64,000 nucleotides of DNA from Sphaerotilus microaerophilus (GTDB lineage: Bacteria > Pseudomonadota > Gammaproteobacteria > Burkholderiales > Burkholderiaceae_C), in the NCBI RefSeq assembly GCF_023734135.1, contig NZ_AP025730.1, positions 1,488,001-1,552,000 on the forward strand. The letters are read 5' to 3'. This document shows, piece by piece, positions 1 to 64,000 of this stretch. The notes beneath the pieces are model-generated. The model did no database searches, was not told the DNA's origin, and worked only from the letters and a program-made list of their open reading frames with translations. Position 1 is the first letter of the stretch. The number at the start of each line of letters is the position of its first letter. A program made the translations under genes and the position numbers.

Positions 1-2
1 AT

Positions 3-2627
3 AACGCCGGCGATGTGATCGTCGAAACGGCCGGACAGGGCAACGACACGGTGAGCGCGTCGGCCAACTACACGCTGGGCATCGGCGTGGAAGTGGAGAG
101 CGTGCAGCTCATCGGCAGCGCCAGCCAGCTGACCGGCAACGAACTGGCCAACACGCTGCTGGGTGGCACCTTGGCCGACAGCATCGACGGCGCAGCCGGC
201 AACGACTCGCTGCTTGGCGGTGCCGGTAACGACACCTTGCTGGGCGGCGAAGGCAACGACACGCTGGACGGGGGCGTGAGCACCGACAGCCTGGTGGGCG
301 GTGCGGGAGACGACGTGTTCATCGTCGATTCGTCCGCAGACTTCATCGCCGAAGCAGCAGGCGGCGGCGGTGACCGAGTGAACACGAGCGTTGACTACAC
401 GCTCACCGCTGGAGCAGAGATCGAGTCCGCCTACCTGCTGGGCAGCGCGACGGCGCTGACGGGGAACGAGTTCGGAAATGGGCTGTACGGTGGGGCATTG
501 GATGACATCCTGGATGGGATGGATGGCAACGACACCCTCAATGGTGATGCTGGAAATGACACGCTGACCGGCGGTTCTGGCAATGATCTCTTGAGCGGAG
601 GTGCCGGTAGTGACCGCCTGGTGGGAGGATCGGGAGACGACAGCTACACGATTGACAACGCAGGCGATGTGGTGGAAGAGGCGGTCGGCGAAGGCACGGA
701 CACGGTGGTCAGCTCGCTGAGCCACACGCTGGGGACGAACCTGGAGAACCTGACGCTGTATGCGGGCGCAGGGGCGATCAGCGGATCAGGCAACGCGCTG
801 GACAACGCAATCACGGGCAACGAAGGCAACAACGCCATCGACGGTGCAGCGGGCAACGACACGCTGCTGGGCGGTGCCGGCAACGACTCGTTGGCGGGAG
901 GAGCGGGCAACGACTGGATGGCCGGTGGGCTGGGAGACGACTACTACTACGTCGACTCCGCGGCCGACGTGCTGAGCGAAGCCGCAGGTGAAGGGTTTGA
1001 CCGTGTGTTCACGACAGTGAACTACACCGTCACCGCGGGTGCTGCGGTGGAGAACGTCTTCGTGATGGGCGCGGCCAACGTGCTGGTGGGCAATGAGCTG
1101 GCCAACAACCTGTTCGGCGGTGCGCTGGCCGATTCACTGAGCGGCATGGCCGGCAACGACAAGCTCGACAGCGGCGCCGGCAACGACCTGCTGGACGGCG
1201 GGATCGGCAACGACACGCTGCTGGGCGGCGCCGGCAACGACTCGTTGACGGGAGGAGCGGGCAACGACTGGATGGCCGGTGGGCTGGGAGACGACTACTA
1301 CTACGTCGACTCCGCGGCCGACGTGCTGAGCGAAGCCGCAGGTGAAGGGTTCGACCGTGTGTTCACGACGGTGAACTACACCGTCACCGCGGGTGCTGCG
1401 GTGGAGAACGTCTTCGTGATGGGCGCGGCCAACGTGCTGGTGGGCAATGAGCTGGCCAACAACCTGTTCGGTGGCGCGCTGGCCGATTCACTGAGCGGCA
1501 TGGCCGGCAACGACAAGCTCGACAGCGGCGCCGGCAACGACCTGCTGGACGGCGGGATCGGCAACGACACGCTGCTGGGCGGCGCCGGCAACGACTCGTT
1601 GGCGGGAGGAGCGGGCAACGACTGGATGGCCGGTGGGCTGGGAGACGACTACTACTACGTCGACTCCGCGGCCGACGTGCTGAGCGAAGCCGCAGGTGAA
1701 GGGTTCGACCGTGTGTTCACGACGGTGAACTACACCGTCACCGCGGGTGCTGCGGTGGAGAACGTCTTCGTGATGGGCGCGGCCAGCGCGCTGGTGGGCA
1801 ATGAGCTGGCCAACAACCTGTTCGGCGGTGCGCTGGCCGATTCACTGAGCGGCATGGCGGGCAACGACAAGCTCGACAGCGGGGCCGGCAACGACCTGCT
1901 GGACGGTGGGATCGGCAACGACACGCTGCTGGGCGGCGCCGGCAACGACTCGTTGGCGGGAGGAGCGGGCAACGACTGGATGGCCGGTGGGCTGGGAGAC
2001 GACTACTACTACGTCGACTCCGCGGCCGACGTGCTGAGCGAAGCCGCAGGTGAAGGGTTCGACCGTGTGTTCACGACGGTGAACTACACCGTCACCGCGG
2101 GTGCTGCGGTGGAGAACGTCTTCGTGATGGGCGCGGCCAGCGCGCTGGTGGGCAATGAGCTGGCCAACAACCTGTTCGGCGGTGCGCTGGCCGATTCACT
2201 GAGCGGCATGGCGGGCAACGACAAGCTCGACAGCGGGGCCGGCAACGACCTGCTCGCTGGCGGCGTGGGCACCGACACCCTCATCGGCGGCGCCGGCAAT
2301 GACACTTTCATCTTCGACACGCTCCTCAACGCATCCACCAACGTCGATGTGATCAGCGACTTCGCCGCAGGGGACCTGATCGCAGTGGACAACGACATCT
2401 TCACGGCGCTGGGTGCGGCTGGAGCGCTCTCGGCGGGCCAGTTCTACAGCGGCGCGGGCGCGACCGGTGCCAGCGTGGCGGGGCAGACGGCCGGGGTGTA
2501 CTACAACACCTCCACGGGCAGCCTGTACTACGACGCCGACGGCTTCGGCGGCAGCGCCGCCGTGCAGTTCGCCAGCCTGGCCACCAAGCCCGTGCTCACC
2601 GCCGCCTCCTTCAGCATCGGCGAGTGA
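3..2627 (+). CDS. RTX-type repeat protein, 5'-truncated by window edge
   Basis: The reading frame is open from the first bases, and the codons before the first in-frame GTG (15) continue an RTX repeat (N-A-G-D-V-I), so the true start lies upstream of the window. The visible ~874 residues are glycine/aspartate-rich nonapeptide repeats ([11 protein letters not shown] type, calcium beta-roll) alternating with ~60-residue linkers (D-x-Y-x-V-D-S-A-A-D-V). The last ~95 residues (from [11 protein letters not shown]) resemble the C-terminal domain of type I-secreted RTX proteins and end FSIGE. Calcium-dependent folding outside the cell after secretion by an ABC/MFP/TolC system is known for the family; no such exporter is in the window. 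Residues ~200-870 are nearly identical to the end of the next gene. Adhesin, S-layer or sheath-type surface protein is plausible; no enzymatic domain is visible. Confidence 0.85.
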   Translation, partial: NAGDVIVETAGQGNDTVSASANYTLGIGVEVESVQLIGSASQLTGNELANTLLGGTLADSIDGAAGNDSLLGGAGNDTLLGGEGNDTLDGGVSTDSLVGGAGDDVFIVDSSADFIAEAAGGGGDRVNTSVDYTLTAGAEIESAYLLGSATALTGNEFGNGLYGGALDDILDGMDGNDTLNGDAGNDTLTGGSGNDLLSGGAGSDRLVGGSGDDSYTIDNAGDVVEEAVGEGTDTVVSSLSHTLGTNLENLTLYAGAGAISGSGNALDNAITGNEGNNAIDGAAGNDTLLGGAGNDSLAGGAGNDWMAGGLGDDYYYVDSAADVLSEAAGEGFDRVFTTVNYTVTAGAAVENVFVMGAANVLVGNELANNLFGGALADSLSGMAGNDKLDSGAGNDLLDGGIGNDTLLGGAGNDSLTGGAGNDWMAGGLGDDYYYVDSAADVLSEAAGEGFDRVFTTVNYTVTAGAAVENVFVMGAANVLVGNELANNLFGGALADSLSGMAGNDKLDSGAGNDLLDGGIGNDTLLGGAGNDSLAGGAGNDWMAGGLGDDYYYVDSAADVLSEAAGEGFDRVFTTVNYTVTAGAAVENVFVMGAASALVGNELANNLFGGALADSLSGMAGNDKLDSGAGNDLLDGGIGNDTLLGGAGNDSLAGGAGNDWMAGGLGDDYYYVDSAADVLSEAAGEGFDRVFTTVNYTVTAGAAVENVFVMGAASALVGNELANNLFGGALADSLSGMAGNDKLDSGAGNDLLAGGVGTDTLIGGAGNDTFIFDTLLNASTNVDVISDFAAGDLIAVDNDIFTALGAAGALSAGQFYSGAGATGASVAGQTAGVYYNTSTGSLYYDADGFGGSAAVQFASLATKPVLTAASFSIGE
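603..2624. repeat. Long direct repeat, copy 1 (~2.0 kb)
   Basis: This segment matches 5851-7872 at a constant offset of 5248 bp. In the parts compared base by base only two substitutions were found, both within the first ~90 bp. Identity stops at the stop codons: this copy continues GAG-TGA, the other GAG-TAA, and the downstream sequences are unrelated. The repeat covers the shared RTX tract and the C-terminal secretion domain. Confidence 0.9.
912..2254. repeat. Four tandem 354-bp units in first RTX gene
   Basis: Units begin at 912, 1266, 1620 and 1974, a spacing of exactly 354 bp (118 codons). Each encodes [13 protein letters not shown] followed by a linker and RTX nonapeptides. The fourth unit loses identity at about 2254. 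Units differ by only a few bases, such as codons for Ala-Asn-Val versus Ala-Ser-Ala in the linker. Confidence 0.9.
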
Positions 2628-2657
2628 TCCGCGACTGACGCAAGTGGGTTGATCCGG

Positions 2658-2714
2658 CCGGGAGGCAGCCATGCTTCCCGGTTGTAAAGCTGGGCCGTTG
2701 GCCCGGTTTTATGT
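2658..2714 (+). terminator. Two-hairpin region ending in an intrinsic terminator
   Basis: About 30 bp after the first RTX stop there is a 9-bp stem with one G-U pair (2658-2666 with 2673-2681). A second hairpin follows (2686-2696 with 2700-2710, GTT loop, GGGCC/GGCCC core extended by A-U and G-U pairs) and runs into TTTTAT. The second is a convincing Rho-independent terminator, so the two RTX genes are probably transcribed separately. Confidence 0.75.
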
Positions 2715-2844
2715 TGGAGGACCGTGGTTCATCGGGCGGTTCCTGCCGCGATCTGCCCGGTGCGGCAGCCTTTCTCCCGCGGATGGAGGCTGACGGCGGT
2801 CACTCTGTTCATCAGAATGTGCGTTTTTGCTGGATGGGGCGCGC

Positions 2845-5800
2845 ATGGTTTCGGACAACGACGTGATGGCGGCCGGCTTGATCGGGCTCGATGCAGCGCT
2901 GCTCCTCGTGGACAACCCCGGCGTAAACGATGCCCCGACCTTCGTGGTCACCGATGCCACCGGGAGCCCCGGTCGGCTGCTGCAGCCACTCGGTGGTGGT
3001 GACGACGGGGCCAATGCCATGGTGGTGCAGCCCGACGGCCGGATCCTGCTGGCCGGCTTTGGCGCCGGTCCCGAAGGCACGGACCTGGGGGTGATGCGGC
3101 TGAACGCGGATGGCAGCCTCGACACCGCCTTCGGCACGGGTGGGAGGGTACTGACGGCGTTGGGTGCGGGCTTCGATGCCGTGTACGCGATGGCCCTGCA
3201 GCCCGACGGGGACATCGTGCTGTTCTGCAGCAGCGATGGCGTGGCCGACAGTGATCTCGCGGTGCTTCGCCTGACGGCCGATGGTTCGCTCGATGCGAGT
3301 TTCGGCAATGCGGGTATCGTGCAGCTCGATGGTGGCGGAGCCGACTTCGCCGGTGGAGTCGCCATCCAGTCGGACGGTGCCATCGTGCTGGCAGGGACCC
3401 GCTGGAACGGCAGTGACAACGACATCGTCCTGCGTCGGCTCGTGTCCGATGGCGGGGTCGATACCGACTTCGGCGCTGGCGGTCAGGTTTCGATCGACTA
3501 CGGTCGTGGTGACGACAACGCCGCCGCGGTGGCATTGCAGAACGATGGCCGCATCGTGGTGGTCGGGTCGACTTTCAATGGCAGCAACTTCGACGTGGCC
3601 GTTGCGCGGCTGAATGGCGACGGCAGCCTGGACAACGGCTTTGGCAGCGGCGGGCTCAGGCAACTCGTGGTGGGCAGCGGCGACGAGGTAGCCACCGCGG
3701 TGGCGGTGCAGCCGGATGGCCGCATCCTCATCGCCGGCAGTACCGAAACCGCGTCCGGCTACGACATGCTGCTGCTGCGCCTGAACGCTGACGGTAGCCT
3801 GGACGGCAGCTTCAATGGGAGCGGCCGACTGGTGGTGCCCGTGGGCAGCGCTGACGACTTCGCCTACGCGATGGTGCTCCAGCCCGATGGTCAGATCGTC
3901 CTGGCCGGTCAGTCCAGCCGGGCCGATGGCAGCCTGGACTTTGCTGTCGTGCAGGTCAATGCCAATGGCACCCTGGACAACGGCTTTCTGACCGGGGGCA
4001 AAGCCCTGGTAGCGGTGGGCGGTGGCGACGACAGTGCCTACGCGGTGGCGCTGCAATCCGACGGGCGTCTGCTGCTGGCAGGAACGGCCACAGGAGCAAC
4101 GGACACCGATGTCGCCTTGCTGCGGCTGAACGCCGATGGCAGCGTGGACAGCAGCTTTGATCCCGCATCGATCCCCACGGTGGGCGGCTCGGTCACGTTC
4201 GAGGAGAACGGTGTGGCCGTGCGGCTTGATTCCACCGTGGCGGTGCGTGATCCCGATCTGTTGGCGCTCAACAGTGGGGTCGGCAACTATGCGGGGAGCA
4301 GCTTGCAGCTCCAGCGACAGGGGGGCGCTGATGTCCTCGATGAGTTTGGTGCAGAGGGTGGGTTGACCTTTGCGGCGGGGGGCGCCCTGCTTGATGGCGT
4401 GCAGATCGGCAGCGTCGTCCAGCAGGGGGGGCGTCTCACGCTGCTGTTCGGTGCACTGGCAACCCAGGCCCGCGTCGACGAGGCATTGAGCAGCCTGACG
4501 TATCGCTACCTTGGCGATGCACCACCCGCCGGTGTGACGATCGCCTGGACCTTTTCAGACGGGAACGGCGGTGGTAGTCAGGGCAGCGGCGGGGAGTTGT
4601 CGATGCTGGCGACCTCTCAGGTGCAGATCCTGGCAGGCAACGATGCACCCGTACTGGTGTCTCAGCCCGGGCCCACCTTCATCGATGATGGCGTGACGCT
4701 GTTCAGCCTGGCTCTGGACGAGCACTTCCGCGACCCGGACGATACGCCGCTGTCCGCCATCACGCTGACTGCCGATAGGGGGCTGCCCACCTGGCTCAGC
4801 TACGACGCGGCAACGCATGTGCTGTCAGGTATTGCGCCAGTGGGCACCACGGGCAGTTGGAGCCTGGTGGCCACGGCGCGCGATGCGGACGGTGCCAGTG
4901 TGGCCTCCAACTTCACGCTGCAACTGAGGGATCAGAGGCTGTTGGGTGGCGATGGAGCGGACACGCTGACCGGGGCCTCGGGGCAGGACGTGCTGGATGG
5001 CGGGGCCGGCAGTGATGCGCTCGATGGTGGTGCGGGCAACGACACCCTGGTGGGAAGCGCAGGCGACGACACGCTCAACGGAGGTGTGGGCGAGGACAGC
5101 CTGACCGGAGGAGCTGGCGATGATCTCTATGGGGTCGACTCGGCTTCCGACGTCATTGCCGAGGCCATTGGTGAGGGCCATGACCGCGTCTGGGCCTCGG
5201 TTGACTATGTACTGGGTATGGGGATATCGATCGAGAGCTTGACGCTGAAGGGCACTGCCACGGCGCTGACGGGCAACGAGTTGGCCAATGCCTTGTTTGG
5301 TGCGGACTTGGCTGACACGTTGATGGGCCTTGACGGCAATGACACCCTTGACGGTGGTGCCGGCAGTGACCGCCTGGTGGGTGGAGCAGGTGACGACACC
5401 TACACGATCGACAACGCAGGCGACGTGGTGGAAGAGGCCGTCGGCGAAGGCACGGACACAGTGGTCAGCTCGCTGAGCCACAGGCTGGGCTCGGACCTGG
5501 AGAACCTGACGCTGTATGCGGGCGCGGGGTCGATCAGCGGTACGGGCAACGAGCTGGACAACGTGCTCACCGGCAACGAGGGCGACAACACGCTGGACGG
5601 TGGGGCCGGTAGTGACCGCCTGGTGGGAGGATCGGGAGACGACAGCTACACGATCGACAACGCAGGCGATGTGGTGGAAGAGGCCGTCGGCGAAGGCACG
5701 GACACGGTGATCAGCTCGTTGAGCCACACATTGGGGATGAACCTGGAAAACCTGACGCTGCATGCGGGCGCGGGGTCGATCAGCGGTACGGGCAACGAGC

Positions 5801-7875
5801 TGGACAACGTGCTCACCGGCAACGAGGGCGACAACACGCTGGACGGTGGGGCCGGTAGTGACCGCCTGGTGGGAGGATCGGGAGACGACAGCTACACGAT
5901 CGACAACGCAGGCGATGTGGTGGAGGAGGCGGTCGGCGAAGGCACGGACACGGTGGTCAGCTCGCTGAGCCACACGCTGGGGACGAACCTGGAGAACCTG
6001 ACGCTGTATGCGGGCGCAGGGGCGATCAGCGGATCAGGCAACGCGCTGGACAACGCAATCACGGGCAACGAAGGCAACAACGCCATCGACGGTGCAGCGG
6101 GCAACGACACGCTGCTGGGCGGTGCCGGCAACGACTCGTTGGCGGGAGGAGCGGGCAACGACTGGATGGCCGGTGGGCTGGGAGACGACTACTACTACGT
6201 CGACTCCGCGGCCGACGTGCTGAGCGAAGCCGCAGGTGAAGGGTTTGACCGTGTGTTCACGACAGTGAACTACACCGTCACCGCGGGTGCTGCGGTGGAG
6301 AACGTCTTCGTGATGGGCGCGGCCAACGTGCTGGTGGGCAATGAGCTGGCCAACAACCTGTTCGGCGGTGCGCTGGCCGATTCACTGAGCGGCATGGCCG
6401 GCAACGACAAGCTCGACAGCGGCGCCGGCAACGACCTGCTGGACGGCGGGATCGGCAACGACACGCTGCTGGGCGGCGCCGGCAACGACTCGTTGACGGG
6501 AGGAGCGGGCAACGACTGGATGGCCGGTGGGCTGGGAGACGACTACTACTACGTCGACTCCGCGGCCGACGTGCTGAGCGAAGCCGCAGGTGAAGGGTTC
6601 GACCGTGTGTTCACGACGGTGAACTACACCGTCACCGCGGGTGCTGCGGTGGAGAACGTCTTCGTGATGGGCGCGGCCAACGTGCTGGTGGGCAATGAGC
6701 TGGCCAACAACCTGTTCGGTGGCGCGCTGGCCGATTCACTGAGCGGCATGGCCGGCAACGACAAGCTCGACAGCGGCGCCGGCAACGACCTGCTGGACGG
6801 CGGGATCGGCAACGACACGCTGCTGGGCGGCGCCGGCAACGACTCGTTGGCGGGAGGAGCGGGCAACGACTGGATGGCCGGTGGGCTGGGAGACGACTAC
6901 TACTACGTCGACTCCGCGGCCGACGTGCTGAGCGAAGCCGCAGGTGAAGGGTTCGACCGTGTGTTCACGACGGTGAACTACACCGTCACCGCGGGTGCTG
7001 CGGTGGAGAACGTCTTCGTGATGGGCGCGGCCAGCGCGCTGGTGGGCAATGAGCTGGCCAACAACCTGTTCGGCGGTGCGCTGGCCGATTCACTGAGCGG
7101 CATGGCGGGCAACGACAAGCTCGACAGCGGGGCCGGCAACGACCTGCTGGACGGTGGGATCGGCAACGACACGCTGCTGGGCGGCGCCGGCAACGACTCG
7201 TTGGCGGGAGGAGCGGGCAACGACTGGATGGCCGGTGGGCTGGGAGACGACTACTACTACGTCGACTCCGCGGCCGACGTGCTGAGCGAAGCCGCAGGTG
7301 AAGGGTTCGACCGTGTGTTCACGACGGTGAACTACACCGTCACCGCGGGTGCTGCGGTGGAGAACGTCTTCGTGATGGGCGCGGCCAGCGCGCTGGTGGG
7401 CAATGAGCTGGCCAACAACCTGTTCGGCGGTGCGCTGGCCGATTCACTGAGCGGCATGGCGGGCAACGACAAGCTCGACAGCGGGGCCGGCAACGACCTG
7501 CTCGCTGGCGGCGTGGGCACCGACACCCTCATCGGCGGCGCCGGCAATGACACTTTCATCTTCGACACGCTCCTCAACGCATCCACCAACGTCGATGTGA
7601 TCAGCGACTTCGCCGCAGGGGACCTGATCGCAGTGGACAACGACATCTTCACGGCGCTGGGTGCGGCTGGAGCGCTCTCGGCGGGCCAGTTCTACAGCGG
7701 CGCGGGCGCGACCGGTGCCAGCGTGGCGGGGCAGACGGCCGGGGTGTACTACAACACCTCCACGGGCAGCCTGTACTACGACGCCGACGGCTTCGGCGGC
7801 AGCGCCGCCGTGCAGTTCGCCAGCCTGGCCACCAAGCCCGTGCTCACCGCCGCCTCCTTCAGCATCGGCGAGTAA
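2845..7875 (+). CDS. Giant multidomain protein: delta-60 repeats, Ig/cadherin-like domains, RTX repeats
   Basis: About 1676 residues from ATG 2845, which has a G-rich stretch six bases upstream; TTG 2827 is possible but has no ribosome-binding site. Domains in order: seven ~54-residue delta-60-type repeats (motifs A-x-Q-P-D-G-R-I-x-x-A-G and [11 protein letters not shown]), residues ~40-435; a beta-rich segment beginning V-T-F-E-E-N-G, ~440-600; a putative Ig/dystroglycan-cadherin domain with L-P-x-W-L-S-Y-D, ~605-700; RTX repeats, ~700-1580; and a type I secretion-like C-terminal domain identical to that of the preceding gene. There is no Sec signal peptide, in keeping with C-terminal type I export. 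A surface or extracellular structural/adhesive protein is likely. Seven delta-60 repeats could form a beta-propeller, but that is inference. Confidence 0.85.
5350..6087. repeat. Three tandem 246-bp units in second RTX gene
   Basis: Copies start at 5350, 5596 and 5842 with an exact 246-bp period (82 codons). Each encodes [12 protein letters not shown] followed by [15 protein letters not shown]. One related unit occurs in the first RTX gene from about 594. The third copy runs into the ~2-kb repeat shared with the first gene. Confidence 0.85.
5851..7872. repeat. Long direct repeat, copy 2 (~2.0 kb)
   Basis: Partner of 603-2624. The match begins within the third 246-bp unit and ends at the last sense codon (GAG) before the TAA stop. 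Confidence 0.9.
6160..7502. repeat. Four tandem 354-bp units in second RTX gene
   Basis: Units start at 6160, 6514, 6868 and 7222, the same 354-bp period and the same unit order as in the first RTX gene. The variant pattern (Asn-Val, Asn-Val, Ser-Ala, Ser-Ala linkers) is also the same, so the array was copied as a block rather than expanded independently. Confidence 0.9.
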
Positions 7876-7930
7876 CCAGCAGTTGAATCAGGCGCGCATT
7901 GGGGCGAGGCGGAGGCCCTGCAGCTGCCGG

Positions 7931-9043
7931 TCAGCGTTGCAGCGAGGCCAACGCTTCGCGGTATCGGTCGATCACGATCTGCTCGTCGAACTCCCTGACC
8001 ACTCGTGCGCGCCCACGCTCACCCATGCCAACGCGTGAGGCTTTATCCATCGCAGCGAAACGGAGCATGGCCGACGCAAGACCGGGGGCATCCCTTGCCT
8101 TGCAGCGCAAACCGGTCTGACCATCAATCACTGTGTCCTTGCAACCTGGCGCATCGGTGGTGATGACAGGGCGAGCCATTGCCGCCGCTTCCAGCAGGGT
8201 GCGGGGAACCCCCTCCCGATAGGAAGGAAGAACAACGGCATCAGCATGAGCGATGTGCGGCCTGACATCGTCAGTCTTGCCGAGATAACGGACGATTCCT
8301 TCAGCTTGCCATGCATCGATCTGGTCGCGACCGATCGATGCCGGATTGTCCGAATCAGCGGCACCCAGGAGGTGAAAGGTCGACATGGGGTATTTGCCGC
8401 GAACAAGGCGTGCTGCGTCGATGAATTCCCCGACACCTTTGTCCCACAGCATCCGCGCTACCAACAGAAATACAGGTGCGTCTGTATCACGCTCCACCCA
8501 GGGGGCGGCACAGAACCGATCTACATCCACACCGGAGCCCGGTAGTCGCTCATATCGGCCAGGCAGGACCAAACCGCTGCGCAGGAAAATATCCTGATCA
8601 TCGAGGTTCTGAAAAAATACCCGATGTGCATATCGGAAGGTCAAACGATAGAGCAGCCTCGCAATACGTGTCACGAACGAGGTTTGAATAAAGGCACGAC
8701 CGAGGCCGGATACGTTCGGTATGAATCGAATGCCCAGACTCATGCAGGCTATTGCCGAGTAGAGGTTGCCCTTGGGTGTATTGCTCAGGACGACATCCAC
8801 CCGGTTGTTCTGGAACACCCTGCGCAAGCAAAGCACGGATCTCAACTCTGTCAGCCATTGTGTGCCGGACCCTGACAACGGAACTGCCTCATGCCGAATA
8901 CCCGACGATATCAAGTGCGTCGTGTATTCATCCTCAGGCGAAACAGCAATGACCTCGTGCCCGTCGGCCATCAGCGCCAGCATCAGGTTACGCCGGAAAT
9001 TGACGAGGTACCAGGACGTGTTTGAGATGACCGCGATGCGCAT
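7931..9043 (-). CDS. Glycosyltransferase, GT4 family
   Basis: A 370-residue GT-B fold enzyme, last gene of the minus-strand polysaccharide operon. The N-terminus (M-R-I-A-V-I-S-N-T-S-W-Y-L-V-N-F) is typical of CapM/PglA-like transferases. The C-terminal half carries the retaining GT4 signature (E-G-V-P-R-T-L-L-E-A-A-A-M-A-R-P-V) with the E-x7-E nucleotide-sugar motif. It would add a sugar from a nucleotide donor to the lipid-linked repeat unit on the cytoplasmic face of the inner membrane. Only 3 bp separate it from the upstream asparagine-synthase-like gene. It is convergent with the RTX gene. Donor and acceptor cannot be told from sequence. Confidence 0.88.
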   Translation of the reverse strand: MRIAVISNTSWYLVNFRRNLMLALMADGHEVIAVSPEDEYTTHLISSGIRHEAVPLSGSGTQWLTELRSVLCLRRVFQNNRVDVVLSNTPKGNLYSAIACMSLGIRFIPNVSGLGRAFIQTSFVTRIARLLYRLTFRYAHRVFFQNLDDQDIFLRSGLVLPGRYERLPGSGVDVDRFCAAPWVERDTDAPVFLLVARMLWDKGVGEFIDAARLVRGKYPMSTFHLLGAADSDNPASIGRDQIDAWQAEGIVRYLGKTDDVRPHIAHADAVVLPSYREGVPRTLLEAAAMARPVITTDAPGCKDTVIDGQTGLRCKARDAPGLASAMLRFAAMDKASRVGMGERGRARVVREFDEQIVIDRYREALASLQR

Positions 9044-9046
9044 GGC

Positions 9047-11029
9047 TCAGTCCACCGCCTGCGTAGCTAGCCAGGCCTGGAACATCAGCACATCCCACAG
9101 GTGTCCGGACCAACTGCGTCGGCCGGAGAGGTGCTCCAGCCAGCAGCGGCGTACAATCGCGACATCGAAATGTCCGCCGTCGCGCAGGCGGTGTTCTGAG
9201 AGCAGATCCTCAGCCCAGGCGCGCAACGGACCACGGAGCCACGCCGCGAGCGGCACTGCGAAGCCCTTCTTCGGCCGCTCAATCAGCGCGCGCGGCACGT
9301 GGCGGAAAAGCACCTGTCGCAGCGGCCACTTGGTCGTCCCGCCGTGGATCTTCAGGTCCAGCGGCAGCCGCCAGGCGAATTCGATCAGGTGGTGGTCCAA
9401 CATCGGCACCCGGGTTTCCAGCGAGACGCCCATTGCTGCACGGTCCACCTTCGTCAGCACGTCGCCGGGCAAGTAGGTCAGCAGGTCCAGCAGCATCATG
9501 CGCTCGACGTCGCCCAGGGCAGAGATCTCGGGTGGTACGTCGTTGAGCAGCGTGACCGGCTCGCGGGATGACAGAACCACCTCTTCCGGATTGGTCCAGT
9601 GGCTGACCAGGCCGCGGTAGAGCTCCGACGGGTCCCGGCTGCCCAGCAGAGTGGAACCTTTGTGGATCTTGTCGCCCATGTTGTTGGCGCGGTGGTCAGC
9701 GGACTTGTAGAACCAAAGCCACGTGAAGATGCGGTTCCACTGCTCCACGCTCAGGCGTCTCAGCACGGCGGCCACGCCGCGCCGCAAGGGCGCCGGCACG
9801 GCTCTTAACCAATGCCATATTGAAGACGTGATGCGGTAGCGCTCGTAGCCGCTGAACAACTCGTCGCCGCCGTCGCCCGACAGCGCCACCGTGACGTGCT
9901 GGCGGGCCATCTGGGACACGAGGAACGTCGGGATCTGTGACGAGTCCGAGAACGGTTCGCAGTACAGGCCTGGCAGCTTCGGGATCACGTCCAATGCGTC
10001 CTGGGGCTGCACGTACAACTCGGTGTGATCGGTGCCCAGGTGCTGCGCGACGGCCTTTGCAAAGGTCGCTTCGTTGTACCCCTGCTCATGGAAACCAATC
10101 GTGAACGTGCGCACCGGCCGCGCCGACTGCGCCTGCATCAGCGCCACCACCACCGACGAGTCGATACCGCCCGACAGGAAGGCGCCGAGCGGCACATCCG
10201 ACATCATTTGCCTGCCGACCGAGGCCGACAGGAGCCGCTCCACCTCGTCCACCGCCTCAGCCGCGCTGCCATCGAAGGGCTGGCGCATGCCGGCCAAACA
10301 AGCTTCCTGGCCCGACCAATAGGCCCGTATCACTGGCTCCTCCGCCCTCGCAGTGATTTCCAGCCAAGTACCCGGCTCCAGCTTGCGGATGCCCTGGAAG
10401 ATCGAATGCGGCGCGCCGATGTAGTTGTGCCGCAGCAGCAGCGCTAATGCGCCGCGGTCGATCTCGGCACAGAAGGCCGGGTGTCGTTGCAGGGCCTTGA
10501 GTTCCGATCCAAACAGGAAAACCCGTGGCTGGCCGGCCTGCCCGCCCTGCCAGCCCCAGTACATCGGCTTTTCGCCCAGGCGATCACGCGCAAGCGCCAA
10601 CCGGCGCTCCAAGCGGTCCCAAAGCGCGATTGCGAACATGCCGGTCGCGCGCTTCAATCCACCCTCGATGCCCCAGGCCTCGAATGCGGCCAGCAGCGTC
10701 TCGGTGTCTGAGTGCCCGCGCCAGACCGGTGCATGGCCCTGCACGGCCAGTTCCTCGCGCAGCTCCCCGTGGTTGTAAATCTCGCCATTGAAAGCGATGA
10801 CGTAGCGTCCCGATGCCGAGACCATCGGCTGGTGACCCGCTTCCGACAAATCCACGATCGCCAGCCGGCGATGCGCGAGCGCAATGCCCTGCTCCGGGTC
10901 CAGCCACAGCCCTTCGCTGTCCGGCCCGCGCAGGTACAGTGCATCGTTCATGCGCCGCAGCCGAGCTTCCTGCTCGGGCATTGGCACACCGCCCACTGCG
11001 CTGGTGAGCCACCCTGTCAATCCGCACAT
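9047..11029 (-). CDS. asnB: Asparagine synthase-type glutamine amidotransferase
   Basis: A 660-residue class II amidotransferase. M-C-G-L-T-G-W places the N-terminal nucleophile at Cys2, followed by a glutaminase domain (R-G-P-D-S-E-G, N-G-E-I-Y-N). The synthetase domain has the PP-loop S-G-G-I-D-S-S near residue 286 and S-G-D-G-G-D-E. The start is fixed by AAGGAAG just upstream. In free-living bacteria such genes make asparagine; inside exopolysaccharide clusters homologues are thought to amidate uronic acids or other carboxylates of the glycan. The position here, between two glycosyltransferases of the operon, favours a role in polysaccharide decoration, but this is inference from context. 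Confidence 0.85.
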   Translation of the reverse strand: MCGLTGWLTSAVGGVPMPEQEARLRRMNDALYLRGPDSEGLWLDPEQGIALAHRRLAIVDLSEAGHQPMVSASGRYVIAFNGEIYNHGELREELAVQGHAPVWRGHSDTETLLAAFEAWGIEGGLKRATGMFAIALWDRLERRLALARDRLGEKPMYWGWQGGQAGQPRVFLFGSELKALQRHPAFCAEIDRGALALLLRHNYIGAPHSIFQGIRKLEPGTWLEITARAEEPVIRAYWSGQEACLAGMRQPFDGSAAEAVDEVERLLSASVGRQMMSDVPLGAFLSGGIDSSVVVALMQAQSARPVRTFTIGFHEQGYNEATFAKAVAQHLGTDHTELYVQPQDALDVIPKLPGLYCEPFSDSSQIPTFLVSQMARQHVTVALSGDGGDELFSGYERYRITSSIWHWLRAVPAPLRRGVAAVLRRLSVEQWNRIFTWLWFYKSADHRANNMGDKIHKGSTLLGSRDPSELYRGLVSHWTNPEEVVLSSREPVTLLNDVPPEISALGDVERMMLLDLLTYLPGDVLTKVDRAAMGVSLETRVPMLDHHLIEFAWRLPLDLKIHGGTTKWPLRQVLFRHVPRALIERPKKGFAVPLAAWLRGPLRAWAEDLLSEHRLRDGGHFDVAIVRRCWLEHLSGRRSWSGHLWDVLMFQAWLATQAVD

Positions 11030-11177
11030 TTTTCTTCCTTCATTGGGTCCGCATTCGTCCCTGAGTTGGCGACATGCGCCGCCCGTTCACTGCAAAGCGC
11101 AGGCCTGTATTGATTCCACGCATGCCAGCCGTCCACGCGCCAGATCTTCCCAGCCATGATTTCCCTACGGGGCCCGG

Positions 11178-12317
11178 TCATTTCCCGGCGCGGCGCCAGA
11201 CCGATTCCTGAAGTTCCCCGAAGCGCTGGCAGACGCGCTCCATGCTGAATTCATCAACGATCCGCTGGCGTGCTGCGGCGGCCCGATGGCGCCGCCGAGC
11301 AGCCGGTTCCAAGGCAGCCTGCCGCAGCGCCTCACCCAGCGCAGCTGGGTCTTCCTTTGGAACCACCCACCCGGTGTCGCCGACCAGCATGGCGGCATCG
11401 CCGACATCAGTCACCACGCAGGGCACGCCGCAGGCCATTGCCTCGCCGACCACGTTGGGAAACCCCTCTGTCCTGGACGACAGGCAAAACAGGTCGAAGG
11501 CCTGCAGGAGGTCGGGCACGTCGTCGCGTTCGCCCAGCAGCAGGAACTGCCCGCCATGCCCCGTCTCCGCGAGCGCTCGCGCCAGCCCCGCATTGCCGGT
11601 GTCGACCGCGCGGCCCACCATCACCAGGCGAGGAACCGCGGCCTCGCGGTTCTGCAGCAGAGCGTGTGCCAGCAGCGCGGCAGCCTGCACGAAGTTCGGG
11701 TGATCCTTGGCGTAGTTCCAGCGGCCCACATGGCCGATGACCAATTCCGTGGCACCGATCCCGAGTTGCTCTCGGACCCGCTGGCGAACAGCCGGGTCCG
11801 GCCGGAAGCGGTCGGTGTCGAAGCCGTTGGGGATCACCACCATGCGCGAGGCGTCGTAGCCGATCGCCTCGTGCGAACGCCTCGACGCCTCAGCCGCGCA
11901 AGCAATCGCCGCCGGCACGGCACTTGACAACCTGGCGCAGCACCAGCGGATCAACCGTGTGCCGCGTGAAGTGCCGCTGAAGTCGGTGGTCCGGATCCCC
12001 CAGATCACTGCGCGGATGCCTGCCCGTCGCGCAGCCAACCCGCCGATGAGGTCGGCATGGACCATCCAGGTCTGCACGACGTCCGGCCGACGCGCCCTCA
12101 GCAACCGGTACAGCGCGAGGAAGACCCGTGGCAGATCCCATGCTCCGCGCATGCCCAGGGCGATGACCTCGATGCCCGAAGACTGCAGCATCCGACCCAC
12201 AGGGCCGACCTCCATCATCGAGACCACCGTCGCCGGCTGCTGCGCCATCACCAACCGGCGCAGCATCAACTCGGCGCCGCCGATGCCAAGGTTGATGATC
12301 ACGTGCATGACTTTCAT
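11178..12317 (-). CDS. Glycosyltransferase, GT4 family
   Basis: A 379-residue GT-B enzyme. It begins M-K-V-M-H-V-I-I-N-L-G-I-G-G-A-E, the usual glycine-rich acceptor-side loop of GT4 proteins, and has H-V-G-R-W-N-Y-A-K-D-H in the linker. The C-terminal donor site reads S-S-R-T-E-G-F-P-N-V-V-G-E-A-M-A-C-G. Its start overlaps the stop of the upstream acyltransferase by four bases (ATGA), so translation is probably coupled. Base composition is GC-rich here, in contrast with the adjacent AT-rich genes, so the edge of the inserted segment falls at this junction. Sugar specificity is unknown. Confidence 0.88.
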   Translation of the reverse strand: MKVMHVIINLGIGGAELMLRRLVMAQQPATVVSMMEVGPVGRMLQSSGIEVIALGMRGAWDLPRVFLALYRLLRARRPDVVQTWMVHADLIGGLAARRAGIRAVIWGIRTTDFSGTSRGTRLIRWCCARLSSAVPAAIACAAEASRRSHEAIGYDASRMVVIPNGFDTDRFRPDPAVRQRVREQLGIGATELVIGHVGRWNYAKDHPNFVQAAALLAHALLQNREAAVPRLVMVGRAVDTGNAGLARALAETGHGGQFLLLGERDDVPDLLQAFDLFCLSSRTEGFPNVVGEAMACGVPCVVTDVGDAAMLVGDTGWVVPKEDPAALGEALRQAALEPAARRRHRAAAARQRIVDEFSMERVCQRFGELQESVWRRAGK

Positions 12318-12910
12318 GGCATCTTTGAGTGCGAAGTTTTTGGGCCTGTGTGGCCGTCGTTTGATCGACTAAGCATGTCTTCAATTAGTTTTCTGCGAGC
12401 GATTCCCTCGCTGCTGCTCGTGTCGATGATATGAGGGCCATTTTTGCCGTAATACTCGTCGATACTGCAAATTCGCTTGGCGGGATTACCGCCAATCACG
12501 GAATTTTCCGGATGGTGCCCTTTTACCACAGAGCATGCTGCGACGATACAGTTTTTCCCGATGTGGGTGTCCTTTAGGATTACAGAGCCCTGACCAACAA
12601 AGCAGTTTTCATCAATCACGATACGACCAAAGACTGATTTTTTTCCGTAGACATCTCTAATTTTCTCGCCATCTGCAATAAGCGGAACTTGTATTGCTCC
12701 GTCGTGAGTAATGAATGAAACCGAATTCGTTATAAGACAACTGCTTCCGATTGAAATTAGAAATGGTTCAGATCCGAAGTCTTGCTGGCCAACGAAGATG
12801 GTCCCCTCTCCTACACTTAAGCCGAGTCGTTGTGCATTAGCAAAATTGGATTTGCGGACTAGTTTCTTGATTGCCCTGGCAACAAAATTAATGATTATTG
12901 ATTTGAGCAT
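12314..12910 (-). CDS. Hexapeptide-repeat (LbH) acyltransferase
   Basis: A 198-residue protein with left-handed beta-helix hexapeptides (I-G-S-S-C-L-I, I-D-E-N-C-F-V-G-Q-G-S-V-I, I-G-K-N-C-I-V-A-A) and the usual closing N-P-A-K-R-I motif of sugar O-acetyltransferases. It lies in the AT-rich part of the operon. The 5' end overlaps the polymerase gene by 23 bp and the 3' end overlaps the glycosyltransferase by 4 bp. It probably transfers an acyl group, most often acetyl from acetyl-CoA, to a sugar of the repeat unit. The exact acceptor is unknown. Confidence 0.8.
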   Translation of the reverse strand: MLKSIIINFVARAIKKLVRKSNFANAQRLGLSVGEGTIFVGQQDFGSEPFLISIGSSCLITNSVSFITHDGAIQVPLIADGEKIRDVYGKKSVFGRIVIDENCFVGQGSVILKDTHIGKNCIVAACSVVKGHHPENSVIGGNPAKRICSIDEYYGKNGPHIIDTSSSEGIARRKLIEDMLSRSNDGHTGPKTSHSKMP

Positions 12911-14177
12911 AGGTTCTTCTCTGCTGAACTGTGAGCAGGTGTTGAAAAATGCGCATCCAAATTAGCGCTTGAATATAAGTAATGAATGCACCCCACCATG
13001 GGGGGAGGAGGTAAAGAAGCCAGGCTAGCCAAAGTCCGTCTTGAGTCAATGCGTTCCCATTGCATCTCTTTGTTAGATACACGGATATGATGCAAAGAAG
13101 CAAGGTGTAGGCCAAATAGAGTGCAGCATGTTGTGGTGCAATAAAGAACCAGCCAACATAGGAAATGCTTGAATTCCAGTCTCCAAACGTTTCTGGGTTT
13201 CCAAGGTCAGCATACCCAGTGATGGCTGTGCCTATGTAGATTGTTTTTCTGCCATTGAAAACTAGGTCGTAGGCAATCCCTGGTAGACCCTCTTTCCAGA
13301 ATGGTGCGAAGGCTCCTTGCTCGTATTCGTTCTGAAGTTTTTCTGATAGGTCTATTACTGTCGTCAGCATGGACGTGAGATGCAGTCTACCGATCAGGTG
13401 AACGATCCCATCGCTCATCAATGTTTCATATCCGTCTGCTGCGGCGCCCAGTTCGATTTGTGATGCAACACCAATTAAGTCGAGATCAGTACCGGCAGCG
13501 GCGCGAAATGCCCATTTTGCGGCAGTTATTAATGGGTAGAGGGTGATCAATGCGGCAAGACCAGTAAGCACAATTTTGTAGTTAATTCTGCCTGACCGAT
13601 GTAGCCGACAATATTCGAAAAATATAATTATTAAGATAAAGCTTGACCAACCTCGCGTGGCATTCGAGAGTGCCCAGGTCACTAGATTGGCGTGGAATAA
13701 CTTCGACTCTCTGTAGAGGCTGTAGTAAACTATGAATAGGTAGTCTGCTGGGATTGCGACCCAAATAATCGAAAGTGGCGTGCTGGTTTTTGTGGATGCT
13801 GATCCTGCGGTATTTACTCCGAAATAAAGATTGAATGCGAAGAATAGTATCTGAACGACAAGCATCGTGATGCCGATTCGCCTTGACGTTCCTTCGCCGT
13901 TGGTGAAATTTTTTTTATCTGAAAAATTAATCCGATTGAGATTTCTGAAAAGTGGGCCGAGAATAATTAGGTAGGCGCAGCAAATAATCAGTGTCGCTGC
14001 AACTGCAGTAGTCGTCGAGGTTAGTGGTTTTCCTTCGGCGTCGCCGATCAATTGATTGGAAAAAACAATTACAATTAAACCAATTATGTTTGACAAAATA
14101 TACGCCGCAAGCCACGGTCCGCGAGGAGATCCTCTTGATATGCCATTGACCTGGCTATTTTTTTTGTGCGACGTCAT
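12888..14177 (-). CDS. wzy: Probable oligosaccharide repeat-unit polymerase (Wzy-like membrane protein)
   Basis: A 429-residue polytopic protein. Hydrophobic segments lie roughly at residues 22-45, 58-77, 100-121, 134-154, 175-190 and 202-225, then a ~110-residue polar loop (226-335), then further helices to ~415. One large periplasmic loop late in the protein is the usual Wzy layout. Wzy proteins are too divergent in sequence for motif-based proof, so the call rests on topology and on the presence of Wzx, a chain-length protein and an export protein in the same operon. The gene is AT-rich with many AAA, ATT and TTT codons, unlike the flanks. An O-antigen ligase-like protein is the alternative. 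Confidence 0.65.
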   Translation of the reverse strand: MTSHKKNSQVNGISRGSPRGPWLAAYILSNIIGLIVIVFSNQLIGDAEGKPLTSTTTAVAATLIICCAYLIILGPLFRNLNRINFSDKKNFTNGEGTSRRIGITMLVVQILFFAFNLYFGVNTAGSASTKTSTPLSIIWVAIPADYLFIVYYSLYRESKLFHANLVTWALSNATRGWSSFILIIIFFEYCRLHRSGRINYKIVLTGLAALITLYPLITAAKWAFRAAAGTDLDLIGVASQIELGAAADGYETLMSDGIVHLIGRLHLTSMLTTVIDLSEKLQNEYEQGAFAPFWKEGLPGIAYDLVFNGRKTIYIGTAITGYADLGNPETFGDWNSSISYVGWFFIAPQHAALYLAYTLLLCIISVYLTKRCNGNALTQDGLWLAWLLYLLPPWWGAFITYIQALIWMRIFQHLLTVQQRRTYAQINNH

Positions 14178-14228
14178 TATTTATGTGCTGATGTAGTGGG
14201 TGCCGGGTACTATGCGGCTAGATTAATC

Positions 14229-14786
14229 TTATTGGTGGTTGTGATTATTGGTTTGGCTTCTTGCCTTGTTTATCACTCTGCCGGGCACTCCAACGACCGT
14301 TGAATTTTCTGGTACATCTGAAATTACAACAGCATTTGCGCCAACCACGGAGTTATCGCCAATACATATTCGTCCAAGTATTTTTGAGCCTGTGGAGAGG
14401 GTGACTTTGTCCCCGATGTGAGGCTGGTTGCCGAGGCTGGAGCGAATGAGGTTCCTGTTTCCCAGGGTAACGCCATTGAATATGGTGCAATCTCGGCCGA
14501 TGATGACGTCTGCACCTATGACTATGTCGTGACCGTGTACGATTACCAAGCCGGGGCCAATTTTTGCTCTACAGGATATATCGCTTGCAAACACAATCCT
14601 AATTATGTATTCAACCAGCAACCCCAGGGGTGAGCCTATTGCCCATAGTTTGCGAATTGATTGTCCGATGCGAATCAGTAGTGTCATATGAAGTGTGTGA
14701 CACGTGAGAATCCATTTGATCTTGTTGAGGTAAGATTTGTCGCCAGCAAGCGCGGTCACGTCATCAAAGAAGAATGAGATGGTCAT
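14229..14786 (-). CDS. Serine acetyltransferase-like LbH acyltransferase
   Basis: A 185-residue protein. A helical N-terminal part (residues 1-70) is followed by hexapeptide repeats with G-P-G-L-V-I-V-H-G-H-D-I-V-I-G and I-F-N-G-V-T-L-G-N, the pattern of the CysE/SAT family of O-acetyltransferases. The CysE N-terminal domain is shortened. Such truncated SAT-like proteins are common in polysaccharide clusters, where they acetylate sugars rather than serine. The gene is AT-rich and starts 5 bp after the stop of the GT2 gene. Confidence 0.8.
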   Translation of the reverse strand: MTISFFFDDVTALAGDKSYLNKIKWILTCHTLHMTLLIRIGQSIRKLWAIGSPLGLLVEYIIRIVFASDISCRAKIGPGLVIVHGHDIVIGADVIIGRDCTIFNGVTLGNRNLIRSSLGNQPHIGDKVTLSTGSKILGRICIGDNSVVGANAVVISDVPENSTVVGVPGRVINKARSQTNNHNHQ

Positions 14787-14791
14787 CTTTG

Positions 14792-15736
14792 TTATTTTGA
14801 GTGGCGAATTGATGGCGGAATCCGAAGTGTTGATAAGATATTTCGATATTTGATCAAATCAAGTGCTGATTGAATGCGTGAGAATTGCAGCGTTGGCCCA
14901 AGAAAAATCTTTGCGACTGGCCAGTTCTTGTTTTTTAGTGCGGCAACAAAGAGGAGTAGCGATGCAGATCCCACCTGTCGCTTATGTTGCGGATATTTCT
15001 TGCCAAAATATGTGAAGCAGGAGGCTAGAAGTCGTCTTGTGGTCAGCCCGGCAGACGCTATTCCGATGCCTGCTCTATATACCCCAAATGGTTTGTCGGA
15101 TATAAACCAAGCGCTGCCTGTTCCTATTTGCTCGACGTTGGCGAAGTAGTCCACTACGGGAAAGTCTGGAATTTGAAAGTCTCGAACTTGTTTTCGGTAC
15201 ATTTTTGAACTGTTGGATCCTAGTGTTATAAATCGGATAATGTCCGCTCGAGAGAAGCCGTTGCTTGGAATGAGACTGCAGTCAAACAAGTCTTCGCATA
15301 TCAAACCGGTTGATTCATTTTTGACTAGCATGCGATGCCAGCTGATGTTGCAATCAGGGTTTTTGTCTAGGAAATCGCTTTGTGCTTGCAGCTTTCCAGG
15401 GAGTGCATAGTCATCGCCATCGACGTGCGCGATGTACTCTCCAGATGCGAGCGTGTGTGCAAATACGAAGTTCTTGTAGGCGCCAATATTTTTCTCGTGA
15501 CGTACGGACCGGATCATGTGTGAATACTTTGATTTGAATTCACTGATTACTCCAGAGGTTCCGTCTGTTGAGCAATCATCTGAAATGATGATTTCAAATG
15601 GAAAGTTGGTTTTCTGGTCAACTAGACTCTGAATGCACTGAGCAATGAAGTCCTTCTGGTTGTAGGTCACTACACAAACCGAAACCTTGGGTACGGGCCG
15701 GTTCTCGGTTTCCGGCAACGTCAGAGTGTCGTTCAT
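14792..15736 (-). CDS. Glycosyltransferase, GT2 family
   Basis: A 314-residue GT-A enzyme. The N-terminal domain shows V-S-V-C-V-V-T-Y-N-Q-K-D-F-I, S-D-D-C-S-T-D-G-T and the metal-binding D-G-D-D-Y, all diagnostic of inverting GT2 transferases. It would use a nucleotide-sugar on the cytoplasmic side to extend the repeat unit. The gene is AT-rich, lies 6 bp downstream of the flippase gene and marks the upstream edge of the low-GC block. Its first residues (T-L-P-E-T-E-N-R-P) still have GC-rich codons, so the composition changes within the gene. Confidence 0.85.
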   Translation of the reverse strand: MNDTLTLPETENRPVPKVSVCVVTYNQKDFIAQCIQSLVDQKTNFPFEIIISDDCSTDGTSGVISEFKSKYSHMIRSVRHEKNIGAYKNFVFAHTLASGEYIAHVDGDDYALPGKLQAQSDFLDKNPDCNISWHRMLVKNESTGLICEDLFDCSLIPSNGFSRADIIRFITLGSNSSKMYRKQVRDFQIPDFPVVDYFANVEQIGTGSAWFISDKPFGVYRAGIGIASAGLTTRRLLASCFTYFGKKYPQHKRQVGSASLLLFVAALKNKNWPVAKIFLGPTLQFSRIQSALDLIKYRNILSTLRIPPSIRHSK

Positions 15737-15742
15737 GTCAAA

Positions 15743-17269
15743 TCAGGAGGCTTTGGAGGTGGCTGCGCGTGCGGCAATCCGGAGTCGCACGTATTGGCGG
15801 ATGTTGGTCGAACTGGCGCAGCTGAACAGGAAGACGGCGAAGCTGACAGCGGCCAGTTCACCCAGGATGATGAGCCGGTTGGTATGCCAGGGGGTCAGAG
15901 TGCTGAGCGCGGCCGTGGTCGCCGTGGCGATGGCGGCAGTCGGCAGGATGTCCTGAAGGAGCCACGGCCGGTGCAGGTTCGGCGCGAACCGGCGATGGAC
16001 ACGCCAAGTCCATAGCAGGAAGTAGATCAGGTTGGCGCTGAACCAAGTCCATCCGGCGCCAACCGCGCCGCGGTGCATCGCCGCGACGATGATCGACGGG
16101 ATCAGAAACAGCACGAACAGCACGTTGCCAACTAGGTGCAACCGGACATCGCCCTTGGCAAACTGAAGGTAGTAGGGGAAGGCGGCGAGTGCGAGGATAC
16201 CGTTGCCCAGCGCGTACAAACGCAGGATCGGCGCGGTTTGGCTGGCCAGTGCGGCATCGCCGGTCCAGGCCCGCAACAAGGGTTCGGCGCAGAAACCCAG
16301 CACCAGGGCCGTGGGCAGCGCGATGACGGCCATACCCTGTGTGGCCTGTCGGTAGAGTTGGAGCAGGCCGCTCTCGTCGCCCTGGGCTTGCAGCCGTGCC
16401 AGCCTGGGCATCAGTGCCATGCTGAGCGGGCCGCTGATGATCGACACACCGCCAGCTGCCAGCACGGCGAGTGTGAAGTGGCCGTAGTCCGACAACGGCA
16501 GGATCTTGGATAGCACCAGCTTGTCGGTCTGGGTTACCCCTATCCAGACTGCGCTGGTGAAGGCGATGCTCAGCGAGAAGCCGACTACGTCGCGCATTGC
16601 GGACCAATGCCATCCGATTTTCGGGCCACCCGGCTCGCGCGAAGGAAGGAGGCCGTAGGTTTGGCGAACAAGCAAGGTGGTTTCGGCCAGTCCCACCAGC
16701 AGTTGCCATCCAAAGAAATGGGCTGGGGAAGTGCCGATCCATTCGAAGACCAACAACACGACGACGAATCGCGCGGTCGCTGTAGCGGCGTTGAGTCGGC
16801 CGAGCCAGACCTGCTGCTCAAACCCGCCGATGGCACCGCGGTAGAGTCCGGCCACCCAGCGAAGACCGATGATGCCCGCCATCAGCTCGATCGAAAGACG
16901 GACTTGGTCGGTCGACAGAGCCTGTGCTTGTAGCCAGCGGGTGGCGACCCAGTCGGCACCGAGCACAAGCACGAGGGCGCCCGAAAGCGCGATGCTAACG
17001 AAAATGCCTTCTAAAACCCGCAGCAGGCGCCGTAGTTCCAGCGCAGTAATGGCGCCACCGGACAGCCGTGCCGTCTGACGCGCCAACGTCGGCGACAGGC
17101 CCATGTCCAGCAGCTGGAACCACGCCTGCAGCATCGCATAGAAGCCCACCAAACCATAAGCCTCGGTCCCCATGTATCGGATGTAGATCGGCACGATGAG
17201 GATGCCAACCGCAGCGACGTAGATCTGGCTGAGATAGGATGCGACGAGGTTGCGCTTGAAGTCGGTCAT
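15743..17269 (-). CDS. wzx: Oligosaccharide flippase (Wzx / MATE-like superfamily)
   Basis: A 508-residue protein with about 12-14 predicted membrane helices. The N-terminus (D-F-K-R-N-L-V-A-S-Y-L-S-Q-I-Y-V-A) is typical of polysaccharide-biosynthesis flippases, which move undecaprenyl-linked repeat units across the inner membrane. The gene is GC-rich, like the export and chain-length genes upstream. About 80 bp separate it from the upstream acyltransferase gene. Together with the putative polymerase it defines a Wzx/Wzy-dependent pathway rather than an ABC-exporter one. Confidence 0.85.
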   Translation of the reverse strand: MTDFKRNLVASYLSQIYVAAVGILIVPIYIRYMGTEAYGLVGFYAMLQAWFQLLDMGLSPTLARQTARLSGGAITALELRRLLRVLEGIFVSIALSGALVLVLGADWVATRWLQAQALSTDQVRLSIELMAGIIGLRWVAGLYRGAIGGFEQQVWLGRLNAATATARFVVVLLVFEWIGTSPAHFFGWQLLVGLAETTLLVRQTYGLLPSREPGGPKIGWHWSAMRDVVGFSLSIAFTSAVWIGVTQTDKLVLSKILPLSDYGHFTLAVLAAGGVSIISGPLSMALMPRLARLQAQGDESGLLQLYRQATQGMAVIALPTALVLGFCAEPLLRAWTGDAALASQTAPILRLYALGNGILALAAFPYYLQFAKGDVRLHLVGNVLFVLFLIPSIIVAAMHRGAVGAGWTWFSANLIYFLLWTWRVHRRFAPNLHRPWLLQDILPTAAIATATTAALSTLTPWHTNRLIILGELAAVSFAVFLFSCASSTNIRQYVRLRIAARAATSKAS

Positions 17270-17348
17270 GTACGGTTGAGTGGTCCGCAGAATGGCGGGC
17301 CGTCAGGCTGCACGGATGACTCCCAGGTTGTAGCGTCCGGCCACTCGG

Positions 17349-17906
17349 TCACGACATCAACCGGGCTTCCAGGTCGAGCAGATCCCGCCGCCGCTCCTTG
17401 ATCCTTCGCGCTGGCTGTCCTGCATAGATGCCGAATGCCTCGCAGTCACGCGTCACGAGGCTCAGCGCACCGACGGCTACACCTGCAGCCAATCGAACGC
17501 CGGGAAGTACGACGCTGCCGCAGCCGATGATCACGTGCTTCTCGAGGATGACCGAGGCGCTGGTCACCCCGGTGTACTCGGTCGGCACCATCGGGTTCGT
17601 CATGAATGCTCCTGAATAGTCGTCGCTACTGCTGTAGATCGAGACGCGCGAGGACAGGTTGCAGAAGTCATGCAACACAATGCGGCCAGCACCGATCAGG
17701 CTGGAGTAAATCGCAACATGAACGTGGCTGCCGATTTCGATGCCGCCGGTTCCAGCCGACAGTACGCAGAAGTCGTCGATGCGGACGTGGTCGCCAAGGT
17801 GGATGCGCTTCGCGCCGTAGATGGAGGCTTTGTCGGAAATGCGGACGTCGTCACCCAAGGCGGCAAAGCCCTGAGCTTCCAATTCGGCGCGGCTTAGCAG
17901 TCCCAT
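17349..17906 (-). CDS. Hexapeptide-repeat acyltransferase
   Basis: A 185-residue LbH protein with repeated I-x-x-x-A-x-I-Y-G, I-H-L-G-D-H-V-R-I-D-D-F and V-I-I-G-C-G-S-V-V-L-P-G-V. It ends with the Y-A-G-Q-P-A-R-R-I-K signature of sugar O/N-acetyltransferases. The start at 17906 (M-G-L-L-S-R) is preferred because AGGGGGG lies about eight bases upstream; the ATG at 17948 would overlap the aminotransferase gene. Lying directly after the sugar aminotransferase, it may N-acylate the amino sugar made by that enzyme, as in WeeI- or VioB-type pairs. That pairing is an inference from gene order. Confidence 0.78.
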   Translation of the reverse strand: MGLLSRAELEAQGFAALGDDVRISDKASIYGAKRIHLGDHVRIDDFCVLSAGTGGIEIGSHVHVAIYSSLIGAGRIVLHDFCNLSSRVSIYSSSDDYSGAFMTNPMVPTEYTGVTSASVILEKHVIIGCGSVVLPGVRLAAGVAVGALSLVTRDCEAFGIYAGQPARRIKERRRDLLDLEARLMS

Positions 17907-17928
17907 CAGCTTGGCCCCCCTGATGCCG

Positions 17929-19056
17929 TCAGGTGCGACAGGCGCCACGGATCACGTCGATCACCCGCCCTTGGTCTGCGTCGCTCAGGGCGGGATAAAT
18001 AGGCAGGCATAGCACCTTGCGGGCGATGTCGCTGGCCACAGGGAGGTGGCTCGGGTTGGCCGATGGCATGCTGCGGTACATCGGGAAATCCGAGATCAAT
18101 GGGTAAAAGTAGCGGCGAGCGTAGATGTCGTTCTCACGCAGGCGGGCATACAGCGCGTCGCGGCTGTGCAGGTATTCGGGGCCAACCAGGATGGGGAAGT
18201 AGGAGTGGTTGGCCACCCGTTCTCCGCTGTCGCGCACGCAGCGGACGCCGGGCAGGTCGGCCAACTCGGTGCGGTAGCGGGCGTCGATCTCGGCACGGCG
18301 GGCGAGGGCAGCGTCGATGTGCTGCAGTTGCACCAGACCGAAGGCGGCGTTGATTTCACTCATCTTGCCGTTGATGCCGGGCGCGACCACGGTGGTTTCG
18401 TCGACGAAGCCAAAATTCTTCAGATGGTCGATGCGCTGTTTGGTCTTGGCGTCGGGGCAGACGATGGCGCCACCTTCGAAGGTATTGAATACCTTGGTTG
18501 CGTGGAAGCTCAGCACCGACAGGTCGCCATGACGCAGCACGCTGTGGCCGTCATCCATGCGTACGCCGAAGGCATGAGCGGCGTCGTAAATGACCTTGAG
18601 GTTGTAGTTGTCGGCGATCTTCTGGATCGCCTCGACATCGCAGGGGTGGCCGTAGCAGTGCACCGGCATGATCGCCGTGGTCTGCGGCGTGATGGCAGCC
18701 TCAATCTTGCTCGGGTCGAGGTTCAGGGTATCGCGGCTGATATCGACGAACACCGGCTTGATGCCGTTCCAAAGCAGCGAATGCGCGGTGGCGACGAAGG
18801 AATACGGCGTGGTGATCACTTCGCCGGTGACGCGCAGCGCCTGCAGCGCCGTCACCAGTCCCAGCGTCCCGTTGGCAAACAGCGCGATGTGCTCCACGCC
18901 GAGGTGGTCGCACAATGCGTGCTCAAGTTGCTGGTGAAAGGGCCCGCCATTGGTGAGTACCTGGTTGGCCCAAATTTTCTCCATGTAGGGCATGAACTCC
19001 TGCAAATCGGGCAGGAAGGGCTTGGTGACGTAGATCGGCGAGCGAGATTGGGACAT
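17929..19056 (-). CDS. DegT/DnrJ/EryC1/StrS-family sugar aminotransferase
   Basis: A PLP-dependent aminotransferase of about 375 residues. The N-terminus V-T-K-P-F-L-P-D-L-Q-E-F and the motif S-F-H-A-T-K-V-F-N-T-F-E-G-G (catalytic Lys near residue 187) are those of enzymes aminating C3 or C4 keto groups of dTDP-4-keto-6-deoxyhexoses (VioA/FdtB type). Start 19056 has GGAAGA five bases upstream and fits the family N-terminus; ATG 19095, overlapping the upstream TGA, would add 13 unusual residues. The product is probably a nucleotide-linked amino-deoxysugar for the repeat unit. No rml-type genes are in the window, so the keto-sugar must come from elsewhere. Confidence 0.87.
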   Translation of the reverse strand: MSQSRSPIYVTKPFLPDLQEFMPYMEKIWANQVLTNGGPFHQQLEHALCDHLGVEHIALFANGTLGLVTALQALRVTGEVITTPYSFVATAHSLLWNGIKPVFVDISRDTLNLDPSKIEAAITPQTTAIMPVHCYGHPCDVEAIQKIADNYNLKVIYDAAHAFGVRMDDGHSVLRHGDLSVLSFHATKVFNTFEGGAIVCPDAKTKQRIDHLKNFGFVDETTVVAPGINGKMSEINAAFGLVQLQHIDAALARRAEIDARYRTELADLPGVRCVRDSGERVANHSYFPILVGPEYLHSRDALYARLRENDIYARRYFYPLISDFPMYRSMPSANPSHLPVASDIARKVLCLPIYPALSDADQGRVIDVIRGACRT

Positions 19057-19094
19057 GGTTCTTCCGGGGCAGCAGGCGTCGTCGTTTTCAGGCA

Positions 19095-20297
19095 TCAGGC
19101 TCGAATGGTCGCGCGGCGCAGACCAAACGATGCGCGCAGGGCGGCCAACTTCTGGGCGCCTTCAGGTGTCTCGGCCATTCGGGCCAACGCGCGACGGGCC
19201 ATCAACCACAGCAGACAGACGATGAAAGTCAGGAGGGCAGCTGTTATAGCGAGCAATCCGCGCTTTGGCTTGGACTTGTATTCTGGAATTTCGGCGATAG
19301 CGACCACCTGCAGGACAGCACCGTTGCTGGCTTCATCGGCTCTTGCCATTTCGTATTGCCGGGAAAATATTTCGAATAATGTCTCGAAATACTTGAATTC
19401 ACGGTACTTTGAAATGTACTCGTTGCTCTTGCCATCAGGCTCCTGCGAGTTGTCTCGCTCCAGCGCCTTGAGCTGGGCCCGCAGTGATTGAAGTTCTGCC
19501 GTCGCCGATCGGTATTCAGGGTTGCTCTCGGTCATGGTGCCTCGCATGACCGAGAGCCGGATTTCTTGAGCAGCGATTGTGGCTTGAACTTGGGCGACAC
19601 GACCCACAGCGGCTTCAGGGTTGATTTTTAGCACGTCCTTTCCGACGCCACTGTCCTTCAATGCGACTTCGGCTTTGACAAGCTTGTCCTTGACATCAAG
19701 CAGTTGGCGCTCAAAAAACAGCCGCCGCTGTGCGGCTTCCGTGACGCCCAACGTCTTGGTCATTTCCTGGAGTTGAGTGATGTACCTGTTGGCGATCTTT
19801 GCGGCCCGCTCGGGTACTTCGTCATCGACCTCAATGGTGATCAGATTGTCTTTTCCTGATGTGATGCGGGTGTTGCCTGCAAGGGCATTGCGCGCCTGAA
19901 ACTGGTATTCGCTTTCATAGACTTCACGCAACTTGAATTCCGAGACGATGGCGTCAGCGATCGGGCGGCTTTTCAACAATGCAATCCATTGGTCACTCGG
20001 ATTTTTCAAGCCGGCGACGCCGCTCAATGCACCTGCCATCCCGCCTGCTGCACCAAGCAACGCGGCGACTGCGCTACTTTGCTGCTGCTGCGGCGGTAGC
20101 ATCAGGGTATTGGCAGTGAATACAGGTTTGATAAGGAAGCTCAAGCCCAGCACCACGGCACCTACTGCCAGCGGAAAAATAGTCAGCAACTTCTTGTGAG
20201 CTAGAAGGATCAGCAGTATGTCGATGGCCGAGATCGATGATTCTTCGTCAGGTGATTCGGACCGGTGTGGTGACTCTGGGAGTGTTTCGTTCGACAT
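19095..20297 (-). CDS. Polysaccharide chain-length determinant (Wzz / PCP family)
   Basis: A 400-residue inner-membrane protein. There is one helix near residues 39-58 and another near 350-370, enclosing a long periplasmic coiled-coil region, which is the Wzz/GumC topology. The C-terminal tail has no Walker A motif, so no tyrosine-kinase domain is fused. It would set glycan chain length by interacting with the polymerase and export protein. It lies 37 bp downstream of the export-protein gene. Confidence 0.87.
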   Translation of the reverse strand: MSNETLPESPHRSESPDEESSISAIDILLILLAHKKLLTIFPLAVGAVVLGLSFLIKPVFTANTLMLPPQQQQSSAVAALLGAAGGMAGALSGVAGLKNPSDQWIALLKSRPIADAIVSEFKLREVYESEYQFQARNALAGNTRITSGKDNLITIEVDDEVPERAAKIANRYITQLQEMTKTLGVTEAAQRRLFFERQLLDVKDKLVKAEVALKDSGVGKDVLKINPEAAVGRVAQVQATIAAQEIRLSVMRGTMTESNPEYRSATAELQSLRAQLKALERDNSQEPDGKSNEYISKYREFKYFETLFEIFSRQYEMARADEASNGAVLQVVAIAEIPEYKSKPKRGLLAITAALLTFIVCLLWLMARRALARMAETPEGAQKLAALRASFGLRRATIRA

Positions 20298-20334
20298 GAT
20301 TCAGAAACAGGGATATACGCGCGTCGTCCGAACT

Positions 20335-22683
20335 TCAATTCCGCAGCGTCTGGATCGCCGCTGCTGCCAAGCCAAACTGATACAGGATCTGCGACCAGTC
20401 CTTTAGCCCCCGCGTGAAGGCGGTCCAGAACGTCTCGCGGTTGCCCTTCTCGGGCACGACGAGGGTGTCGCCCGGCATCAGTTCGGTGCCTTCCAGGTCG
20501 TTGAACCAGCCGCGTCGGCTGGCGTGCAGCACGGTACCGTCGGCGCGCACGATGAAGCTGTTGCCCATGTCCGCGTCGGCGTCGACGCCGGCCACGTCGA
20601 GGTAGTCACGCATCTTGCGCCCGGAGCGCCAGAGGATGGCGTTGTTGTTGGCCACGGCGCCAACGGCGAAGACGAAGGCGGGGCGGGCGGGCACGCTCAC
20701 GCGGTCGCCGTCTTCCAGGGGCAGGTCGGGCAGGTCGGACGGGGTGGCGCTGGAGGGGAGTTCCAGTGCGATGCGGCCCGTGGACTTCAGGCCCTTGAGG
20801 CGTGTGATCTGCGCTTTGCGGGCTTCGGCCTGTGCCTGGCGGAGCTGATTGGCGGCCTGGGCGTCGGTGGCGGACAGGTTGGCTGCAGCGGTGGCACCTT
20901 CACTGGCCAACTGGGCTTCGAGGCGCTTGATGGCGTCGTCCAGGGCGATCTGCTGCTGGCGGCGGGTTTCCTCGCGGGCGAACTCGGTGCCGAAGACGTA
21001 GGCCTCGGGGGTCATGCCGCCAGCTCGCTGGACGAGCTGGGGCAGCGTTTCACCGGGCTGGATCTGGTAGATGCCGGGCGCGGCGATTTCGCCTTCCACA
21101 CGCACCAGCCGGGTCTGCTTGGAGACCGGGTTGCGGATGTCCTGCCGGGCGAAGACGGTCACAACGTCACCGGGCTGCAGGGCCAGGTCATGGGCCGGGT
21201 CGCGGTCGATCACGGCCTTGCCGAGGTTGAAGGGAATCAGCTGCATCGCAAGCGTCTTGGGGTCGATGCGCTCGATGGCGGCATATTCCCAGTTGGGCTC
21301 GTCGACGATGTTCTTGACGTCGCGGGTGAGTTGCTGGGTGCTGACGTCGCTGCCGTTGGTGAACTGCACCAGCTTGTTCTTGCGAACGTAGTAGTCCGGG
21401 GTGATGAGGGCGTCCCGGTCAGGGATGAGCTGGCTGATGCGCATGCCGGGGCTGTACGGGTAGCGCAGGGGGGCCGCGACGTTGCCGCGCAGGGTGATGG
21501 CGTTGGCGAACTGGGGGGCGACGCCGAAGAGGGTGACGATGTCGCCGTCCTTGAGCAAGGTGCGCCCCGCCTGGGCCAGGTCCAATGTGGCGACGGTGCG
21601 TGGTGCCCTGGGCTGGCTGGCGTCGATGCTTTCGAGCTGGGCCGAGCGCGGGTTGGTGGAGGCGCGGGTACCACCGCCGTAGCCGAGCACGCGCTCCAGG
21701 GCCTCGCCCTGCGGCTGCAACTCGTAGATGGCCGGCGTGTCGACGGCGCCCAGCACCGCCACGCGGGGGCCAGCCGCGGTGTAGACGATGACGTCCCCAG
21801 GCAGCAGCCGGACGTCCCGGTCCTTGTTGCCGTGGATGATGAAGTCGTAGAGGTCCAACTCGGCGATGACCTTGCGGTCCCGGCGCAGCTGGATCTTGCG
21901 CATGCTGCCGTTCTGGGCCGGGCCGCCGCTGGCGAAGACGGCGCTCACCAGGGTCGACAGGCTGCTGATGGTGTAGTTTCCGGGCCGGCGCGCCTGCCCG
22001 ACGACGAAGACCTGGATGCTGCGCAGCTGGCCCAGGGTGACGTTGAGGCTGAAGTTCCTGAACACCCGGCTGACCTGCGTGCGCAGGTGGGCCTCGACGT
22101 CCCCGGCCTTGATTCCCGCCACGCCCATGGTGCCAATGCGGGGGATGTTGATCTGCCCGTTGCGGTCGATGGTGGCGCGGTAGTCGACGTCGATGCTGCC
22201 CCAGGCTCGGATATACAGCTCGTCGCCCGGGCCGAGCACGTAGTCGGTGGGTACGGGCACGCTCTCGACGGGGGCGAAGCTGCGGTCGGCCCCGGCAAAG
22301 TAGGGCTGGCCGAACAGCGGCAGCTTCTGTCCCGTTGCGTTGTAGACGAAGCGCTGGAACTCGTTTTCCTGCGCCAATTCGCGCTGTGCGCCACTCGGCG
22401 TATCGCTGGGAACGTCGGCCGGGCGGGACTCCGCTGGACGCTGGGCCTTGCCATCGCCCGGTGTGGGGTTGCCGCTGGGGTTGTTGGTGATGGTGATGGC
22501 GCCCGCAGGCGCTGTGCTGCCGGCCGGCGACGCCATGCCCTGCGTTGCCATGGACGCGGCGCCCGGTGTCGCTGCACCGGCAGAGCCCGCGAAGCCGACG
22601 GCGACTGCCGTCTGGGCGTGTGCCAGGGGCGAGGCGAGCAGCAGCAATACGAGCGGACGAAGGAGGAGCGAGCGCATGGGCAT
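20335..22683 (-). CDS. Polysaccharide export outer-membrane protein with SLBB domains (Wza-like)
   Basis: About 782 residues, first gene of the operon. ATG 22683 (or 22677) gives a clear Sec signal peptide, M-R-S-L-L-L-R-P-L-V-L-L-L-L-A-S-P-L-A-H-A, with no lipobox cysteine. Next come a low-complexity segment, then the poly-export domain (Y-V-L-G-P-G-D-E-L-Y-I-R-A-W-G), followed by several SLBB-type beta-grasp domains (G-Q-A-R-R-P-G-N-Y; G-E-I-A-A-P-G-I-Y-Q-I). The protein ends in an amphipathic, partly hydrophobic helix that could span the outer membrane as in Wza. It is roughly twice the length of E. coli Wza because of extra SLBB repeats. The frame stays open further upstream, but that part is arginine-rich shadow sequence. 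Confidence 0.85.
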   Translation of the reverse strand: MPMRSLLLRPLVLLLLASPLAHAQTAVAVGFAGSAGAATPGAASMATQGMASPAGSTAPAGAITITNNPSGNPTPGDGKAQRPAESRPADVPSDTPSGAQRELAQENEFQRFVYNATGQKLPLFGQPYFAGADRSFAPVESVPVPTDYVLGPGDELYIRAWGSIDVDYRATIDRNGQINIPRIGTMGVAGIKAGDVEAHLRTQVSRVFRNFSLNVTLGQLRSIQVFVVGQARRPGNYTISSLSTLVSAVFASGGPAQNGSMRKIQLRRDRKVIAELDLYDFIIHGNKDRDVRLLPGDVIVYTAAGPRVAVLGAVDTPAIYELQPQGEALERVLGYGGGTRASTNPRSAQLESIDASQPRAPRTVATLDLAQAGRTLLKDGDIVTLFGVAPQFANAITLRGNVAAPLRYPYSPGMRISQLIPDRDALITPDYYVRKNKLVQFTNGSDVSTQQLTRDVKNIVDEPNWEYAAIERIDPKTLAMQLIPFNLGKAVIDRDPAHDLALQPGDVVTVFARQDIRNPVSKQTRLVRVEGEIAAPGIYQIQPGETLPQLVQRAGGMTPEAYVFGTEFAREETRRQQQIALDDAIKRLEAQLASEGATAAANLSATDAQAANQLRQAQAEARKAQITRLKGLKSTGRIALELPSSATPSDLPDLPLEDGDRVSVPARPAFVFAVGAVANNNAILWRSGRKMRDYLDVAGVDADADMGNSFIVRADGTVLHASRRGWFNDLEGTELMPGDTLVVPEKGNRETFWTAFTRGLKDWSQILYQFGLAAAAIQTLRN

Positions 22684-22832
22684 CTGGTTGGGGGGGCCTG
22701 CGGCAACCCTGAACTGCAAAGCAACCCGCAAGTGTACGGACCCCATGAAGAGGGGATCGCACATGTATCCGTTGGTTGCAAACTTGTTCTCGGATCGGGA
22801 CCTCGGGCGGCCGTTTGCCGGCGCAGCGTCGG

Positions 22833-23459
22833 TCAGCGCGCGTCGTCGCCGTGCGGCGGGTCGGACTCGATGCCTGGTGGCGCGCTCAGCGCCGGCAGGT
22901 CGGCAAACACCTCCTCGGCGGCGAGGGTCAGGCCGATGCTGTCGAGCGGCAGGCCGGGCTCGCCGGGGCCGGTTTCGCGCAGCAGCCAGCCCTCGTTGGC
23001 GCGGCTGTAGAGTTCGATGCGGCGGCGCTCCGGGTCGATGACCAGGTAGTCGCGCAGGCTGGGGATGAGGCGGTAGGCCACGAACTTGGCGCCGCGGTCG
23101 CGGCCGGCGGTGGAGGCTGACAGCACTTCGGCGATCAGGCAGGGGGCGGTGAGGGCGAGTTCGGCCTGGCGGTCGGCCGCGCTGCAACTGACCATGACGT
23201 CGGGGTAGAAGTAGGCGTCGGCCGCTTCGATGAGCAGCTTCATGTCGGACATGTAGGTTCGGCAGGGGCTGCCATCGAGAGGCCGCAGGAACAGGCTGGC
23301 CAGGCGCAGGGATACCAGCACGTGGCTTTGGCGTGCGCCGCCCATGGCGACGATTTCGCCGCGCTGGTACTCGTGCTTCGCGTCCTGCTCGGCTTCCCAC
23401 GCCAGGTAGCTGTCGCGGTCGAAGCCAACGGTTTCCTGTTTCTGCAAGGCCAGTCCCAC
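22833..23459 (-). CDS. Uma2-family (DUF820) putative endonuclease
   Basis: About 208 residues from GTG 23459, which is preceded by AGGGAG at six bases; the frame remains open upstream without coding character. Features of the PD-(D/E)xK fold are visible: Y-P-D-V-M-V, then I-A-E-V-L-S-A-S-T, a downstream Lys (G-A-K-F-V-A-Y-R), and Y-L-V-I-D-P-E. The family is abundant in cyanobacteria and present in many bacteria, and its biological role is poorly known. It stands alone between the polysaccharide operon and the divergent ABC transporter. No transposase is next to it. Confidence 0.8.
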   Translation of the reverse strand: MGLALQKQETVGFDRDSYLAWEAEQDAKHEYQRGEIVAMGGARQSHVLVSLRLASLFLRPLDGSPCRTYMSDMKLLIEAADAYFYPDVMVSCSAADRQAELALTAPCLIAEVLSASTAGRDRGAKFVAYRLIPSLRDYLVIDPERRRIELYSRANEGWLLRETGPGEPGLPLDSIGLTLAAEEVFADLPALSAPPGIESDPPHGDDAR

Positions 23460-23628
23460 GTTGCGCTCCCTGCGAGTTGCTGCGCGGTGATGGGGATGTT
23501 CCCGGGGTTGGATGCTAGCGCGGCACTTTCGCGGCTGCCAGCACCATCCGCCGCGGCGACAATTCACGCATGTCCACCCCTGAGCGCCTGGATCACCCTG
23601 GCCGACGAGAGGAACCTGGAAGCGTCCT

Positions 23629-25206
23629 ATGTCTGCGGAAATCGGTGTTGAGCCCGCCGCGCGGCTGCAGCTGCGCGGCATCACCAAGCAGTACCCGGCC
23701 GTCCGGGCCAATGATGGCGTGGACCTGACGGTCGCGCCCGGGCAGATCCACGCGGTGCTGGGTGAGAACGGCGCGGGCAAGTCCACGCTGATGAAGGTCA
23801 TCTACGGTGCGGTGCAGCCCGACGCCGGGGAGATCCGCTGGAACGGCCGGCCCGTGCAGATCGCCAGCCCGGCGCAGGCCCGGCAGCTGGGCATCAGCAT
23901 GGTCTACCAGCACTTCTCGCTGTTCGACACGCTGACGGCGGCGGAGAACGTGTGGCTCGGGCTGGACCGGTCGCTGAGCTTGGCGCAGGTGAGCGCACGC
24001 ATCCGCGAAGTGGCCGGCGAGTACGGGCTGGACGTGGACCCGGCGCGGCCGGTGCACACGCTGTCGGTGGGGGAGCGCCAGCGGGTGGAGATCGTGCGCG
24101 CGCTGCTGACCGACCCGCAGCTGCTGATCCTGGACGAGCCGACCTCGGTGCTGACGCCGCAGGCGGTGGAGCGCCTGTTCGTCACACTGCGCCAGCTGGC
24201 CGCGGATGGCCGCTCGATCCTCTACATCAGCCACAAGCTCGACGAGATCCGCGCGCTCTGCCACCACTGCACCGTGCTGCGCGGCGGGCGGGTGACCGGC
24301 GAGGTGGACCCGACGCGGGAGAGCAACGCCAGCCTGTCGCGGCTGATGATCGGCGCCGAGCCGCCGCCGCTGCAGCACCGCCCGGCCAGGCTGGGGGCGC
24401 TGGCGCTGCAGGTGGCGGGGCTGGACCTGCCGAAGGGCGATCCGTTCGGCACCACGCTGAGGCAGGTCGGCTTCGAGCTGCGCGGGGGTGAGGTCCTGGG
24501 CGTGGCGGGGGTGTCGGGCAACGGCCAGCAGGAGCTGATGGCGGCGCTGTCGGGTGAGGACATGCGGGCGCCGGCCGGCTCGATCCGCCTGTTCGGTGCC
24601 GACATTGCGCGCGCCTCGCCGCGGCGGCGGCGCCAGCTGGGGCTGCACTTCGTGCCGGAGGAGCGGCTCGGCCGCGGCGCGGTGCCGACGCTGTCGCTGG
24701 CGCACAACCTGCTGCTCACGCGCACCGAGGGGGTGGCGGCGACGGGCTGGCTGCGATTGGGGGCGGTGGAGCGCCAGGCGGCGGCACTGATCGAGCGTTT
24801 CAAGGTCAGGGCGGGCGGGCCGGGCGCGGCGGCCAGGTCGCTGTCGGGCGGCAACCTGCAGAAGTTCATCGTCGGGCGGGAGATCGATGCGCAGCCGAAG
24901 CTGCTGATCGTCAGCCAGCCGACCTGGGGCGTGGACGTGGGGGCGGCGGCGCAGATCCGCGCCGAGCTGCTGGCGCTGCGCGATGCGGGCTGCGCCGTGC
25001 TGGTGGTGAGCGAGGAGCTGGAGGAGCTGTTCGAGATCTGCGACCGGCTGGTGGTGATCGCGCAGGGGCGGCTGTCGCCGACGATCGCCACGCGCGACGC
25101 GACGATCGAGCAGATCGGCCTGTGGATGTCCGGGCTGTGGGGTGAGCCGGCGGCCGTGGGTACCGCGGTCCGGGAGGGCGGTCCAGGAAGGGTGGGGGCA
25201 TGTTGA
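23629..25206 (+). CDS. ABC transporter ATPase with two nucleotide-binding domains (BMP-type nucleoside importer)
   Basis: A 525-residue fused ATPase. The first half has Walker A G-E-N-G-A-G-K-S-T, signature L-S-V-G-E-R-Q-R and Walker B L-L-I-L-D-E-P. The second half has a degenerate P-loop (V-S-G-N-G-Q-Q-E-L), signature L-S-G-G-N-L-Q-K and an altered Walker B (L-L-I-V-S-Q-P), so only the first site is likely to hydrolyse ATP fully. This two-domain layout is shared by sugar (RbsA/MglA) and nucleoside (BmpC/NupO) importers. The two permeases and the BMP lipoprotein downstream identify the nucleoside type. The start overlaps no other gene. Confidence 0.9.
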   Translation: MSAEIGVEPAARLQLRGITKQYPAVRANDGVDLTVAPGQIHAVLGENGAGKSTLMKVIYGAVQPDAGEIRWNGRPVQIASPAQARQLGISMVYQHFSLFDTLTAAENVWLGLDRSLSLAQVSARIREVAGEYGLDVDPARPVHTLSVGERQRVEIVRALLTDPQLLILDEPTSVLTPQAVERLFVTLRQLAADGRSILYISHKLDEIRALCHHCTVLRGGRVTGEVDPTRESNASLSRLMIGAEPPPLQHRPARLGALALQVAGLDLPKGDPFGTTLRQVGFELRGGEVLGVAGVSGNGQQELMAALSGEDMRAPAGSIRLFGADIARASPRRRRQLGLHFVPEERLGRGAVPTLSLAHNLLLTRTEGVAATGWLRLGAVERQAAALIERFKVRAGGPGAAARSLSGGNLQKFIVGREIDAQPKLLIVSQPTWGVDVGAAAQIRAELLALRDAGCAVLVVSEELEELFEICDRLVVIAQGRLSPTIATRDATIEQIGLWMSGLWGEPAAVGTAVREGGPGRVGAC

Positions 25207-26276
25207 GACTCGGCATGTTGAAACTGGAGATGCGGCCGCAGCCTTCGCGGCTGATGTCGTGGCTGTCGCCGCTGATCGCGCTGGTGCTGACGGTGCTGAT
25301 CGGCATCGCGCTGTTTTCGCTGCTGGGCAAGGACCCGTTGAAGGCGCTACAGGTGTTCTTCGTCGAGCCGCTGCGCAGCGGCTACGCGCTGGCCGAGCTG
25401 AGCGTCAAGGCGGTGCCGCTGGTGCTGATCGCTCTCGGGCTGGCGGTGTGCTTTCGCTCCAACCTGTGGAACATCGGCGCGGAGGGGCAGTTCGTGCTGG
25501 GCGCGCTGGCCGGCGGCTGGGTGGCGATGCAGGCCGATGCGCAGAGCTCGCGCGGCATCGTGCTGCTGATCCTGGCTGCGGGCGTGGCGGGCGGCATGGC
25601 CTGGGCGGCGCTGACGGCGCTGCTGCGCGACCGCTTCAACGCCAACGAGATCCTGGTCAGCCTGATGCTGGTCTACGTGGCCGAGATGCTGCTGAGCTGG
25701 CTGGTCTACGGGCCCTGGAAGGACCCGCAGGGCTACAACTTCCCGCAGACCATCACCTTCCTGGCGCCGACCAAGATCCCGCGGCTGGTGGACGGCTGGC
25801 GCATGAACATCGGCGTGCTGGTCGCGCTGGCGGCGGTGGTGGCGTTCACGCTCTTCCTGTTCCGCACCTACCGGGGTTTTGCGCTGCAGGTGGGCGGGCT
25901 GGCGCCGGCGGCGGCGCGCTACGCCGGCTTCTCCTCGCGCGGGGCGCTGTGGACGGCGCTGCTGGTGTCCGGCGGCATGGCCGGGCTGGCCGGGGCGCTG
26001 GAGGCGGCTGGGCCGCTCGGGCAGCTCACGCCCTATGTGCCGGTGGGCTACGGCTTCGCGGCCATCATCGTGGCCTTTGTCGGCCGGCTGCACCCGGTGG
26101 GCATCGTGTTTTCGGCGGTGCTGATGAGCATGTTCTACATCGGCGGCGAGCTGGCGCAGTCGCGCCTGGGCCTGCCCAAGTCGCTCACCGGCGTGTTCCA
26201 GGGGCTGCTGCTGTTTTCGCTGCTGGCCTGCGACACGCTGATCGCCTACCGCATCCGCTGGAGCCGTCCGTCATGA
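25200..26276 (+). CDS. ABC transporter permease (BMP-type, first subunit)
   Basis: A 358-residue permease of the branched-chain/ribose-type superfamily (BPD_transp_2) with about 9-10 hydrophobic segments. It has the conserved N-L-W-N-I-G-A-E-G-Q-F-V-L-G segment found in nucleoside importer permeases. It overlaps the ATPase gene by 7 bp and the second permease by 4 bp (ATGA), so the four genes form one operon. ATG 25200 was taken as start; 25215 or 25230 are possible alternatives. Confidence 0.9.
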   Translation: MLRLGMLKLEMRPQPSRLMSWLSPLIALVLTVLIGIALFSLLGKDPLKALQVFFVEPLRSGYALAELSVKAVPLVLIALGLAVCFRSNLWNIGAEGQFVLGALAGGWVAMQADAQSSRGIVLLILAAGVAGGMAWAALTALLRDRFNANEILVSLMLVYVAEMLLSWLVYGPWKDPQGYNFPQTITFLAPTKIPRLVDGWRMNIGVLVALAAVVAFTLFLFRTYRGFALQVGGLAPAAARYAGFSSRGALWTALLVSGGMAGLAGALEAAGPLGQLTPYVPVGYGFAAIIVAFVGRLHPVGIVFSAVLMSMFYIGGELAQSRLGLPKSLTGVFQGLLLFSLLACDTLIAYRIRWSRPS

Positions 26277-27193
26277 ATGAGTTTGCGCTGCTGCTGGCTG
26301 CGACCCTGAGCGCCGGCACCGTGCTGGCGATCGCTGCGCTGGGGCTGCTGATCAATGAGCGCGCCGGCATCGTCAACCTCGGTGCCGAGGGAATGATGCT
26401 GGTGGCGGCCATTGCCGGCTTCGCCACCGCGGTGCACACGCACAACGACTGGCTGGCCTTCGCCGCCGGCGCCGCGGCGGGGGCGGTGATGGCTGCGGCC
26501 TTTGGCCTGCTGGTGATCTGGCTGAACACCAACCAGTACGCCACCGGGCTGGCGCTGAGCCTGTTTGGCACGGGGTTCTCGGCCTTCGTGGGCATCCGCT
26601 ACACGCAGGAGAAGCTGGCCGAGCGGCCGCACTTCGAGGTTCCCGGCCTGGCCGACCTGCCCTTCGTCGGGCCGGCGCTGTTTCGCCAGCACCCGATGGT
26701 GTATCTCGCGGTGGCGCTGATGCTGGGGCTGGCCTGGTTCCTCTACCGCTCGCGCGCCGGGCTGGTGCTGCGGGCGGTGGGCGAGTCGCCCGAGTCGGCC
26801 CACGCACTGGGCTACCCGGTGCGGCGCATCCGCCTGGCGGCGGTGGTGGCGGGCGGGGCGCTTTGCGGCGTGGCGGGCGCGTACCTGTCGGTGATCTACA
26901 CCCCGCTGTGGGTGGAGGGCATGACGGCGGGCAAGGGCTGGATCGCCCTGGCGCTGACCACCTTCGCCACCTGGCGGCCGGCGCGGGTGCTGCTGGGTGC
27001 CTACCTTTTTGGCGGCGTGACGATGCTGCAGTTCCACCTGCAGGGCGAGGGCGTGCAGGTGGCCAGCCAGTTCCTGACGATGCTGCCCTACCTGGCCACC
27101 ATCGTCGTGCTGGTGCTGATCTCGCGCAACCCGGCGTGGATCCGGGCCAACATGCCGGCGTCGATCGGCAAGCCGTTCTTCCCGGGCGGCTGA
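26273..27193 (+). CDS. ABC transporter permease (BMP-type, second subunit)
   Basis: A 306-residue membrane protein whose start overlaps the stop of the first permease (ATGA). N-E-R-A-G-I-V-N-L-G-A-E-G-M-M-L-V is the family hallmark (compare N-I-G-A-E-G-Q in the partner). The two permeases should form a heterodimer with the fused ATPase. The same frame is open far upstream inside the preceding gene, but only the segment from 26273 is coding. Confidence 0.9.
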   Translation: MNEFALLLAATLSAGTVLAIAALGLLINERAGIVNLGAEGMMLVAAIAGFATAVHTHNDWLAFAAGAAAGAVMAAAFGLLVIWLNTNQYATGLALSLFGTGFSAFVGIRYTQEKLAERPHFEVPGLADLPFVGPALFRQHPMVYLAVALMLGLAWFLYRSRAGLVLRAVGESPESAHALGYPVRRIRLAAVVAGGALCGVAGAYLSVIYTPLWVEGMTAGKGWIALALTTFATWRPARVLLGAYLFGGVTMLQFHLQGEGVQVASQFLTMLPYLATIVVLVLISRNPAWIRANMPASIGKPFFPGG

Positions 27194-27209
27194 GACGCTG
27201 TCGATAATG

Positions 27210-27233
27210 CCCGTTTGTCACAAAACGGGTGAC
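27210..27233. promoter_or_regulatory. Overlapping dyads upstream of the BMP lipoprotein gene
   Basis: CCCGTTT-GTCACA-AAACGGG is a 7-bp perfect inverted repeat (27210-27216, 27223-27229). An alternative GTCAC/GTGAC pairing (27217-27221, 27229-27233) shares its loop and right arm. It lies ~64-87 bp before the binding-protein start and just after the permease stop. There is no T-run, so it may be an intercistronic mRNA structure or a protein site. Confidence 0.45.
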
Positions 27234-27296
27234 GAATTGCCCGCCCGGGCACCGGTGCCCCTGTCCTGATTCCTGATTCCTGACCAAGGAGAAACC

Positions 27297-28463
27297 ATGA
27301 CCCTGCTCGCCAAACGTGCGCTGCTCAAACTCTCTGGTGGCGCTGCGCTGGCTGCCGCCGCTGCCCTGGTCGGCTGCGGCAAGAAGGAAGAAGCGCCTGC
27401 CGCCCCCGCCGCGGCGCCGGCCTCGGTTGCGGCATCCGCCGCGGTGGCCAAGCCCGAGCCGCTGAAGGTGGCCTTCGCCTACGTCGGCCCGGTGGGCGAC
27501 GCGGGTTGGACCTTTGCGCACGACAACGCCCGCAAGGCGGTGCAGGCCGAGTTCGGCGACCGGATCGTCACCACCTTTGTCGAGAACGTGCCCGAGTCGG
27601 CCGACGCCGAGCGGGTGATGCGCGACCTGGTCGGCCAGGGCAACAAGCTGATCTTCGGTACCACCTTCGGCTATATGGAGCCGATGCTCAAGGTCGCGGC
27701 CGACAGCAAGGACGTCAAGTTCGAGCATGCCACCGGCTACAAGGCGGCCGAGAACATGCGCACCTACGACAGCCGGACCTACGAGGGCGCCTACATGGCT
27801 GGCGTGATCGCCGGCCGGATGACCAAGTCCAACGTGCTGGGCGTGGTCGGCTCCATCCCCATCCCCGAGGTGATCCGCAACATCAACAGCTTCACCCTGG
27901 GCGCGCAGAGCGTGAACCCCAAGGTCCGGACCAAGGTGGTGTGGGTGAACAAGTGGTTCGATCCGCCCAAGGAAGGCGAGGGCGCGGCCAGCCTGATTTC
28001 CGGCGGCGCGGACGTGCTGTTCCAGAACACCGATTCCAGCGCGGTGCTGCAGAAGGCCGAGGAGAAGGGCAAGTTTGCCTTCGGCTGGGATTCGGACATG
28101 AGCAAGTTCGGCCCCAAGGCGCACCTGGCCTCGGCCGTGATCAACTGGACGCCGTACTACAAGAAGGCCATCGACGACGCCCTCACCGGCAGCTGGGCCA
28201 CCGGCTCGCAGTGGTGGGGCGTCAAGGAGGGGGCGATCGACATCGTCTCGGTCTCCGACACCGTGCCGGCCGACGCGAAGGCGCAGGTCGAGAAGGTCAA
28301 GGCCGGCCTGAAGGATGGCAGCTTCGTGATCTGGAAGGGCCCGATCGTCGGCCAGGACGGCAAGGAAGCGCTGGCCAAGGACGCGGTGGCCGACGACAAG
28401 TTCCTCGGCGGCATCAACTTCTACGTCAAGGGCGTGGACGGCAAGATCCCCAGCGGCAAGTGA
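27297..28463 (+). CDS. BMP-family substrate-binding lipoprotein
   Basis: A 388-residue protein with a type II signal peptide: a hydrophobic stretch and lipobox L-V-G-C with acylated Cys at residue 27. An Ala/Pro-rich linker follows, then a Med/BMP-type periplasmic binding domain (V-A-F-A-Y-V-G-P-V-G-D-A-G-W-T; Y-E-G-A-Y-M-A-G-V-I-A-G). The family binds nucleosides or related purines and delivers them to the permeases encoded upstream. The gene is the last of the operon and is separated from the permease by ~100 bp with a dyad, suggesting separate tuning of its expression. AAGGAG lies upstream of the ATG. Confidence 0.9.
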   Translation: MTLLAKRALLKLSGGAALAAAAALVGCGKKEEAPAAPAAAPASVAASAAVAKPEPLKVAFAYVGPVGDAGWTFAHDNARKAVQAEFGDRIVTTFVENVPESADAERVMRDLVGQGNKLIFGTTFGYMEPMLKVAADSKDVKFEHATGYKAAENMRTYDSRTYEGAYMAGVIAGRMTKSNVLGVVGSIPIPEVIRNINSFTLGAQSVNPKVRTKVVWVNKWFDPPKEGEGAASLISGGADVLFQNTDSSAVLQKAEEKGKFAFGWDSDMSKFGPKAHLASAVINWTPYYKKAIDDALTGSWATGSQWWGVKEGAIDIVSVSDTVPADAKAQVEKVKAGLKDGSFVIWKGPIVGQDGKEALAKDAVADDKFLGGINFYVKGVDGKIPSGK

Positions 28464-28537
28464 CGCAGCGGCTGCCGGCGGGCTGAGCGCGCCGCGGCCC
28501 GCTCGTGCGGGCATTGCTCGTGGCGTTTGGATGTAAA

Positions 28538-28560
28538 ACGGTATATATTGTTTATACTGT
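28538..28560. promoter_or_regulatory. AT-rich inverted repeat, candidate operator/promoter
   Basis: ACGGTATA-N7-TATACTGT pairs at 7 of 8 positions per half-site. The sequence is a conspicuous AT island in GC-rich DNA, 23 bp before the ATG of the RHH-like protein, and includes possible -10 hexamers (TATATT, TATACT). The position fits autoregulation by the downstream product; this is inference. Confidence 0.55.
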
Positions 28561-28583
28561 TTTTCACGGAAAGGTCAGTGACC

Positions 28584-29225
28584 ATGAACACCTCGCCCGC
28601 CGCCGCCGTTTCCTCCGTCCCCGCTGCCTCTGCCGCAGCGGTGGTCGAACCCGCCGTACCGGCGACTGCCGAGCCCGCGCCGGCCGTGAAGCCGGCGCGC
28701 AAGCGGGCTGCCGCGCCAAAGCCGGCTGAAGCCGCTGCCACCGAGCCGGTGCATGCGGCAGCGTCGGCACCTGCCGCCAAGCGTGCTCCGAAGAAGATCC
28801 CCGTGGCTGTGAAGGCCGTGGCGTCGGACGCTCTCAAGCCGGTGCGCAAGCTGTCCGCCAAGGCCGCTGTGTCTGGCGACACCGCGAAGGAGGTGGTCGT
28901 CGCAAAGGGCGCTCCGCAGGCCCAGGCGGTCAAGGCGGAGGCCTCCCGCAAGCGCGACAAGCTGGTGCGCGACAGCTTCACGATGCCCAAGGGCGAATAC
29001 GCCCTGCTGGCCGACCTGAAGCAGCGCGCCACGACGCTGGCCCGCCCGGCGAAGAAGAGTGAGCTGCTGCGTGCGGGCATCAAGGCCCTCGCTGCCATGG
29101 GCGACACGGCTTTCCTGGCGGCGCTGTACGACGTGCCGGCGCTCAAGACCGGCCGTCCGGCCGCGCAGGACCTGCCTTTGCCCAAGGCCAAGGCCGGCAA
29201 GGCCGGCGCGCGTCGCGGTTCCTGA
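28584..29225 (+). CDS. Ala/Lys/Pro-rich protein with ribbon-helix-helix-like C-terminus
   Basis: A 213-residue protein; ATG 28584 was chosen over an earlier in-frame codon that lies inside the AT-rich operator-like dyad. Residues 1-125 are low complexity (Ala, Pro, Lys, Val), resembling histone H1/AlgP-like tails. The last ~85 residues are ordered: K-L-V-R-D-S-F-T-M-P-K-G-E-Y-A-L-L, then K-Q-R-A, then K-K-S-E-L-L-R-A-G-I-K-A-L. That is a beta-strand, helix, turn, helix pattern like RHH DNA-binding domains. A nucleoid-associated or autoregulatory DNA-binding role is suggested, not proven. The gene is followed closely by sixA. Confidence 0.7.
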   Translation: MNTSPAAAVSSVPAASAAAVVEPAVPATAEPAPAVKPARKRAAAPKPAEAAATEPVHAAASAPAAKRAPKKIPVAVKAVASDALKPVRKLSAKAAVSGDTAKEVVVAKGAPQAQAVKAEASRKRDKLVRDSFTMPKGEYALLADLKQRATTLARPAKKSELLRAGIKALAAMGDTAFLAALYDVPALKTGRPAAQDLPLPKAKAGKAGARRGS

Positions 29226-29260
29226 GCCCGCTGGGTTCCGGGCGGGCGGGTGACGGACCT

Positions 29261-29731
29261 ATGGACCTGTTTCTCTGGCGCCATGCCGATGCCGGTACGC
29301 CCGTCGCCGGCCCAGCGGATCTGCAGCGGCCACTGTCTGCGAAGGGCCGCCGGCAGGCGCGGCGCATGGCGGCCTGGCTGGATCGCCAACTGCCTGCCGA
29401 TGCCCGTGTGCTGGTGAGCCCGGCACTGCGTACCCGTGAGACGGCGCAGGCGCTGGGGCGCCCCAGCCGGGTGGTGGACGCATTGGGACCGGCGGCTTCG
29501 GCCGATGACCTGCTGGGCTGTGCCGGGTGGCCGGACGGTGGTGGCGCGGTGCTGTTGGTCGGACACCAGCCCGCACTCGGGCAGGCCGCCGCTCTCGTCT
29601 TGTCGGGCCTGCCCCTGGCCTGGACCCTCAAGAAAGGGTCTGTCTGGTGGCTGCGCGGCGAGCGTTCGGCCGCCGGGTTGACGGTGCTGCTGCGGGCCGT
29701 TCGCCTGCCAGTCGAGGATCAGCTACAATAG
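29261..29731 (+). CDS. sixA: SixA-type phosphohistidine phosphatase
   Basis: A 156-residue member of the histidine phosphatase superfamily. The N-terminal R-H-A-D-A replaces the usual R-H-G (as in SixA, R-H-G/A-x-A), with L-V-S-P-A-L-R-T-R-E-T-A and a second catalytic His in L-V-G-H-Q-P-A-L-G. SixA dephosphorylates phosphohistidine on HPt domains or on the nitrogen PTS protein. Its last codons overlap the putative rplM promoter. Confidence 0.85.
   Translation: MDLFLWRHADAGTPVAGPADLQRPLSAKGRRQARRMAAWLDRQLPADARVLVSPALRTRETAQALGRPSRVVDALGPAASADDLLGCAGWPDGGGAVLLVGHQPALGQAAALVLSGLPLAWTLKKGSVWWLRGERSAAGLTVLLRAVRLPVEDQLQ
29700..29729 (+). promoter_or_regulatory. Candidate sigma-70 promoter of rplM-rpsI
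   Basis: TACAAT (29724-29729) is a good -10 element at the 3' end of sixA. An imperfect -35, TTCGCC (29700-29705), lies 18 bp upstream. Transcription would start near 29736, leaving a ~140-nt leader before rplM. Confidence 0.5.
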
Positions 29732-29875
29732 TCGGCTTTCCCGGCATTGGCTGCACGGGAAGGAGCGCTACCCGGTTCGCCGGGGCACTCAGCCGGATGC
29801 CCGAGAGGCCGCCCCCCATAAGCGGCGCCGACGGTGACGGCAGCAGCCGCAAACCCCCAGCAAAGAAGATTTGCC
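29731..29875 (+). other. Structured 5' leader of rplM (candidate)
   Basis: No coding sequence is seen between the sixA stop and rplM. GTCGGC (29731-29736) can pair with GCCGAC (29827-29832), enclosing C/G-rich segments that form inner hairpins. Ribosomal protein operons often carry autoregulatory leaders; the pairing here is suggestive only. Confidence 0.35.
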
Positions 29876-30304
29876 ATGAAGACTTTCAGCGCCAAGCCGG
29901 CCGAAGTCGTGCATGAGTGGTTTGTGATTGACGCAACGGACAAGGTTCTCGGACGGGTGGCCAGCGAAGTCGCCCTCCGCCTGCGCGGCAAGCACAAGGC
30001 CATTTACACGCCTCACGTGGATACCGGTGACTTCATCGTCATCGTCAACGCGGACAAGATCCGTGTCACCGGCAACAAGGCCGAAGACAAGGTGTACTAC
30101 CGCCACACCGGTTATCCGGGCGGCATCCGTGCCACCAAGTTCAAGGACATGCAAGCCAAGCATCCGGGCCGCGCCCTGGAGAAGGCCGTCAAGGGCATGC
30201 TGCCCAAGGGTCCGCTGGGCTACGCGATGATCAAGAAGCTGAAGGTCTACGCCGGTGCCGAGCACCCGCACACCGCTCAGCAGCCCAAGACGCTGGACAT
30301 CTAA
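29876..30304 (+). CDS. rplM: 50S ribosomal protein L13
   Basis: A 142-residue protein, the standard L13 length when started at ATG 29876 (M-K-T-F-S-A-K-P). It has the conserved [16 protein letters not shown] and G-Y-P-G-G-I segments. It is an early 23S rRNA-binding protein of the large subunit. Its stop is 9 bp before rpsI, the usual L13-S9 operon. Confidence 0.98.
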
Positions 30305-30313
30305 GGAACGGCC

Positions 30314-30706
30314 ATGATCGGTGATTGGAACTACGGCACGGGCCGCCGCAAGTCGTCGGTAGCGCGTGTGTTCATCAAGAAGGGCACGGGCCAGATCAAG
30401 GTCAATGGCAAGCCGCTGGAGCAGTACTTCGGCCGCCAGACCTCGATCATGATCGTCAAGCAGCCCCTGGTGCTGACCAACAATGTCGAGGCCTTCGACA
30501 TCCAGGTCAACGTCCATGGCGGCGGCGAATCCGGCCAAGCCGGTGCGGTGCGCCACGGCGTGACCCGCGCGCTGATCGACTACGACGCGGCGCTCAAGCC
30601 CGAGCTGAGCCACGCTGGTTTCGTGACGCGTGATGCGCGTGAAGTCGAGCGTAAAAAGGTCGGTCTGCACGGCGCTCGCCGTCGCAAGCAGTTCAGCAAG
30701 CGCTGA
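30314..30706 (+). CDS. rpsI: 30S ribosomal protein S9
   Basis: A 130-residue, full-length S9. It starts with [13 protein letters not shown] and ends with the basic tail [10 protein letters not shown] that reaches the P-site tRNA. It is cotranscribed with rplM. AAGGA lies just upstream of the ATG. Confidence 0.98.
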
Positions 30707-30751
30707 CGCCACGGGTGCGTCCTGCCGGATCCGGCGGGGCGTCCCGACACG

Positions 30752-30783
30752 CAAAGCCGGTGCCAGGTGCGCCGGCTTTGTCG
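30752..30783 (+). terminator. Hairpin terminator after rpsI
   Basis: CAAAGCCGG (30752-30760) and CCGGCTTTG (30772-30780) form a 9-bp perfect stem around an 11-nt loop. The A-tract/T-tract flanks sit within the stem, with no longer T-run. The position, ~45 bp after the rpsI stop, fits termination of the ribosomal operon. Confidence 0.6.
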
Positions 30784-30913
30784 CATCTGGGGTGCGGTTG
30801 CGACTTTGTGCGCTCGATCAGTCGCAGCCGCGTGCGCATCGTGTATGGTGCGCGCCTCGGTTGGGCGGTGCCGGGCCTCCGGTGTGCCGCCGCTTCGCTA
30901 CACACGGGATTGC

Positions 30914-31627
30914 ATGCGTTGGAAGTTGTTGCGTCGTCGCCTGTCGGTGAGTGCGCCCAGGGTGACGGTCAAAAGTCGGCTGCCGTGGCCTCTGCGCTGG
31001 GTGGCGTTCGCCCTCGTGCTGGGTTTCTCGGGGGCGCTGTCGCTGTGGGCCTTCGAGTTTGGCAAGGACATCGCCGGTATCGATCGCAATGCCCAGGCCG
31101 AGCTGGTCGAGTTGCGCGCCGAGCTGGCCAAGCTGCGCAGCGAGCATGAGCGCGCGATTTCGATCGCGAACTCGGCCGACAGCCTGCTCAAGACCGAGCG
31201 CGTCTCGCAGGAAAGCCTGGCTGCCCGGGTGAAGGCACTGGAGGCCGAGAACCTCGCGCTCACGCGCGACCTGGGGTTCTTCGAAAAATTCATGCCCTCG
31301 GGCGGAGTCAACAAGGCCATGGCGCTGCGCGGCCTGCAGGCCTTCCCGGACGGAGCGGGGCGGCTGCGCTACCAAGCGTTGCTGATGGCGGCGGCAGGGC
31401 GCACTGGCGGGTTCAATGGCCGCTATGAGGTCCATCTGAGCGGCACCCAGGACGGCAAGACCTGGACGCACCATGTCGCGCAGCCCTCCCTTACCGTAAA
31501 CCTGAAACAGTATCAACGCCTGGAAGGCGTGATCGACCACCCTGCTGGCGCCATGGTAAAACAGGTGGAAATCAAGGTGCTTGACAGCGTCGGTAAGGTG
31601 CAGACCAGCGAGGTCGTACGCCTGTGA
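30914..31627 (+). CDS. Membrane-anchored coiled-coil protein of unknown function (DUF6776-like)
   Basis: A 237-residue protein from ATG 30914 (M-R-W-K-L-L-R-R-R); an upstream in-frame start would add a Cys-rich, non-conserved extension. A basic cytoplasmic N-terminus is followed by a membrane helix near residues 27-47, a coiled coil near 55-125 (L-R-A-E-L-A-K-L-R-S-E-H-E-R) and a C-terminal beta-rich domain. It is predicted periplasmic and bitopic. It lies directly upstream of the bactofilin gene; from memory this pairing recurs in Burkholderiales and suggests a shared envelope role. The family name is recalled from context and was not searched. Confidence 0.75.
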   Translation: MRWKLLRRRLSVSAPRVTVKSRLPWPLRWVAFALVLGFSGALSLWAFEFGKDIAGIDRNAQAELVELRAELAKLRSEHERAISIANSADSLLKTERVSQESLAARVKALEAENLALTRDLGFFEKFMPSGGVNKAMALRGLQAFPDGAGRLRYQALLMAAAGRTGGFNGRYEVHLSGTQDGKTWTHHVAQPSLTVNLKQYQRLEGVIDHPAGAMVKQVEIKVLDSVGKVQTSEVVRL

Positions 31628-31754
31628 ATCCGGACGTCAAGGTGGCCTATCGGCCGGCGCGGTTCGCCTTGGTGCCGTTTCGCACGAAAATGCCCAAAGG
31701 CGCCCTGGCTCGCACCCCCTGATCAAATCCCTTCAACTCCAGGAAGCTCCAGTC

Positions 31755-32174
31755 ATGTTTGGATCCAAGAAACAGCCCTCCATCAGAAGCCTGATCGGCG
31801 AGGGCACGACGGTGCAGGGGACGTTGCGTTTCGGCGACGGCCTGCGCATTGATGGCGAGGTGCAGGGTGATGTGGTGGCCAATCCGGACGACACGAGCAT
31901 CCTGGTCATCAGCGACAAAGCCAAGGTCGTCGGTACGGTGAAGGCGGGTCATGTCATCATCAACGGTACGGTGATCGGACCGGTCGAGTCCAATCACCTG
32001 CTTGAGTTGCAGCCGAAGGCGCGCATCCAGGGTGATGTCCGGTACGAATCGCTGGAGATGCACCAGGGCGCGACCATCGAAGGCGCCCTGCAGCGCATCA
32101 GCCCGGCTTCGGGTGGCACCGCCATCGAGGACAAGCCGGCGCTGAAGCTGCTGGCGGCCAACGACAAGAAGTGA
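31755..32174 (+). CDS. Bactofilin (polymer-forming cytoskeletal protein)
   Basis: A 139-residue protein from ATG 31755 (AGGAAG nine bases upstream). A short N-terminal tail (M-F-G-S-K-K-Q-P) precedes a right-handed beta-helix core with repeats G-T-T-V-Q-G-T-L-R-F-G-D-G-L-R-I-D-G-E-V-x-G and G-H-V-I-I-N-G-T-V. Bactofilins polymerise without nucleotide and scaffold cell-wall or envelope enzymes. An M23 peptidase gene lies ~1.7 kb away; bactofilins are often linked to M23 peptidases, though here other genes intervene. Confidence 0.92.
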   Translation: MFGSKKQPSIRSLIGEGTTVQGTLRFGDGLRIDGEVQGDVVANPDDTSILVISDKAKVVGTVKAGHVIINGTVIGPVESNHLLELQPKARIQGDVRYESLEMHQGATIEGALQRISPASGGTAIEDKPALKLLAANDKK

Positions 32175-32254
32175 TTTCGAGCGGGTAAACGGTCCCTTGT
32201 TTTCCGGGCACCCGATCTCTATTTAGCAGATCCAGCGTTTTTCAGGAGTTGCGC

Positions 32255-32620
32255 ATGAGTGCCGTTGCACAAGACATCCAGACCGAGATGCCCGCCCCCA
32301 TCGTCTTCACCGACAGTGCCGCTGCCAAGGTGGCCGATCTGGTGGCGGAAGAGGGCAATCCTGACCTCAAGCTGCGCGTTTTCGTGCAGGGTGGAGGCTG
32401 CTCGGGCTTCCAGTACGGGTTCACCTTCGATGAGGTGGCCAACGATGACGACACGCAGATGTCCAAGCACGGCGTGACGCTGCTGATCGATGCCATGAGT
32501 CTGCAGTACCTGGTCGGCGCCGAGATCGACTATAAGGAAGACCTGCAGGGAGCCCAGTTCGTCATCAAGAACCCGAACGCGACGACGACCTGTGGCTGTG
32601 GTTCGAGTTTCTCGACCTGA
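32255..32620 (+). CDS. erpA: Iron-sulfur cluster insertion protein ErpA
   Basis: A 121-residue A-type carrier. The three cluster-ligand cysteines are present: Cys49 in [10 protein letters not shown], and Cys113 and Cys115 in T-C-G-C-G-S-S-F. It transfers Fe-S clusters to target apoproteins. ATG 32255 has AGGAG seven bases upstream; the codon at 32249 is less likely. No isc genes are adjacent, as usual for erpA. Confidence 0.95.
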
Positions 32621-32666
32621 AGTGCCGTGATCGTTCCGGGCCGCGGACTCGACGCTGGCCCGCCTT

Positions 32667-32695
32667 GCAAAGAGCCGCCTCCGGGCGGCTCTTGC
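32667..32695. terminator. Bidirectional terminator between erpA and anmK
   Basis: AAGAGCCGCC (32670-32679), TCCG loop, GGCGGCTCTT (32684-32693): a perfect 10-bp stem with a stable UUCG-like loop, between two convergent genes. GCA/TGC flanks can extend it past a bulge. It can serve both strands. Confidence 0.75.
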
Positions 32696-32706
32696 GTTTG
32701 TGCGGA

Positions 32707-33858
32707 TCAGGCCGGGTAGCAGGCACCCAGTATCCGCGGGCCGAGGGCGCCGGTGACTTCTGGCAGGCTGGCCGCTTGGCGGTGGCAGTGCTGCCGCGCC
32801 AGCCAGGCGAAGGCGGCGGCCTCGACCTGCAGCGGTGGCAGACCCCGTTCTGCGGTGCCCAGGACGCAGCAGCCGGGCAGACGCTGGCCCAGGCGGCGCA
32901 TCAGGTCGTCGTTCAGGGCGCCGCCGCCGCACACCAGCAGTTCGCGGGTCGAGGGGGCGTGGCGCGCCAGATCGTTGGCGATGGCCGCTGCCGTCAGCTC
33001 GCACAGCGTGGCCTGCACGTCCTGCGCCGCGCAGGCGGAGCGTTGGGCGCCAAGGTGCCAGTGCAGCCACTCGGGATGGAAGAGGTCGCGGCCGGTGCTC
33101 TTCGGTGGCGGCGAGGCGAAATAGGGCTCGCTCAACAGCGCCTGCAGCAGCGCCGTTGCGACCTGACCGCCAGCCGACCATGCGCCCTGGGCATCGTAGG
33201 GCTGGCCGAGGTGCCGCTGCGCCCAATGGTCCAGCAGGGCGTTGCCAGGGCCGCAATCGAAACCGCGTGGCGGCTTGCCGGGTGACAGCAGCGTGAGGTT
33301 GCTGATCCCGCCGATGTTCACCACGGCCCGGGGTGGGAGTGCCGGGTCGCCGTTGCCGAAGATCGCAGCGTGGAAGGGCGGCACCAGCGGCGCGCCCTGG
33401 CCACCCGCTGCCACATCGCGGCTGCGGAAGTCGGCGATCACGTCGATGCGGCAGCGCTCGGCCAGCAGGGCGGGCTGATTGATCTGGGTGGTGTAGCCGG
33501 TGCCGTCAAAGAGGCCGGGCCGGTGGCGGATCGTCTGGCCATGGGTGCCGATGGCGCGCACGGATGACGGGCTCAGGCCCTCCAGCAGGCGCTGCACGAC
33601 CTGCGCATAGACCTCGGCCAGCGCATTGGCAGCCAGGGCGGCGCGGTGGATCTCGTCGGGGCCGGGTTGCTGCAGCCCGGCGAGCGCCGCGCGCAGGGCG
33701 GGCTCGAAGGGCAGGGCGGCGTGCCGTCGCACGCCGATCCAGCGGCCGTCCGCAGTGAAGGCGCAGAGCGCGCCATCCACCCCGTCCAGCGAGGTGCCCG
33801 ACATCAGGCCGATGTAGAGCTCCTCGCCCAGGGGGTCACTCCATGCGCGCGATGGCAA
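32707..33858 (-). CDS. anmK: Anhydro-N-acetylmuramic acid kinase
   Basis: A 383-residue sugar kinase of the hexokinase/actin fold. G-L-M-S-G-T-S-L-D-G-V-D near the N-terminus and V-N-I-G-G-I-S-N-L-T in the centre are AnmK signatures. The enzyme opens the anhydro ring and phosphorylates anhMurNAc recovered from peptidoglycan, giving MurNAc-6-phosphate. It overlaps the M23 peptidase gene by ~23 bp, an operon of cell-wall turnover functions. Confidence 0.93.
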   Translation of the reverse strand: MPSRAWSDPLGEELYIGLMSGTSLDGVDGALCAFTADGRWIGVRRHAALPFEPALRAALAGLQQPGPDEIHRAALAANALAEVYAQVVQRLLEGLSPSSVRAIGTHGQTIRHRPGLFDGTGYTTQINQPALLAERCRIDVIADFRSRDVAAGGQGAPLVPPFHAAIFGNGDPALPPRAVVNIGGISNLTLLSPGKPPRGFDCGPGNALLDHWAQRHLGQPYDAQGAWSAGGQVATALLQALLSEPYFASPPPKSTGRDLFHPEWLHWHLGAQRSACAAQDVQATLCELTAAAIANDLARHAPSTRELLVCGGGALNDDLMRRLGQRLPGCCVLGTAERGLPPLQVEAAAFAWLARQHCHRQAASLPEVTGALGPRILGACYPA

Positions 33859-35233
33859 CGGCCGGGCGAGAGGCCGAGGCGAGCTGGGTCATGGCGGTGG
33901 CCGCCACGGCTTCGAAGCGCGGCTTGGCGGCGGCGCTGAGCAGCACGGCTTCCGAGGCGCGTGCGATCTTCATCGGGTCGACCTGGCTGCCGCCCATCTT
34001 GAACTCGAAGTGCAGGTGCGGCCCGGTGGCCCAGCCCGTGGCACCGACCGCACCGATGCGCTCGCCTTGTGCGACGCGCTCGCCCTTGCGCACGGCGATC
34101 TGGCTGAGGTGGGCGTAGACCGTGCTGCGCTCGCCGCTGTGGCGCAGCACCACGACGTTGCCGTAGCCGTTCTGCACGCCTGCGAATTCGACCGTGCCTT
34201 CACCGACGGCGCGCACCGGCGTGCCGGTGGGGGCGCCGTAGTCCACGCCCAGGTGGGCCTTCCAGGTCTTCTGGATCGGGTGGAAGCGCATCGCAAAGCC
34301 GGAGGTCACGCGCGAGAAGGCCAGTGGCGACGACAGGAACAGGCGCGCCTTGCTCTGGCCGTCCGGGCCGTAGTAGCTGCCCTTGTGGTCGCCGTCCTGG
34401 AACCAGATCGCGTCGTGGTTGCGCCCGGCGTTGATGAAGCGTGCCGAGAGCACCCGGCCGCTGCCGGAGCTCCAGGTGACCGGTTCGCCATCGGCGGTGA
34501 GGGTTTCGTAGGCCACCGAGAACGTGTCGCCCTTGCGCAGTTCGCGGCGGAAGTCGATGTCCGAGCCGAAGATCTCGGCCATCTGCATCGTCACCGCATC
34601 GGGCAGGCGGGCCTCGTCGGCCGCGGCAAAGAGGCTGGACTCGATCGTGCCGGCGCCGAGGCGGACATCGCGTGCCAGCGCCACCTGCTCGCTGGAGACC
34701 GCCAGCCCCTGCGGCCCACGCCGCACCGTGGTGCGCGTGAAGTGGCTGGTGGAGTCGTCGTTGTCGGCGGCGGGCCCGCGCACCACCAGCTCGACCAACT
34801 GGCCGCCGCCGGGCGCGGCCTCGCTGCGCACATGCACCTGCTTGCCGGGGCGGCCCATCAGGATGCGCTGGGCCACCGGGTCACGGCGCAGGAACTGGGC
34901 GGCCTCGGGGTCGTTCACCCCCAGGCGCTGCAGCAGGCTGTCGGCGGTGTCGGATCCGCGGGTCAGGTCGTTGCGGTGCAGTTCGATGTCATGCTCGTCC
35001 AGTGCCGTGACCTGACTGGCGAGGTGGTTCAGCGCCACCTCCTGGCTGATCAAACGGGTGGGCGTTGGGGCGGCGTCGAGGGTGGTGAGCGGCGCGACAC
35101 CGAAGGCAGTGACCCCCGTACCGAGCAGCAGCGTGAGGACCGCGCCGCTGATGGCGCGGGGATGATGCCGAAGGGCCAACTCGACTCGCGCGGCCCAGAG
35201 GCGCGCCTGGGCGCCAGAAGCTTTGAACAACAC
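33836..35233 (-). CDS. M23-family peptidoglycan endopeptidase with membrane anchor
   Basis: About 465 residues. The best start is GTG 35233 (V-L-F-K-A-S-G-A-Q); no ATG fits, and the longer open frame upstream has no coding character. A single hydrophobic segment ([15 protein letters not shown]) near residue 30 acts as anchor or uncleaved signal. A beta-rich middle region precedes the C-terminal LytM domain with zinc ligands H-L-G-V-D-Y-G and H-L-H-F-E-F. All catalytic residues are present, so an active DD-endopeptidase (MepM/NlpD-like) is expected in the periplasm. It is divergent from tyrS and cotranscribed with anmK. Confidence 0.88.
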
Positions 35234-35362
35234 TCTTGGATACTGCAAAGAGGCGGCACCAGCCGCTGGTGATCGGAGAGCCCGGCACCCCGACGGGCGG
35301 GGAGAGCGAACCGGGTGCCGGCTGGTCCAAGTCAGGCGCCCTTGGGGGGACGCTCTAGAATC

Positions 35363-35392
35363 TCGACCGCTTTCCGGCCGGCGCAGTATAAC
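35363..35392 (+). promoter_or_regulatory. Candidate promoter of tyrS
   Basis: TCGACC (35363-35368) and TATAAC (35387-35392) are 18 bp apart and ~70 bp upstream of the tyrS ATG. The match to sigma-70 is moderate. The divergent M23 gene must have its own promoter in the same ~230-bp gap. Confidence 0.35.
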
Positions 35393-35465
35393 GACGTGCC
35401 TCGGCGTTACAAGCGTAAAGACCTGTAGCACGTTTTCAACCCCCTGTCCTTCCACCCTGTTGCGC

Positions 35466-36728
35466 ATGTCCACCACTTCGAGCCCCGCGCCCGGCGCTGC
35501 GTCTTCCCACGTCACCGAGCAGGCCCTCAGCGAGGGCGTCCGGCATGCGCTGGAGGTTTCGCGGCGTGGCTGCGATGAGTTGCTGCCCGAGGCCGACTGG
35601 ATCCGCAAGCTGCAGCGCAGCGAGGCCACCGGGGCGCCGCTGCGCATCAAGCTGGGGCTGGACCCCACGGCGCCGGACATCCACGTCGGCCACACCGTGG
35701 TGCTCAACAAGATGCGCCAGCTGCAGGACCTGGGCCACACGGTGATCTTCCTGATCGGCGACTTCACCTCGATGATCGGCGACCCCTCCGGGCGCAACAG
35801 CACCCGCCCGCCGCTGACGGCCGAGCAGATCAAGGTGAACGCGGAGACCTACTACCGCCAGGCCAGCCTGGTGCTGGACCCGGCGCGCACCGAGATCCGC
35901 TACAACTCGGAGTGGAGCGACCCGCTGGGCGCGCGCGGCATGATCCAGCTCGCCAGCCGCTACACCGTGGCGCGCATGATGGAGCGCAACGACTTCCACG
36001 ACCGCTTCAAGGCCGGCACGCCGATCGCGGTGCACGAGTTCCTCTACCCGTTGATGCAGGGCTACGACTCGGTGGCGCTGAAGTCGGACCTGGAGCTGGG
36101 CGGTACCGACCAGAAGTTCAACCTGCTGATGGGCCGCCACCTGCAGCAGGAGTACGGCCAGGAGCCGCAGTGCATCCTGACCATGCCGTTGCTGGTCGGC
36201 CTGGACGGTGTCGAGAAGATGTCCAAGTCCAAGGGCAACTACATCGGCATCAGCGAGCCGGCGAACGGCATGTTCGCCAAGATCCTGTCGATCAGCGACG
36301 AGCTGATGTGGACCTACTACACGCTGCTGAGCTTCCGCAGCGTGGCCGACATCGCCGCACTCAAGGCCGAGGTGGCTGCCGGGCGCAACCCGAAGGACGC
36401 CAAGGTCGCGCTGGCCAAGGAGATCACCGCGCGCTTCCACAGTGCGGCTGCGGCCGATGCGGCCGAGCAGGACTTCAACAACCGCGCCAAGGGCGGCGTG
36501 CCCGACGAGATCCCCGAGGTGAGCCTGTCTGGCGCCCCGCTGGGCATCGGTGCGCTGCTGAAGTCGGCCGGCTTGGCGCCCTCGACCAGCGAGGCCAACC
36601 GCCTGATCGATGGCGGCGGGGTGCGTATCGATGGCGCGGTGGTCAGTGACAAGGGACTGAAGGTCGCCGCCGGCAGCTACGTGGTCCAGGTCGGCAAGCG
36701 CAAGTTCGCGCGGGTGCTCCTGGCCTGA
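35466..36728 (+). CDS. tyrS: Tyrosyl-tRNA synthetase
   Basis: A 420-residue class I synthetase. The HIGH motif reads H-V-G-H (residues ~73-76), K-M-S-K-S is at ~251-255, and the C-terminal S4-like RNA-binding domain is present ([15 protein letters not shown]). The K-M-S-K-S form and D-P-T-A-P-D-I-H place it in the TyrZ-like branch rather than the E. coli TyrS branch (K-F-G-K-S). ATG 35466 gives the standard N-terminus; the open frame upstream is not coding. Confidence 0.95.
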
Positions 36729-36776
36729 TCGGCTCGCCGACCCTCCGGCGCTCCTGCCCGGCGGGCCCATTCGCAC

Positions 36777-37667
36777 ATGCAAGTCAGTTCCTACCTCAAG
36801 CTCTCGGTCGCGGTGGCGCTTGTCACCATCGGGCTGAAGACGGGGGCCTGGTGGCTCACCGGCTCGGTCAGCCTGCTGTCGGACGCCCTGGAGTCACTCG
36901 TCAACCTGGCCGGTGCGATGTTCGCACTCGCCATGGTGACGCTCGCCGCCCAGCCCGCCGACGAGGAGCACCCCTACGGCCACCACAAGGCCGAGTACTT
37001 CTCCAGCGGCTTCGAGGGCGTGCTGATCCTGGTGGCCGCGCTGGCCATCATCTGGGCGGCCGTGCAGCGCTGGCTGGCGCCCCAGCCGCTGGAGGCGCTC
37101 GGGCTGGGCCTGGGCCTGTCGGTGGTCAGTTCGCTGCTCAACGGCGCCCTGGCCTGGGCGATGCTGCGCAAGGCACGCCAGCACCGGTCGATGGCGCTGG
37201 AGGGCGACGCCCGCCACCTCTTCACCGACGTCTGGACCTCGGCCGGCGTGGTGGCCGGCTTGATCGCGGTGCACTTCACCGGCTGGATCTGGCTGGACCC
37301 GCTGCTGGCCATCGCCGTGGCGCTGAACATCGTGCGCGAGGGCGTGTCGCTGGTGCGGGCCTCCGCGACCGGGCTGATGGATCAGGCCGTCGAGCCCGAG
37401 GTCCGCGCCCAGATCGACGCGGTGCTGGCGGGCTTCGACCCCGGCACCGTCCGCTTCGACCACGTCAGCACCCGCCGCGCCGGGCAGCGCCGCTTTGTCG
37501 ACCTGCACATGCACATGCCGGCGGCCTGGACGCTGGGACGGGCGGCCGCTGTGCGCGCCTCGGTCGAGGTGGCGCTGATGGGGGCCGTGCCCGGTCTGCG
37601 CGCGACGATCCAACTGCTGCCGACCGATGTGGAAGCGCATCTCCACGGCGAGGAGGACCGGCCATGA
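36777..37667 (+). CDS. Cation diffusion facilitator family metal transporter
   Basis: A 296-residue CDF protein with about five to six membrane helices and a cytoplasmic C-terminal domain. Metal-site residues are visible in S-D-A-L-E-S (helix II) and H-L-F-T-D-V (helix V), with H-P-Y-G-H-H-K between helices II and III. This site (D-x3 and H-x3-D) is that of Zn/Fe/Cd-exporting members such as FieF/ZitB. It exports divalent metal in exchange for protons. Its stop overlaps dtd by 4 bp. Confidence 0.9.
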
Positions 37668-38104
37668 TCGGCCTGATCCAGCGTGTGGCACAGGCACGCG
37701 TCGAGGTGGCGGGCGAGGTGGTCGGGGCGATCGGTGCCGGCCTGCTCGTGCTGGTCTGCGGCGAGCCGGCGGATGGCGAGGCACAGGTCGAGAAGTTCGT
37801 CGCCAAGCTGCTCAAACTGCGCATCTTCAGCGACGCGGCAGGCAAGATGAACCACAGCGTGCAGGACGTGGCGGGCGGCCTACTGATCGTCTCGCAGTTC
37901 ACGCTGGCGGCCGACCTGCGCAGCGGCAACCGGCCGGGCTTCAGCGCTGCGGCGCCGCCCGATCAGGGGCGTGCGTTGTACGCGGCAGTGCTGGCCAGCG
38001 CGCGCCGGCAGCACCCGGTGGTGGAGGCGGGCATCTTCGGTGCCGACATGCAGGTGCACCTGGTCAACGACGGGCCGGTGACGATCCCGATGACCCTGCG
38101 CTGA
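37664..38104 (+). CDS. dtd: D-aminoacyl-tRNA deacylase
   Basis: A 146-residue DTD. It has the catalytic S-Q-F-T-L motif and the C-terminal N-D-G-P-V-T motif (family N-x-G-P-V-T). The enzyme hydrolyses D-aminoacyl- and glycyl-tRNA mischarged on tRNAs, which fits linkage to tyrS two genes upstream, as D-Tyr-tRNA is a classic substrate. The start at 37664 overlaps the CDF stop (ATGA). Confidence 0.95.
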
Positions 38105-38106
38105 AA

Positions 38107-38139
38107 GCAAACAGGGGCCTGGTGGCCCCTGTTGGTTGC
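38107..38139. terminator. Bidirectional terminator between dtd and the Bug protein gene
   Basis: AACAGGGGCC (38110-38119), TGGT loop, GGCCCCTGTT (38124-38133): a perfect 10-bp stem, with outer GCAA/TTGC able to extend it past a 2-nt bulge. It sits midway between convergent stops. Confidence 0.75.
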
Positions 38140-38154
38140 TGTCCTTGGTCTGCG

Positions 38155-39126
38155 TCAGTCCGCGTAGACCCCGGCGGCCTTGATGGCAGTGCCCCACTTG
38201 TCGATTTCCGCGGCCACGAACTTCTTGTGCTCGGCCGGCGACACGCGGGCGTCATTGACGACCACCGCGCCCAGCGCCTCTTCGCGCTTGTGGAACTCGG
38301 CGTCCTTCAGGGCGACCTTCAAGGCGGCGTTGATCTTCTCCAGCGCCGCGGCCGGGGTGCCCTTCGGGGCGTACAGGCCGTGCCAGATGCTCACGTTGAA
38401 GCCCTTCAGGCCCTGGCTGTCCAGCGTCGGCAGCTTGGCCAGCGAGGGCGTGGTCAGCGGCTTGAGCGTGGTCACGGCGAAGGCCTTGACCTTGCCGCCC
38501 TCGATCTGGCCGGTGGTGTTGGTGGTCTGGTCGCACATGATGTCCACCTGGCCGCCCAGCAGGTCGTTCATCGCCGGGGCGGTGCCCTTGTAGGGCACGG
38601 TGGTCATGTCCACGCCGACCTGCTGCTGGAACAGCATGCCGCACAGGTGCGAGGCGGCGCCCAGGCCGGCGTTGGCCAGGTTGATCTTGCCCTTGTTGGC
38701 GTCGATCCACTTGCGCAGCTCGGCGTAGTTGCTGGCCGGCAGGGTGGGGCGGCCGATCAGGGTCATCGGCACCTCGTTGATCAGGCCGAGGTACTCGAAG
38801 TCGTTCAGCGTGTTGTAGGGCAGCTTGCGGTACAGGCCCGGCGAGGTGGCCATGCCGATGTGGTGCAGCAGCAGGGTGTAGCCGTCCGGCGCGGCCTTGG
38901 CCACCTTGGTGGCGCCCAGCGTGCCACCAGCGCCGCCGACGTTGTCGATGATGATGGTCTGCTTGAGCGCAGCGCCCAGTGCCACACCGAGGTCACGGGC
39001 GACCTTGTCGGTCGGGCCGCCAGCGGCAAAGGGCACCACCACGGTGATCGGCTTCTCGGGGTAGCCCTGGGCGAAGGCGGCGGTGGCCAGCACGGTGGCG
39101 GCAGCGGCGGTCAGCAAGCGTTTCAT
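38155..39126 (-). CDS. Bug-family (tripartite tricarboxylate) substrate-binding protein
   Basis: A 323-residue periplasmic protein. ATG 39126 has GAGGAA six bases upstream and gives a Sec signal M-K-R-L-L-T-A-A-A-A-T-V-L-A-T-A-A-F-A. Mature sequence begins Y-P-E-K-P-I-T-V-V-V-P-F-A-A-G-G-P-T-D, the Bug/TctC hallmark. Ligands of the family are small carboxylates and amides. No TctA/TctB permease lies nearby, so it is an orphan, as are most of the many Bug paralogues in Burkholderiales. Confidence 0.92.
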   Translation of the reverse strand: MKRLLTAAAATVLATAAFAQGYPEKPITVVVPFAAGGPTDKVARDLGVALGAALKQTIIIDNVGGAGGTLGATKVAKAAPDGYTLLLHHIGMATSPGLYRKLPYNTLNDFEYLGLINEVPMTLIGRPTLPASNYAELRKWIDANKGKINLANAGLGAASHLCGMLFQQQVGVDMTTVPYKGTAPAMNDLLGGQVDIMCDQTTNTTGQIEGGKVKAFAVTTLKPLTTPSLAKLPTLDSQGLKGFNVSIWHGLYAPKGTPAAALEKINAALKVALKDAEFHKREEALGAVVVNDARVSPAEHKKFVAAEIDKWGTAIKAAGVYAD

Positions 39127-39260
39127 CGGATTCCTCGACATCGAATTTCGGCCGGCAACAGCAGCGTCACTGGCCGACAACAGGGTGCGCGCATGGTAGG
39201 CACAGTCGGGCCCCGCTCCATCGCGGGAACTACGTAAAGCGCGCGGCGGCTTGCGGCCGA

Positions 39261-40538
39261 TCAAGCCAGGCTGCGCTCGTCCGAGATCACCTTGCCGTCG
39301 TTGGGCAGGCTGCCGGGGGCGACGAGCTTCACCTCGGCACGCAGCTTGGTCACGTCGCGCACGCTGCCGGCCAGTGCCTCGGCCAAGCTGGCGGGGGCGT
39401 CGGCAGGGACTTCGACCCACAGGCCCATGCGGTCGCTGGCCATCTCGCCCTCCACCACCAAGCGAGCGCGCAGGGCCTCGGGGTGGCGGCGCAGCACCTC
39501 GGCCACCTGGGAGGGGTGCACGAACATGCCACGCACCTTGGTGGTCTGGTCGGCCCGGCCCAACCAGCCGCGGATGCGCGGTGCGGTGCGCCCGGTCGGG
39601 CAGGGGCCCGGCAGGATGGCCGACAGGTCGCCGGTGCCGAAGCGGATCAGCGGGTAGTCGCGGTTCAGCGTGGTGACCACCACCTCGCCGACCTCACCCT
39701 CGGGCACCGGGTCGCCGGTGCCGGGGCGCACGATCTCGACGATCACGCCCTCGTCGATCACCAGGCCCTGGCGAGCCGCGGTCTCGTAGGCGATCAGGCC
39801 CACGTCGGCGGTGGCGTAGCACTGGTAGCCCTCGATGCCACGCTCGCGCAGCCAGTCGCGCAGCGAGGGCGGGAAGGCCTCGCCGCTGACCAGCGCCTTG
39901 GTGATGCTGGCGATGCTGGCGCCGGTCTCGGCCGCTTTCTCGACCAGGATCTTCAGGAAGCTCGGCGTGCCGGCATAGGCCTGCGGGCGCAACTCGGCAA
40001 TCGCCTGCAGCTGCAGCTCGGTGTTGCCCACGCCACCCGGGAAGACCGCACAGCCCAGCGCGTGGGCGGCGGTCTCCATCATCGAGCCGGCGGGGGTGAG
40101 GTGGTAGCTGAAGCTGTTGTGGATCAGCTCGTCGGCCGCAAAGCCCGCGGCGCGCATCGCGCGGGCCAGCCGCCAGTAGTCGGCGCCGCTGCCTTCGGGC
40201 TCGTAGATCGGGCCGGGCGACTGGAACACCCGCCGCGCACCGCGCGTCACGAGCTGGCCGCGCCAGCCGATCGCCGCGAAGCCGCCCATCGCGTCCTGGG
40301 CGCGCCGTGCCTTCTGGCGCTCCAGCAACTCGCCCTTGCGCGTGACCGGCAGGCCGGCCAGGGCGGCACGGCTGGTGATGGCGGTGGCGTCGATGCCGGC
40401 CAGGATCTCGCCGAAGGCCGCGGTGCGTGCCTGCGCATGGGCGATCTGCGCCGGCAGTGCGGCCAGCAGGGCCGCCTCACGCTCTGCGGGGTCACGCGTT
40501 TCCAGCGCGTCGAGGGGAGTTGTCTCACTCATCGTCAT
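39261..40538 (-). CDS. PaaK-like acyl-CoA ligase (AMP-forming)
   Basis: A 425-residue member of the phenylacetate-CoA ligase-like adenylating family. It shows A-G-T-P-S-F-L-K-I-L, Y-A-T-A-D-V-G-L-I-A-Y-E and I-R-F-G-T-G-D-L-S (the Y/F-R-x-G-D motif), and a C-terminal K-V-R-G-M-F-V-H-P-S segment. It activates a carboxylate to the CoA thioester via an acyl-adenylate. MTMSETT (40538) or MSETT (40532) may be the start; GGAG is better spaced for 40532. It overlaps the small upstream gene and ends the operon. Substrate is unknown; aromatic acids are typical. Confidence 0.85.
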   Translation of the reverse strand: MTMSETTPLDALETRDPAEREAALLAALPAQIAHAQARTAAFGEILAGIDATAITSRAALAGLPVTRKGELLERQKARRAQDAMGGFAAIGWRGQLVTRGARRVFQSPGPIYEPEGSGADYWRLARAMRAAGFAADELIHNSFSYHLTPAGSMMETAAHALGCAVFPGGVGNTELQLQAIAELRPQAYAGTPSFLKILVEKAAETGASIASITKALVSGEAFPPSLRDWLRERGIEGYQCYATADVGLIAYETAARQGLVIDEGVIVEIVRPGTGDPVPEGEVGEVVVTTLNRDYPLIRFGTGDLSAILPGPCPTGRTAPRIRGWLGRADQTTKVRGMFVHPSQVAEVLRRHPEALRARLVVEGEMASDRMGLWVEVPADAPASLAEALAGSVRDVTKLRAEVKLVAPGSLPNDGKVISDERSLA

Positions 40539-40824
40539 CGCTCCAGGCGCTGAGTTGTTTCTTGAGTTGGGCCACGAAGTCGCGCAGCTCGGCGCTCGAC
40601 TTCAGGGTTCGGTTCTGCCACTGCGGACTGCTGCGCGAGGGCCGCTTCACGACGCTCGCGCTGATTTCGCCACCCACCACCACCGCCTTGGCGATGGCCA
40701 CACCGCGCCGTTCGAACTGCCCGCCGCGCTCGGTCAGGCCGGCCTCGCGCAGGTCCCGCCGCAGCCGCTGCAGCGCTTCATCGGGCTTGAACGGCGGCGG
40801 GGCGAAGCCCCATTCCTCTGACAT
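40525..40824 (-). CDS. Small conserved-looking protein of unknown function
   Basis: A 99-residue protein with a proper ribosome-binding site (GGAGAG) and ATG at 40824; its 3' end overlaps the ligase gene. I do not recognise it. Content: E-E-W-G-F-A-P-P-P-F-K-P-D-E-A near the N-terminus, a mixed helical middle, R-P-S-R-S-S-P-Q-W-Q-N-R-T, and an acidic end S-D-D-D-E. No signal peptide or membrane segment is seen. The tight position between livF and the PaaK-like ligase suggests a partner of that enzyme, perhaps its folding or specificity subunit; this is a guess. Confidence 0.7.
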   Translation of the reverse strand: MSEEWGFAPPPFKPDEALQRLRRDLREAGLTERGGQFERRGVAIAKAVVVGGEISASVVKRPSRSSPQWQNRTLKSSAELRDFVAQLKKQLSAWSDDDE

Positions 40825-40853
40825 CGAGAGTCTCTCCGGAAGGCTGTGTTCGT

Positions 40854-40940
40854 CCAGCGATCACCGCGGATCTGGCTTTGCCAGGCCGCCGGTGATGCCC
40901 CCTTGAGGGGGCGCGCGTCAGCGCGTACGGGGGTGGGTCA
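40854..40940 (-). repeat. Three-hairpin intergenic element, copy 1
   Basis: 87 bp filling the gap after livF; its last bases (GGGTCA on plus) contain the livF stop codon. Hairpin A: ATCACC-GCGG-AT-CTGGC, TTT, GCCAG-G-CCGC-C-GGTGAT (40860-40896). Hairpin B: GCCCCC-TTGA-GGGGGC. Hairpin C: CGCGC-GTCA-GCGCG. The order, loops TTGA and GTCA, and tail ACGGGGG-TGGGTCA match 50469-50559. Confidence 0.85.
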
Positions 40941-41747
40941 GGCCAGCCAGCGCTTGCGGCGCTTGTAAGACTTGACATCCTTGAAGCTCTTGCGATCCCC
41001 GCCGCCCACGCCGAGGTAGAACTCCTTGACGTCCTCGTTCTCGCGCAGGGCCTTGGCCTCGCCGTCCATCACGATGCGGCCGTTCTCCAGGATGTAGCCG
41101 TAGTCGGAGTACTTCAGCGCGATGTTGGTGTTCTGCTCGGCGAGCAGGAAGGTCACACCCTCCTTGGTGTTGAGGTCCTTCACGATCTCGAACACCTCCT
41201 CGACGATCTGCGGCGCCAGGCCCATGCTGGGCTCGTCGAGCAGCACCATCTTCGGGTTGGCCATCAGCGCGCGGCCGATGGCGCACATCTGCTGCTCGCC
41301 GCCCGAGGTGTAGGCCGCCTGGCTGCTGCGGCGTGTCTTCAGGCGCGGGAAGTAGTTGTAGACCTTCTCCAGCGTCTGGGCCACGGCGGCCTTGCCGTCG
41401 GTGCGCGTGTAGGCGCCGGTCATCAGGTTGTCCTCGATGCTGAGGTGGGCGAAGCAGTGCCGCCCCTCCATCACCTGCACCACGCCGCGGTTGACCATGT
41501 CCGAGGTGCTGAGCTTCTCGATGCGCTCTCCGCGCAGCTCGATGCTGCCCTTGGTGACCTCGCCGCGCTCGCCGGCCAGCAGGTTGCTCACGGCGCGCAG
41601 GGTGGTCGTCTTGCCCGCGCCGTTGCCGCCCAGCAGGGCGACGACCTTGCCCTCGGGCACCTGCAGGCTCACGCCCTTGAGCACCAGGATCACGTGGTTG
41701 TAGATGACCTCGATGCCGTTGACGTTCAGGAGGATGTTCTGACTCAT
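40938..41747 (-). CDS. livF: Branched-chain-type ABC transporter ATPase LivF
   Basis: A 269-residue ATPase. Walker A G-G-N-G-A-G-K-T-T, a Y-T-S-G-G-E-Q-Q-M signature and Walker B M-V-L-L-D-E-P identify a LivF-type subunit. It carries an extra segment (L-S-T-S-D-M-V-N-R and N-Y-F-P-R-L-K-T-R-R-S-S-Q-A) and a basic C-terminal tail, making it longer than E. coli LivF (~237). The stop codon lies inside a structured repeat. It is separated from the upstream binding-protein gene by a 215-bp run of hairpins. Confidence 0.9.
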   Translation of the reverse strand: MSQNILLNVNGIEVIYNHVILVLKGVSLQVPEGKVVALLGGNGAGKTTTLRAVSNLLAGERGEVTKGSIELRGERIEKLSTSDMVNRGVVQVMEGRHCFAHLSIEDNLMTGAYTRTDGKAAVAQTLEKVYNYFPRLKTRRSSQAAYTSGGEQQMCAIGRALMANPKMVLLDEPSMGLAPQIVEEVFEIVKDLNTKEGVTFLLAEQNTNIALKYSDYGYILENGRIVMDGEAKALRENEDVKEFYLGVGGGDRKSFKDVKSYKRRKRWLA

Positions 41748-41829
41748 GGTGTGCCCTCGTTGTGCATCGCTCTTCGAAACACGGCGCGCCGTGCTTGGAG
41801 GAGCGGGCTATTCAGGTGGATGGTGCGAG

Positions 41830-41962
41830 TGGGCCCGGTCTGCCGGTTGCTCCGGGCCCACGATCCGGCTTGCAGGCCGGATCGGTTCCCACGCTCGGGC
41901 TTGCAGGCCCGAGCGCATCGTCAGGCAGGAAAGAGTCTGCAGGGACTCGTTCCTGTCCTGAC
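41830..41962 (-). repeat. Cluster of four hairpins between the binding-protein gene and livF
   Basis: Stems: TGGGCCCGG/CCGGGCCCA (41830-41838, 41852-41860); GATCCGGC-TTGCAG-GCCGGATC (41862-41883); GCTCGGGC-TTGCAG-GCCCGAGC (41893-41914); and a ~17-bp imperfect stem GTCAGG..CAGGAA..GAGTC (41920-41962) directly after the binding-protein stop. The middle two share the loop TTGCAG and differ by paired changes. They may terminate most transcripts, or protect the upstream mRNA end so that binding protein is made in excess of LivF. Confidence 0.8.
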
Positions 41963-43294
41963 TCAGCCCTTGCAGTCCTCGGGGGTGCGCGGGGTCAGCT
42001 TCTTTTCTGCCACGTACTTCGCGGCGGCGGCCTTGACCATCGGCTTGAGGATGGTCTCGTCAGCCTGCAGCCAGTCGGAGGTGAAGTTCCACTTCTTGCC
42101 GTCCCAGGTGTGCACGCGGGCCCAGTTGGCGCCCATGTGGTCGGCGCAGGAGGTGGAGATCGGCCGCAGCACGCCGGCAAAGCCCAGGGTGTCGAGCTTC
42201 TTCTGGTCGAGCGCCAGGTTCTCCAGGCCCCAGCGGGTCTGTTCGCCGGTCATGACCTTGCCCTTGCCGTACTTTTCCTGGGCGCGCTTGACGCCTTCGA
42301 CGGCGAACATCGCGCTCATCATGCCGCGCATGTAGAGCACCTGGCCGACTTCTTCCTTCGGCCCGGTGCCCTGGCCCTTGCCATGCACTTCCTTCAAGAT
42401 GTCCTGGACGATCTTGGAATTGGGTTCCGCACCGTGCTGCATCGTCACGGCGTTGTAGCCCTTGGCGCCGTCGCCAACGTCCTTCACGTCCGGCTCGGCA
42501 CCGGCCCACCACACGCCGAACATCTTCTCGCGCGGGTAGCCGGTGGCCACGGCCTCCTTGATGGCGGTGGAGTTCATCACGCCCCAGCCCCACAGCAGCA
42601 CGTAGTCAGGCTTGCTCTGGCGGATCTGCAGCCAGGTGGCCTTCTGCTCCACGCCCGGCGCGGTCACGGGCAGCAGCTGCACGTCGAAGCCGTTGATCTT
42701 GGCGCGCTCCTGGACGGGCGGGATGGCTTCCTTGCCGAACGGGCTGTCGTGGTAGACCAGCGCGATCTTCTTGCCCTTGAGCTTGTCCAGGCCGCCTTCC
42801 TTCTTGGCGATGTGCTGGATCAGCGCGTCGGCGGCCACCCAGTAGGTGCCAGCGATCGGGAAGTTCCACTTGAACGCCATGCCGTCCTGGCTCTCGCTGC
42901 GGCCATAGCCGGCGGTGATCAGCGGGATCTTGTCGTTCGGGGCCTTCTCGGTCAGCGCGAAGGTGATGCCGGTGGACAGCGGCTGGAACACCGTGGCGCC
43001 CTTGCCCTTCAGGCGCTCGTAGCACTCCACGCCCTTGTCGGTGGCGTAGCCGGTCTCGCACTCTTCGTACGTGATCTTCACGCCGTTCATGCCGCCCTTG
43101 GCGTTGACGTACTTGATGTAGTCCACGTAGCCGTTGGCCCAGGGCACCCCGTTGGGGGCGTAGGCGCCGGTGCGGTACACCAGCACCGGGAAGAACTGCT
43201 CCTTGGCCTGCGCGAAGGCACTCGGGGTGGTGACCAGGCTGGCCAGACCGGCGGCGCTGAGGGCGGCGGCGGTGGCGAGGGTTTTCAACTTCAT
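41963..43294 (-). CDS. Periplasmic substrate-binding protein of Liv-type ABC transporter
   Basis: A 443-residue protein. ATG 43294 has GGAGG seven bases upstream and opens a Sec signal peptide M-K-L-K-T-L-A-T-A-A-A-L-S-A-A-G-L-A. The mature part has the type I periplasmic-binding fold seen in Peripla_BP_6 proteins (Y-V-D-Y-I-K-Y-V-N-A-K-G-G-M-N-G-V). It is longer than LivJ/LivK (~370) and belongs to the group linked with acyl-CoA ligases, so the ligand may be an aromatic or branched acid rather than leucine. It is the best-positioned gene for high expression in the operon. Confidence 0.88.
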   Translation of the reverse strand: MKLKTLATAAALSAAGLASLVTTPSAFAQAKEQFFPVLVYRTGAYAPNGVPWANGYVDYIKYVNAKGGMNGVKITYEECETGYATDKGVECYERLKGKGATVFQPLSTGITFALTEKAPNDKIPLITAGYGRSESQDGMAFKWNFPIAGTYWVAADALIQHIAKKEGGLDKLKGKKIALVYHDSPFGKEAIPPVQERAKINGFDVQLLPVTAPGVEQKATWLQIRQSKPDYVLLWGWGVMNSTAIKEAVATGYPREKMFGVWWAGAEPDVKDVGDGAKGYNAVTMQHGAEPNSKIVQDILKEVHGKGQGTGPKEEVGQVLYMRGMMSAMFAVEGVKRAQEKYGKGKVMTGEQTRWGLENLALDQKKLDTLGFAGVLRPISTSCADHMGANWARVHTWDGKKWNFTSDWLQADETILKPMVKAAAAKYVAEKKLTPRTPEDCKG

Positions 43295-43439
43295 GGTTGC
43301 CTCCAGAGGTGTGAACAGCACGCGGCGGTGCAGGTGGGAAATGGGAGCCCGGTCGGTTCGGATGCCGGGGTGATCAGGAAACGACAGGCCGGCGCACCGG
43401 CTGTCCGGGTTGACTCGGTTCGTGCGGAGCGCGCGGGGC

Positions 43440-44498
43440 TCAATGTGGGAAGGGCCACAGGCGCAGCTTTTCCTTGCCGATCGACCACAGTCGGGCCAGT
43501 CCGTGCGGCTCGACGATCAGGAAGAACACGATCAGCGCGCCGAACACCATGAAGGTCAGGTGCGAGGCCAGCGCGGTGTCGAAGCCCAGCGCCACCGTCA
43601 GGTTGTCCAGCACGATGGGCAGGATGATGATGAAGGCGGCACCGAAGAAGCTGCCCATGATCGAGCCGAGCCCGCCGATGATGACCATGAACAGCAGGTC
43701 GAAGGAGCGGTTCAGGTTGAAGGCGGCCGGCTCCCAGGAACCCAGGTGCACGAAGCCCCAGAGCGCGCCGGCCACGCCGACGATGAAGCTCGACACCGCA
43801 AAGGCGGTCAGCTTGGCGTACACCGGGCGGATGCCGATCACCGCGGCGGCCACGTCCATGTCGCGCATGGCCATCCACTCGCGGCCGATGTTGCTGCGCA
43901 CCAGGTTCTTGGCCAGCACGCCGAACACCACCAGGAAGGCCAGGCACAGCAGGTACTTCTGCACCGGGGTCTCGATCGGCAGGCCCAGCACGTTCAGGCC
44001 CGCCACGCTGACCGAACCCGAGGACGAGTCGTTGGTGAACCACTTGATGCGCAGGAACGCCCAGTCGACGAAGAACTGCGCCGCCAGCGTGGCCACCGCC
44101 AGGTACAGCCCCTTGATGCGCAGCGACGGGATGCCGAACAGCACGCCCACGCCGGTGGCGCACACGCCGCCCAGCAGCAGCGAGGCGATCAGCGGCATGC
44201 CCTCGATGCGCACCGAGAAGTTGTAGGCCGCGTAGGCGCCCACCGCCATGAAGGCGCCGGTGCCCAGCGAGATCTGGCCGCAGTAGCCCACCAGGATGTT
44301 CAGGCCCAGGGCGGCCAGCGACATGATCAGGAAGGGGATCAGGATCGCGCGGAACAGGTACTCGGGCGCCACGAAGGGCACGACGAAGGCGGCGAAGGCC
44401 AGCAGCAGCCCGATGGCAAGGCGGTCCTGCAGGATCGGGAAGATCTGCTGGTCGGCCCGGTAGCTGGTCTTGAACTGGCCGTTCTCACGGTAGAGCAT
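43440..44498 (-). CDS. livM: Branched-chain-type ABC transporter permease LivM
   Basis: A 352-residue permease with about ten hydrophobic segments and the LivM landmark L-N-I-L-V-G-Y-C-G-Q-I-S-L-G-T-G-A-F-M-A-V-G-A-Y. AGGAGA precedes the ATG. It pairs with LivH to form the membrane channel. The next gene downstream is the binding protein, 145 bp away. Confidence 0.92.
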   Translation of the reverse strand: MLYRENGQFKTSYRADQQIFPILQDRLAIGLLLAFAAFVVPFVAPEYLFRAILIPFLIMSLAALGLNILVGYCGQISLGTGAFMAVGAYAAYNFSVRIEGMPLIASLLLGGVCATGVGVLFGIPSLRIKGLYLAVATLAAQFFVDWAFLRIKWFTNDSSSGSVSVAGLNVLGLPIETPVQKYLLCLAFLVVFGVLAKNLVRSNIGREWMAMRDMDVAAAVIGIRPVYAKLTAFAVSSFIVGVAGALWGFVHLGSWEPAAFNLNRSFDLLFMVIIGGLGSIMGSFFGAAFIIILPIVLDNLTVALGFDTALASHLTFMVFGALIVFFLIVEPHGLARLWSIGKEKLRLWPFPH

Positions 44499-44525
44499 GT
44501 GGTTCTCCTCGTTCTTCTCTTCGGC

Positions 44526-45455
44526 TCAGACGCGGTCGATGATCTTCTCCCCGAACAGGCCCTGCGGCCTGACCAGGAGGAACACGAGGGCGAGGACGTA
44601 GGCGAACCAGATCTCGATGCCGCCACCCAGCATCGGGCCGATGTAGACCTCCGAGAGCTTCTCGCCCACGCCGATGATCAGCCCGCCGATGATGGCGCCC
44701 GGCACCGAGGTCAGCCCGCCCAGGATCACCACCGGCAACGCCTTGAGCGCCACCAGCGACAGCGAGAACTGCACGCCCAGCTTGCTGCCCCAGATGATCC
44801 CGGCCACCAGCGCGACGAAGCCGGCCACCGACCACACGATCACCCAGATGCGGCTGAGCGGGATGCCGATGGACTGCGCGGCCTGGTGGTCGTCGGCCAC
44901 CGCACGCAGGGCCCGGCCCGTGGCGGTCTTCTGGAAGAACAGGCTGAGCGCGCCGACCAGCGTCGCGGCGATCAGCGCTGCCGCCAGGTCCTCCTGGCTG
45001 ACCAGCACGCCGCCCTGGAACAGGCTCTCGAACAGGAAGATCGGGTCCTTGGGCAGGCCCACGTCGATCTTGTAGATGTCGCTGCCGAACAGCGTCTGGC
45101 CGAAGCCGTCCAGGAAGTAGGTGATGCCCAGCGTGGCCATCAGCAGCGTGATGCCCTCCTGGTTGACCAGCTTGCCGAGCACGAAGCGCTCGATCAGCCA
45201 GGCCACCGCGATCATCACGGCCATCGCCGCCAGGAAGCCGACCAGGTTGGCGACCAGCTTGCTGTCGGTGCCCAACAGCTTGGGCGCCCACTCGGCAAAG
45301 CGCGCCATTGCGAGCGCGGCAAACAGCACCATGGCGCCCTGCGCGAAGTTGAACACGCCGCTGGCCTTGAAGATCAGCACGAAGCCCAGCGCGACGAGCG
45401 AATACAGCATGCCCGTCATCAGGCCGCCGATCAGCGTCTCGAGAAAGAATCCCAT
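44526..45455 (-). CDS. livH: Branched-chain-type ABC transporter permease LivH
   Basis: A 309-residue permease with about eight membrane segments. G-M-L-Y-S-L-V-A-L-G-F-V-L-I-F-K-A-S-G-V-F-N-F-A-Q-G (in two parts) is the LivH N-terminal hallmark, and a second conserved part reads V-I-L-G-G-L-T-S-V-P-G-A. AGGAGA lies six bases upstream. It follows livG by 21 bp. Confidence 0.92.
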   Translation of the reverse strand: MGFFLETLIGGLMTGMLYSLVALGFVLIFKASGVFNFAQGAMVLFAALAMARFAEWAPKLLGTDSKLVANLVGFLAAMAVMIAVAWLIERFVLGKLVNQEGITLLMATLGITYFLDGFGQTLFGSDIYKIDVGLPKDPIFLFESLFQGGVLVSQEDLAAALIAATLVGALSLFFQKTATGRALRAVADDHQAAQSIGIPLSRIWVIVWSVAGFVALVAGIIWGSKLGVQFSLSLVALKALPVVILGGLTSVPGAIIGGLIIGVGEKLSEVYIGPMLGGGIEIWFAYVLALVFLLVRPQGLFGEKIIDRV

Positions 45456-45476
45456 CGAATGTCTCCTGCGCCGGGT

Positions 45477-46265
45477 TCAGTGCGACGTGCCGAGGTAGGC
45501 GCTGATGACCTCCTCGTTGTTGCGCACTTCGTCGGGCGTGCCGTCACCGATCTTCTTGCCGTAGTCCAGCACCACGACACGGTCGGAGATGTCCATCACC
45601 ACGCCCATGTCGTGTTCGATCAGCACGATCGTGGTGCCGAACTCGTCGTTCACGTCCAGGATGAAGCGGCACATGTCCTGCTTCTCCTCGACGTTCATGC
45701 CCGCCATCGGCTCGTCGAGCAGCAGCACCTGCGGCTCCATCGCCAGCGCGCGGCCGAGGTCGACGCGCTTTTGCAGGCCGTAGGGCAGGCGGCCCACCGG
45801 TGTCTTGCGGAAGGCCTGGATCTCCAGGAAGTCGATGATGTGCTCGACGTGGGCGCGGTGCGCGGACTCCTCGCGCTCGGCCGGCCCCCAGTGCAGCGCC
45901 TGCATGAAGAGGTTGCTCTTCATCTTCATGTTGCGCCCGGTCATGATGTTGTCGATCACGCTCATGCCCTTGAACAGCGCCAGGTTCTGGAAGGTGCGGG
46001 CCACCCCCATCTCCGCGACCTGCCGGCTGTTCATGTGGCTGAAGGTCTGACCACGGAAGGTGATCTTGCCCTCCTGCGGGGTGTAGACCCCGTTGATGCA
46101 ATTGAGCATCGAGCTCTTGCCGGCGCCGTTGGGGCCGATGATGGCGCGCACCTCGTGCTCGCGCACGTTGAAGCTGATGTCGGTGAGCGCCTTCACGCCG
46201 CCGAAGCGCAGGCTGATGTTCTGGACGTCGAGGATGACGTCGCCGATCTTCTTCTGCTCGCTCAT
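45477..46265 (-). CDS. livG: Branched-chain-type ABC transporter ATPase LivG
   Basis: A 262-residue ATPase from ATG 46265, overlapping the ligase stop (ATGA). Walker A G-P-N-G-A-G-K-S-S, a variant signature L-P-Y-G-L-Q-K-R and Walker B V-L-L-L-D-E-P-M-A-G-M-N are present. The signature differs from the classical L-S-G-G-Q form but is usual for LivG (L-x-Y-G-x-Q). It energises LivH/LivM with LivF. Confidence 0.92.
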   Translation of the reverse strand: MSEQKKIGDVILDVQNISLRFGGVKALTDISFNVREHEVRAIIGPNGAGKSSMLNCINGVYTPQEGKITFRGQTFSHMNSRQVAEMGVARTFQNLALFKGMSVIDNIMTGRNMKMKSNLFMQALHWGPAEREESAHRAHVEHIIDFLEIQAFRKTPVGRLPYGLQKRVDLGRALAMEPQVLLLDEPMAGMNVEEKQDMCRFILDVNDEFGTTIVLIEHDMGVVMDISDRVVVLDYGKKIGDGTPDEVRNNEEVISAYLGTSH

Positions 46266-48211
46266 GCAGCGCTCCGTACGGCCGGGAAGGTCTTGGCGTC
46301 GATGATCTTCAGCGTGGCCGAGACGCTGCCGCTGCGACCATCCTCGAACTTCACCGCCGTCTCGATGAACTGTTCGGACTTGCCCTCGTACAGCGCGTCG
46401 ACCAGCACCTTGTACTTGTCGTTGATGAAACCGCGCTTGACCTTGCGGGTGCGGGTCATCTCGCCGTCGTCGGCGTCCAGTTCCTTGTGCAGCACCAGGA
46501 AGCGGCTGATCTGGCTGCCCGCCAGCAGGGCGTCCTGCGCCAGGTCGGCGTTGACCTTCTCGACGCACTCGCGGATCAGTTCAAGAACCTGCGGCTTGCC
46601 GGCGATGTCGGTGTAGCCGGCGTAGGGCAGGTTGCGCCGCTCGGCCCAGTTGCCCACCGCCTCGAAGTCGATGTTGATGAAGGCGCAGACCTTCTCGCGG
46701 CCGTCGCCGAAGGCCACCGCCTCCTTGATGTGCGGGAAGAACTTCAGCTTGTTCTCGACGTACTTGGGCGCGAACATCGCCCCGTCGTTGGCGCCGCCCT
46801 TGATGCGGCCCACGTCCTTGACGCGGTCGATGATCTTCAGGTGTCCGCTGGCGTCGATGAAACCGGCGTCGCTGGTGTGGTACCAGCCCTCGGCGGTCAG
46901 CACCTCGGCGGTGGCGGCGGGGTTCTTGTAGTACTCCTTGAGCAGGCCGGGCGACTTGACCAGGATCTCGCCGTTCTCGGCCAGCTTGATCTCCACGCCG
47001 GCGATGGGCACGCCCACCGTGTCGGCGCGGGCCTCGTGGTCGGGCTGCAGGCAGACGAACACGGCGGTCTCGGTGCTGCCGTAGAGCTGCTTGAGGTTGA
47101 TACCGATCGAGCGGTAGAAGGTGAACAGGTCCGGACCGATCGCCTCGCCCGCCGTGTAGGCCACCCGCACCCGGCTGAAGCCCAGCGTATTGCGCAGCGG
47201 GCCGTAGACGAACAGGTTGCCCAGTGCGTACTTGATGGAGTCGACCAGGCCGATCGACTTGCCGTCCATGCGCGCCGGGCCCACCCGCTTGGCCACGTCC
47301 ATGAAGGCGTGGAACATCTTCTTCTTGATGGCGCCAGCGTCCTCCATGCGGATCATCACCGAGGTCAGCAGGCCTTCGAAGATGCGCGGCGGGGCGAAGT
47401 AGTAGGTCGGCCCGATCTCCTTGAGGTCGATCGTCACCGTGGCGCCCGATTCCGGGCAGTTCACCACGTAGCCGCAGGCCAGCCACTGTGCGTAGCTGAA
47501 GATGTTCTGGCCGATCCACGCGGGCGGCAGGTAGGCCAGCACCTCGTCGCGCTCGGTCAGGTTGTCGAACTTGGCGCCCGCTGAAGCCCGGTCGATGAGC
47601 GATCGGTGCGTGTGCACCACGCCCTTCGGGTTGCCCGTGGTGCCGGAGGTGAAGAACATGGCCGCCACGTCGCTGGGGGCAGTGCGCTCGATGGCCTGCT
47701 CCAGGAACTCGGGGTGCTGGCGCGCATAGGCCTTGCCTTCCTCGATCAACTGGTCAAGTCCGGACAGACCGGGTTCGTCGTACTTGCGCAGGCCACGCGG
47801 GTCGTCGAACCAGACGCGGGCGAGCTGCGGGCAGTGCTCGCGCACCTCCAGCATCTTGTCGACCTGCTCCTGGTCCTCGACGACCGCAAACCCGACCTCG
47901 GCATTGTTGAGCGGGAAGACGAACTCGGCGGCGACGGCGTCCTGGTACAGCGGCACGGGAATGGCACCCAGGCACTGCGCGGCCAGCATCGTGGCGCTCA
48001 GGCGCGGGCGGTTGTCGCCCACCACCACGATGTGCTGGCCGGGCTGCAGCCCGGCCGCGGCCAAGCCGCCGGCAATGGCGCGCACCATCTCCAGCAGGTC
48101 GTGCCAGTTCAGGCTCTGCCAGATGCCGTATTCCTTCTCACGCAGCGCCGCAGCCTGTGGACGCCGCCGGGCGTGGTCCAGCAGCAGGCGCGGGAAAGTC
48201 ATGTTCTGCAC
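46262..48211 (-). CDS. Long-chain-type acyl-CoA synthetase (AMP-forming)
   Basis: A 649-residue adenylating enzyme, first gene of the transporter operon. GTG 48211 is preferred because GGAGGAG lies about nine bases upstream; ATG 48202 is the alternative. The P-loop-like motif F-F-T-S-G-T-T-G-N-P-K-G and Y-G-S-T-E-T-A are standard, with W-Y-H-T-S-D-A-G-F near the C-terminus. Similar ligases beside Liv-type transporters activate imported aromatic or branched acids. With a second, PaaK-like ligase at the other end of the operon, two activation steps or two substrates are implied. Confidence 0.87.
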   Translation of the reverse strand: MQNMTFPRLLLDHARRRPQAAALREKEYGIWQSLNWHDLLEMVRAIAGGLAAAGLQPGQHIVVVGDNRPRLSATMLAAQCLGAIPVPLYQDAVAAEFVFPLNNAEVGFAVVEDQEQVDKMLEVREHCPQLARVWFDDPRGLRKYDEPGLSGLDQLIEEGKAYARQHPEFLEQAIERTAPSDVAAMFFTSGTTGNPKGVVHTHRSLIDRASAGAKFDNLTERDEVLAYLPPAWIGQNIFSYAQWLACGYVVNCPESGATVTIDLKEIGPTYYFAPPRIFEGLLTSVMIRMEDAGAIKKKMFHAFMDVAKRVGPARMDGKSIGLVDSIKYALGNLFVYGPLRNTLGFSRVRVAYTAGEAIGPDLFTFYRSIGINLKQLYGSTETAVFVCLQPDHEARADTVGVPIAGVEIKLAENGEILVKSPGLLKEYYKNPAATAEVLTAEGWYHTSDAGFIDASGHLKIIDRVKDVGRIKGGANDGAMFAPKYVENKLKFFPHIKEAVAFGDGREKVCAFINIDFEAVGNWAERRNLPYAGYTDIAGKPQVLELIRECVEKVNADLAQDALLAGSQISRFLVLHKELDADDGEMTRTRKVKRGFINDKYKVLVDALYEGKSEQFIETAVKFEDGRSGSVSATLKIIDAKTFPAVRSAA

Positions 48212-48307
48212 CGCGGGTCTCCTCCGGGCAAGTGGGTGGGCGTGTCCGGCTCCATCAGGACACCCCTCACGATGGAAGCGGATGCTACGCAGCTATTTGA
48301 CGCCAGG

Positions 48308-48325
48308 TTGTCGGCCTGACGACAA
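48308..48325. promoter_or_regulatory. Perfect dyad TTGTCG-N6-CGACAA, candidate Crp/Fnr-type operator 1
   Basis: A 6-bp perfect inverted repeat with a 6-bp spacer in the gap between the ligase operon and the divergent Crp/Fnr gene. Half-site and N6 spacing resemble the CRP/CooA layout (CooA: TGTCA-N6-CGACA) rather than FNR (TTGAT-N4-ATCAA). Confidence 0.6.
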
Positions 48326-48374
48326 TCCTAGGGACAGCCCGGGCAGGACTTTCCCAGGGGCTGAAGGGGTCTCT

Positions 48375-48392
48375 TTGTCAGGCGCTTGTCAA
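48375..48392. promoter_or_regulatory. Imperfect dyad TTGTCA-N6-TGTCAA, candidate operator 2
   Basis: Same 6-N6-6 geometry as the dyad 67 bp away, pairing at 5 of 6 positions and sharing the TTGTC/CAA outer bases. It lies ~50 bp before the regulator gene and could mediate autoregulation. Confidence 0.5.
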
Positions 48393-48439
48393 GTTGCCGG
48401 GCATCGGGGGCCATTTCAACGTGCAGCTTGATGCGTGTC

Positions 48440-49186
48440 ATGTCTCAGCCCAACCAGCCGCCTGAATCGCCCCTGCGGGACCATCACTCGCCGCTGCGCC
48501 GCCGCGCCCGGGCAGCCACCCGGGCCGAGCTGGACATGGTGCCCTGGCTCCAGGTGCTGGCGGCGCAGGAGCGTGAGCACGTCATCGAGCACCTGCAGGT
48601 GGCCGATGCCGAGGTGGGCGAATTCGTCTGCAAGATCGGCCGCTCCGCCAACTTCTGGTTCGGCGTGATCGACGGCCTGCTGAAGATGAGCAACGACGGC
48701 ACCACCAGCGCCTCGATCACCTTCACCGGGGTGCCGCCAGGGGCCTGGTTTGGCGAGGGCACGCTGCTCAAGCACGAGGTCTACCGCTACAACATCGAGG
48801 CCCTGCGGCGCAGCACCGTGGCGGGCCTGCCGCTGGCGAGCTTCGACTGGCTGCTCGCGCGCAGCATCCCCTTCAACCGCTACCTGATGCTGCAGCTCAA
48901 CGAGCGCCTCAGCCAGTTCATTGGCGCGCGGGAGATCGACCGGCTCAGCGACCCCGACACCCGCGTCGCCCGCGGGCTGGCGGCGCTGTTCCACCCGGTG
49001 CTCTACCCGGGCGTGGGCGAATTGCTGCGCATCACGCAGCAGGAACTGGGCTACCTGATCGGCCTGTCGCGCCAGCGCGTCAACGAGGCGCTGCGCAACT
49101 TGCAGGCCGTGGGCCTGATCCGCATCGAGTACGGCGGGGTGCGCGTGCTGGACCTGGGCGGGCTGCGCGGCTACCGTCCGGCCTGA
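48440..49186 (+). CDS. Crp/Fnr-family transcriptional regulator
   Basis: About 248 residues (ATG 48440; ATG 48431 is also possible, neither with a strong ribosome-binding site). The N-terminal half is a cyclic-nucleotide-binding-like beta-roll (V-I-D-G-L-L-K-M-S; P-G-A-W-F-G-E-G-T-L-L). The C-terminal winged helix is T-Q-Q-E-L-G-Y-L-I-G-L-S-R-Q-R-V-N-E-A-L-R-N-L, with an SRQR recognition helix start comparable to SRET of CRP. No FNR-type N-terminal cysteine cluster is seen. It is transcribed away from the ligase/Liv operon, with two matching dyads between them, so local control of uptake and activation is likely. The effector is unknown. Confidence 0.87.
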   Translation: MSQPNQPPESPLRDHHSPLRRRARAATRAELDMVPWLQVLAAQEREHVIEHLQVADAEVGEFVCKIGRSANFWFGVIDGLLKMSNDGTTSASITFTGVPPGAWFGEGTLLKHEVYRYNIEALRRSTVAGLPLASFDWLLARSIPFNRYLMLQLNERLSQFIGAREIDRLSDPDTRVARGLAALFHPVLYPGVGELLRITQQELGYLIGLSRQRVNEALRNLQAVGLIRIEYGGVRVLDLGGLRGYRPA

Positions 49187-49222
49187 CAAGGCGGCCGGCG
49201 CAGCACCGCAGCGCCCGGGCCG

Positions 49223-50218
49223 TCAGTGCACGAACCCCATCGGCGTGCGCCGCCCGCCCGCCTCGGGCAGGTCGGCCACCTCGATGGCCGTACGGCGCGC
49301 CAGCTTGGCGTTGCCAAAGGCGGTCATCCAGGCGCGCCGCATCTCCCGCGGGGCCAGCTCGGCCAGGCAGGCCAGCACGTCGTCGCCCGGGGCCTCCTCG
49401 AAGCGCCGGCCCCAGTCGTGCGCTGCGCGGATGCCCTGGTACAGCCGCAGCGCGATGAGGCGGGCGGCGTCGCGGTCGGGCAGGCGCACCTCGTAGACGT
49501 TCATGCGGTTCAGGATGGGCTCGGGAATCGCGCGCTCGTCGTTGGCGGTGGCCACCCAGATCACCTGGCTGGCGTCGATCGGCACCTCGGCGAACTCGTC
49601 GGTGAAGCTGTGTGCGGTGTCGTGCTCCAGCAGGCTGTAGAGCGCACCCAGCGGGTCGTAGGCGTGCTCGCCACCGGCCTTGTCGATCTCGTCGACGACG
49701 ATCACCGGGTTGGCGTACTGGCCCTCCACCAGCGTCTCGAACACCTTGCCCGGTCGTGCGCCCTTCCACTGCGAGCTGGCGCCCGACGGCACCCAGCCCG
49801 CGGTGAGCGAGCTCATCGAGACAAAGCCCATGCCGGTGCCGAGCAGCTGGGCCATCTCGCGGGCGAAGTGCGTCTTGCCCACACCGGGTGGGCCGAGCAG
49901 CAGGATGGGGGTGATTTCCAGGGCATCCCGGCTGTCCTCGCAGAGCGCGAGCTGGCGCTTCACGTCATCGAGCACCGGGTGGAAGTTGGGCAGCGTGTCA
50001 TAGAGGTGGTCCATCACCGGCAGCCCGCAGGGCTTGACCTGGAAGCGTTCCGGCCCCTTCTCCAGCATGCGCTCGTAGGTGGCACGCAGGTGCTCGTGTT
50101 CCTTTGCCGGCAGCTTGGTCAGGCGTTTCTCGACCTCGTCGGTGCGGTAGACGCGCCGCATCTGGGCGATCGGGATCGCAGGCTGGGCGCAGACCAGATC
50201 GGTGATCGGACGACTCAT
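49223..50218 (-). CDS. Lon-like AAA+ ATPase without protease domain
   Basis: A 331-residue protein from ATG 50218 (GGAGG six bases upstream). An N-terminal helical segment (residues 1-95; R-L-T-K-L-P-A-K-E-H-E-H-L) leads into an AAA+ module with Walker A G-P-P-G-V-G-K-T, Walker B V-I-V-V-D-E-I-D-K, sensor I W-V-A-T-A-N-D and an arginine near L-N-R-M-N. The pre-Walker region (Y-D-T-L-P-N-F-H-P-V-L-D) resembles the Lon AAA module, but the Ser-Lys protease domain and Lon N-domain are absent. Target and role are unknown. It is monocistronic and convergent with the Crp/Fnr gene. Confidence 0.8.
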   Translation of the reverse strand: MSRPITDLVCAQPAIPIAQMRRVYRTDEVEKRLTKLPAKEHEHLRATYERMLEKGPERFQVKPCGLPVMDHLYDTLPNFHPVLDDVKRQLALCEDSRDALEITPILLLGPPGVGKTHFAREMAQLLGTGMGFVSMSSLTAGWVPSGASSQWKGARPGKVFETLVEGQYANPVIVVDEIDKAGGEHAYDPLGALYSLLEHDTAHSFTDEFAEVPIDASQVIWVATANDERAIPEPILNRMNVYEVRLPDRDAARLIALRLYQGIRAAHDWGRRFEEAPGDDVLACLAELAPREMRRAWMTAFGNAKLARRTAIEVADLPEAGGRRTPMGFVH

Positions 50219-50468
50219 ACGGAACCTCCGGGGCACGTCGAGCGGATGGCTGGAACCATTGCAGCAGAGCTTGCCAGTGCCGACCCGGCGAAGTAACCGG
50301 GGAATGTCCCCCACCCGGATGGATGGGGCCGATCCCGGGGCCTCGACGCGGGGTCTGCACAGGCTGCGCTGCTCCCCCATCATGAAGCAGAGTCCGTGCC
50401 CGAGACGCCCTTGCAGGCATCCCAGCCTGCGACGCGGCCAAGTCGCCTCGGCTGCAGCGCCACTTCAC
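50219..50468. other. Intergenic region upstream of the AAA+ gene
   Basis: Together with the repeat that follows, 338 bp separate the AAA+ start from the gspF stop. No open frame with coding character, RNA gene or clear promoter was recognised in this part. It contains the AAA+ ribosome-binding site and some G-rich/C-rich runs near 50300-50345. Confidence 0.5.
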
Positions 50469-50559
50469 CCAGCAGCCACCGCGGATCCGGCTGGGCCGGT
50501 CCGCTGGTGGCGCCCCCCTTGAGGGGGGAGCGCCGTCAGGCGCTACGGGGGATGGGTCA
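50469..50559 (-). repeat. Three-hairpin intergenic element, copy 2
   Basis: 91 bp ending with the gspF stop codon. Hairpin A: GCCACC-GCGG-AT-CCGGC, TGG, GCCGG-T-CCGC-T-GGTGGC. Hairpin B: CCCCCC-TTGA-GGGGGG. Hairpin C: AGCGCC-GTCA-GGCGCT. Tail ACGGGGG-A-TGGGTCA. Compared with copy 1, several stem positions change on both sides so that pairing is kept. Confidence 0.85.
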
Positions 50560-51780
50560 CTTCACCCAGGTATTGAGCTGGATGATCGGCATCAGCACGG
50601 CCAGCACGATCAGCATCACCATCGCGCCCATCACCACGATCAGCAGCGGCTCCAGGATGGTGGCCAGCTGCATGGCGCGGCGCTGCACCTCGGCGCTGAG
50701 CTGGGTGGCGGCGCGTTGCAGCATCAGGGGCAGCTCGCCGGTCTGTTCGCCCAGCCGGGCGAACATCGACAGCAGGCCCGGGAAGCGCTTTTTGGCTGCC
50801 AGCGCGGAGGCCAGCGGTGCGCCCTCGCGCACCTGCACCAGCGCGTCCATCGCGTCGGCGCGCATCGCGGCGTTGGAGAGCGTTTCGGCCGCCGCCTGCA
50901 GCGCCTTCAGGATCGGCACGCCGGAGCCGGCGAGCATCGCCAGCGTGCCGGCAAAGCGTGCGGCGTTGTAGCCGCGTGCCAGCTTGCCCACCAGCGGGAA
51001 GGTGAGGAAGAGCGCGTCGAGCTGCTCGCGCGTGGCGGCATTGCGCCGTGCCACCACCAGCAGGCCCACGCCGCCGGCGATGGCCAGCGCCAGCAGCCAG
51101 CCCCAGCCGCGGATGAAGTCGCTGATGGCCAGCATCGCCACGGTCAGGAAGGGCAGCGCGCGCTTGCCGCCGGCAAAGACCTGCGCCACCTGCGGCACCA
51201 CGTAGGTGACCAGGAAGACCACGATGACGATCGCCACGCAAGAGACGATGGCCGGGTAGAGCGCCGCGCCGATCAGCTTGGCCTTGAGCGCCTGGCGCTC
51301 CTCCAGGTCGTCGGCGAGCTTCTCCAGCACGCGGCCGAGCTGGCCGCTCTGCTCGCCCGCGGCCACCACGGCGCGGTAGACGTCGTCGAACTCGCGTGGT
51401 GCGGCGCCCAGCGCGCGGGCAAAGGGCGAGCCGGCGTTCACCTCGGCGCGCAGGTGCGCCAGCAGCTCGCGCTGGCGCGGGTCCTCGGCCTCCTCGGCCA
51501 GCGCGGTCAGCGAGCGCTCCAGCGGCAGCCCGGCGCTGACCAGGCCGGCGAGCTGGCGCGTCCAGATCGCCAGGGTGGTTGAGCTGTAGGCGCGCTTGCC
51601 GCGCCGTAGCGCGGCCGGGCCGTTGCCGGCGGGCGCATCGCCGGCCACCGGCAGCACCGCCAGCGGCACCAGGTCGCGCGCGCGCAACTGGGCGCGCACC
51701 GCCTTGGCGTTGTCACCTTCGAGCAGGCCGGTCTGCGTCTTGCCGGCAGCATCGAGCGCTTCAAATCGATAGGCAGGCAT
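50557..51780 (-). CDS. gspF: Type II secretion inner-membrane protein GspF
   Basis: A 407-residue polytopic platform protein. The N-terminus P-A-Y-R-F-E-A-L-D-A-A-G-K is typical, followed by two T2SSF domains (around residues 70-195 and 270-395), each ending in membrane helices. It recruits the GspE ATPase and drives pseudopilus assembly. It is the last gene of the gsp operon; its stop lies inside the structured repeat. Confidence 0.95.
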   Translation of the reverse strand: MPAYRFEALDAAGKTQTGLLEGDNAKAVRAQLRARDLVPLAVLPVAGDAPAGNGPAALRRGKRAYSSTTLAIWTRQLAGLVSAGLPLERSLTALAEEAEDPRQRELLAHLRAEVNAGSPFARALGAAPREFDDVYRAVVAAGEQSGQLGRVLEKLADDLEERQALKAKLIGAALYPAIVSCVAIVIVVFLVTYVVPQVAQVFAGGKRALPFLTVAMLAISDFIRGWGWLLALAIAGGVGLLVVARRNAATREQLDALFLTFPLVGKLARGYNAARFAGTLAMLAGSGVPILKALQAAAETLSNAAMRADAMDALVQVREGAPLASALAAKKRFPGLLSMFARLGEQTGELPLMLQRAATQLSAEVQRRAMQLATILEPLLIVVMGAMVMLIVLAVLMPIIQLNTWVK

Positions 51781-51786
51781 GGCGCC

Positions 51787-53205
51787 TTACTCTCGCGTCA
51801 CGCGCAGCAGTTCTTCGATGGAGGTGGTGCCGTCGGCCACCAGGCGCTCGCCGTCCTCGCGCATCGAGCGCATGCCGCTGCGCTGGGCGGCGGCGGTGAG
51901 CTTCGATTCGGGGGCGCGCTCGTGCACCAGCGCCCGCAACGCCTCGTCGGCCACCAGCAGCTCGTAGATGCCGCGCCGGCCCTTGTAGCCGGTGTGGCCG
52001 CAGTGGTCGCAGCCGATCGGACGCCACCGCCCGGTCTCGTCCTGGCGCTTGCACTTCGGGCAGAGGCAGCGCACCAGCCGCTGGGCCAGCACGCCCAGCA
52101 GGCTGGAGCTGAGCAGGAAGGGCTCGATGCCCATGTCGGTCAGGCGGGTGACCGCGCTGGGCGCGTCGTTGGTGTGCAGCGTGGCCAGCACCAGGTGGCC
52201 GGTCAGCGAGGCCTGCACCGCGATCTGGGCGGTCTCGTGGTCGCGGATCTCACCGATCATGATCACGTCCGGGTCCTGGCGCAGGATGGCGCGCAGGGCT
52301 TTGGCGAAGGTCAGGTCGATCCGGGCGTTGACCTGGGTCTGGCCGATGCCGGGCAGCTCGTATTCCACCGGGTCTTCCACCGTCAGCACGTTGGTGGTGC
52401 TGGTGTCGATGCGCCCCAGGCCGGCGTAGAGCGTGGTGGTCTTGCCCGAGCCGGTCGGGCCGGTGACCAGCACGATGCCGTGCGGCTGCTGCAGCAGGCG
52501 GTTGAAGCGCGTGAGCGTCTCGCCGGCCATGCCCAGGCCTTCGAGGGTGAACTTGGCCTCGCCCTTGTCGAGCAGGCGCAGCACCGCGCGCTCGCCGTGC
52601 ACGCCGGGCAGGGTGGAGACGCGCACGTCGATCGCACGCCCGCCAATGCGCAGGCTGATGCGGCCGTCCTGCGGCAGGCGCTTCTCGGCGATGTCCAGCT
52701 CGGCCATGATCTTCAGGCGCGAGATCAGCGCAGCGTGCAGCGCCTTGTTGGGCTGCACCACCTCGCGCAGCGTGCCGTCGACGCGGAAGCGCACCGCCGA
52801 GCTGCGCTCGTAGGGTTCGATGTGGATGTCGCTCGCGCCGTCCTTGGCCGCCTGCGTGAGCAGGGCGTTGAGCATGCGGATGATCGGCGCGTCGTTGGCG
52901 GCCTCCAGCAGGTCCTCCACTGCGGGCAGGTCCTGCATCATGCGGCTCAGGTCGACGGCGCTTTCCACCTCACCGACCACCGCCGCGGCGCTGGACTCGC
53001 CCCCGGCGTAGGCCTGCGCGATGCGCTGGGTGAGCCGCTCGGGGGTGTCGCGCTCGATGGCCTCGACCGCGTACAGGCGCTGCACCTCGGCCAGTGCGGC
53101 GAGCGAGGCGGTTTCGGGGGCGGCCCAGAGCACGAGGCGCTCGCCGTCGTCCTCCAGCAGCAGCTGCTGGGACTTGGCCCAGGCGTAGGGCAGGGGGTGG
53201 CGCAT
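51787..53205 (-). CDS. gspE: Type II secretion ATPase GspE
   Basis: A 472-residue hexameric ATPase. It has Walker A G-P-T-G-S-G-K-T-T-T (~249-258), an Asp box (D-P-V-E-Y-E-L), Walker B (D-P-D-V-I-M-I-G-E-I-R-D) and a His box (T-L-H-T-N-D). The zinc-binding C-x2-C pairs (C-P-K-C and C-D-H-C) lie near residues 388-412. The N-terminal GspL-binding region is short. It powers pseudopilus assembly from the cytoplasm. Confidence 0.95.
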   Translation of the reverse strand: MRHPLPYAWAKSQQLLLEDDGERLVLWAAPETASLAALAEVQRLYAVEAIERDTPERLTQRIAQAYAGGESSAAAVVGEVESAVDLSRMMQDLPAVEDLLEAANDAPIIRMLNALLTQAAKDGASDIHIEPYERSSAVRFRVDGTLREVVQPNKALHAALISRLKIMAELDIAEKRLPQDGRISLRIGGRAIDVRVSTLPGVHGERAVLRLLDKGEAKFTLEGLGMAGETLTRFNRLLQQPHGIVLVTGPTGSGKTTTLYAGLGRIDTSTTNVLTVEDPVEYELPGIGQTQVNARIDLTFAKALRAILRQDPDVIMIGEIRDHETAQIAVQASLTGHLVLATLHTNDAPSAVTRLTDMGIEPFLLSSSLLGVLAQRLVRCLCPKCKRQDETGRWRPIGCDHCGHTGYKGRRGIYELLVADEALRALVHERAPESKLTAAAQRSGMRSMREDGERLVADGTTSIEELLRVTRE

Positions 53206-53222
53206 GTGTGGACAGCCCTGGG

Positions 53223-55631
53223 TCAGCGGCTGGCGGCCGGGGCCGGTGCTGGCGCGGTCGCACCCCAGTTGATCGGCGCCAGCGGGCTTTCCGCCGCAGG
53301 CAAGGCGGGCTTGCCGGTCGAACCGGTCGGGCGCCCGGCGGACGGGGGCGGCAGCTTGGCTGGGTCGGGAAGGGGCGCGGGGGCGGGCGCCGGTGCGGCG
53401 GGGGCCGCAGGTGTGGCAGGAGTCGGTGCGGCCGGGCGCTGCACCTGTGGCAGCACCGGAGATTCATTGATGTCCAGCACCGACGAGGGGCGGGGCTGGC
53501 TGCCCTGCTGCTGGGCGCGGATGGCCTCGTAGCGGTCCAGCGTCAGTGCGTTGGCATCGGCCTGGGTGCGCATCACCACCGGGCGCAGGAAGACCAGCAG
53601 GTTGGTCTTGACCCGCTTGCGGTTCTCGGCGCGGAACAGGTTGCCGATCAGCGGGATGCTGGCCAGACCGGGCACGCGGTCCTCGCCGTCGGCATACTCG
53701 TCCTTGAGCAGGCCGCCCAGCACCATGATCTGGCCGTCGTCAACCACCACGGTGGTCTCGATCGCGCTCTTGTCGGTGCGCGGGCCGGCGCTGTTGGAGA
53801 CGGTGGACTCGACCACCGAGGAGTTTTCCTGGTAGACCGACATGCGCACCGTGCCGTTCTCGCCCACCTGGGGCTTGAGGCGCAGCGTCAGGCCCACATC
53901 CTTGCGCTCCACGGTCTGGAAGGGGTTGGTCGAGCCGCTGCTGCCGCCGGTGTTGGTGTACGAGCCGGTGATGAAGGGCACGTTCTGGCCGATGACGATC
54001 TTGGCCTCTTCGTTGTCCAGCGCCACCAGGTTCGGCGTGGACAGCACGTTGGCGCCGGTGTTGGTCTCCAGGAAGCGTGCCAGCGCGCCCAGCGTGTAGA
54101 CGCCGTTGATCGCCTTGAGCAGGCCCACGTTCAGGCCGTTGCCCAGCAGGCTGGAGGCGGTCGTGTTGGCCAGGGAGGTGACCGTGGTGGTCGACAGGTT
54201 GACGATGTTGCCGGTGCTGCCGTAGTTGGTGCCGGCCACCACGCCGTACTTGTCGCCGCTTTTGCCCAGCAGGCCCTGCCACTGGAAGCCGAACTCGGCG
54301 GCCTGCTGGGCGTCCATCTTGACGATCATCGACTCGACGTAGACCTGCGCGCGCCGGGTGTCGAGCTGGTCGATGACGGCGCGCAGCTGCCGGTACACCG
54401 GCTCGGGGGCGCTGATGACCAGCGAATTGGTGGCCGGGTCGGCCTGGATGAAGCCCCCTGTGGACGGTGCTGCAGCGGCGTTGACCGGCGCGGTGGCTGC
54501 AGCGGACAGGCCGGTGGAGCCGCCGGCGCCCGTGGCCGCGTTGGCCACCGCCACACCGGCCGGGCTGGCCACCGGGAGGCCGGCCCCGCCGGCCCCGGCG
54601 CCCGCTGCCCCGCTGCCACTGCCGGCCGCGCTGTAGGCCGCGCGCAGCACCTGGGCGAGCCGGGTGGCGTCGGCGTTCTTGAGGTAGACGACGTAGATGT
54701 TGCCGCCTGGGGCGGTGCCGGCGGCGGGGCGGTCGAGCTTGTCGATCACCGCCTTGACCTGGGCCAGGCGGGCCGCGTTGGGCGCGCGCACCAGCAGCGC
54801 GTTGGTGCGCGCGTCGGCCAGCACCGACACCGCACCACCGCCGGCCGCCCCGGGCACCGCGGCGGCGGCCGAGCTGTCGGCGAAGCGCTGCACCATCTGC
54901 GCCATGTCGGAGGCCACCGCGTGCTTGAGCGGCACCACCTCCACGTCGGTCGTGGCCGGGATGTCCAGCGCGGCGATGATCTTGGCGATGCGCTGCAGGT
55001 TGTCGGCGTAGTCGGTGATCACCAGGCTGTTGTTGCCCGGGTTGGCGTTGATGGTGTTGTTCGGAGAGATCAGCGGGCGCAGCACCGTCACCAGGTTGTT
55101 GACGTTCTCGTGCTGCAGGCGGAAGACCTGGGTCACGATCTGGTCGCCCTTGCGCACCACCTCGCCCACCGACACGCTGCCGGTCTGCAGCTTGGCCTCG
55201 GCCTCGGGCACCACCTTGAGCAGCCCGGCCACGTCCACCACCGCGAAGCCCAGGCCACGCAGGCTGGCCAGGTAGTTCAGGAAGGCCTCGCGGGTGGTCA
55301 GCGGCTGCTCGCTGTAGAGCGTCATCGTGCCCTTGACGCGGGGGTCGACCACGATCGGGCGGTTGACGATGGCCGACATGGCCCGCGAGATCGCCTCGAC
55401 CTCGGCGTTGACGAAGTTGAGCGTCACGGCGTCGTTGCGGGCCCGCTGCGGGTTCCCGGCCTTCTCGGCCCGTTCCACCTTCTCTGCCCTGTCCGCCTTG
55501 TCCTTGCTCTTCTGGGCCAGCGCGGGCAGGGGGTGCAAGGCCGTGGCGGCCAGCGTCGCGGCGAGCGCGGCGGCCAGGGCGCGGGGCACCGGGCCCGGGG
55601 ACGCGAGGCGGTGGCGCAGCTTCATGGTCAT
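53223..55631 (-). CDS. gspD: Type II secretin GspD
   Basis: An 802-residue outer-membrane secretin with an N-terminal Sec signal ending near L-P-A-L-A-Q. Domains: N0 (~45-130), N1 (~140-205), N2 (~210-295), N3 (~300-435, interrupted by an Ala/Gly-rich low-complexity stretch), and the secretin barrel domain (~440-710, with V-P-F-I-T-G-S-Y and V-G-L-T-L-R-L-K-P-Q). A Pro/Ala-rich tail of ~90 residues follows. The start overlaps gspN by four bases. The signal peptide is not a lipoprotein type. Confidence 0.95.
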   Translation of the reverse strand: MTMKLRHRLASPGPVPRALAAALAATLAATALHPLPALAQKSKDKADRAEKVERAEKAGNPQRARNDAVTLNFVNAEVEAISRAMSAIVNRPIVVDPRVKGTMTLYSEQPLTTREAFLNYLASLRGLGFAVVDVAGLLKVVPEAEAKLQTGSVSVGEVVRKGDQIVTQVFRLQHENVNNLVTVLRPLISPNNTINANPGNNSLVITDYADNLQRIAKIIAALDIPATTDVEVVPLKHAVASDMAQMVQRFADSSAAAAVPGAAGGGAVSVLADARTNALLVRAPNAARLAQVKAVIDKLDRPAAGTAPGGNIYVVYLKNADATRLAQVLRAAYSAAGSGSGAAGAGAGGAGLPVASPAGVAVANAATGAGGSTGLSAAATAPVNAAAAPSTGGFIQADPATNSLVISAPEPVYRQLRAVIDQLDTRRAQVYVESMIVKMDAQQAAEFGFQWQGLLGKSGDKYGVVAGTNYGSTGNIVNLSTTTVTSLANTTASSLLGNGLNVGLLKAINGVYTLGALARFLETNTGANVLSTPNLVALDNEEAKIVIGQNVPFITGSYTNTGGSSGSTNPFQTVERKDVGLTLRLKPQVGENGTVRMSVYQENSSVVESTVSNSAGPRTDKSAIETTVVVDDGQIMVLGGLLKDEYADGEDRVPGLASIPLIGNLFRAENRKRVKTNLLVFLRPVVMRTQADANALTLDRYEAIRAQQQGSQPRPSSVLDINESPVLPQVQRPAAPTPATPAAPAAPAPAPAPLPDPAKLPPPSAGRPTGSTGKPALPAAESPLAPINWGATAPAPAPAASR

Positions 55632-56545
55632 CCGATCGAAAGCAGGGACCGCGCGCCGTCGCGCCGTCCGATGATGTTGAGCAGGTTGTTCAGCGCGGCC
55701 TGGTCGGCCTCGGCTGCGCGGGCCTCGCCGCGCAGGCGCAGGCCCGAGGCGCTCCAGCTGCCGCTGCCGCTGAGCAGCAGCGCCCCGTCCAGGGTGCTCA
55801 GGTCCACCCGGGCGGTGCCGGGCTGGGCCGGGTCACCGGCGATGCTCAGGCGGTAGCTGCCCAGGCGCGGCAGGGTGGACAGGCGCGAGGATAGGTCGAG
55901 CAGCTCCAGGTCGAGCCGGCCATTGATCACGACGCGCCCGCGCACCCAGTCGAGCGACAGGTCCTGCGTCACCAGCCGCAGCGAGCCGCCGGGCTGCAGG
56001 GTGTTCCAGGGCGTGCCCAGGCCGACCAGCAGCGCCGCGGGCCAGCTGCCCAGCCAGTCGCGCTGCGCCGGGCCGCTGCCAGGCTCGACGCGCACGCCCA
56101 GGCTGCCCAGGCCGGGCTGCAGGCGCAGGGCCCATTCGCCGTTCAGGCTGCCCTCGTGGCGCAGACCCAGGCGCAGGCCCAGGCCCCAGCCGGCCGGGGC
56201 CAGCGTCCACTGCAGCCGTCCCGGCAGGGTGCGTGCCTCGCGGCTACCAACCCCTGCGGTGAGCAGCAGCACCGCGTCGCCGGACCAGACCGTGCCCTGG
56301 GCGTCGGCCAGCTGCACGCGGCCGTCGGTGGCGGCGCGCAGGCCGGCGGCCAGCCAGCGTGCCGGTGCGGCCAGCAGCAGAGCCGCCAGCGCGCCGGTGA
56401 GCGCGCCGGCCATCGCCCAGCGCCGGGTGCGGCTCTGGGTGGCCGCCCAGCCGTGCGTGGCCGTGCTGGTGCCACGCGCACCGGACCGGGCGCCAGGCCG
56501 GAATCGGGGGGCGCGCAGCGAGGTCGGAAAGGTCAGCCGGGGCAT
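55628..56545 (-). CDS. gspN: Type II secretion protein GspN
   Basis: About 305 residues. A basic N-terminal region precedes one membrane helix (A-G-A-L-T-G-A-L-A-A-L-L-L-A-A-P), then a beta-rich periplasmic domain (V-Q-L-A-D-A-Q-G-T-V-W-S-G), the GspN/T2SSN pattern. GspN is a non-universal T2SS component of unclear role. The start is uncertain: ATG 56545 lacks a good ribosome-binding site, and an internal ATG just before the helix would give a shorter protein. Confidence 0.85.
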   Translation of the reverse strand: MPRLTFPTSLRAPRFRPGARSGARGTSTATHGWAATQSRTRRWAMAGALTGALAALLLAAPARWLAAGLRAATDGRVQLADAQGTVWSGDAVLLLTAGVGSREARTLPGRLQWTLAPAGWGLGLRLGLRHEGSLNGEWALRLQPGLGSLGVRVEPGSGPAQRDWLGSWPAALLVGLGTPWNTLQPGGSLRLVTQDLSLDWVRGRVVINGRLDLELLDLSSRLSTLPRLGSYRLSIAGDPAQPGTARVDLSTLDGALLLSGSGSWSASGLRLRGEARAAEADQAALNNLLNIIGRRDGARSLLSIG

Positions 56546-56610
56546 CGAGGTGGGTGCAAGGAGCGAGCGGGGCGTGCGGGTGGTGTCGGCTGGGCGGCAG
56601 GCCTGCCGCG

Positions 56611-57162
56611 TCAGAGCGGCCGGGGCAGCGTCAGCACCACGCTGCCGCTGTAGGCCTGCGCGCTGCGGTTGAGCTGCGCCTCGACCACGCGGGCGCGGGC
56701 GGCGCTGCGCACTTCGCGCAGCCACTCGGTGAAGGCGACCGGATCGACGCCGGTGAAGGTGGCGGTGACCCGCTCGCCGTTGACAGCGAGCTTGGCCGCA
56801 CTGCCGAGCCGGGCGCTGGTGGCGGATTCGAGCGCGGCCTGCGCCTGCTCCGGCGTCACCGGCGGCTGGGCCCGCAGTTCGCGTGCCTCGGCGGCCAGGC
56901 TGCGCATCAGGGCCAGCTGGCCCTGCAGCTCGGCCCGCTGGGCCGGGGCGCTGCGCAGCACCTTCCAGGCCGGCTGGATGGCGACCAGCCACAGCAGCAG
57001 GGTCAGCAACGCCCCGCCGGCGAGCAGCAGGCCACGGCGTTCGCGTGGTGCCAGTGCCTGCCAGCGCGGGCCGAGCTGGGTGCGCAGCGCGGCGAGGGGC
57101 GCTGCCAAGGGCAAGGCCTGGCGGCCCGCGCCGGCCGTGGCCCTTGAGGACGCGTTCATCAT
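56611..57162 (-). CDS. gspM: Type II secretion protein GspM
   Basis: A 183-residue bitopic protein. It has a membrane helix near residues 46-66 (G-L-L-L-A-G-G-A-L-L-T-L-L-L-W-L), a short coiled coil and a periplasmic ferredoxin-like domain. It pairs with GspL in the inner-membrane platform. The start overlaps the gspL stop (ATGA). The same frame stays open far upstream, but that part is shadow sequence. Confidence 0.88.
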   Translation of the reverse strand: MMNASSRATAGAGRQALPLAAPLAALRTQLGPRWQALAPRERRGLLLAGGALLTLLLWLVAIQPAWKVLRSAPAQRAELQGQLALMRSLAAEARELRAQPPVTPEQAQAALESATSARLGSAAKLAVNGERVTATFTGVDPVAFTEWLREVRSAARARVVEAQLNRSAQAYSGSVVLTLPRPL

Positions 57163-58457
57163 CGCGGGGCTCCGGTCGTTCTGGCGGCGGTGCGCTGCAG
57201 GGTGATGCGCCCGTCGGTGGCTTCGACCCGCCAGCCCGCTGGCGCGAGGCGCTGGCGCAGCTGCTCGGCCTGCGCCGCTCCGAGGCCCGGGGCGGCCAGG
57301 GTGAGTTGCTGGCCCTCGTAGCGCAGGCTCTGCACCGGCAGATTCTCCGGCCAGGCGCTGGCGGCGGCCGCGAGCAGCGGCTCCAGGTCGGCGTCGCCGG
57401 CGCGGCCCGCGGCGCTGCGCAGGGCCTCGTTCTCGCGGCGCATCTGCACCGGGGCGTCGAGCACCGCGCGCACCTGCGGGTGGGTGCTGCGCAGCAGCTG
57501 CAGCACCTCCTCGCGCTGGCCCTGCAGGTCGTGGCGCTGCACCCAGGCCCAGGCGTTCAGGCCGATCAGCTGCACCGCCACCACGCCAGCCAGGCCCCAG
57601 CGCACCGCCCGCCAGGCCGGCGAGAGCAGCTGCCGCCAGCCGTCGCGCAGCAGGGCGACGCCCCGGTGGCGCGGGGCCAGCTCGAACTGGCGCAGGTTCC
57701 AGCCGCCCTGGGCGGCGGCAAGCAGGCGCTCGCTGAGGGTCTGCACCTGCACCGGCCGGCCCAGCCAGCGTTCGGCTGCGCCGGCCAGGGCTGCGCTGGC
57801 GGTGCAGCGAATGTGCGCTGGCAGCGGCGAGGGCAGCAGCGCGCGTGAGGCGGTGCCGAACATCGGCCAGGTCGCGCAGCCATCGGCATGGCTGAAACTG
57901 ACCAGGCCGGCCTCGTCGTCGAACAGCGATGAGTCGGGGCTGCTGTGCTCCTGCAGGGCGGCTGACAGGGGGGCATATACATGCAGGTGCGACGGGGCCG
58001 CGTCGTCGGGCCAGGCCATCGGCGTGACGCGGTCGACCACCACGCCCTGCTGCTCCAGCGCCTGCAGCTGGGCCGCCAGCCAGGTGCGGTCGCAGGCGGC
58101 CACCCAGGCGGCCTCGCCCGGGCGGGCGTCGGGGGCGAGGGCCAGGTGCAGTCCGTCGCTGTCGTCGAGCAGCTGCTCCTCCAGCACGCCGCCGAGCGCC
58201 GCGCGCAGCCGGGCGGTGGGGGCCTTGGGGCAGGGGATGCGGTGGAAGGCCACGTCCGTCTCGGCGAGCACGGCCACCACCGTGGCCGCACGCGGCAGCA
58301 GGGCCGCGGCGCAGCGCCCATCGGCGTGCAGGCTGCGGCCATCGCTGCTCTGGACCCAGTCGTATTCGCCGCTGCCCAACGCGGCAGGCGGCGGCGCGGA
58401 GGCGTCTTGGGCGATCAGTCGATCGCGCGCAGGCAACTGGAGGATCAGCAGGCTCAT
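57159..58457 (-). CDS. gspL: Type II secretion protein GspL
   Basis: A 432-residue bitopic protein. The cytoplasmic part (1-~265) has an actin-like fold that binds GspE. A membrane helix (G-L-A-G-V-V-A-V-Q-L-I-G-L-N-A) lies near 280-300 and a periplasmic domain follows. It links the ATPase to the inner-membrane platform. It is separated from gspK by 73 bp, the largest gap inside gspG-M apart from gspG-H. Confidence 0.88.
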   Translation of the reverse strand: MSLLILQLPARDRLIAQDASAPPPAALGSGEYDWVQSSDGRSLHADGRCAAALLPRAATVVAVLAETDVAFHRIPCPKAPTARLRAALGGVLEEQLLDDSDGLHLALAPDARPGEAAWVAACDRTWLAAQLQALEQQGVVVDRVTPMAWPDDAAPSHLHVYAPLSAALQEHSSPDSSLFDDEAGLVSFSHADGCATWPMFGTASRALLPSPLPAHIRCTASAALAGAAERWLGRPVQVQTLSERLLAAAQGGWNLRQFELAPRHRGVALLRDGWRQLLSPAWRAVRWGLAGVVAVQLIGLNAWAWVQRHDLQGQREEVLQLLRSTHPQVRAVLDAPVQMRRENEALRSAAGRAGDADLEPLLAAAASAWPENLPVQSLRYEGQQLTLAAPGLGAAQAEQLRQRLAPAGWRVEATDGRITLQRTAARTTGAPR

Positions 58458-58530
58458 GGGCAGGGAGGGCGAACCGCCGGGATTGTAAGTGCGCCCCCCC
58501 AGGGGACATTGTGAATCAAAGACTTACACA

Positions 58531-59625
58531 TCATTGTTGCAGTGCCGTGGCATTTGCAGCGGGCGCGCCTGCGGCGGACAGGCTGCCGTCGGGGCGCACC
58601 CGCAGACGCTCGCTGCGCAGCACCTTCACCTCGCGGCCGCGGCGCTCCAGCAAGGAGCGTTGCGCCACCGCGAGCTGCTCCAGCCGCATCATGCCGGTGA
58701 CCTCGAAGTAGGCGGTCTTGACGTCCGCCCGCTGCGCCTCCAGCGCCGGGGTGCCCGCACCGAGCGCGGCCTGGGCGTCTTCGAGCTTTTCCAGGGCGCG
58801 GCGCTGGCGGGCCTGGACCAGCCGCTCGGCCGCACCCAGGTCGATGCCGGGCAGCACCGCGGCGATCACCTCCCGGCTGGCGGTGTTCAGGTTGATCGGC
58901 GTGGGCTGGGGCAGCAGGACGACGTGGGCGGCCAGGCGCTGCACGGTGGCCTCGTCCAGTCCGAGCCAGGTGAGCTGGGCGACGCCCGGGGGCGGCAGGG
59001 GCTGGCCTTGCACGCTGCCGCCGTTGGTGTTGCTGGCGCTGCCGGCCTCGTCGCCCTGGACCTCGCCGCTGGCGCTCAGGGTGGACTGCCGCAGTCCCTC
59101 GGCGATGAGCTGGCCGACCTGCGCCGGCAGGCCGAGCAGCTCGCACAGCCGCTGCAGGCTGGCCAGCTCGGCCGGCACGACCTTGCCCTGGACGACGAGG
59201 TTGCGCAGGTTGTAGCGCGCCTGGGCGTCCCGGATGCTGCCGGAGAGGAAGGCGTCCAGCCCCTCCTCGACGGCGCTGTTGTTGTCGCGGTCGGCCGCCA
59301 GGAAGGTGGACAGGCGCGCCTCGGCCAGCGGCACCGCCCAGGGCTCGCCGAGGTGGTCGACCTTGTCCGTGCGGGCGTCCTCGCGCAGGATCAGGCGCGC
59401 CCAGTCCAGTGCGCCCTGCAGGATCCACTGCGCCTGCACCTGGGCGCGCTCGGCCGCCTCCACCTGGATCGCGCGCCACTGCTGCCAGACCATGCCGGCA
59501 GCGACGGTGGCGATCAGCGCGACGATGATCATCGCGGTCAGCAGTGCGGCGCCGCGCTGGCGGGGTCGAGTGGGTTGCATTGTTTGCGGCGCTGCCGCAA
59601 CGACAGGAGCGCGGGCCGGGTTCAT
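58531..59625 (-). CDS. gspK: Type II secretion minor pseudopilin GspK
   Basis: A 364-residue protein with a prepilin-like N-terminus (R-Q-R-G-A-A-L-L-T-A-M-I-I-V-A-L) in which cleavage would follow Gly. The large globular domain contains D-R-D-N-N-S and two helix-hairpin-helix-like parts (I-N-L-N-T-A-S). GspK lacks the Glu+5 of other pilins, as here. It caps the pseudopilus tip with GspI and GspJ. The start overlaps gspJ (ATGA). Confidence 0.92.
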   Translation of the reverse strand: MNPARAPVVAAAPQTMQPTRPRQRGAALLTAMIIVALIATVAAGMVWQQWRAIQVEAAERAQVQAQWILQGALDWARLILREDARTDKVDHLGEPWAVPLAEARLSTFLAADRDNNSAVEEGLDAFLSGSIRDAQARYNLRNLVVQGKVVPAELASLQRLCELLGLPAQVGQLIAEGLRQSTLSASGEVQGDEAGSASNTNGGSVQGQPLPPPGVAQLTWLGLDEATVQRLAAHVVLLPQPTPINLNTASREVIAAVLPGIDLGAAERLVQARQRRALEKLEDAQAALGAGTPALEAQRADVKTAYFEVTGMMRLEQLAVAQRSLLERRGREVKVLRSERLRVRPDGSLSAAGAPAANATALQQ

Positions 59626-60359
59626 GGGTGGATCAGCCGCAGGTCGCGCGTGATCTGGCCGCTCTCGGCGCGGCCTTCGGCCTCGGCCAGGCCGAGCACC
59701 AGGCGCACGCCGTCCGGCAGGGCCTCGCGGGCGCCGCCCTTGCCGGGCGGCGGGGTTGCCGCGCCGCCCGTTGCCGGGGGCTCGGGCGGTGGAGCGGGCT
59801 CGGACTGCTCCTGGTCGCCACTGGACTGGGCGTTGCGCCAGGCATTGCTGCTCTGGTCGAAAAAGTAGACCTGCAGGCTGGCGATGCCGTCCAGCGCCGC
59901 CAGGGTGCCGCTCTCGCTGCCCAGCAGCTGGTGCGAGCGCATGTAGGCCTCCTGCAGGGGCTCGGACTGCCGGGTGGCCGGGGCGGCCCAGCGCTCCAGG
60001 GTCTGGCCGCGCAGCGTCCAGGTGACCAGCTGCACGCCATCGGCCTGCAGGCGCGTCAGGCGCAGGTGCGCCCCGTCGAAGCTCAGCGGCGGCACCACCT
60101 GGGTGTCCACCAGCTGGCGCAGGTCGGCCTCCCACTGGGCGAGCACCGACTGCAGGCGCAGCAGCCGCTCCAGCCGGGCCTGGCTGATCTCGCGGCTGCG
60201 CAGCACCATGTCCACGCCCTGCCAGGCCATGCCGGCCATCAGCGCGAGCACGAACAGCGCCACCATCACCTCGATGAGGGTGAAGCCCCGGGCGCGGCGG
60301 CGGCGGCAACGGGTGGCGGTCGGGCTGGGCAGGGCCATGGCAGCGGCGGGCTCGTTCAC
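59622..60359 (-). CDS. gspJ: Type II secretion minor pseudopilin GspJ
   Basis: A 245-residue prepilin. The class III signal R-A-R-G-F-T-L-I-E-V-M-V-A-L has cleavage after Gly and Glu at +5 of the mature protein. It forms the tip complex with GspI and GspK. A Pro/Gly-rich insertion lies near residues 185-215. It follows gspI by 6 bp. Confidence 0.92.
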   Translation of the reverse strand: MNEPAAAMALPSPTATRCRRRRARGFTLIEVMVALFVLALMAGMAWQGVDMVLRSREISQARLERLLRLQSVLAQWEADLRQLVDTQVVPPLSFDGAHLRLTRLQADGVQLVTWTLRGQTLERWAAPATRQSEPLQEAYMRSHQLLGSESGTLAALDGIASLQVYFFDQSSNAWRNAQSSGDQEQSEPAPPPEPPATGGAATPPPGKGGAREALPDGVRLVLGLAEAEGRAESGQITRDLRLIHP

Positions 60360-60365
60360 GGGCGC

Positions 60366-60794
60366 TCAGTTCCTGGGCAGCAGGGTGGACAGCTGCAGCA
60401 GGGGCTGGCCGGCCGGGTCCGTCACGCGCACATCGACGCGGCGAAAGCCCGGGTTGGGCGTGGGGCGCACCACCAGCTTGATCGGGAAGGTCTGGCCGGC
60501 CTGGTCGCAGCTCTGGTCCGAATCGCCCACCGGCGGAAACTGCCGCTGCAGCCGCAGGTTGGTCAGCAGGTTGTCGGCGCACCACTGCGCCGCCAGCGTG
60601 TCGCCCAGGCGCTGGGTGTTGCCGGCCAGCGCTGCGCTGGCCTTCAGCCCGGCGGTCAGGGTCACTGCGACGATGGCCAGCGCAACCAGCACCTCGATCA
60701 GCGTCAGGCCCTGCGCCGGTCGCGCTGCAGCCCGGGCTCGACGCACCTGGCGCGCGCAGCGGCGGCGAGGGGCTGGGTGATCAGGGCGTGGCAT
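60366..60794 (-). CDS. gspI: Type II secretion minor pseudopilin GspI
   Basis: A 142-residue prepilin with signal A-Q-G-L-T-L-I-E-V-L-V-A-L (cleavage after Gly, Glu+5) and the GspI end region with A-Q-W-C-A-D-N-L. The unusually Arg-rich leader (~28 residues) suggests that the true start may lie a little downstream, but no better ATG exists. It overlaps gspH by 14 bp. Confidence 0.9.
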   Translation of the reverse strand: MPRPDHPAPRRRCARQVRRARAAARPAQGLTLIEVLVALAIVAVTLTAGLKASAALAGNTQRLGDTLAAQWCADNLLTNLRLQRQFPPVGDSDQSCDQAGQTFPIKLVVRPTPNPGFRRVDVRVTDPAGQPLLQLSTLLPRN

Positions 60795-61344
60795 GGGCCT
60801 CGACCTGCAGGGCGAAGGGTGCCAGGCCGTCGGTGGCGATGATGCGGCGCTGCGTGCCCAGCCGCAGCACGATGCGCTGCGGCGCCACCAGCGGTTCCGG
60901 CCCGAGCTGCACGGCCCGGCCGGGGGGCATCAGCTCCACCTGCAGCTGCGTGGCCGCATCGCCTGGCAGGGACGGTTCCAACCAGCGCGTGGGCAGGTCG
61001 TTGCCGGGCGGCAGGCCGATGAAATGGAAGTCGTCCGCGCGCGTGGCATCGCTGCCGCCCTCGCGCCTGGCCGGGTCGGCGGGGCCCGGCCCGAGGGCCC
61101 AGCCGACCTCCAGGCCCATCGCCCGGGCCTGGGCCCGCCCGCCTTCGAGCAGCGTCGCCAGCCGCAGGGCCTCTCGCTCCAGCCGGGAGGCGGCGGGGTC
61201 GGGCAGCGACAGCGTCACGACCGCGCTGGCCAGCGCGATGATGGCCACGACGATCAGCAGCTCCAGCAGCGTGAAGCCGCCTGGGCGCGAGCCCGCTCGA
61301 CGCCGGGCCGCGGACCGGGCGCGGTGGACCTCATCGCGGTGCAC
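60781..61344 (-). CDS. gspH: Type II secretion minor pseudopilin GspH
   Basis: A 187-residue prepilin with signal R-P-G-G-F-T-L-L-E-L-L-I-V-V (cleavage after Gly, Glu+5). The beta-rich C-terminal domain contains F-H-F-I-G-L-P. It joins the tip complex to the main pseudopilin. It lies 53 bp downstream of gspG; the gap contains a 9-bp tandem repeat (CACTGCGGT twice, near 61380-61400) running into the gspG stop. Confidence 0.9.
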   Translation of the reverse strand: MHRDEVHRARSAARRRAGSRPGGFTLLELLIVVAIIALASAVVTLSLPDPAASRLEREALRLATLLEGGRAQARAMGLEVGWALGPGPADPARREGGSDATRADDFHFIGLPPGNDLPTRWLEPSLPGDAATQLQVELMPPGRAVQLGPEPLVAPQRIVLRLGTQRRIIATDGLAPFALQVEAHATP

Positions 61345-61397
61345 GTCGCATCACTTTGGCGTCACGACGGTCACGGCAATCACTGCGGTCACTGCGG

Positions 61398-61856
61398 TCA
61401 CTGCCAGGAGCCGATGTCGGCATCCTTGCCCTCGCCGCCGGGTTGACCGTCGGCGCCGAGGCTGAACACGTCGATCTCACCCTTCACGCCCGGGTTGGCG
61501 AACTGGTAAGGGCGGCCCCAGGGGTCGTTGGGGAGCTTCTCCAGATAGGGCTTCCAGTTCGGCGGGACTGCACCGGTGGTCGGCTTGGCCACGAGGGCCT
61601 GCAGGCCCTGGTCGCCGCTGGGGTAACGCTGGTTGTCGAGCTTGTAGAGCTTGAGCGCCTGCATCAGGTTGTTGACGTCCGTGCGCGCAGCCGTCAGCCG
61701 GGCATCGTCGGCGCGGTCGAGCACGTTGGGCACCACCAGCGCGGCCAGCACGCCGATGATGACCAGCACCACCATCAGCTCGATCAGGGTGAAGCCGCGC
61801 ACAGCCCGGGCAGCGACTCGGGAGGCGACGTGTGTGACGGGGGGCAAGCTCTTCAT
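61398..61856 (-). CDS. gspG: Type II secretion major pseudopilin GspG
   Basis: A 152-residue prepilin from ATG 61856. The signal V-R-G-F-T-L-I-E-L-M-V-V-L-V-I (cleavage after Gly, Glu+5) and the mature domain N-L-M-Q-A-L-K-L-Y-K-L-D-N-Q-R-Y-P-S with D-P-W-G-R-P-Y are standard. It keeps the calcium-loop region near the C-terminus (D-V-F-S-L-G-A-D-G). It is the first gene of the minus-strand operon. Confidence 0.95.
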   Translation of the reverse strand: MKSLPPVTHVASRVAARAVRGFTLIELMVVLVIIGVLAALVVPNVLDRADDARLTAARTDVNNLMQALKLYKLDNQRYPSGDQGLQALVAKPTTGAVPPNWKPYLEKLPNDPWGRPYQFANPGVKGEIDVFSLGADGQPGGEGKDADIGSWQ

Positions 61857-61934
61857 CGGCAGGTGTCGTGAGGGGGGTCGGGGGCCCTCCACACGCTCGG
61901 CGGGCCCGGTGCGGTCGATCATAATGCGCCGCAT

Positions 61935-62621
61935 ATGGCAGCACGTTGGAGCGCATGGATCGTGTGGGCCGCCCTGGCGGCGAGCCTGGTGGCCTGGGGG
62001 TTGCGCCTGTCGGGGCGCTCCGATCCGGTGCCGCCGCACGCCGAGACGGTCGTTGCCGCGCAGGCGGTGCAGGGCGATGTGCTGCGCCTGTTTGCCGCGA
62101 CCCACGCTGCGTCGCAGTCTGCGGCGGCTGCGGCCCCCGAGGCCGCCAGCCGCTTTCGCGTGCTGGGGGTGGTCGCCGGGCTGCGGGAGGGTTCACCGGG
62201 CTGGGCGCTGATCGCCGTGGATGGCCGTGCGCCGCGTGCGGTGGCCGTCGGCGCCGTGGTCGACGGTGAGTGGATCTTGCAAAGCGTCACACAATCGCAG
62301 GTGGCCATCGGCGCGCGTGGCGCCGATGCGTCCGTTCGGCTGGAGCTGCCTTTGTTGCCGCCACCGGCCACCGGCACGCTGGCAATGGCGGCGAATGATG
62401 GCGGCGCTGCCCCGGCCGCAGTGCCGCCGGCACCCGGCCTGCCCCGGCGCGCGGGCGCCTTCGCTTCGCCGGCCATGGCGCCAGCGGTGCCGGGTGTGCC
62501 AGGAGGGGTCGTCGCCCCACCCGCGCGCCTTGGTGTGCAGGCCAACGCGCAGGGCGAGCCGATCGAGTCGGTGCCGACGGACGGTGCGGCAACTGACCGC
62601 GTCCGCCCGTCGCCCCATTGA
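61935..62621 (+). CDS. gspC: GspC-like type II secretion protein lacking a PDZ domain
   Basis: A 228-residue bitopic protein with a membrane helix near residues 5-25 and a periplasmic homology region (F-R-V-L-G-V-V-A-G..G-W-A-L-I-A-V-D-G-R-A-P-R-A-V-A-V-G in two parts). This binds the secretin N0 domain in the family. The C-terminal ~90 residues are Ala/Pro/Gly-rich with no PDZ fold. It is transcribed divergently from gspG with only ~78 bp between the starts. Confidence 0.82.
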   Translation: MAARWSAWIVWAALAASLVAWGLRLSGRSDPVPPHAETVVAAQAVQGDVLRLFAATHAASQSAAAAAPEAASRFRVLGVVAGLREGSPGWALIAVDGRAPRAVAVGAVVDGEWILQSVTQSQVAIGARGADASVRLELPLLPPPATGTLAMAANDGGAAPAAVPPAPGLPRRAGAFASPAMAPAVPGVPGGVVAPPARLGVQANAQGEPIESVPTDGAATDRVRPSPH

Positions 62622-62630
62622 TTGAGCGGC

Positions 62631-62660
62631 TGACCGGCCCTGACCGGCCCTGACCGGCGT
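62631..62660. repeat. Short tandem decamer TGACCGGCCC x3
   Basis: Three 10-bp units (62631, 62641, 62651; the last ends CGT) in the 95-bp gap between the convergent gspC and cobT-like genes, followed by TGACGGCCGG. The unit can self-pair (CCGG). No clear terminator was seen; GCAGGC/GCCTGC (62680-62702) is a weak candidate. Confidence 0.6.
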
Positions 62661-62716
62661 TGACGGCCGGTTGCCGATCGCAGGCAGCCACCAGCGGCCT
62701 GCAGTGCCCAGGGGAC

Positions 62717-63829
62717 TCAGCGATCTGGCAGGGTGATGAACTCGCGCTGCGGCACGCCGGCCGGGACGGGGGTGTCGATGCCGCCGGATGTGCCAGTCGT
62801 CGAGACCGGCAGCGGCTCGACGTTGTCCACCACATCGCTCAGCAGCGCGGCGGCGGCGTCCACCAATGGCCAGCTCAGTGTGATGCCGGTGCCGTCGATG
62901 CTGTGCATGCCCAACGCGAGCAGGGCTGTGCTCTGGAAGCCAGCCAGGACCGCATCCAGCCCGTGGTGCTCGGTGCTGCGGCAGAACACCGCATAGTCGG
63001 CCACCGGACCGGCGATGTGCGAGGCGATGATCAGCGCGGCGCAGGCCGCCATGCCGTCGATCAGCAGCAGGTGGCGCTTCTCGGCCGCCTTCAGCAGGGC
63101 GCCGACCATCATCGCGGTCTCGAAGCCGCCGAAGGCCGCCAGTACCTCGACCGGATCCTCGACGTTGCCGTGGCGGGTCTGCGCGGCCTGCAGCACCACC
63201 ATGGCGTGCTCCAGTTCCAGTCCGTCCATGTCCGGGCCGGCGTTGATCAGCTCGCGCAGGGGCAGGCCGGTCAGGCGCGAGATCACCAGTGCGGCGGCCT
63301 GCAGCGAGCCCACGCCCAGCCCGGCGCAGCCCAATGCGTTGCCCGGCAGCGCGTCGGCGATCTCCATGCCGGCGCGGATCGCCGCGCTGACCTGGTCGAG
63401 CGTCATGGCCTGGGCAACGCGGCAGTTGCGCGTGCCGTGGGCGATCTTGCGCGCCAGCACGCCCGGCCGTGGAGGCAGCGGGGTGGCCAGGCCGCTGTCG
63501 ACCAAGTGCAGTGTCAGTCCCTGGCGGTGTGCGAACAGCGGCAGCGGCACGCGGTTTTCGAGGATGTCGTCCACCGTCGCGGCCGTGCCGCGAGCCTGTG
63601 GCGTGGAGACGTCCACCGCCAGGCCATGATCACCCGCGAACAGCAGCAGCTGGGGCTGGCGCAGGCGCGGGCGCAGGTGGTTCTGGATCAGGCCGATGCG
63701 CACCGCCAGCGGTTCCAGCTCGCCCATGCTGCCGGCGATCCCGGCACGGCGAGCCAGCTTGAGTTGCAGCGCCTGTTCGAGCGAGGGCCGGGCGGTGGGG
63801 GCGATCAGGGGCGGTTGGTCGGTGAGCAT
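62717..63829 (-). CDS. cobT: CobT-like nicotinate-nucleotide dimethylbenzimidazole phosphoribosyltransferase
   Basis: A 370-residue protein with the CobT fold: F-A-G-D-H-G-L-A near the N-terminus, L-I-D-G-M-A-A-C-A-A-L in the centre, and S-T-E-H-H-G-L followed by L-G-M-H-S-I-D-G-T-G. CobT makes alpha-ribazole phosphate for the lower ligand of cobalamin. The usual G-E-G-T-G catalytic motif reads I-D-G-T-G, so the catalytic Glu is Asp, and G-I-G-N-T-T reads G-V-G-S-L-Q. A divergent CobT or a related phosphoribosyltransferase is possible. The upstream 171 bp to the window end hold no recognisable riboswitch. Confidence 0.75.
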   Translation of the reverse strand: MLTDQPPLIAPTARPSLEQALQLKLARRAGIAGSMGELEPLAVRIGLIQNHLRPRLRQPQLLLFAGDHGLAVDVSTPQARGTAATVDDILENRVPLPLFAHRQGLTLHLVDSGLATPLPPRPGVLARKIAHGTRNCRVAQAMTLDQVSAAIRAGMEIADALPGNALGCAGLGVGSLQAAALVISRLTGLPLRELINAGPDMDGLELEHAMVVLQAAQTRHGNVEDPVEVLAAFGGFETAMMVGALLKAAEKRHLLLIDGMAACAALIIASHIAGPVADYAVFCRSTEHHGLDAVLAGFQSTALLALGMHSIDGTGITLSWPLVDAAAALLSDVVDNVEPLPVSTTGTSGGIDTPVPAGVPQREFITLPDR

Positions 63830-64000
63830 CGTGCGTGGGGCGCCGGCGGACCCGACCGCGCTGCGCCGCGCAACGGCGTTGCGCCAGCCTGCGGGCCCGT
63901 CCGCGAAGGAGATCGTCGATTGTGCGAGGCCGCTGGGGGCTGCACCATGTCACGAAATCACGCTGGCACCCTCATCGCATGGAGGAGGGCGCGCTGCCGT

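Follow-up and report, generated by a model that had tools for sequence, protein, structure and literature searches.

REPs have long been known to cluster at the 3' ends of genes, and it is debated whether this reflects tolerance, targeting or function. In E. coli, the hairpins of intercistronic REP/BIME sequences (malE-malF type) lie in operon gaps and guard the upstream mRNA. The MIRU of Mycobacterium tuberculosis are 77- to 101-bp repeats found at stop codons in operons, in the direction of the genes and sometimes in tandem; they insert at overlapping stop and start codons (DTGA), carry TGA on both ends and hold a small ORF that overlaps its neighbours. To our knowledge, no three-hairpin fold is described for the MIRU.

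The GTAG/CGTC REPs of E. coli, Pseudomonas, Stenotrophomonas and other bacteria are presented in passages of PMC3733652 as multicopy palindromes near gene 3' ends, between co-directional or convergent ORFs, which may overlap and supply stop codons and some of which lie inside recB. The main text of that paper names none of Burkholderia, Acidovorax, Variovorax, Delftia, Leptothrix, Methylibium and Polaromonas. REPs less than 16 nt from a stop codon are reported, in a passage of PMC12306157, to lower translation and to stall ribosomes.

Here we describe an element of Sphaerotilus microaerophilus that we regard as a new type of mobile, REP-like element and that may act in messenger RNA. Among open-licence papers, at the level of title and abstract, no description of this three-hairpin element was found.

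Results

Two copies of the element in the window

The window is the whole stretch of S. microaerophilus DNA that was analysed, 64,000 nt in length. A preliminary description had reported two copies of a covarying three-hairpin element, one behind livF and one behind gspF. The two copies were confirmed, each with its three stems fully paired and with the stem changes that had been named. On the gene strand, each copy reads TGA, a C-rich linker and three hairpins. The features are as follows.

40854..40941, minus strand: copy A of the element (88 nt), immediately downstream of livF (R1 match, 88.2 bits; blastn)
40938..40940, minus strand: TGA stop of livF, the first TGA of copy A (ORF 40938-41747; sequence)
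40912..40925, minus strand: copy A hairpin 1, CGCGC-TGAC-GCGCG (fold and sequence)
40898..40911, minus strand: copy A hairpin 2, CCCCC-TCAA-GGGGG (fold and sequence)
40860..40896, minus strand: copy A hairpin 3, ATCACC...GGTGAT, inner stem CTGGC/GCCAG (fold and sequence)
40938..41747, minus strand: gene preceding copy A, for a livF-like ABC transporter ATPase (best NCBIfam match LivF, below its cut-off)
50469..50559, minus strand: copy B of the element (91 nt), immediately downstream of gspF (R1 match, 95.5 bits; blastn)
50557..50559, minus strand: TGA stop of gspF, the first TGA of copy B (ORF 50557-51780; sequence)
50529..50544, minus strand: copy B hairpin 1, AGCGCC-TGAC-GGCGCT (fold and sequence)
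50513..50528, minus strand: copy B hairpin 2, CCCCCC-TCAA-GGGGGG (fold and sequence)
50475..50511, minus strand: copy B hairpin 3, GCCACC...GGTGGC, inner stem CCGGC/GCCGG (fold and sequence)
50557..51780, minus strand: gspF, upstream of copy B (TIGR02120 GspF, over cut-off)
50461..50472, no strand: left member of the 12-bp direct repeat around copy B, CACTTCACCCAG (sequence)
50558..50569, no strand: right member of the 12-bp direct repeat around copy B, CACTTCACCCAG (sequence)

Rfam gave no match in the window at gathering scores and none at E ≤ 1 in loci L001, L009 and L011.

Copy number and stop-codon anchoring

With a covariance model derived from 33 copies, at least 48 places matched (E ≤ 1e-3) in the 6.06-Mb genome, a lower bound because 150 of 11,787 candidates were scored. 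With copy B as the blastn query, at least 40 places were found genome-wide (40 of 111 candidates scored). Such numbers greatly exceed chance. The element family is about 88 nt long with a fixed direction, and its order on the gene strand is stop codon, C-rich linker, hairpin 1 (GCGGC-TGAC-GCCGC type), hairpin 2 (CCCCC-TCAA-GGGGG type) and hairpin 3 (up to 16 bp). As a possible switch, the 3' arm of hairpin 2 might instead take the CCCCC of the linker as its partner; variants are few.

All 48 matches listed in S. microaerophilus were sense, with the upstream gene on the same strand. Among the 45 full-length copies listed, 42 had their start between -8 and +7 nt relative to where a gene on the same strand ends, a placement that a random strand position reaches with p about 0.005; in two copies the hairpin-1 loop held the stop codon of the gene, and one copy lay in frame inside recB. 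The preliminary description had placed the TGA of livF and of gspF within the element. This stands, but genome-wide the TGA of the element serves as the stop in only 14 of the 45 copies, the other copies having the stop a few nucleotides ahead of the element's TGA or elsewhere in the linker. Whichever stop was used, hairpin 1 began about 14 nt (SD, 3.5) past it in S. microaerophilus. TGA was the stop of 37 of the 42 anchored genes versus 131 of 140 background genes; since stop identity resembles the background, it is the position, not the codon, that is conserved. A UGA-specific role was rejected, since genes with the element also end in TAA or TAG and there is no excess of TGA.

The next gene was co-directional for 36 of 45 copies versus 61 of 95 in the background (p = 0.077), so that an operon bias is not significant. 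The median gap to such a gene was about 50 nt, and the same placement occurs inside liv operons.

The anchoring extended to other genomes. At the best-hit loci of relatives, 41 of 43 copies were sense and 37 of 43 lay within 10 nt of a gene end, as did 13 of 17 copies in each of genomes G149 and G032. For liv operons in public records, 22 of 39 copies were at most 10 nt away, and the range from -25 to +30 nt took in 31 of 39. In G403, which belongs to another family of the same order, only 6 of 17 units lay 25 nt or less from a stop; most of the remaining units appear, by eye, to be later members of head-to-tail arrays. One opposed pair was found in G149 (L351).

Covariation of the stems

In the alignment of the 33 own copies, 96.3% of the cells were paired, and 61 cells were double-changed, versus 17.8 in 500 shuffles (none of which reached 61); slid controls gave no more than 6. 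Of the five measures, one, the number of further pair types, was not above the shuffles in these 33 copies (14 versus 14.3). In a set of 113 sequences, the alignment of which was fitted to the model, 345 cells were double-changed versus 97.

The preliminary description had argued for selection on RNA or hairpin-DNA structure. The stem arms do change jointly, but selection on RNA alone is not favoured: G-U and A-C cells numbered 4 and 8 of 857 in the own-genome set, and the 47 rows of relatives' best-hit loci had 5 G-U and 4 A-C cells. The sense-strand fold was not consistently stronger than the antisense fold. Since G-U was no commoner than A-C in these two sets, selection on a DNA hairpin or arm-templated correction may also account for the pairing. 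That the arms stay complementary through hairpin-templated replication correction, without selection on any fold, is somewhat unlikely in our judgement. Such correction fits the scarcity of intermediates on both strands, but it leaves the stop anchoring and the sense orientation unexplained, and in the full 113-row set G-U (56) exceeds A-C (14), although 21 of those G-U cells fall in one pair.

Insertion and spread

The element was found in 213 of 299 genomes of one large Burkholderiales family. Copy numbers ranged from 0 to at least 48 within one genus and reached at least 73 in G032; G023 had 37 copies and G002 had 20. The nearest neighbour of a copy came from the same genome in 92 of 94 cases, which does not favour simple vertical retention of each copy. 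Among 129 upstream proteins, 18 gene pairs matched from one genome to another, and in six the identity exceeded 55%.

At livF, livK and recB, sites are known both with and without the element. The recB genes of 12 relatives lack it where the in-frame copy of S. microaerophilus adds about 29 codons. An HMG-CoA-lyase-like gene ends in ...GLPKT+LTHPRCG, the last codons and the stop being supplied by the element, and in three relatives the same gene ends in ...GLPKTLLTA or similar. The absence of the element from recB, the HMG-CoA-lyase-like gene and livF of relatives shows that it inserts; copies have inserted and multiplied separately in individual lineages. The covariance-model search of the genome had returned further copies with stem covariation, a preference for gene ends and a sense-strand bias. 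Together with the relatives that lack the insert, these many copies bear out the earlier suggestion of a mobile, REP-like 3'-end element.

The longest word shared by the two flanks averaged 4.82 nt versus 4.49 nt after shuffling, a value reached in 5 of 200 shuffles. This is a weak sign of target-site duplication, and beyond this excess duplication as a rule found no support, although copy B has its 12-bp repeat. Of the two marks of a DDE-transposase MITE, target duplication was thus not general, and terminal inverted repeats were not seen by eye. Plasmids carried the element at six places in five records (Variovorax, Diaphorobacter and Methylibium), and the phages searched gave no match. One plasmid match falls in an annotated Methylibium "transposase"; by eye, it seems to lie inside an IS66-like orfA remnant and not in a cognate enzyme.

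Alternative explanations

The mobilising enzyme is probably not a Y1 (RAYT or IS200-like) transposase. It is very improbable that the element is a REP family moved by a RAYT (a Y1 transposase) with BIME-like arrays. S. microaerophilus does have two Y1_Tnp genes whose best model, below its cut-off, is the REP-associated tyrosine transposase, and GTAG REPs likewise lie at 3' ends and can give a TAG stop, while REPs are found in recB (passages of PMC3733652). However, the surroundings of the two genes held a 26-bit element 5 kb away and otherwise chance-level matches. Scanning 30 of the 48 listed Y1_Tnp loci gave a lone 30-bit match, 1.1 kb from the gene, and chance-like matches (E of 0.04 to 0.9) at five further loci. 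The associated transposase envisaged earlier found no backing in proximity at these loci or in co-occurrence, the genomes G032, G023 and G002 giving no Y1_Tnp match. A conserved GTAG tag is absent, GTAG preceding hairpin 1 in 5 of 33 own copies (by eye), and no opposed pair occurs among the 48 matches listed in the genome.

In the reading that we prefer, and to which we give about even weight, the element is mobile, REP-like and non-autonomous and has become fixed at the 3' ends of genes, where it probably shields the cistron before it or insulates the one that follows. A purely selfish repeat that gene 3' ends tolerate, its placement reflecting survivorship without host benefit, is somewhat unlikely. 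It accords with lineage-specific amplification and patchy presence, and TGA codons near the ends and in the loop would make landing at gene 3' ends harmless: 16 of 33 rows of the own-copy alignment have TGA at their 5' end (counted by eye), 11 of 45 copies are followed by NTGA on the 3' side, the TGA of the hairpin-1 loop serves as the stop in the two copies mentioned, and the recB copy has no in-frame stops. Such a repeat predicts antisense and stop-distant copies, yet the listed copies are sense throughout and 42 of 45 start within 8 nt of the gene end, although control genes offer a median same-strand gap of 73 nt. A transcription terminator or attenuator at operon ends is improbable. Strong GC hairpins right behind stop codons would suit one, and convergent genes flank 9 of 45 copies, but convergent sites are not enriched (34 of 95 in the background) and most copies precede a closely spaced co-directional gene, also in liv operons. 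A T-run of at least 4 within 15 nt after hairpin 3, or antisense after hairpin 1, occurred in 0 of 45 copies. For want of a U-tract an intrinsic terminator was rejected, and with it this route to the control of termination that the preliminary description had suggested. Quite improbable, too, is that insertion itself is aimed, in sense orientation, at stop codons, the mobile element thereby reading where genes end; this might happen via mRNA or a translation-termination complex, with insertion at the RNA level and subsequent copying into DNA as one such route; the recB copy, sense yet off-stop, fits an mRNA-directed route.

Discussion

The identity and mobility of the element are highly probable. 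Its putative role in RNA is held tentatively, a little short of an even chance. Given the size of the ribosome footprint, the spacing of about 14 nt would place the first hairpin just outside a ribosome that is ending translation at the stop codon, so that a compact RNA block would form immediately after the last codon. In operons, the upstream cistron would most likely be shielded from 3'-to-5' decay, and the untranslated gap would be filled such that neither Rho nor a scanning ribosome could use it; expression of the upstream versus the downstream gene may thereby be set.

The element combines a near-deterministic position and direction, a presence in more than 200 genomes, sites of one gene that have or lack it and no sign of a RAYT. 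The question of tolerance, targeting or function thus becomes testable in cultured Acidovorax, Variovorax and Rubrivivax. If the element is functional, it represents a 3'-end layer of gene control that Rfam-based annotation leaves unmarked in this family.

Another repeat found in this bacterial family, GGCCCCCACGCTCC...CCTTGGGGCGGCCCGGC, shares with the element (by eye) the C-rich linker, a CCCCC-GA-GGGGG hairpin and a large third hairpin but differs in forming 84-bp head-to-tail arrays. Its upstream gene was sense at 10 of 27 loci, and it started 0 to 40 nt after that gene at 4 of 27; these counts used the same gene caller as for the element, many loci fall inside called ORFs, and three loci of odd length were skipped. 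The MIRU resemble the element in size, stop-codon site and gene direction, although the host bacteria are unrelated. Bordetella is a genus of the same order as S. microaerophilus. An untagged REP-like family of the Bordetellae, cited in a passage of PMC3733652 (its reference 64), could be kin to the element, which would bear on its novelty.

Like the GTAG/CGTC REPs, the present element is multicopy, extragenic and near gene 3' ends. Unlike REPs, which are single tagged palindromes of 20 to 40 bp, it spans about 88 nt with three hairpins and rarely has GTAG. Many, though not all, REP families form BIME pairs in opposite orientation, whereas here the 48 listed copies are all sense and the G403 arrays run head to tail. 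In contrast to the GTAG/CGTC REPs, it showed no RAYT link at the loci scanned and is sense-only in its own genome. In E. coli, only 446 of the 4,072 REPs are 15 nt or less from a stop codon (a passage of PMC12306157), while 42 of 45 copies of the element start within 8 nt of one.

Copy number of the three-hairpin element

The preliminary description had noticed two related three-hairpin elements in the window and had suggested a covariance-model search for further copies. The two copies lie at:
40854-40941, minus strand: copy A, 3' of livF
50469-50559, minus strand: copy B, 3' of gspF

Using the two copies as blastn queries, we found at least 29 places in the own genome with copy A and at least 40 with copy B (40 of over 100 candidates scored in each case). 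A covariance model, R1, was then built from an alignment of 33 own-genome copies, with the truncated copy L032 excluded. R1 gave at least 48 matches in the own genome at E<=1e-3 and at least 53 at E<=1 (150 of 11,787 candidates scored), so that many further copies are indeed present. A comparison with Rfam was negative, both for the window (Rfam's own thresholds) and for three loci (E<=1). A very divergent three-hairpin element (26 bits) was also seen in the own genome after a gltB-like ORF (L042:11719-11806), beginning on the last base of the ORF's stop; given this element, the family may be wider than R1 detects.

Position of the element relative to stop codons

Genes were called with our own codon-usage caller, which was trained on own-genome stretches; with it, 86.7% of the sequence was coding in seven control stretches of 20 kb chosen at random. 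The upstream gene lay on the same strand as the element in 48/48 own-genome matches. After three partial matches (upstream gene sense, 70-98 nt off) were left out, the element started -8 to +7 nt from the gene end in 42 of the 45 full-length copies (mean -2.0, sd 3.5), while the chance of a random strand position falling in such a 16-nt window was p about 0.005. The strand bias and the preference for gene ends thus held for these matches. In the three exceptions, the copy either had the gene's stop in the loop of hairpin 1 (two genes resembling, as named by eye, HMG-CoA lyase and a PHA-granule protein) or lay in frame inside recB. The next gene was co-directional at 36/45 copies, compared with 61/95 controls (p = 0.077), and the gap to it had a median of about 50 nt.

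It had also been proposed that the element supplies the TGA of the gene. This was the case for 14/45 copies, made up of 11 with an offset of -4, the one at gspF and the two with the stop in the loop, but in the remaining copies the stop was not the element's own TGA. The 42 anchored genes ended in 37 TGA, 4 TAA and 1 TAG (background 131, 4 and 5), and stop usage at the copies follows the background. Hairpin 1 started about 14 nt past the stop codon in these 42 copies; it is this spacing that stays constant, rather than the identity of the stop codon or the sequence of the hairpin. A 12-bp direct repeat, CACTTCACCCAG, flanks copy B at 50461-50472 and 50558-50569; it overlaps the 3' end of the copy and also the final codons of gspF.

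The placement was further analyzed in relatives. Among 43 best-hit loci, one per genome (45, with two of odd length left out), 41 were sense, one was antisense and one had no upstream gene, and 37 lay within 10 nt. In two high-copy genomes of the same family, 14 of 17 copies were sense and 13 within 10 nt (G149), and 15 of 17 sense and 13 within 10 nt (G032, one locus of which is also among the 43). In G403, from another family, 14 of 17 units were sense and only 6 lay within 25 nt of a stop; the remaining ones seem mostly to be later members of arrays arranged head to tail, and three of them had antisense surroundings. Such arrays of the element were also seen at G538:C15:34927-35383, again in another family of the order.

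In public records, 80 livF loci gave 43 R1 matches at E<=0.1. The upstream gene was sense for 33 of the 34 matches with a called one; of the 39 matches counted for position (the four weakest dropped), 22 lay within 10 nt of the gene end and 31 within -25 to +30. The element followed livF within -8 to +23 nt at 13/80 loci, plus one at 82 nt, including those of Rubrivivax benzoatilyticus, Variovorax guangxiensis and Acidovorax facilis, and followed the gene preceding livF, probably livK, at 15/80 (one of these at 80 nt). Single copies followed genes resembling livM, livH and a ligase, the names being inferred from the operon of the window.

Range and mobility of the element

The element was found in 213/299 genomes and 112/141 genera of the large Burkholderiales family that holds the own genome (14 candidates scored per genome). 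The first draw gave 26/60 positive genomes and 0/24 from other families; an order-wide draw, with 17 candidates scored per genome, gave 10/250. Four of these 10 came from outside the family, of which three were multicopy and all in one other family. The nearest public livF relatives (Rubrivivax, Paucibacter, Roseateles and Variovorax) suggest that the family carrying the element is the Comamonadaceae/Sphaerotilaceae group.

Copy number varied from 0 (G001, G006, G009 and G011) to 40 (G012) and 48 (own genome) among own-genus genomes at least 99% complete. For 92 of 94 copies in four genomes, the nearest-resembling copy lay in the same genome (two divergent G149 copies excluded), and copy identity was 0.67-0.87 within and 0.61-0.67 between genomes. 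The close relatives L092, L093, L095 and L098 had no element after livF.

The copy inside recB (L230:3001-3088; recB by TIGR00609 above cut-off) falls in the stretch, about residues 738-774 of the own protein, where the recB protein alignment to many relatives is interrupted. The recB genes of 12 relatives (L383-L394) have a linker of about 4 to 39 residues there and no element, while the element, read in frame and lacking its stops, accounts for about 29 of the 38 residues of the own linker. Since linker length varies, the insertion junctions cannot be placed exactly. The own HMG-CoA-lyase-like gene ends in ...GLPKTLTHPRCG, its last codons being the element; three relatives end in ...GLPKTLLTA, ...GLPKTLLTACA and ...GLPKTMLSA, and a scan of 13 homologous loci (L413-L425) was negative for the element. 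No general target duplication was seen.

A second repeat family, GGCCCCCACGCTCC...CCCCCGAGGGGGC...CCTTGGGGCGGCCCGGC (G123:C28:272506-273009; loci L276-L305), forms head-to-tail arrays with an 84-bp period and is not consistently anchored at stops. It had matches in 105/120 genomes (E<=1e-3), some of which may be the three-hairpin element.

Covariation of the stems and possible action

In the 33-copy alignment, 96.3% of 857 cells were paired and nine pairs were changed on both sides. Double-change cells numbered 61, compared with 17.8 in shuffles (reached in 0/500), and slid structures gave no more than 6; further pair types showed no excess (14 vs 14.3 in shuffles; reached in 403 of 500). A larger alignment of 113 copies, drawn from relatives as well as the window, was fitted to the model and is hence biased towards it; it had 345 double changes vs 97.4, with 5/5 measures above all 500 shuffles. 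G-U cells numbered 4 of 857 vs 8 A-C in the smaller alignment, 56 vs 14 in the larger (21 of the G-U in one single pair) and 5 vs 4 in 47 rows of relatives' best-hit loci. The covariation shows that the arms are kept complementary. The preliminary description had considered selection on RNA or hairpin-DNA structure likely on this ground, but RNA as the selected form does not follow from it.

Control of termination, proposed earlier as a possibility, was not borne out: a T-run was missing from all 45 copies, and the copies showed no excess at convergent gene ends. The constant stop-to-hairpin distance leads us to propose an action that involves either the ribosome as it terminates or the point where the translated mRNA ends. 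The element could protect mRNA from 3' decay, keep out Rho and scanning ribosomes, or slow release. E. coli REPs less than 16 nt from the stop lower translation and stall ribosomes, according to work cited in part of PMC12306157.

Comparison with known REP systems

An associated transposase had also been envisaged. A Y1_Tnp match was present in 25/29 genomes, usually one regardless of element copy number, and there was none at E<=1e-3 in G002 (20 copies), G023 (37), G029 (2) and G032 (at least 73). Of the 48 Y1_Tnp matches, 30 loci were scanned for the element: one had a 30-bit element 1.1 kb away, and five other element matches were at chance level. As far as tested, the element is not linked to a RAYT (REP-associated Y1 transposase). 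Most relatives have a single Y1_Tnp gene; G027 has 20 matches, three with an identical 152.3-bit score, and this set is a putative IS200-like or RAYT expansion.

The available part of PMC2817692 describes a Pseudomonas-like RAYT in the betaproteobacterium Thauera; Acidovorax, Burkholderia and Delftia are absent from that part, and Variovorax appears once, without being named as carrying REPs. A REP-like family of Bordetellae that has no tag, known to us from its citation in PMC3733652 alone, may be related to the element.

In the part of PMC3733652 available, GTAG/CGTC REPs sit near 3' ends, those of the GTAG type often provide a gene's TAG stop, and two Xanthomonas species carry REPs within recB, at roughly the same site. 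The element resembles these REPs in 3'-end placement, stop supply and recB insertion, its own in-frame recB copy echoing those of Xanthomonas. The 3'-end habit is thus already known from REPs, whereas the element differs in belonging to a family of its own, in its size, three-hairpin build, sense-only direction and tight spacing, and in being without a tag and without a RAYT link.
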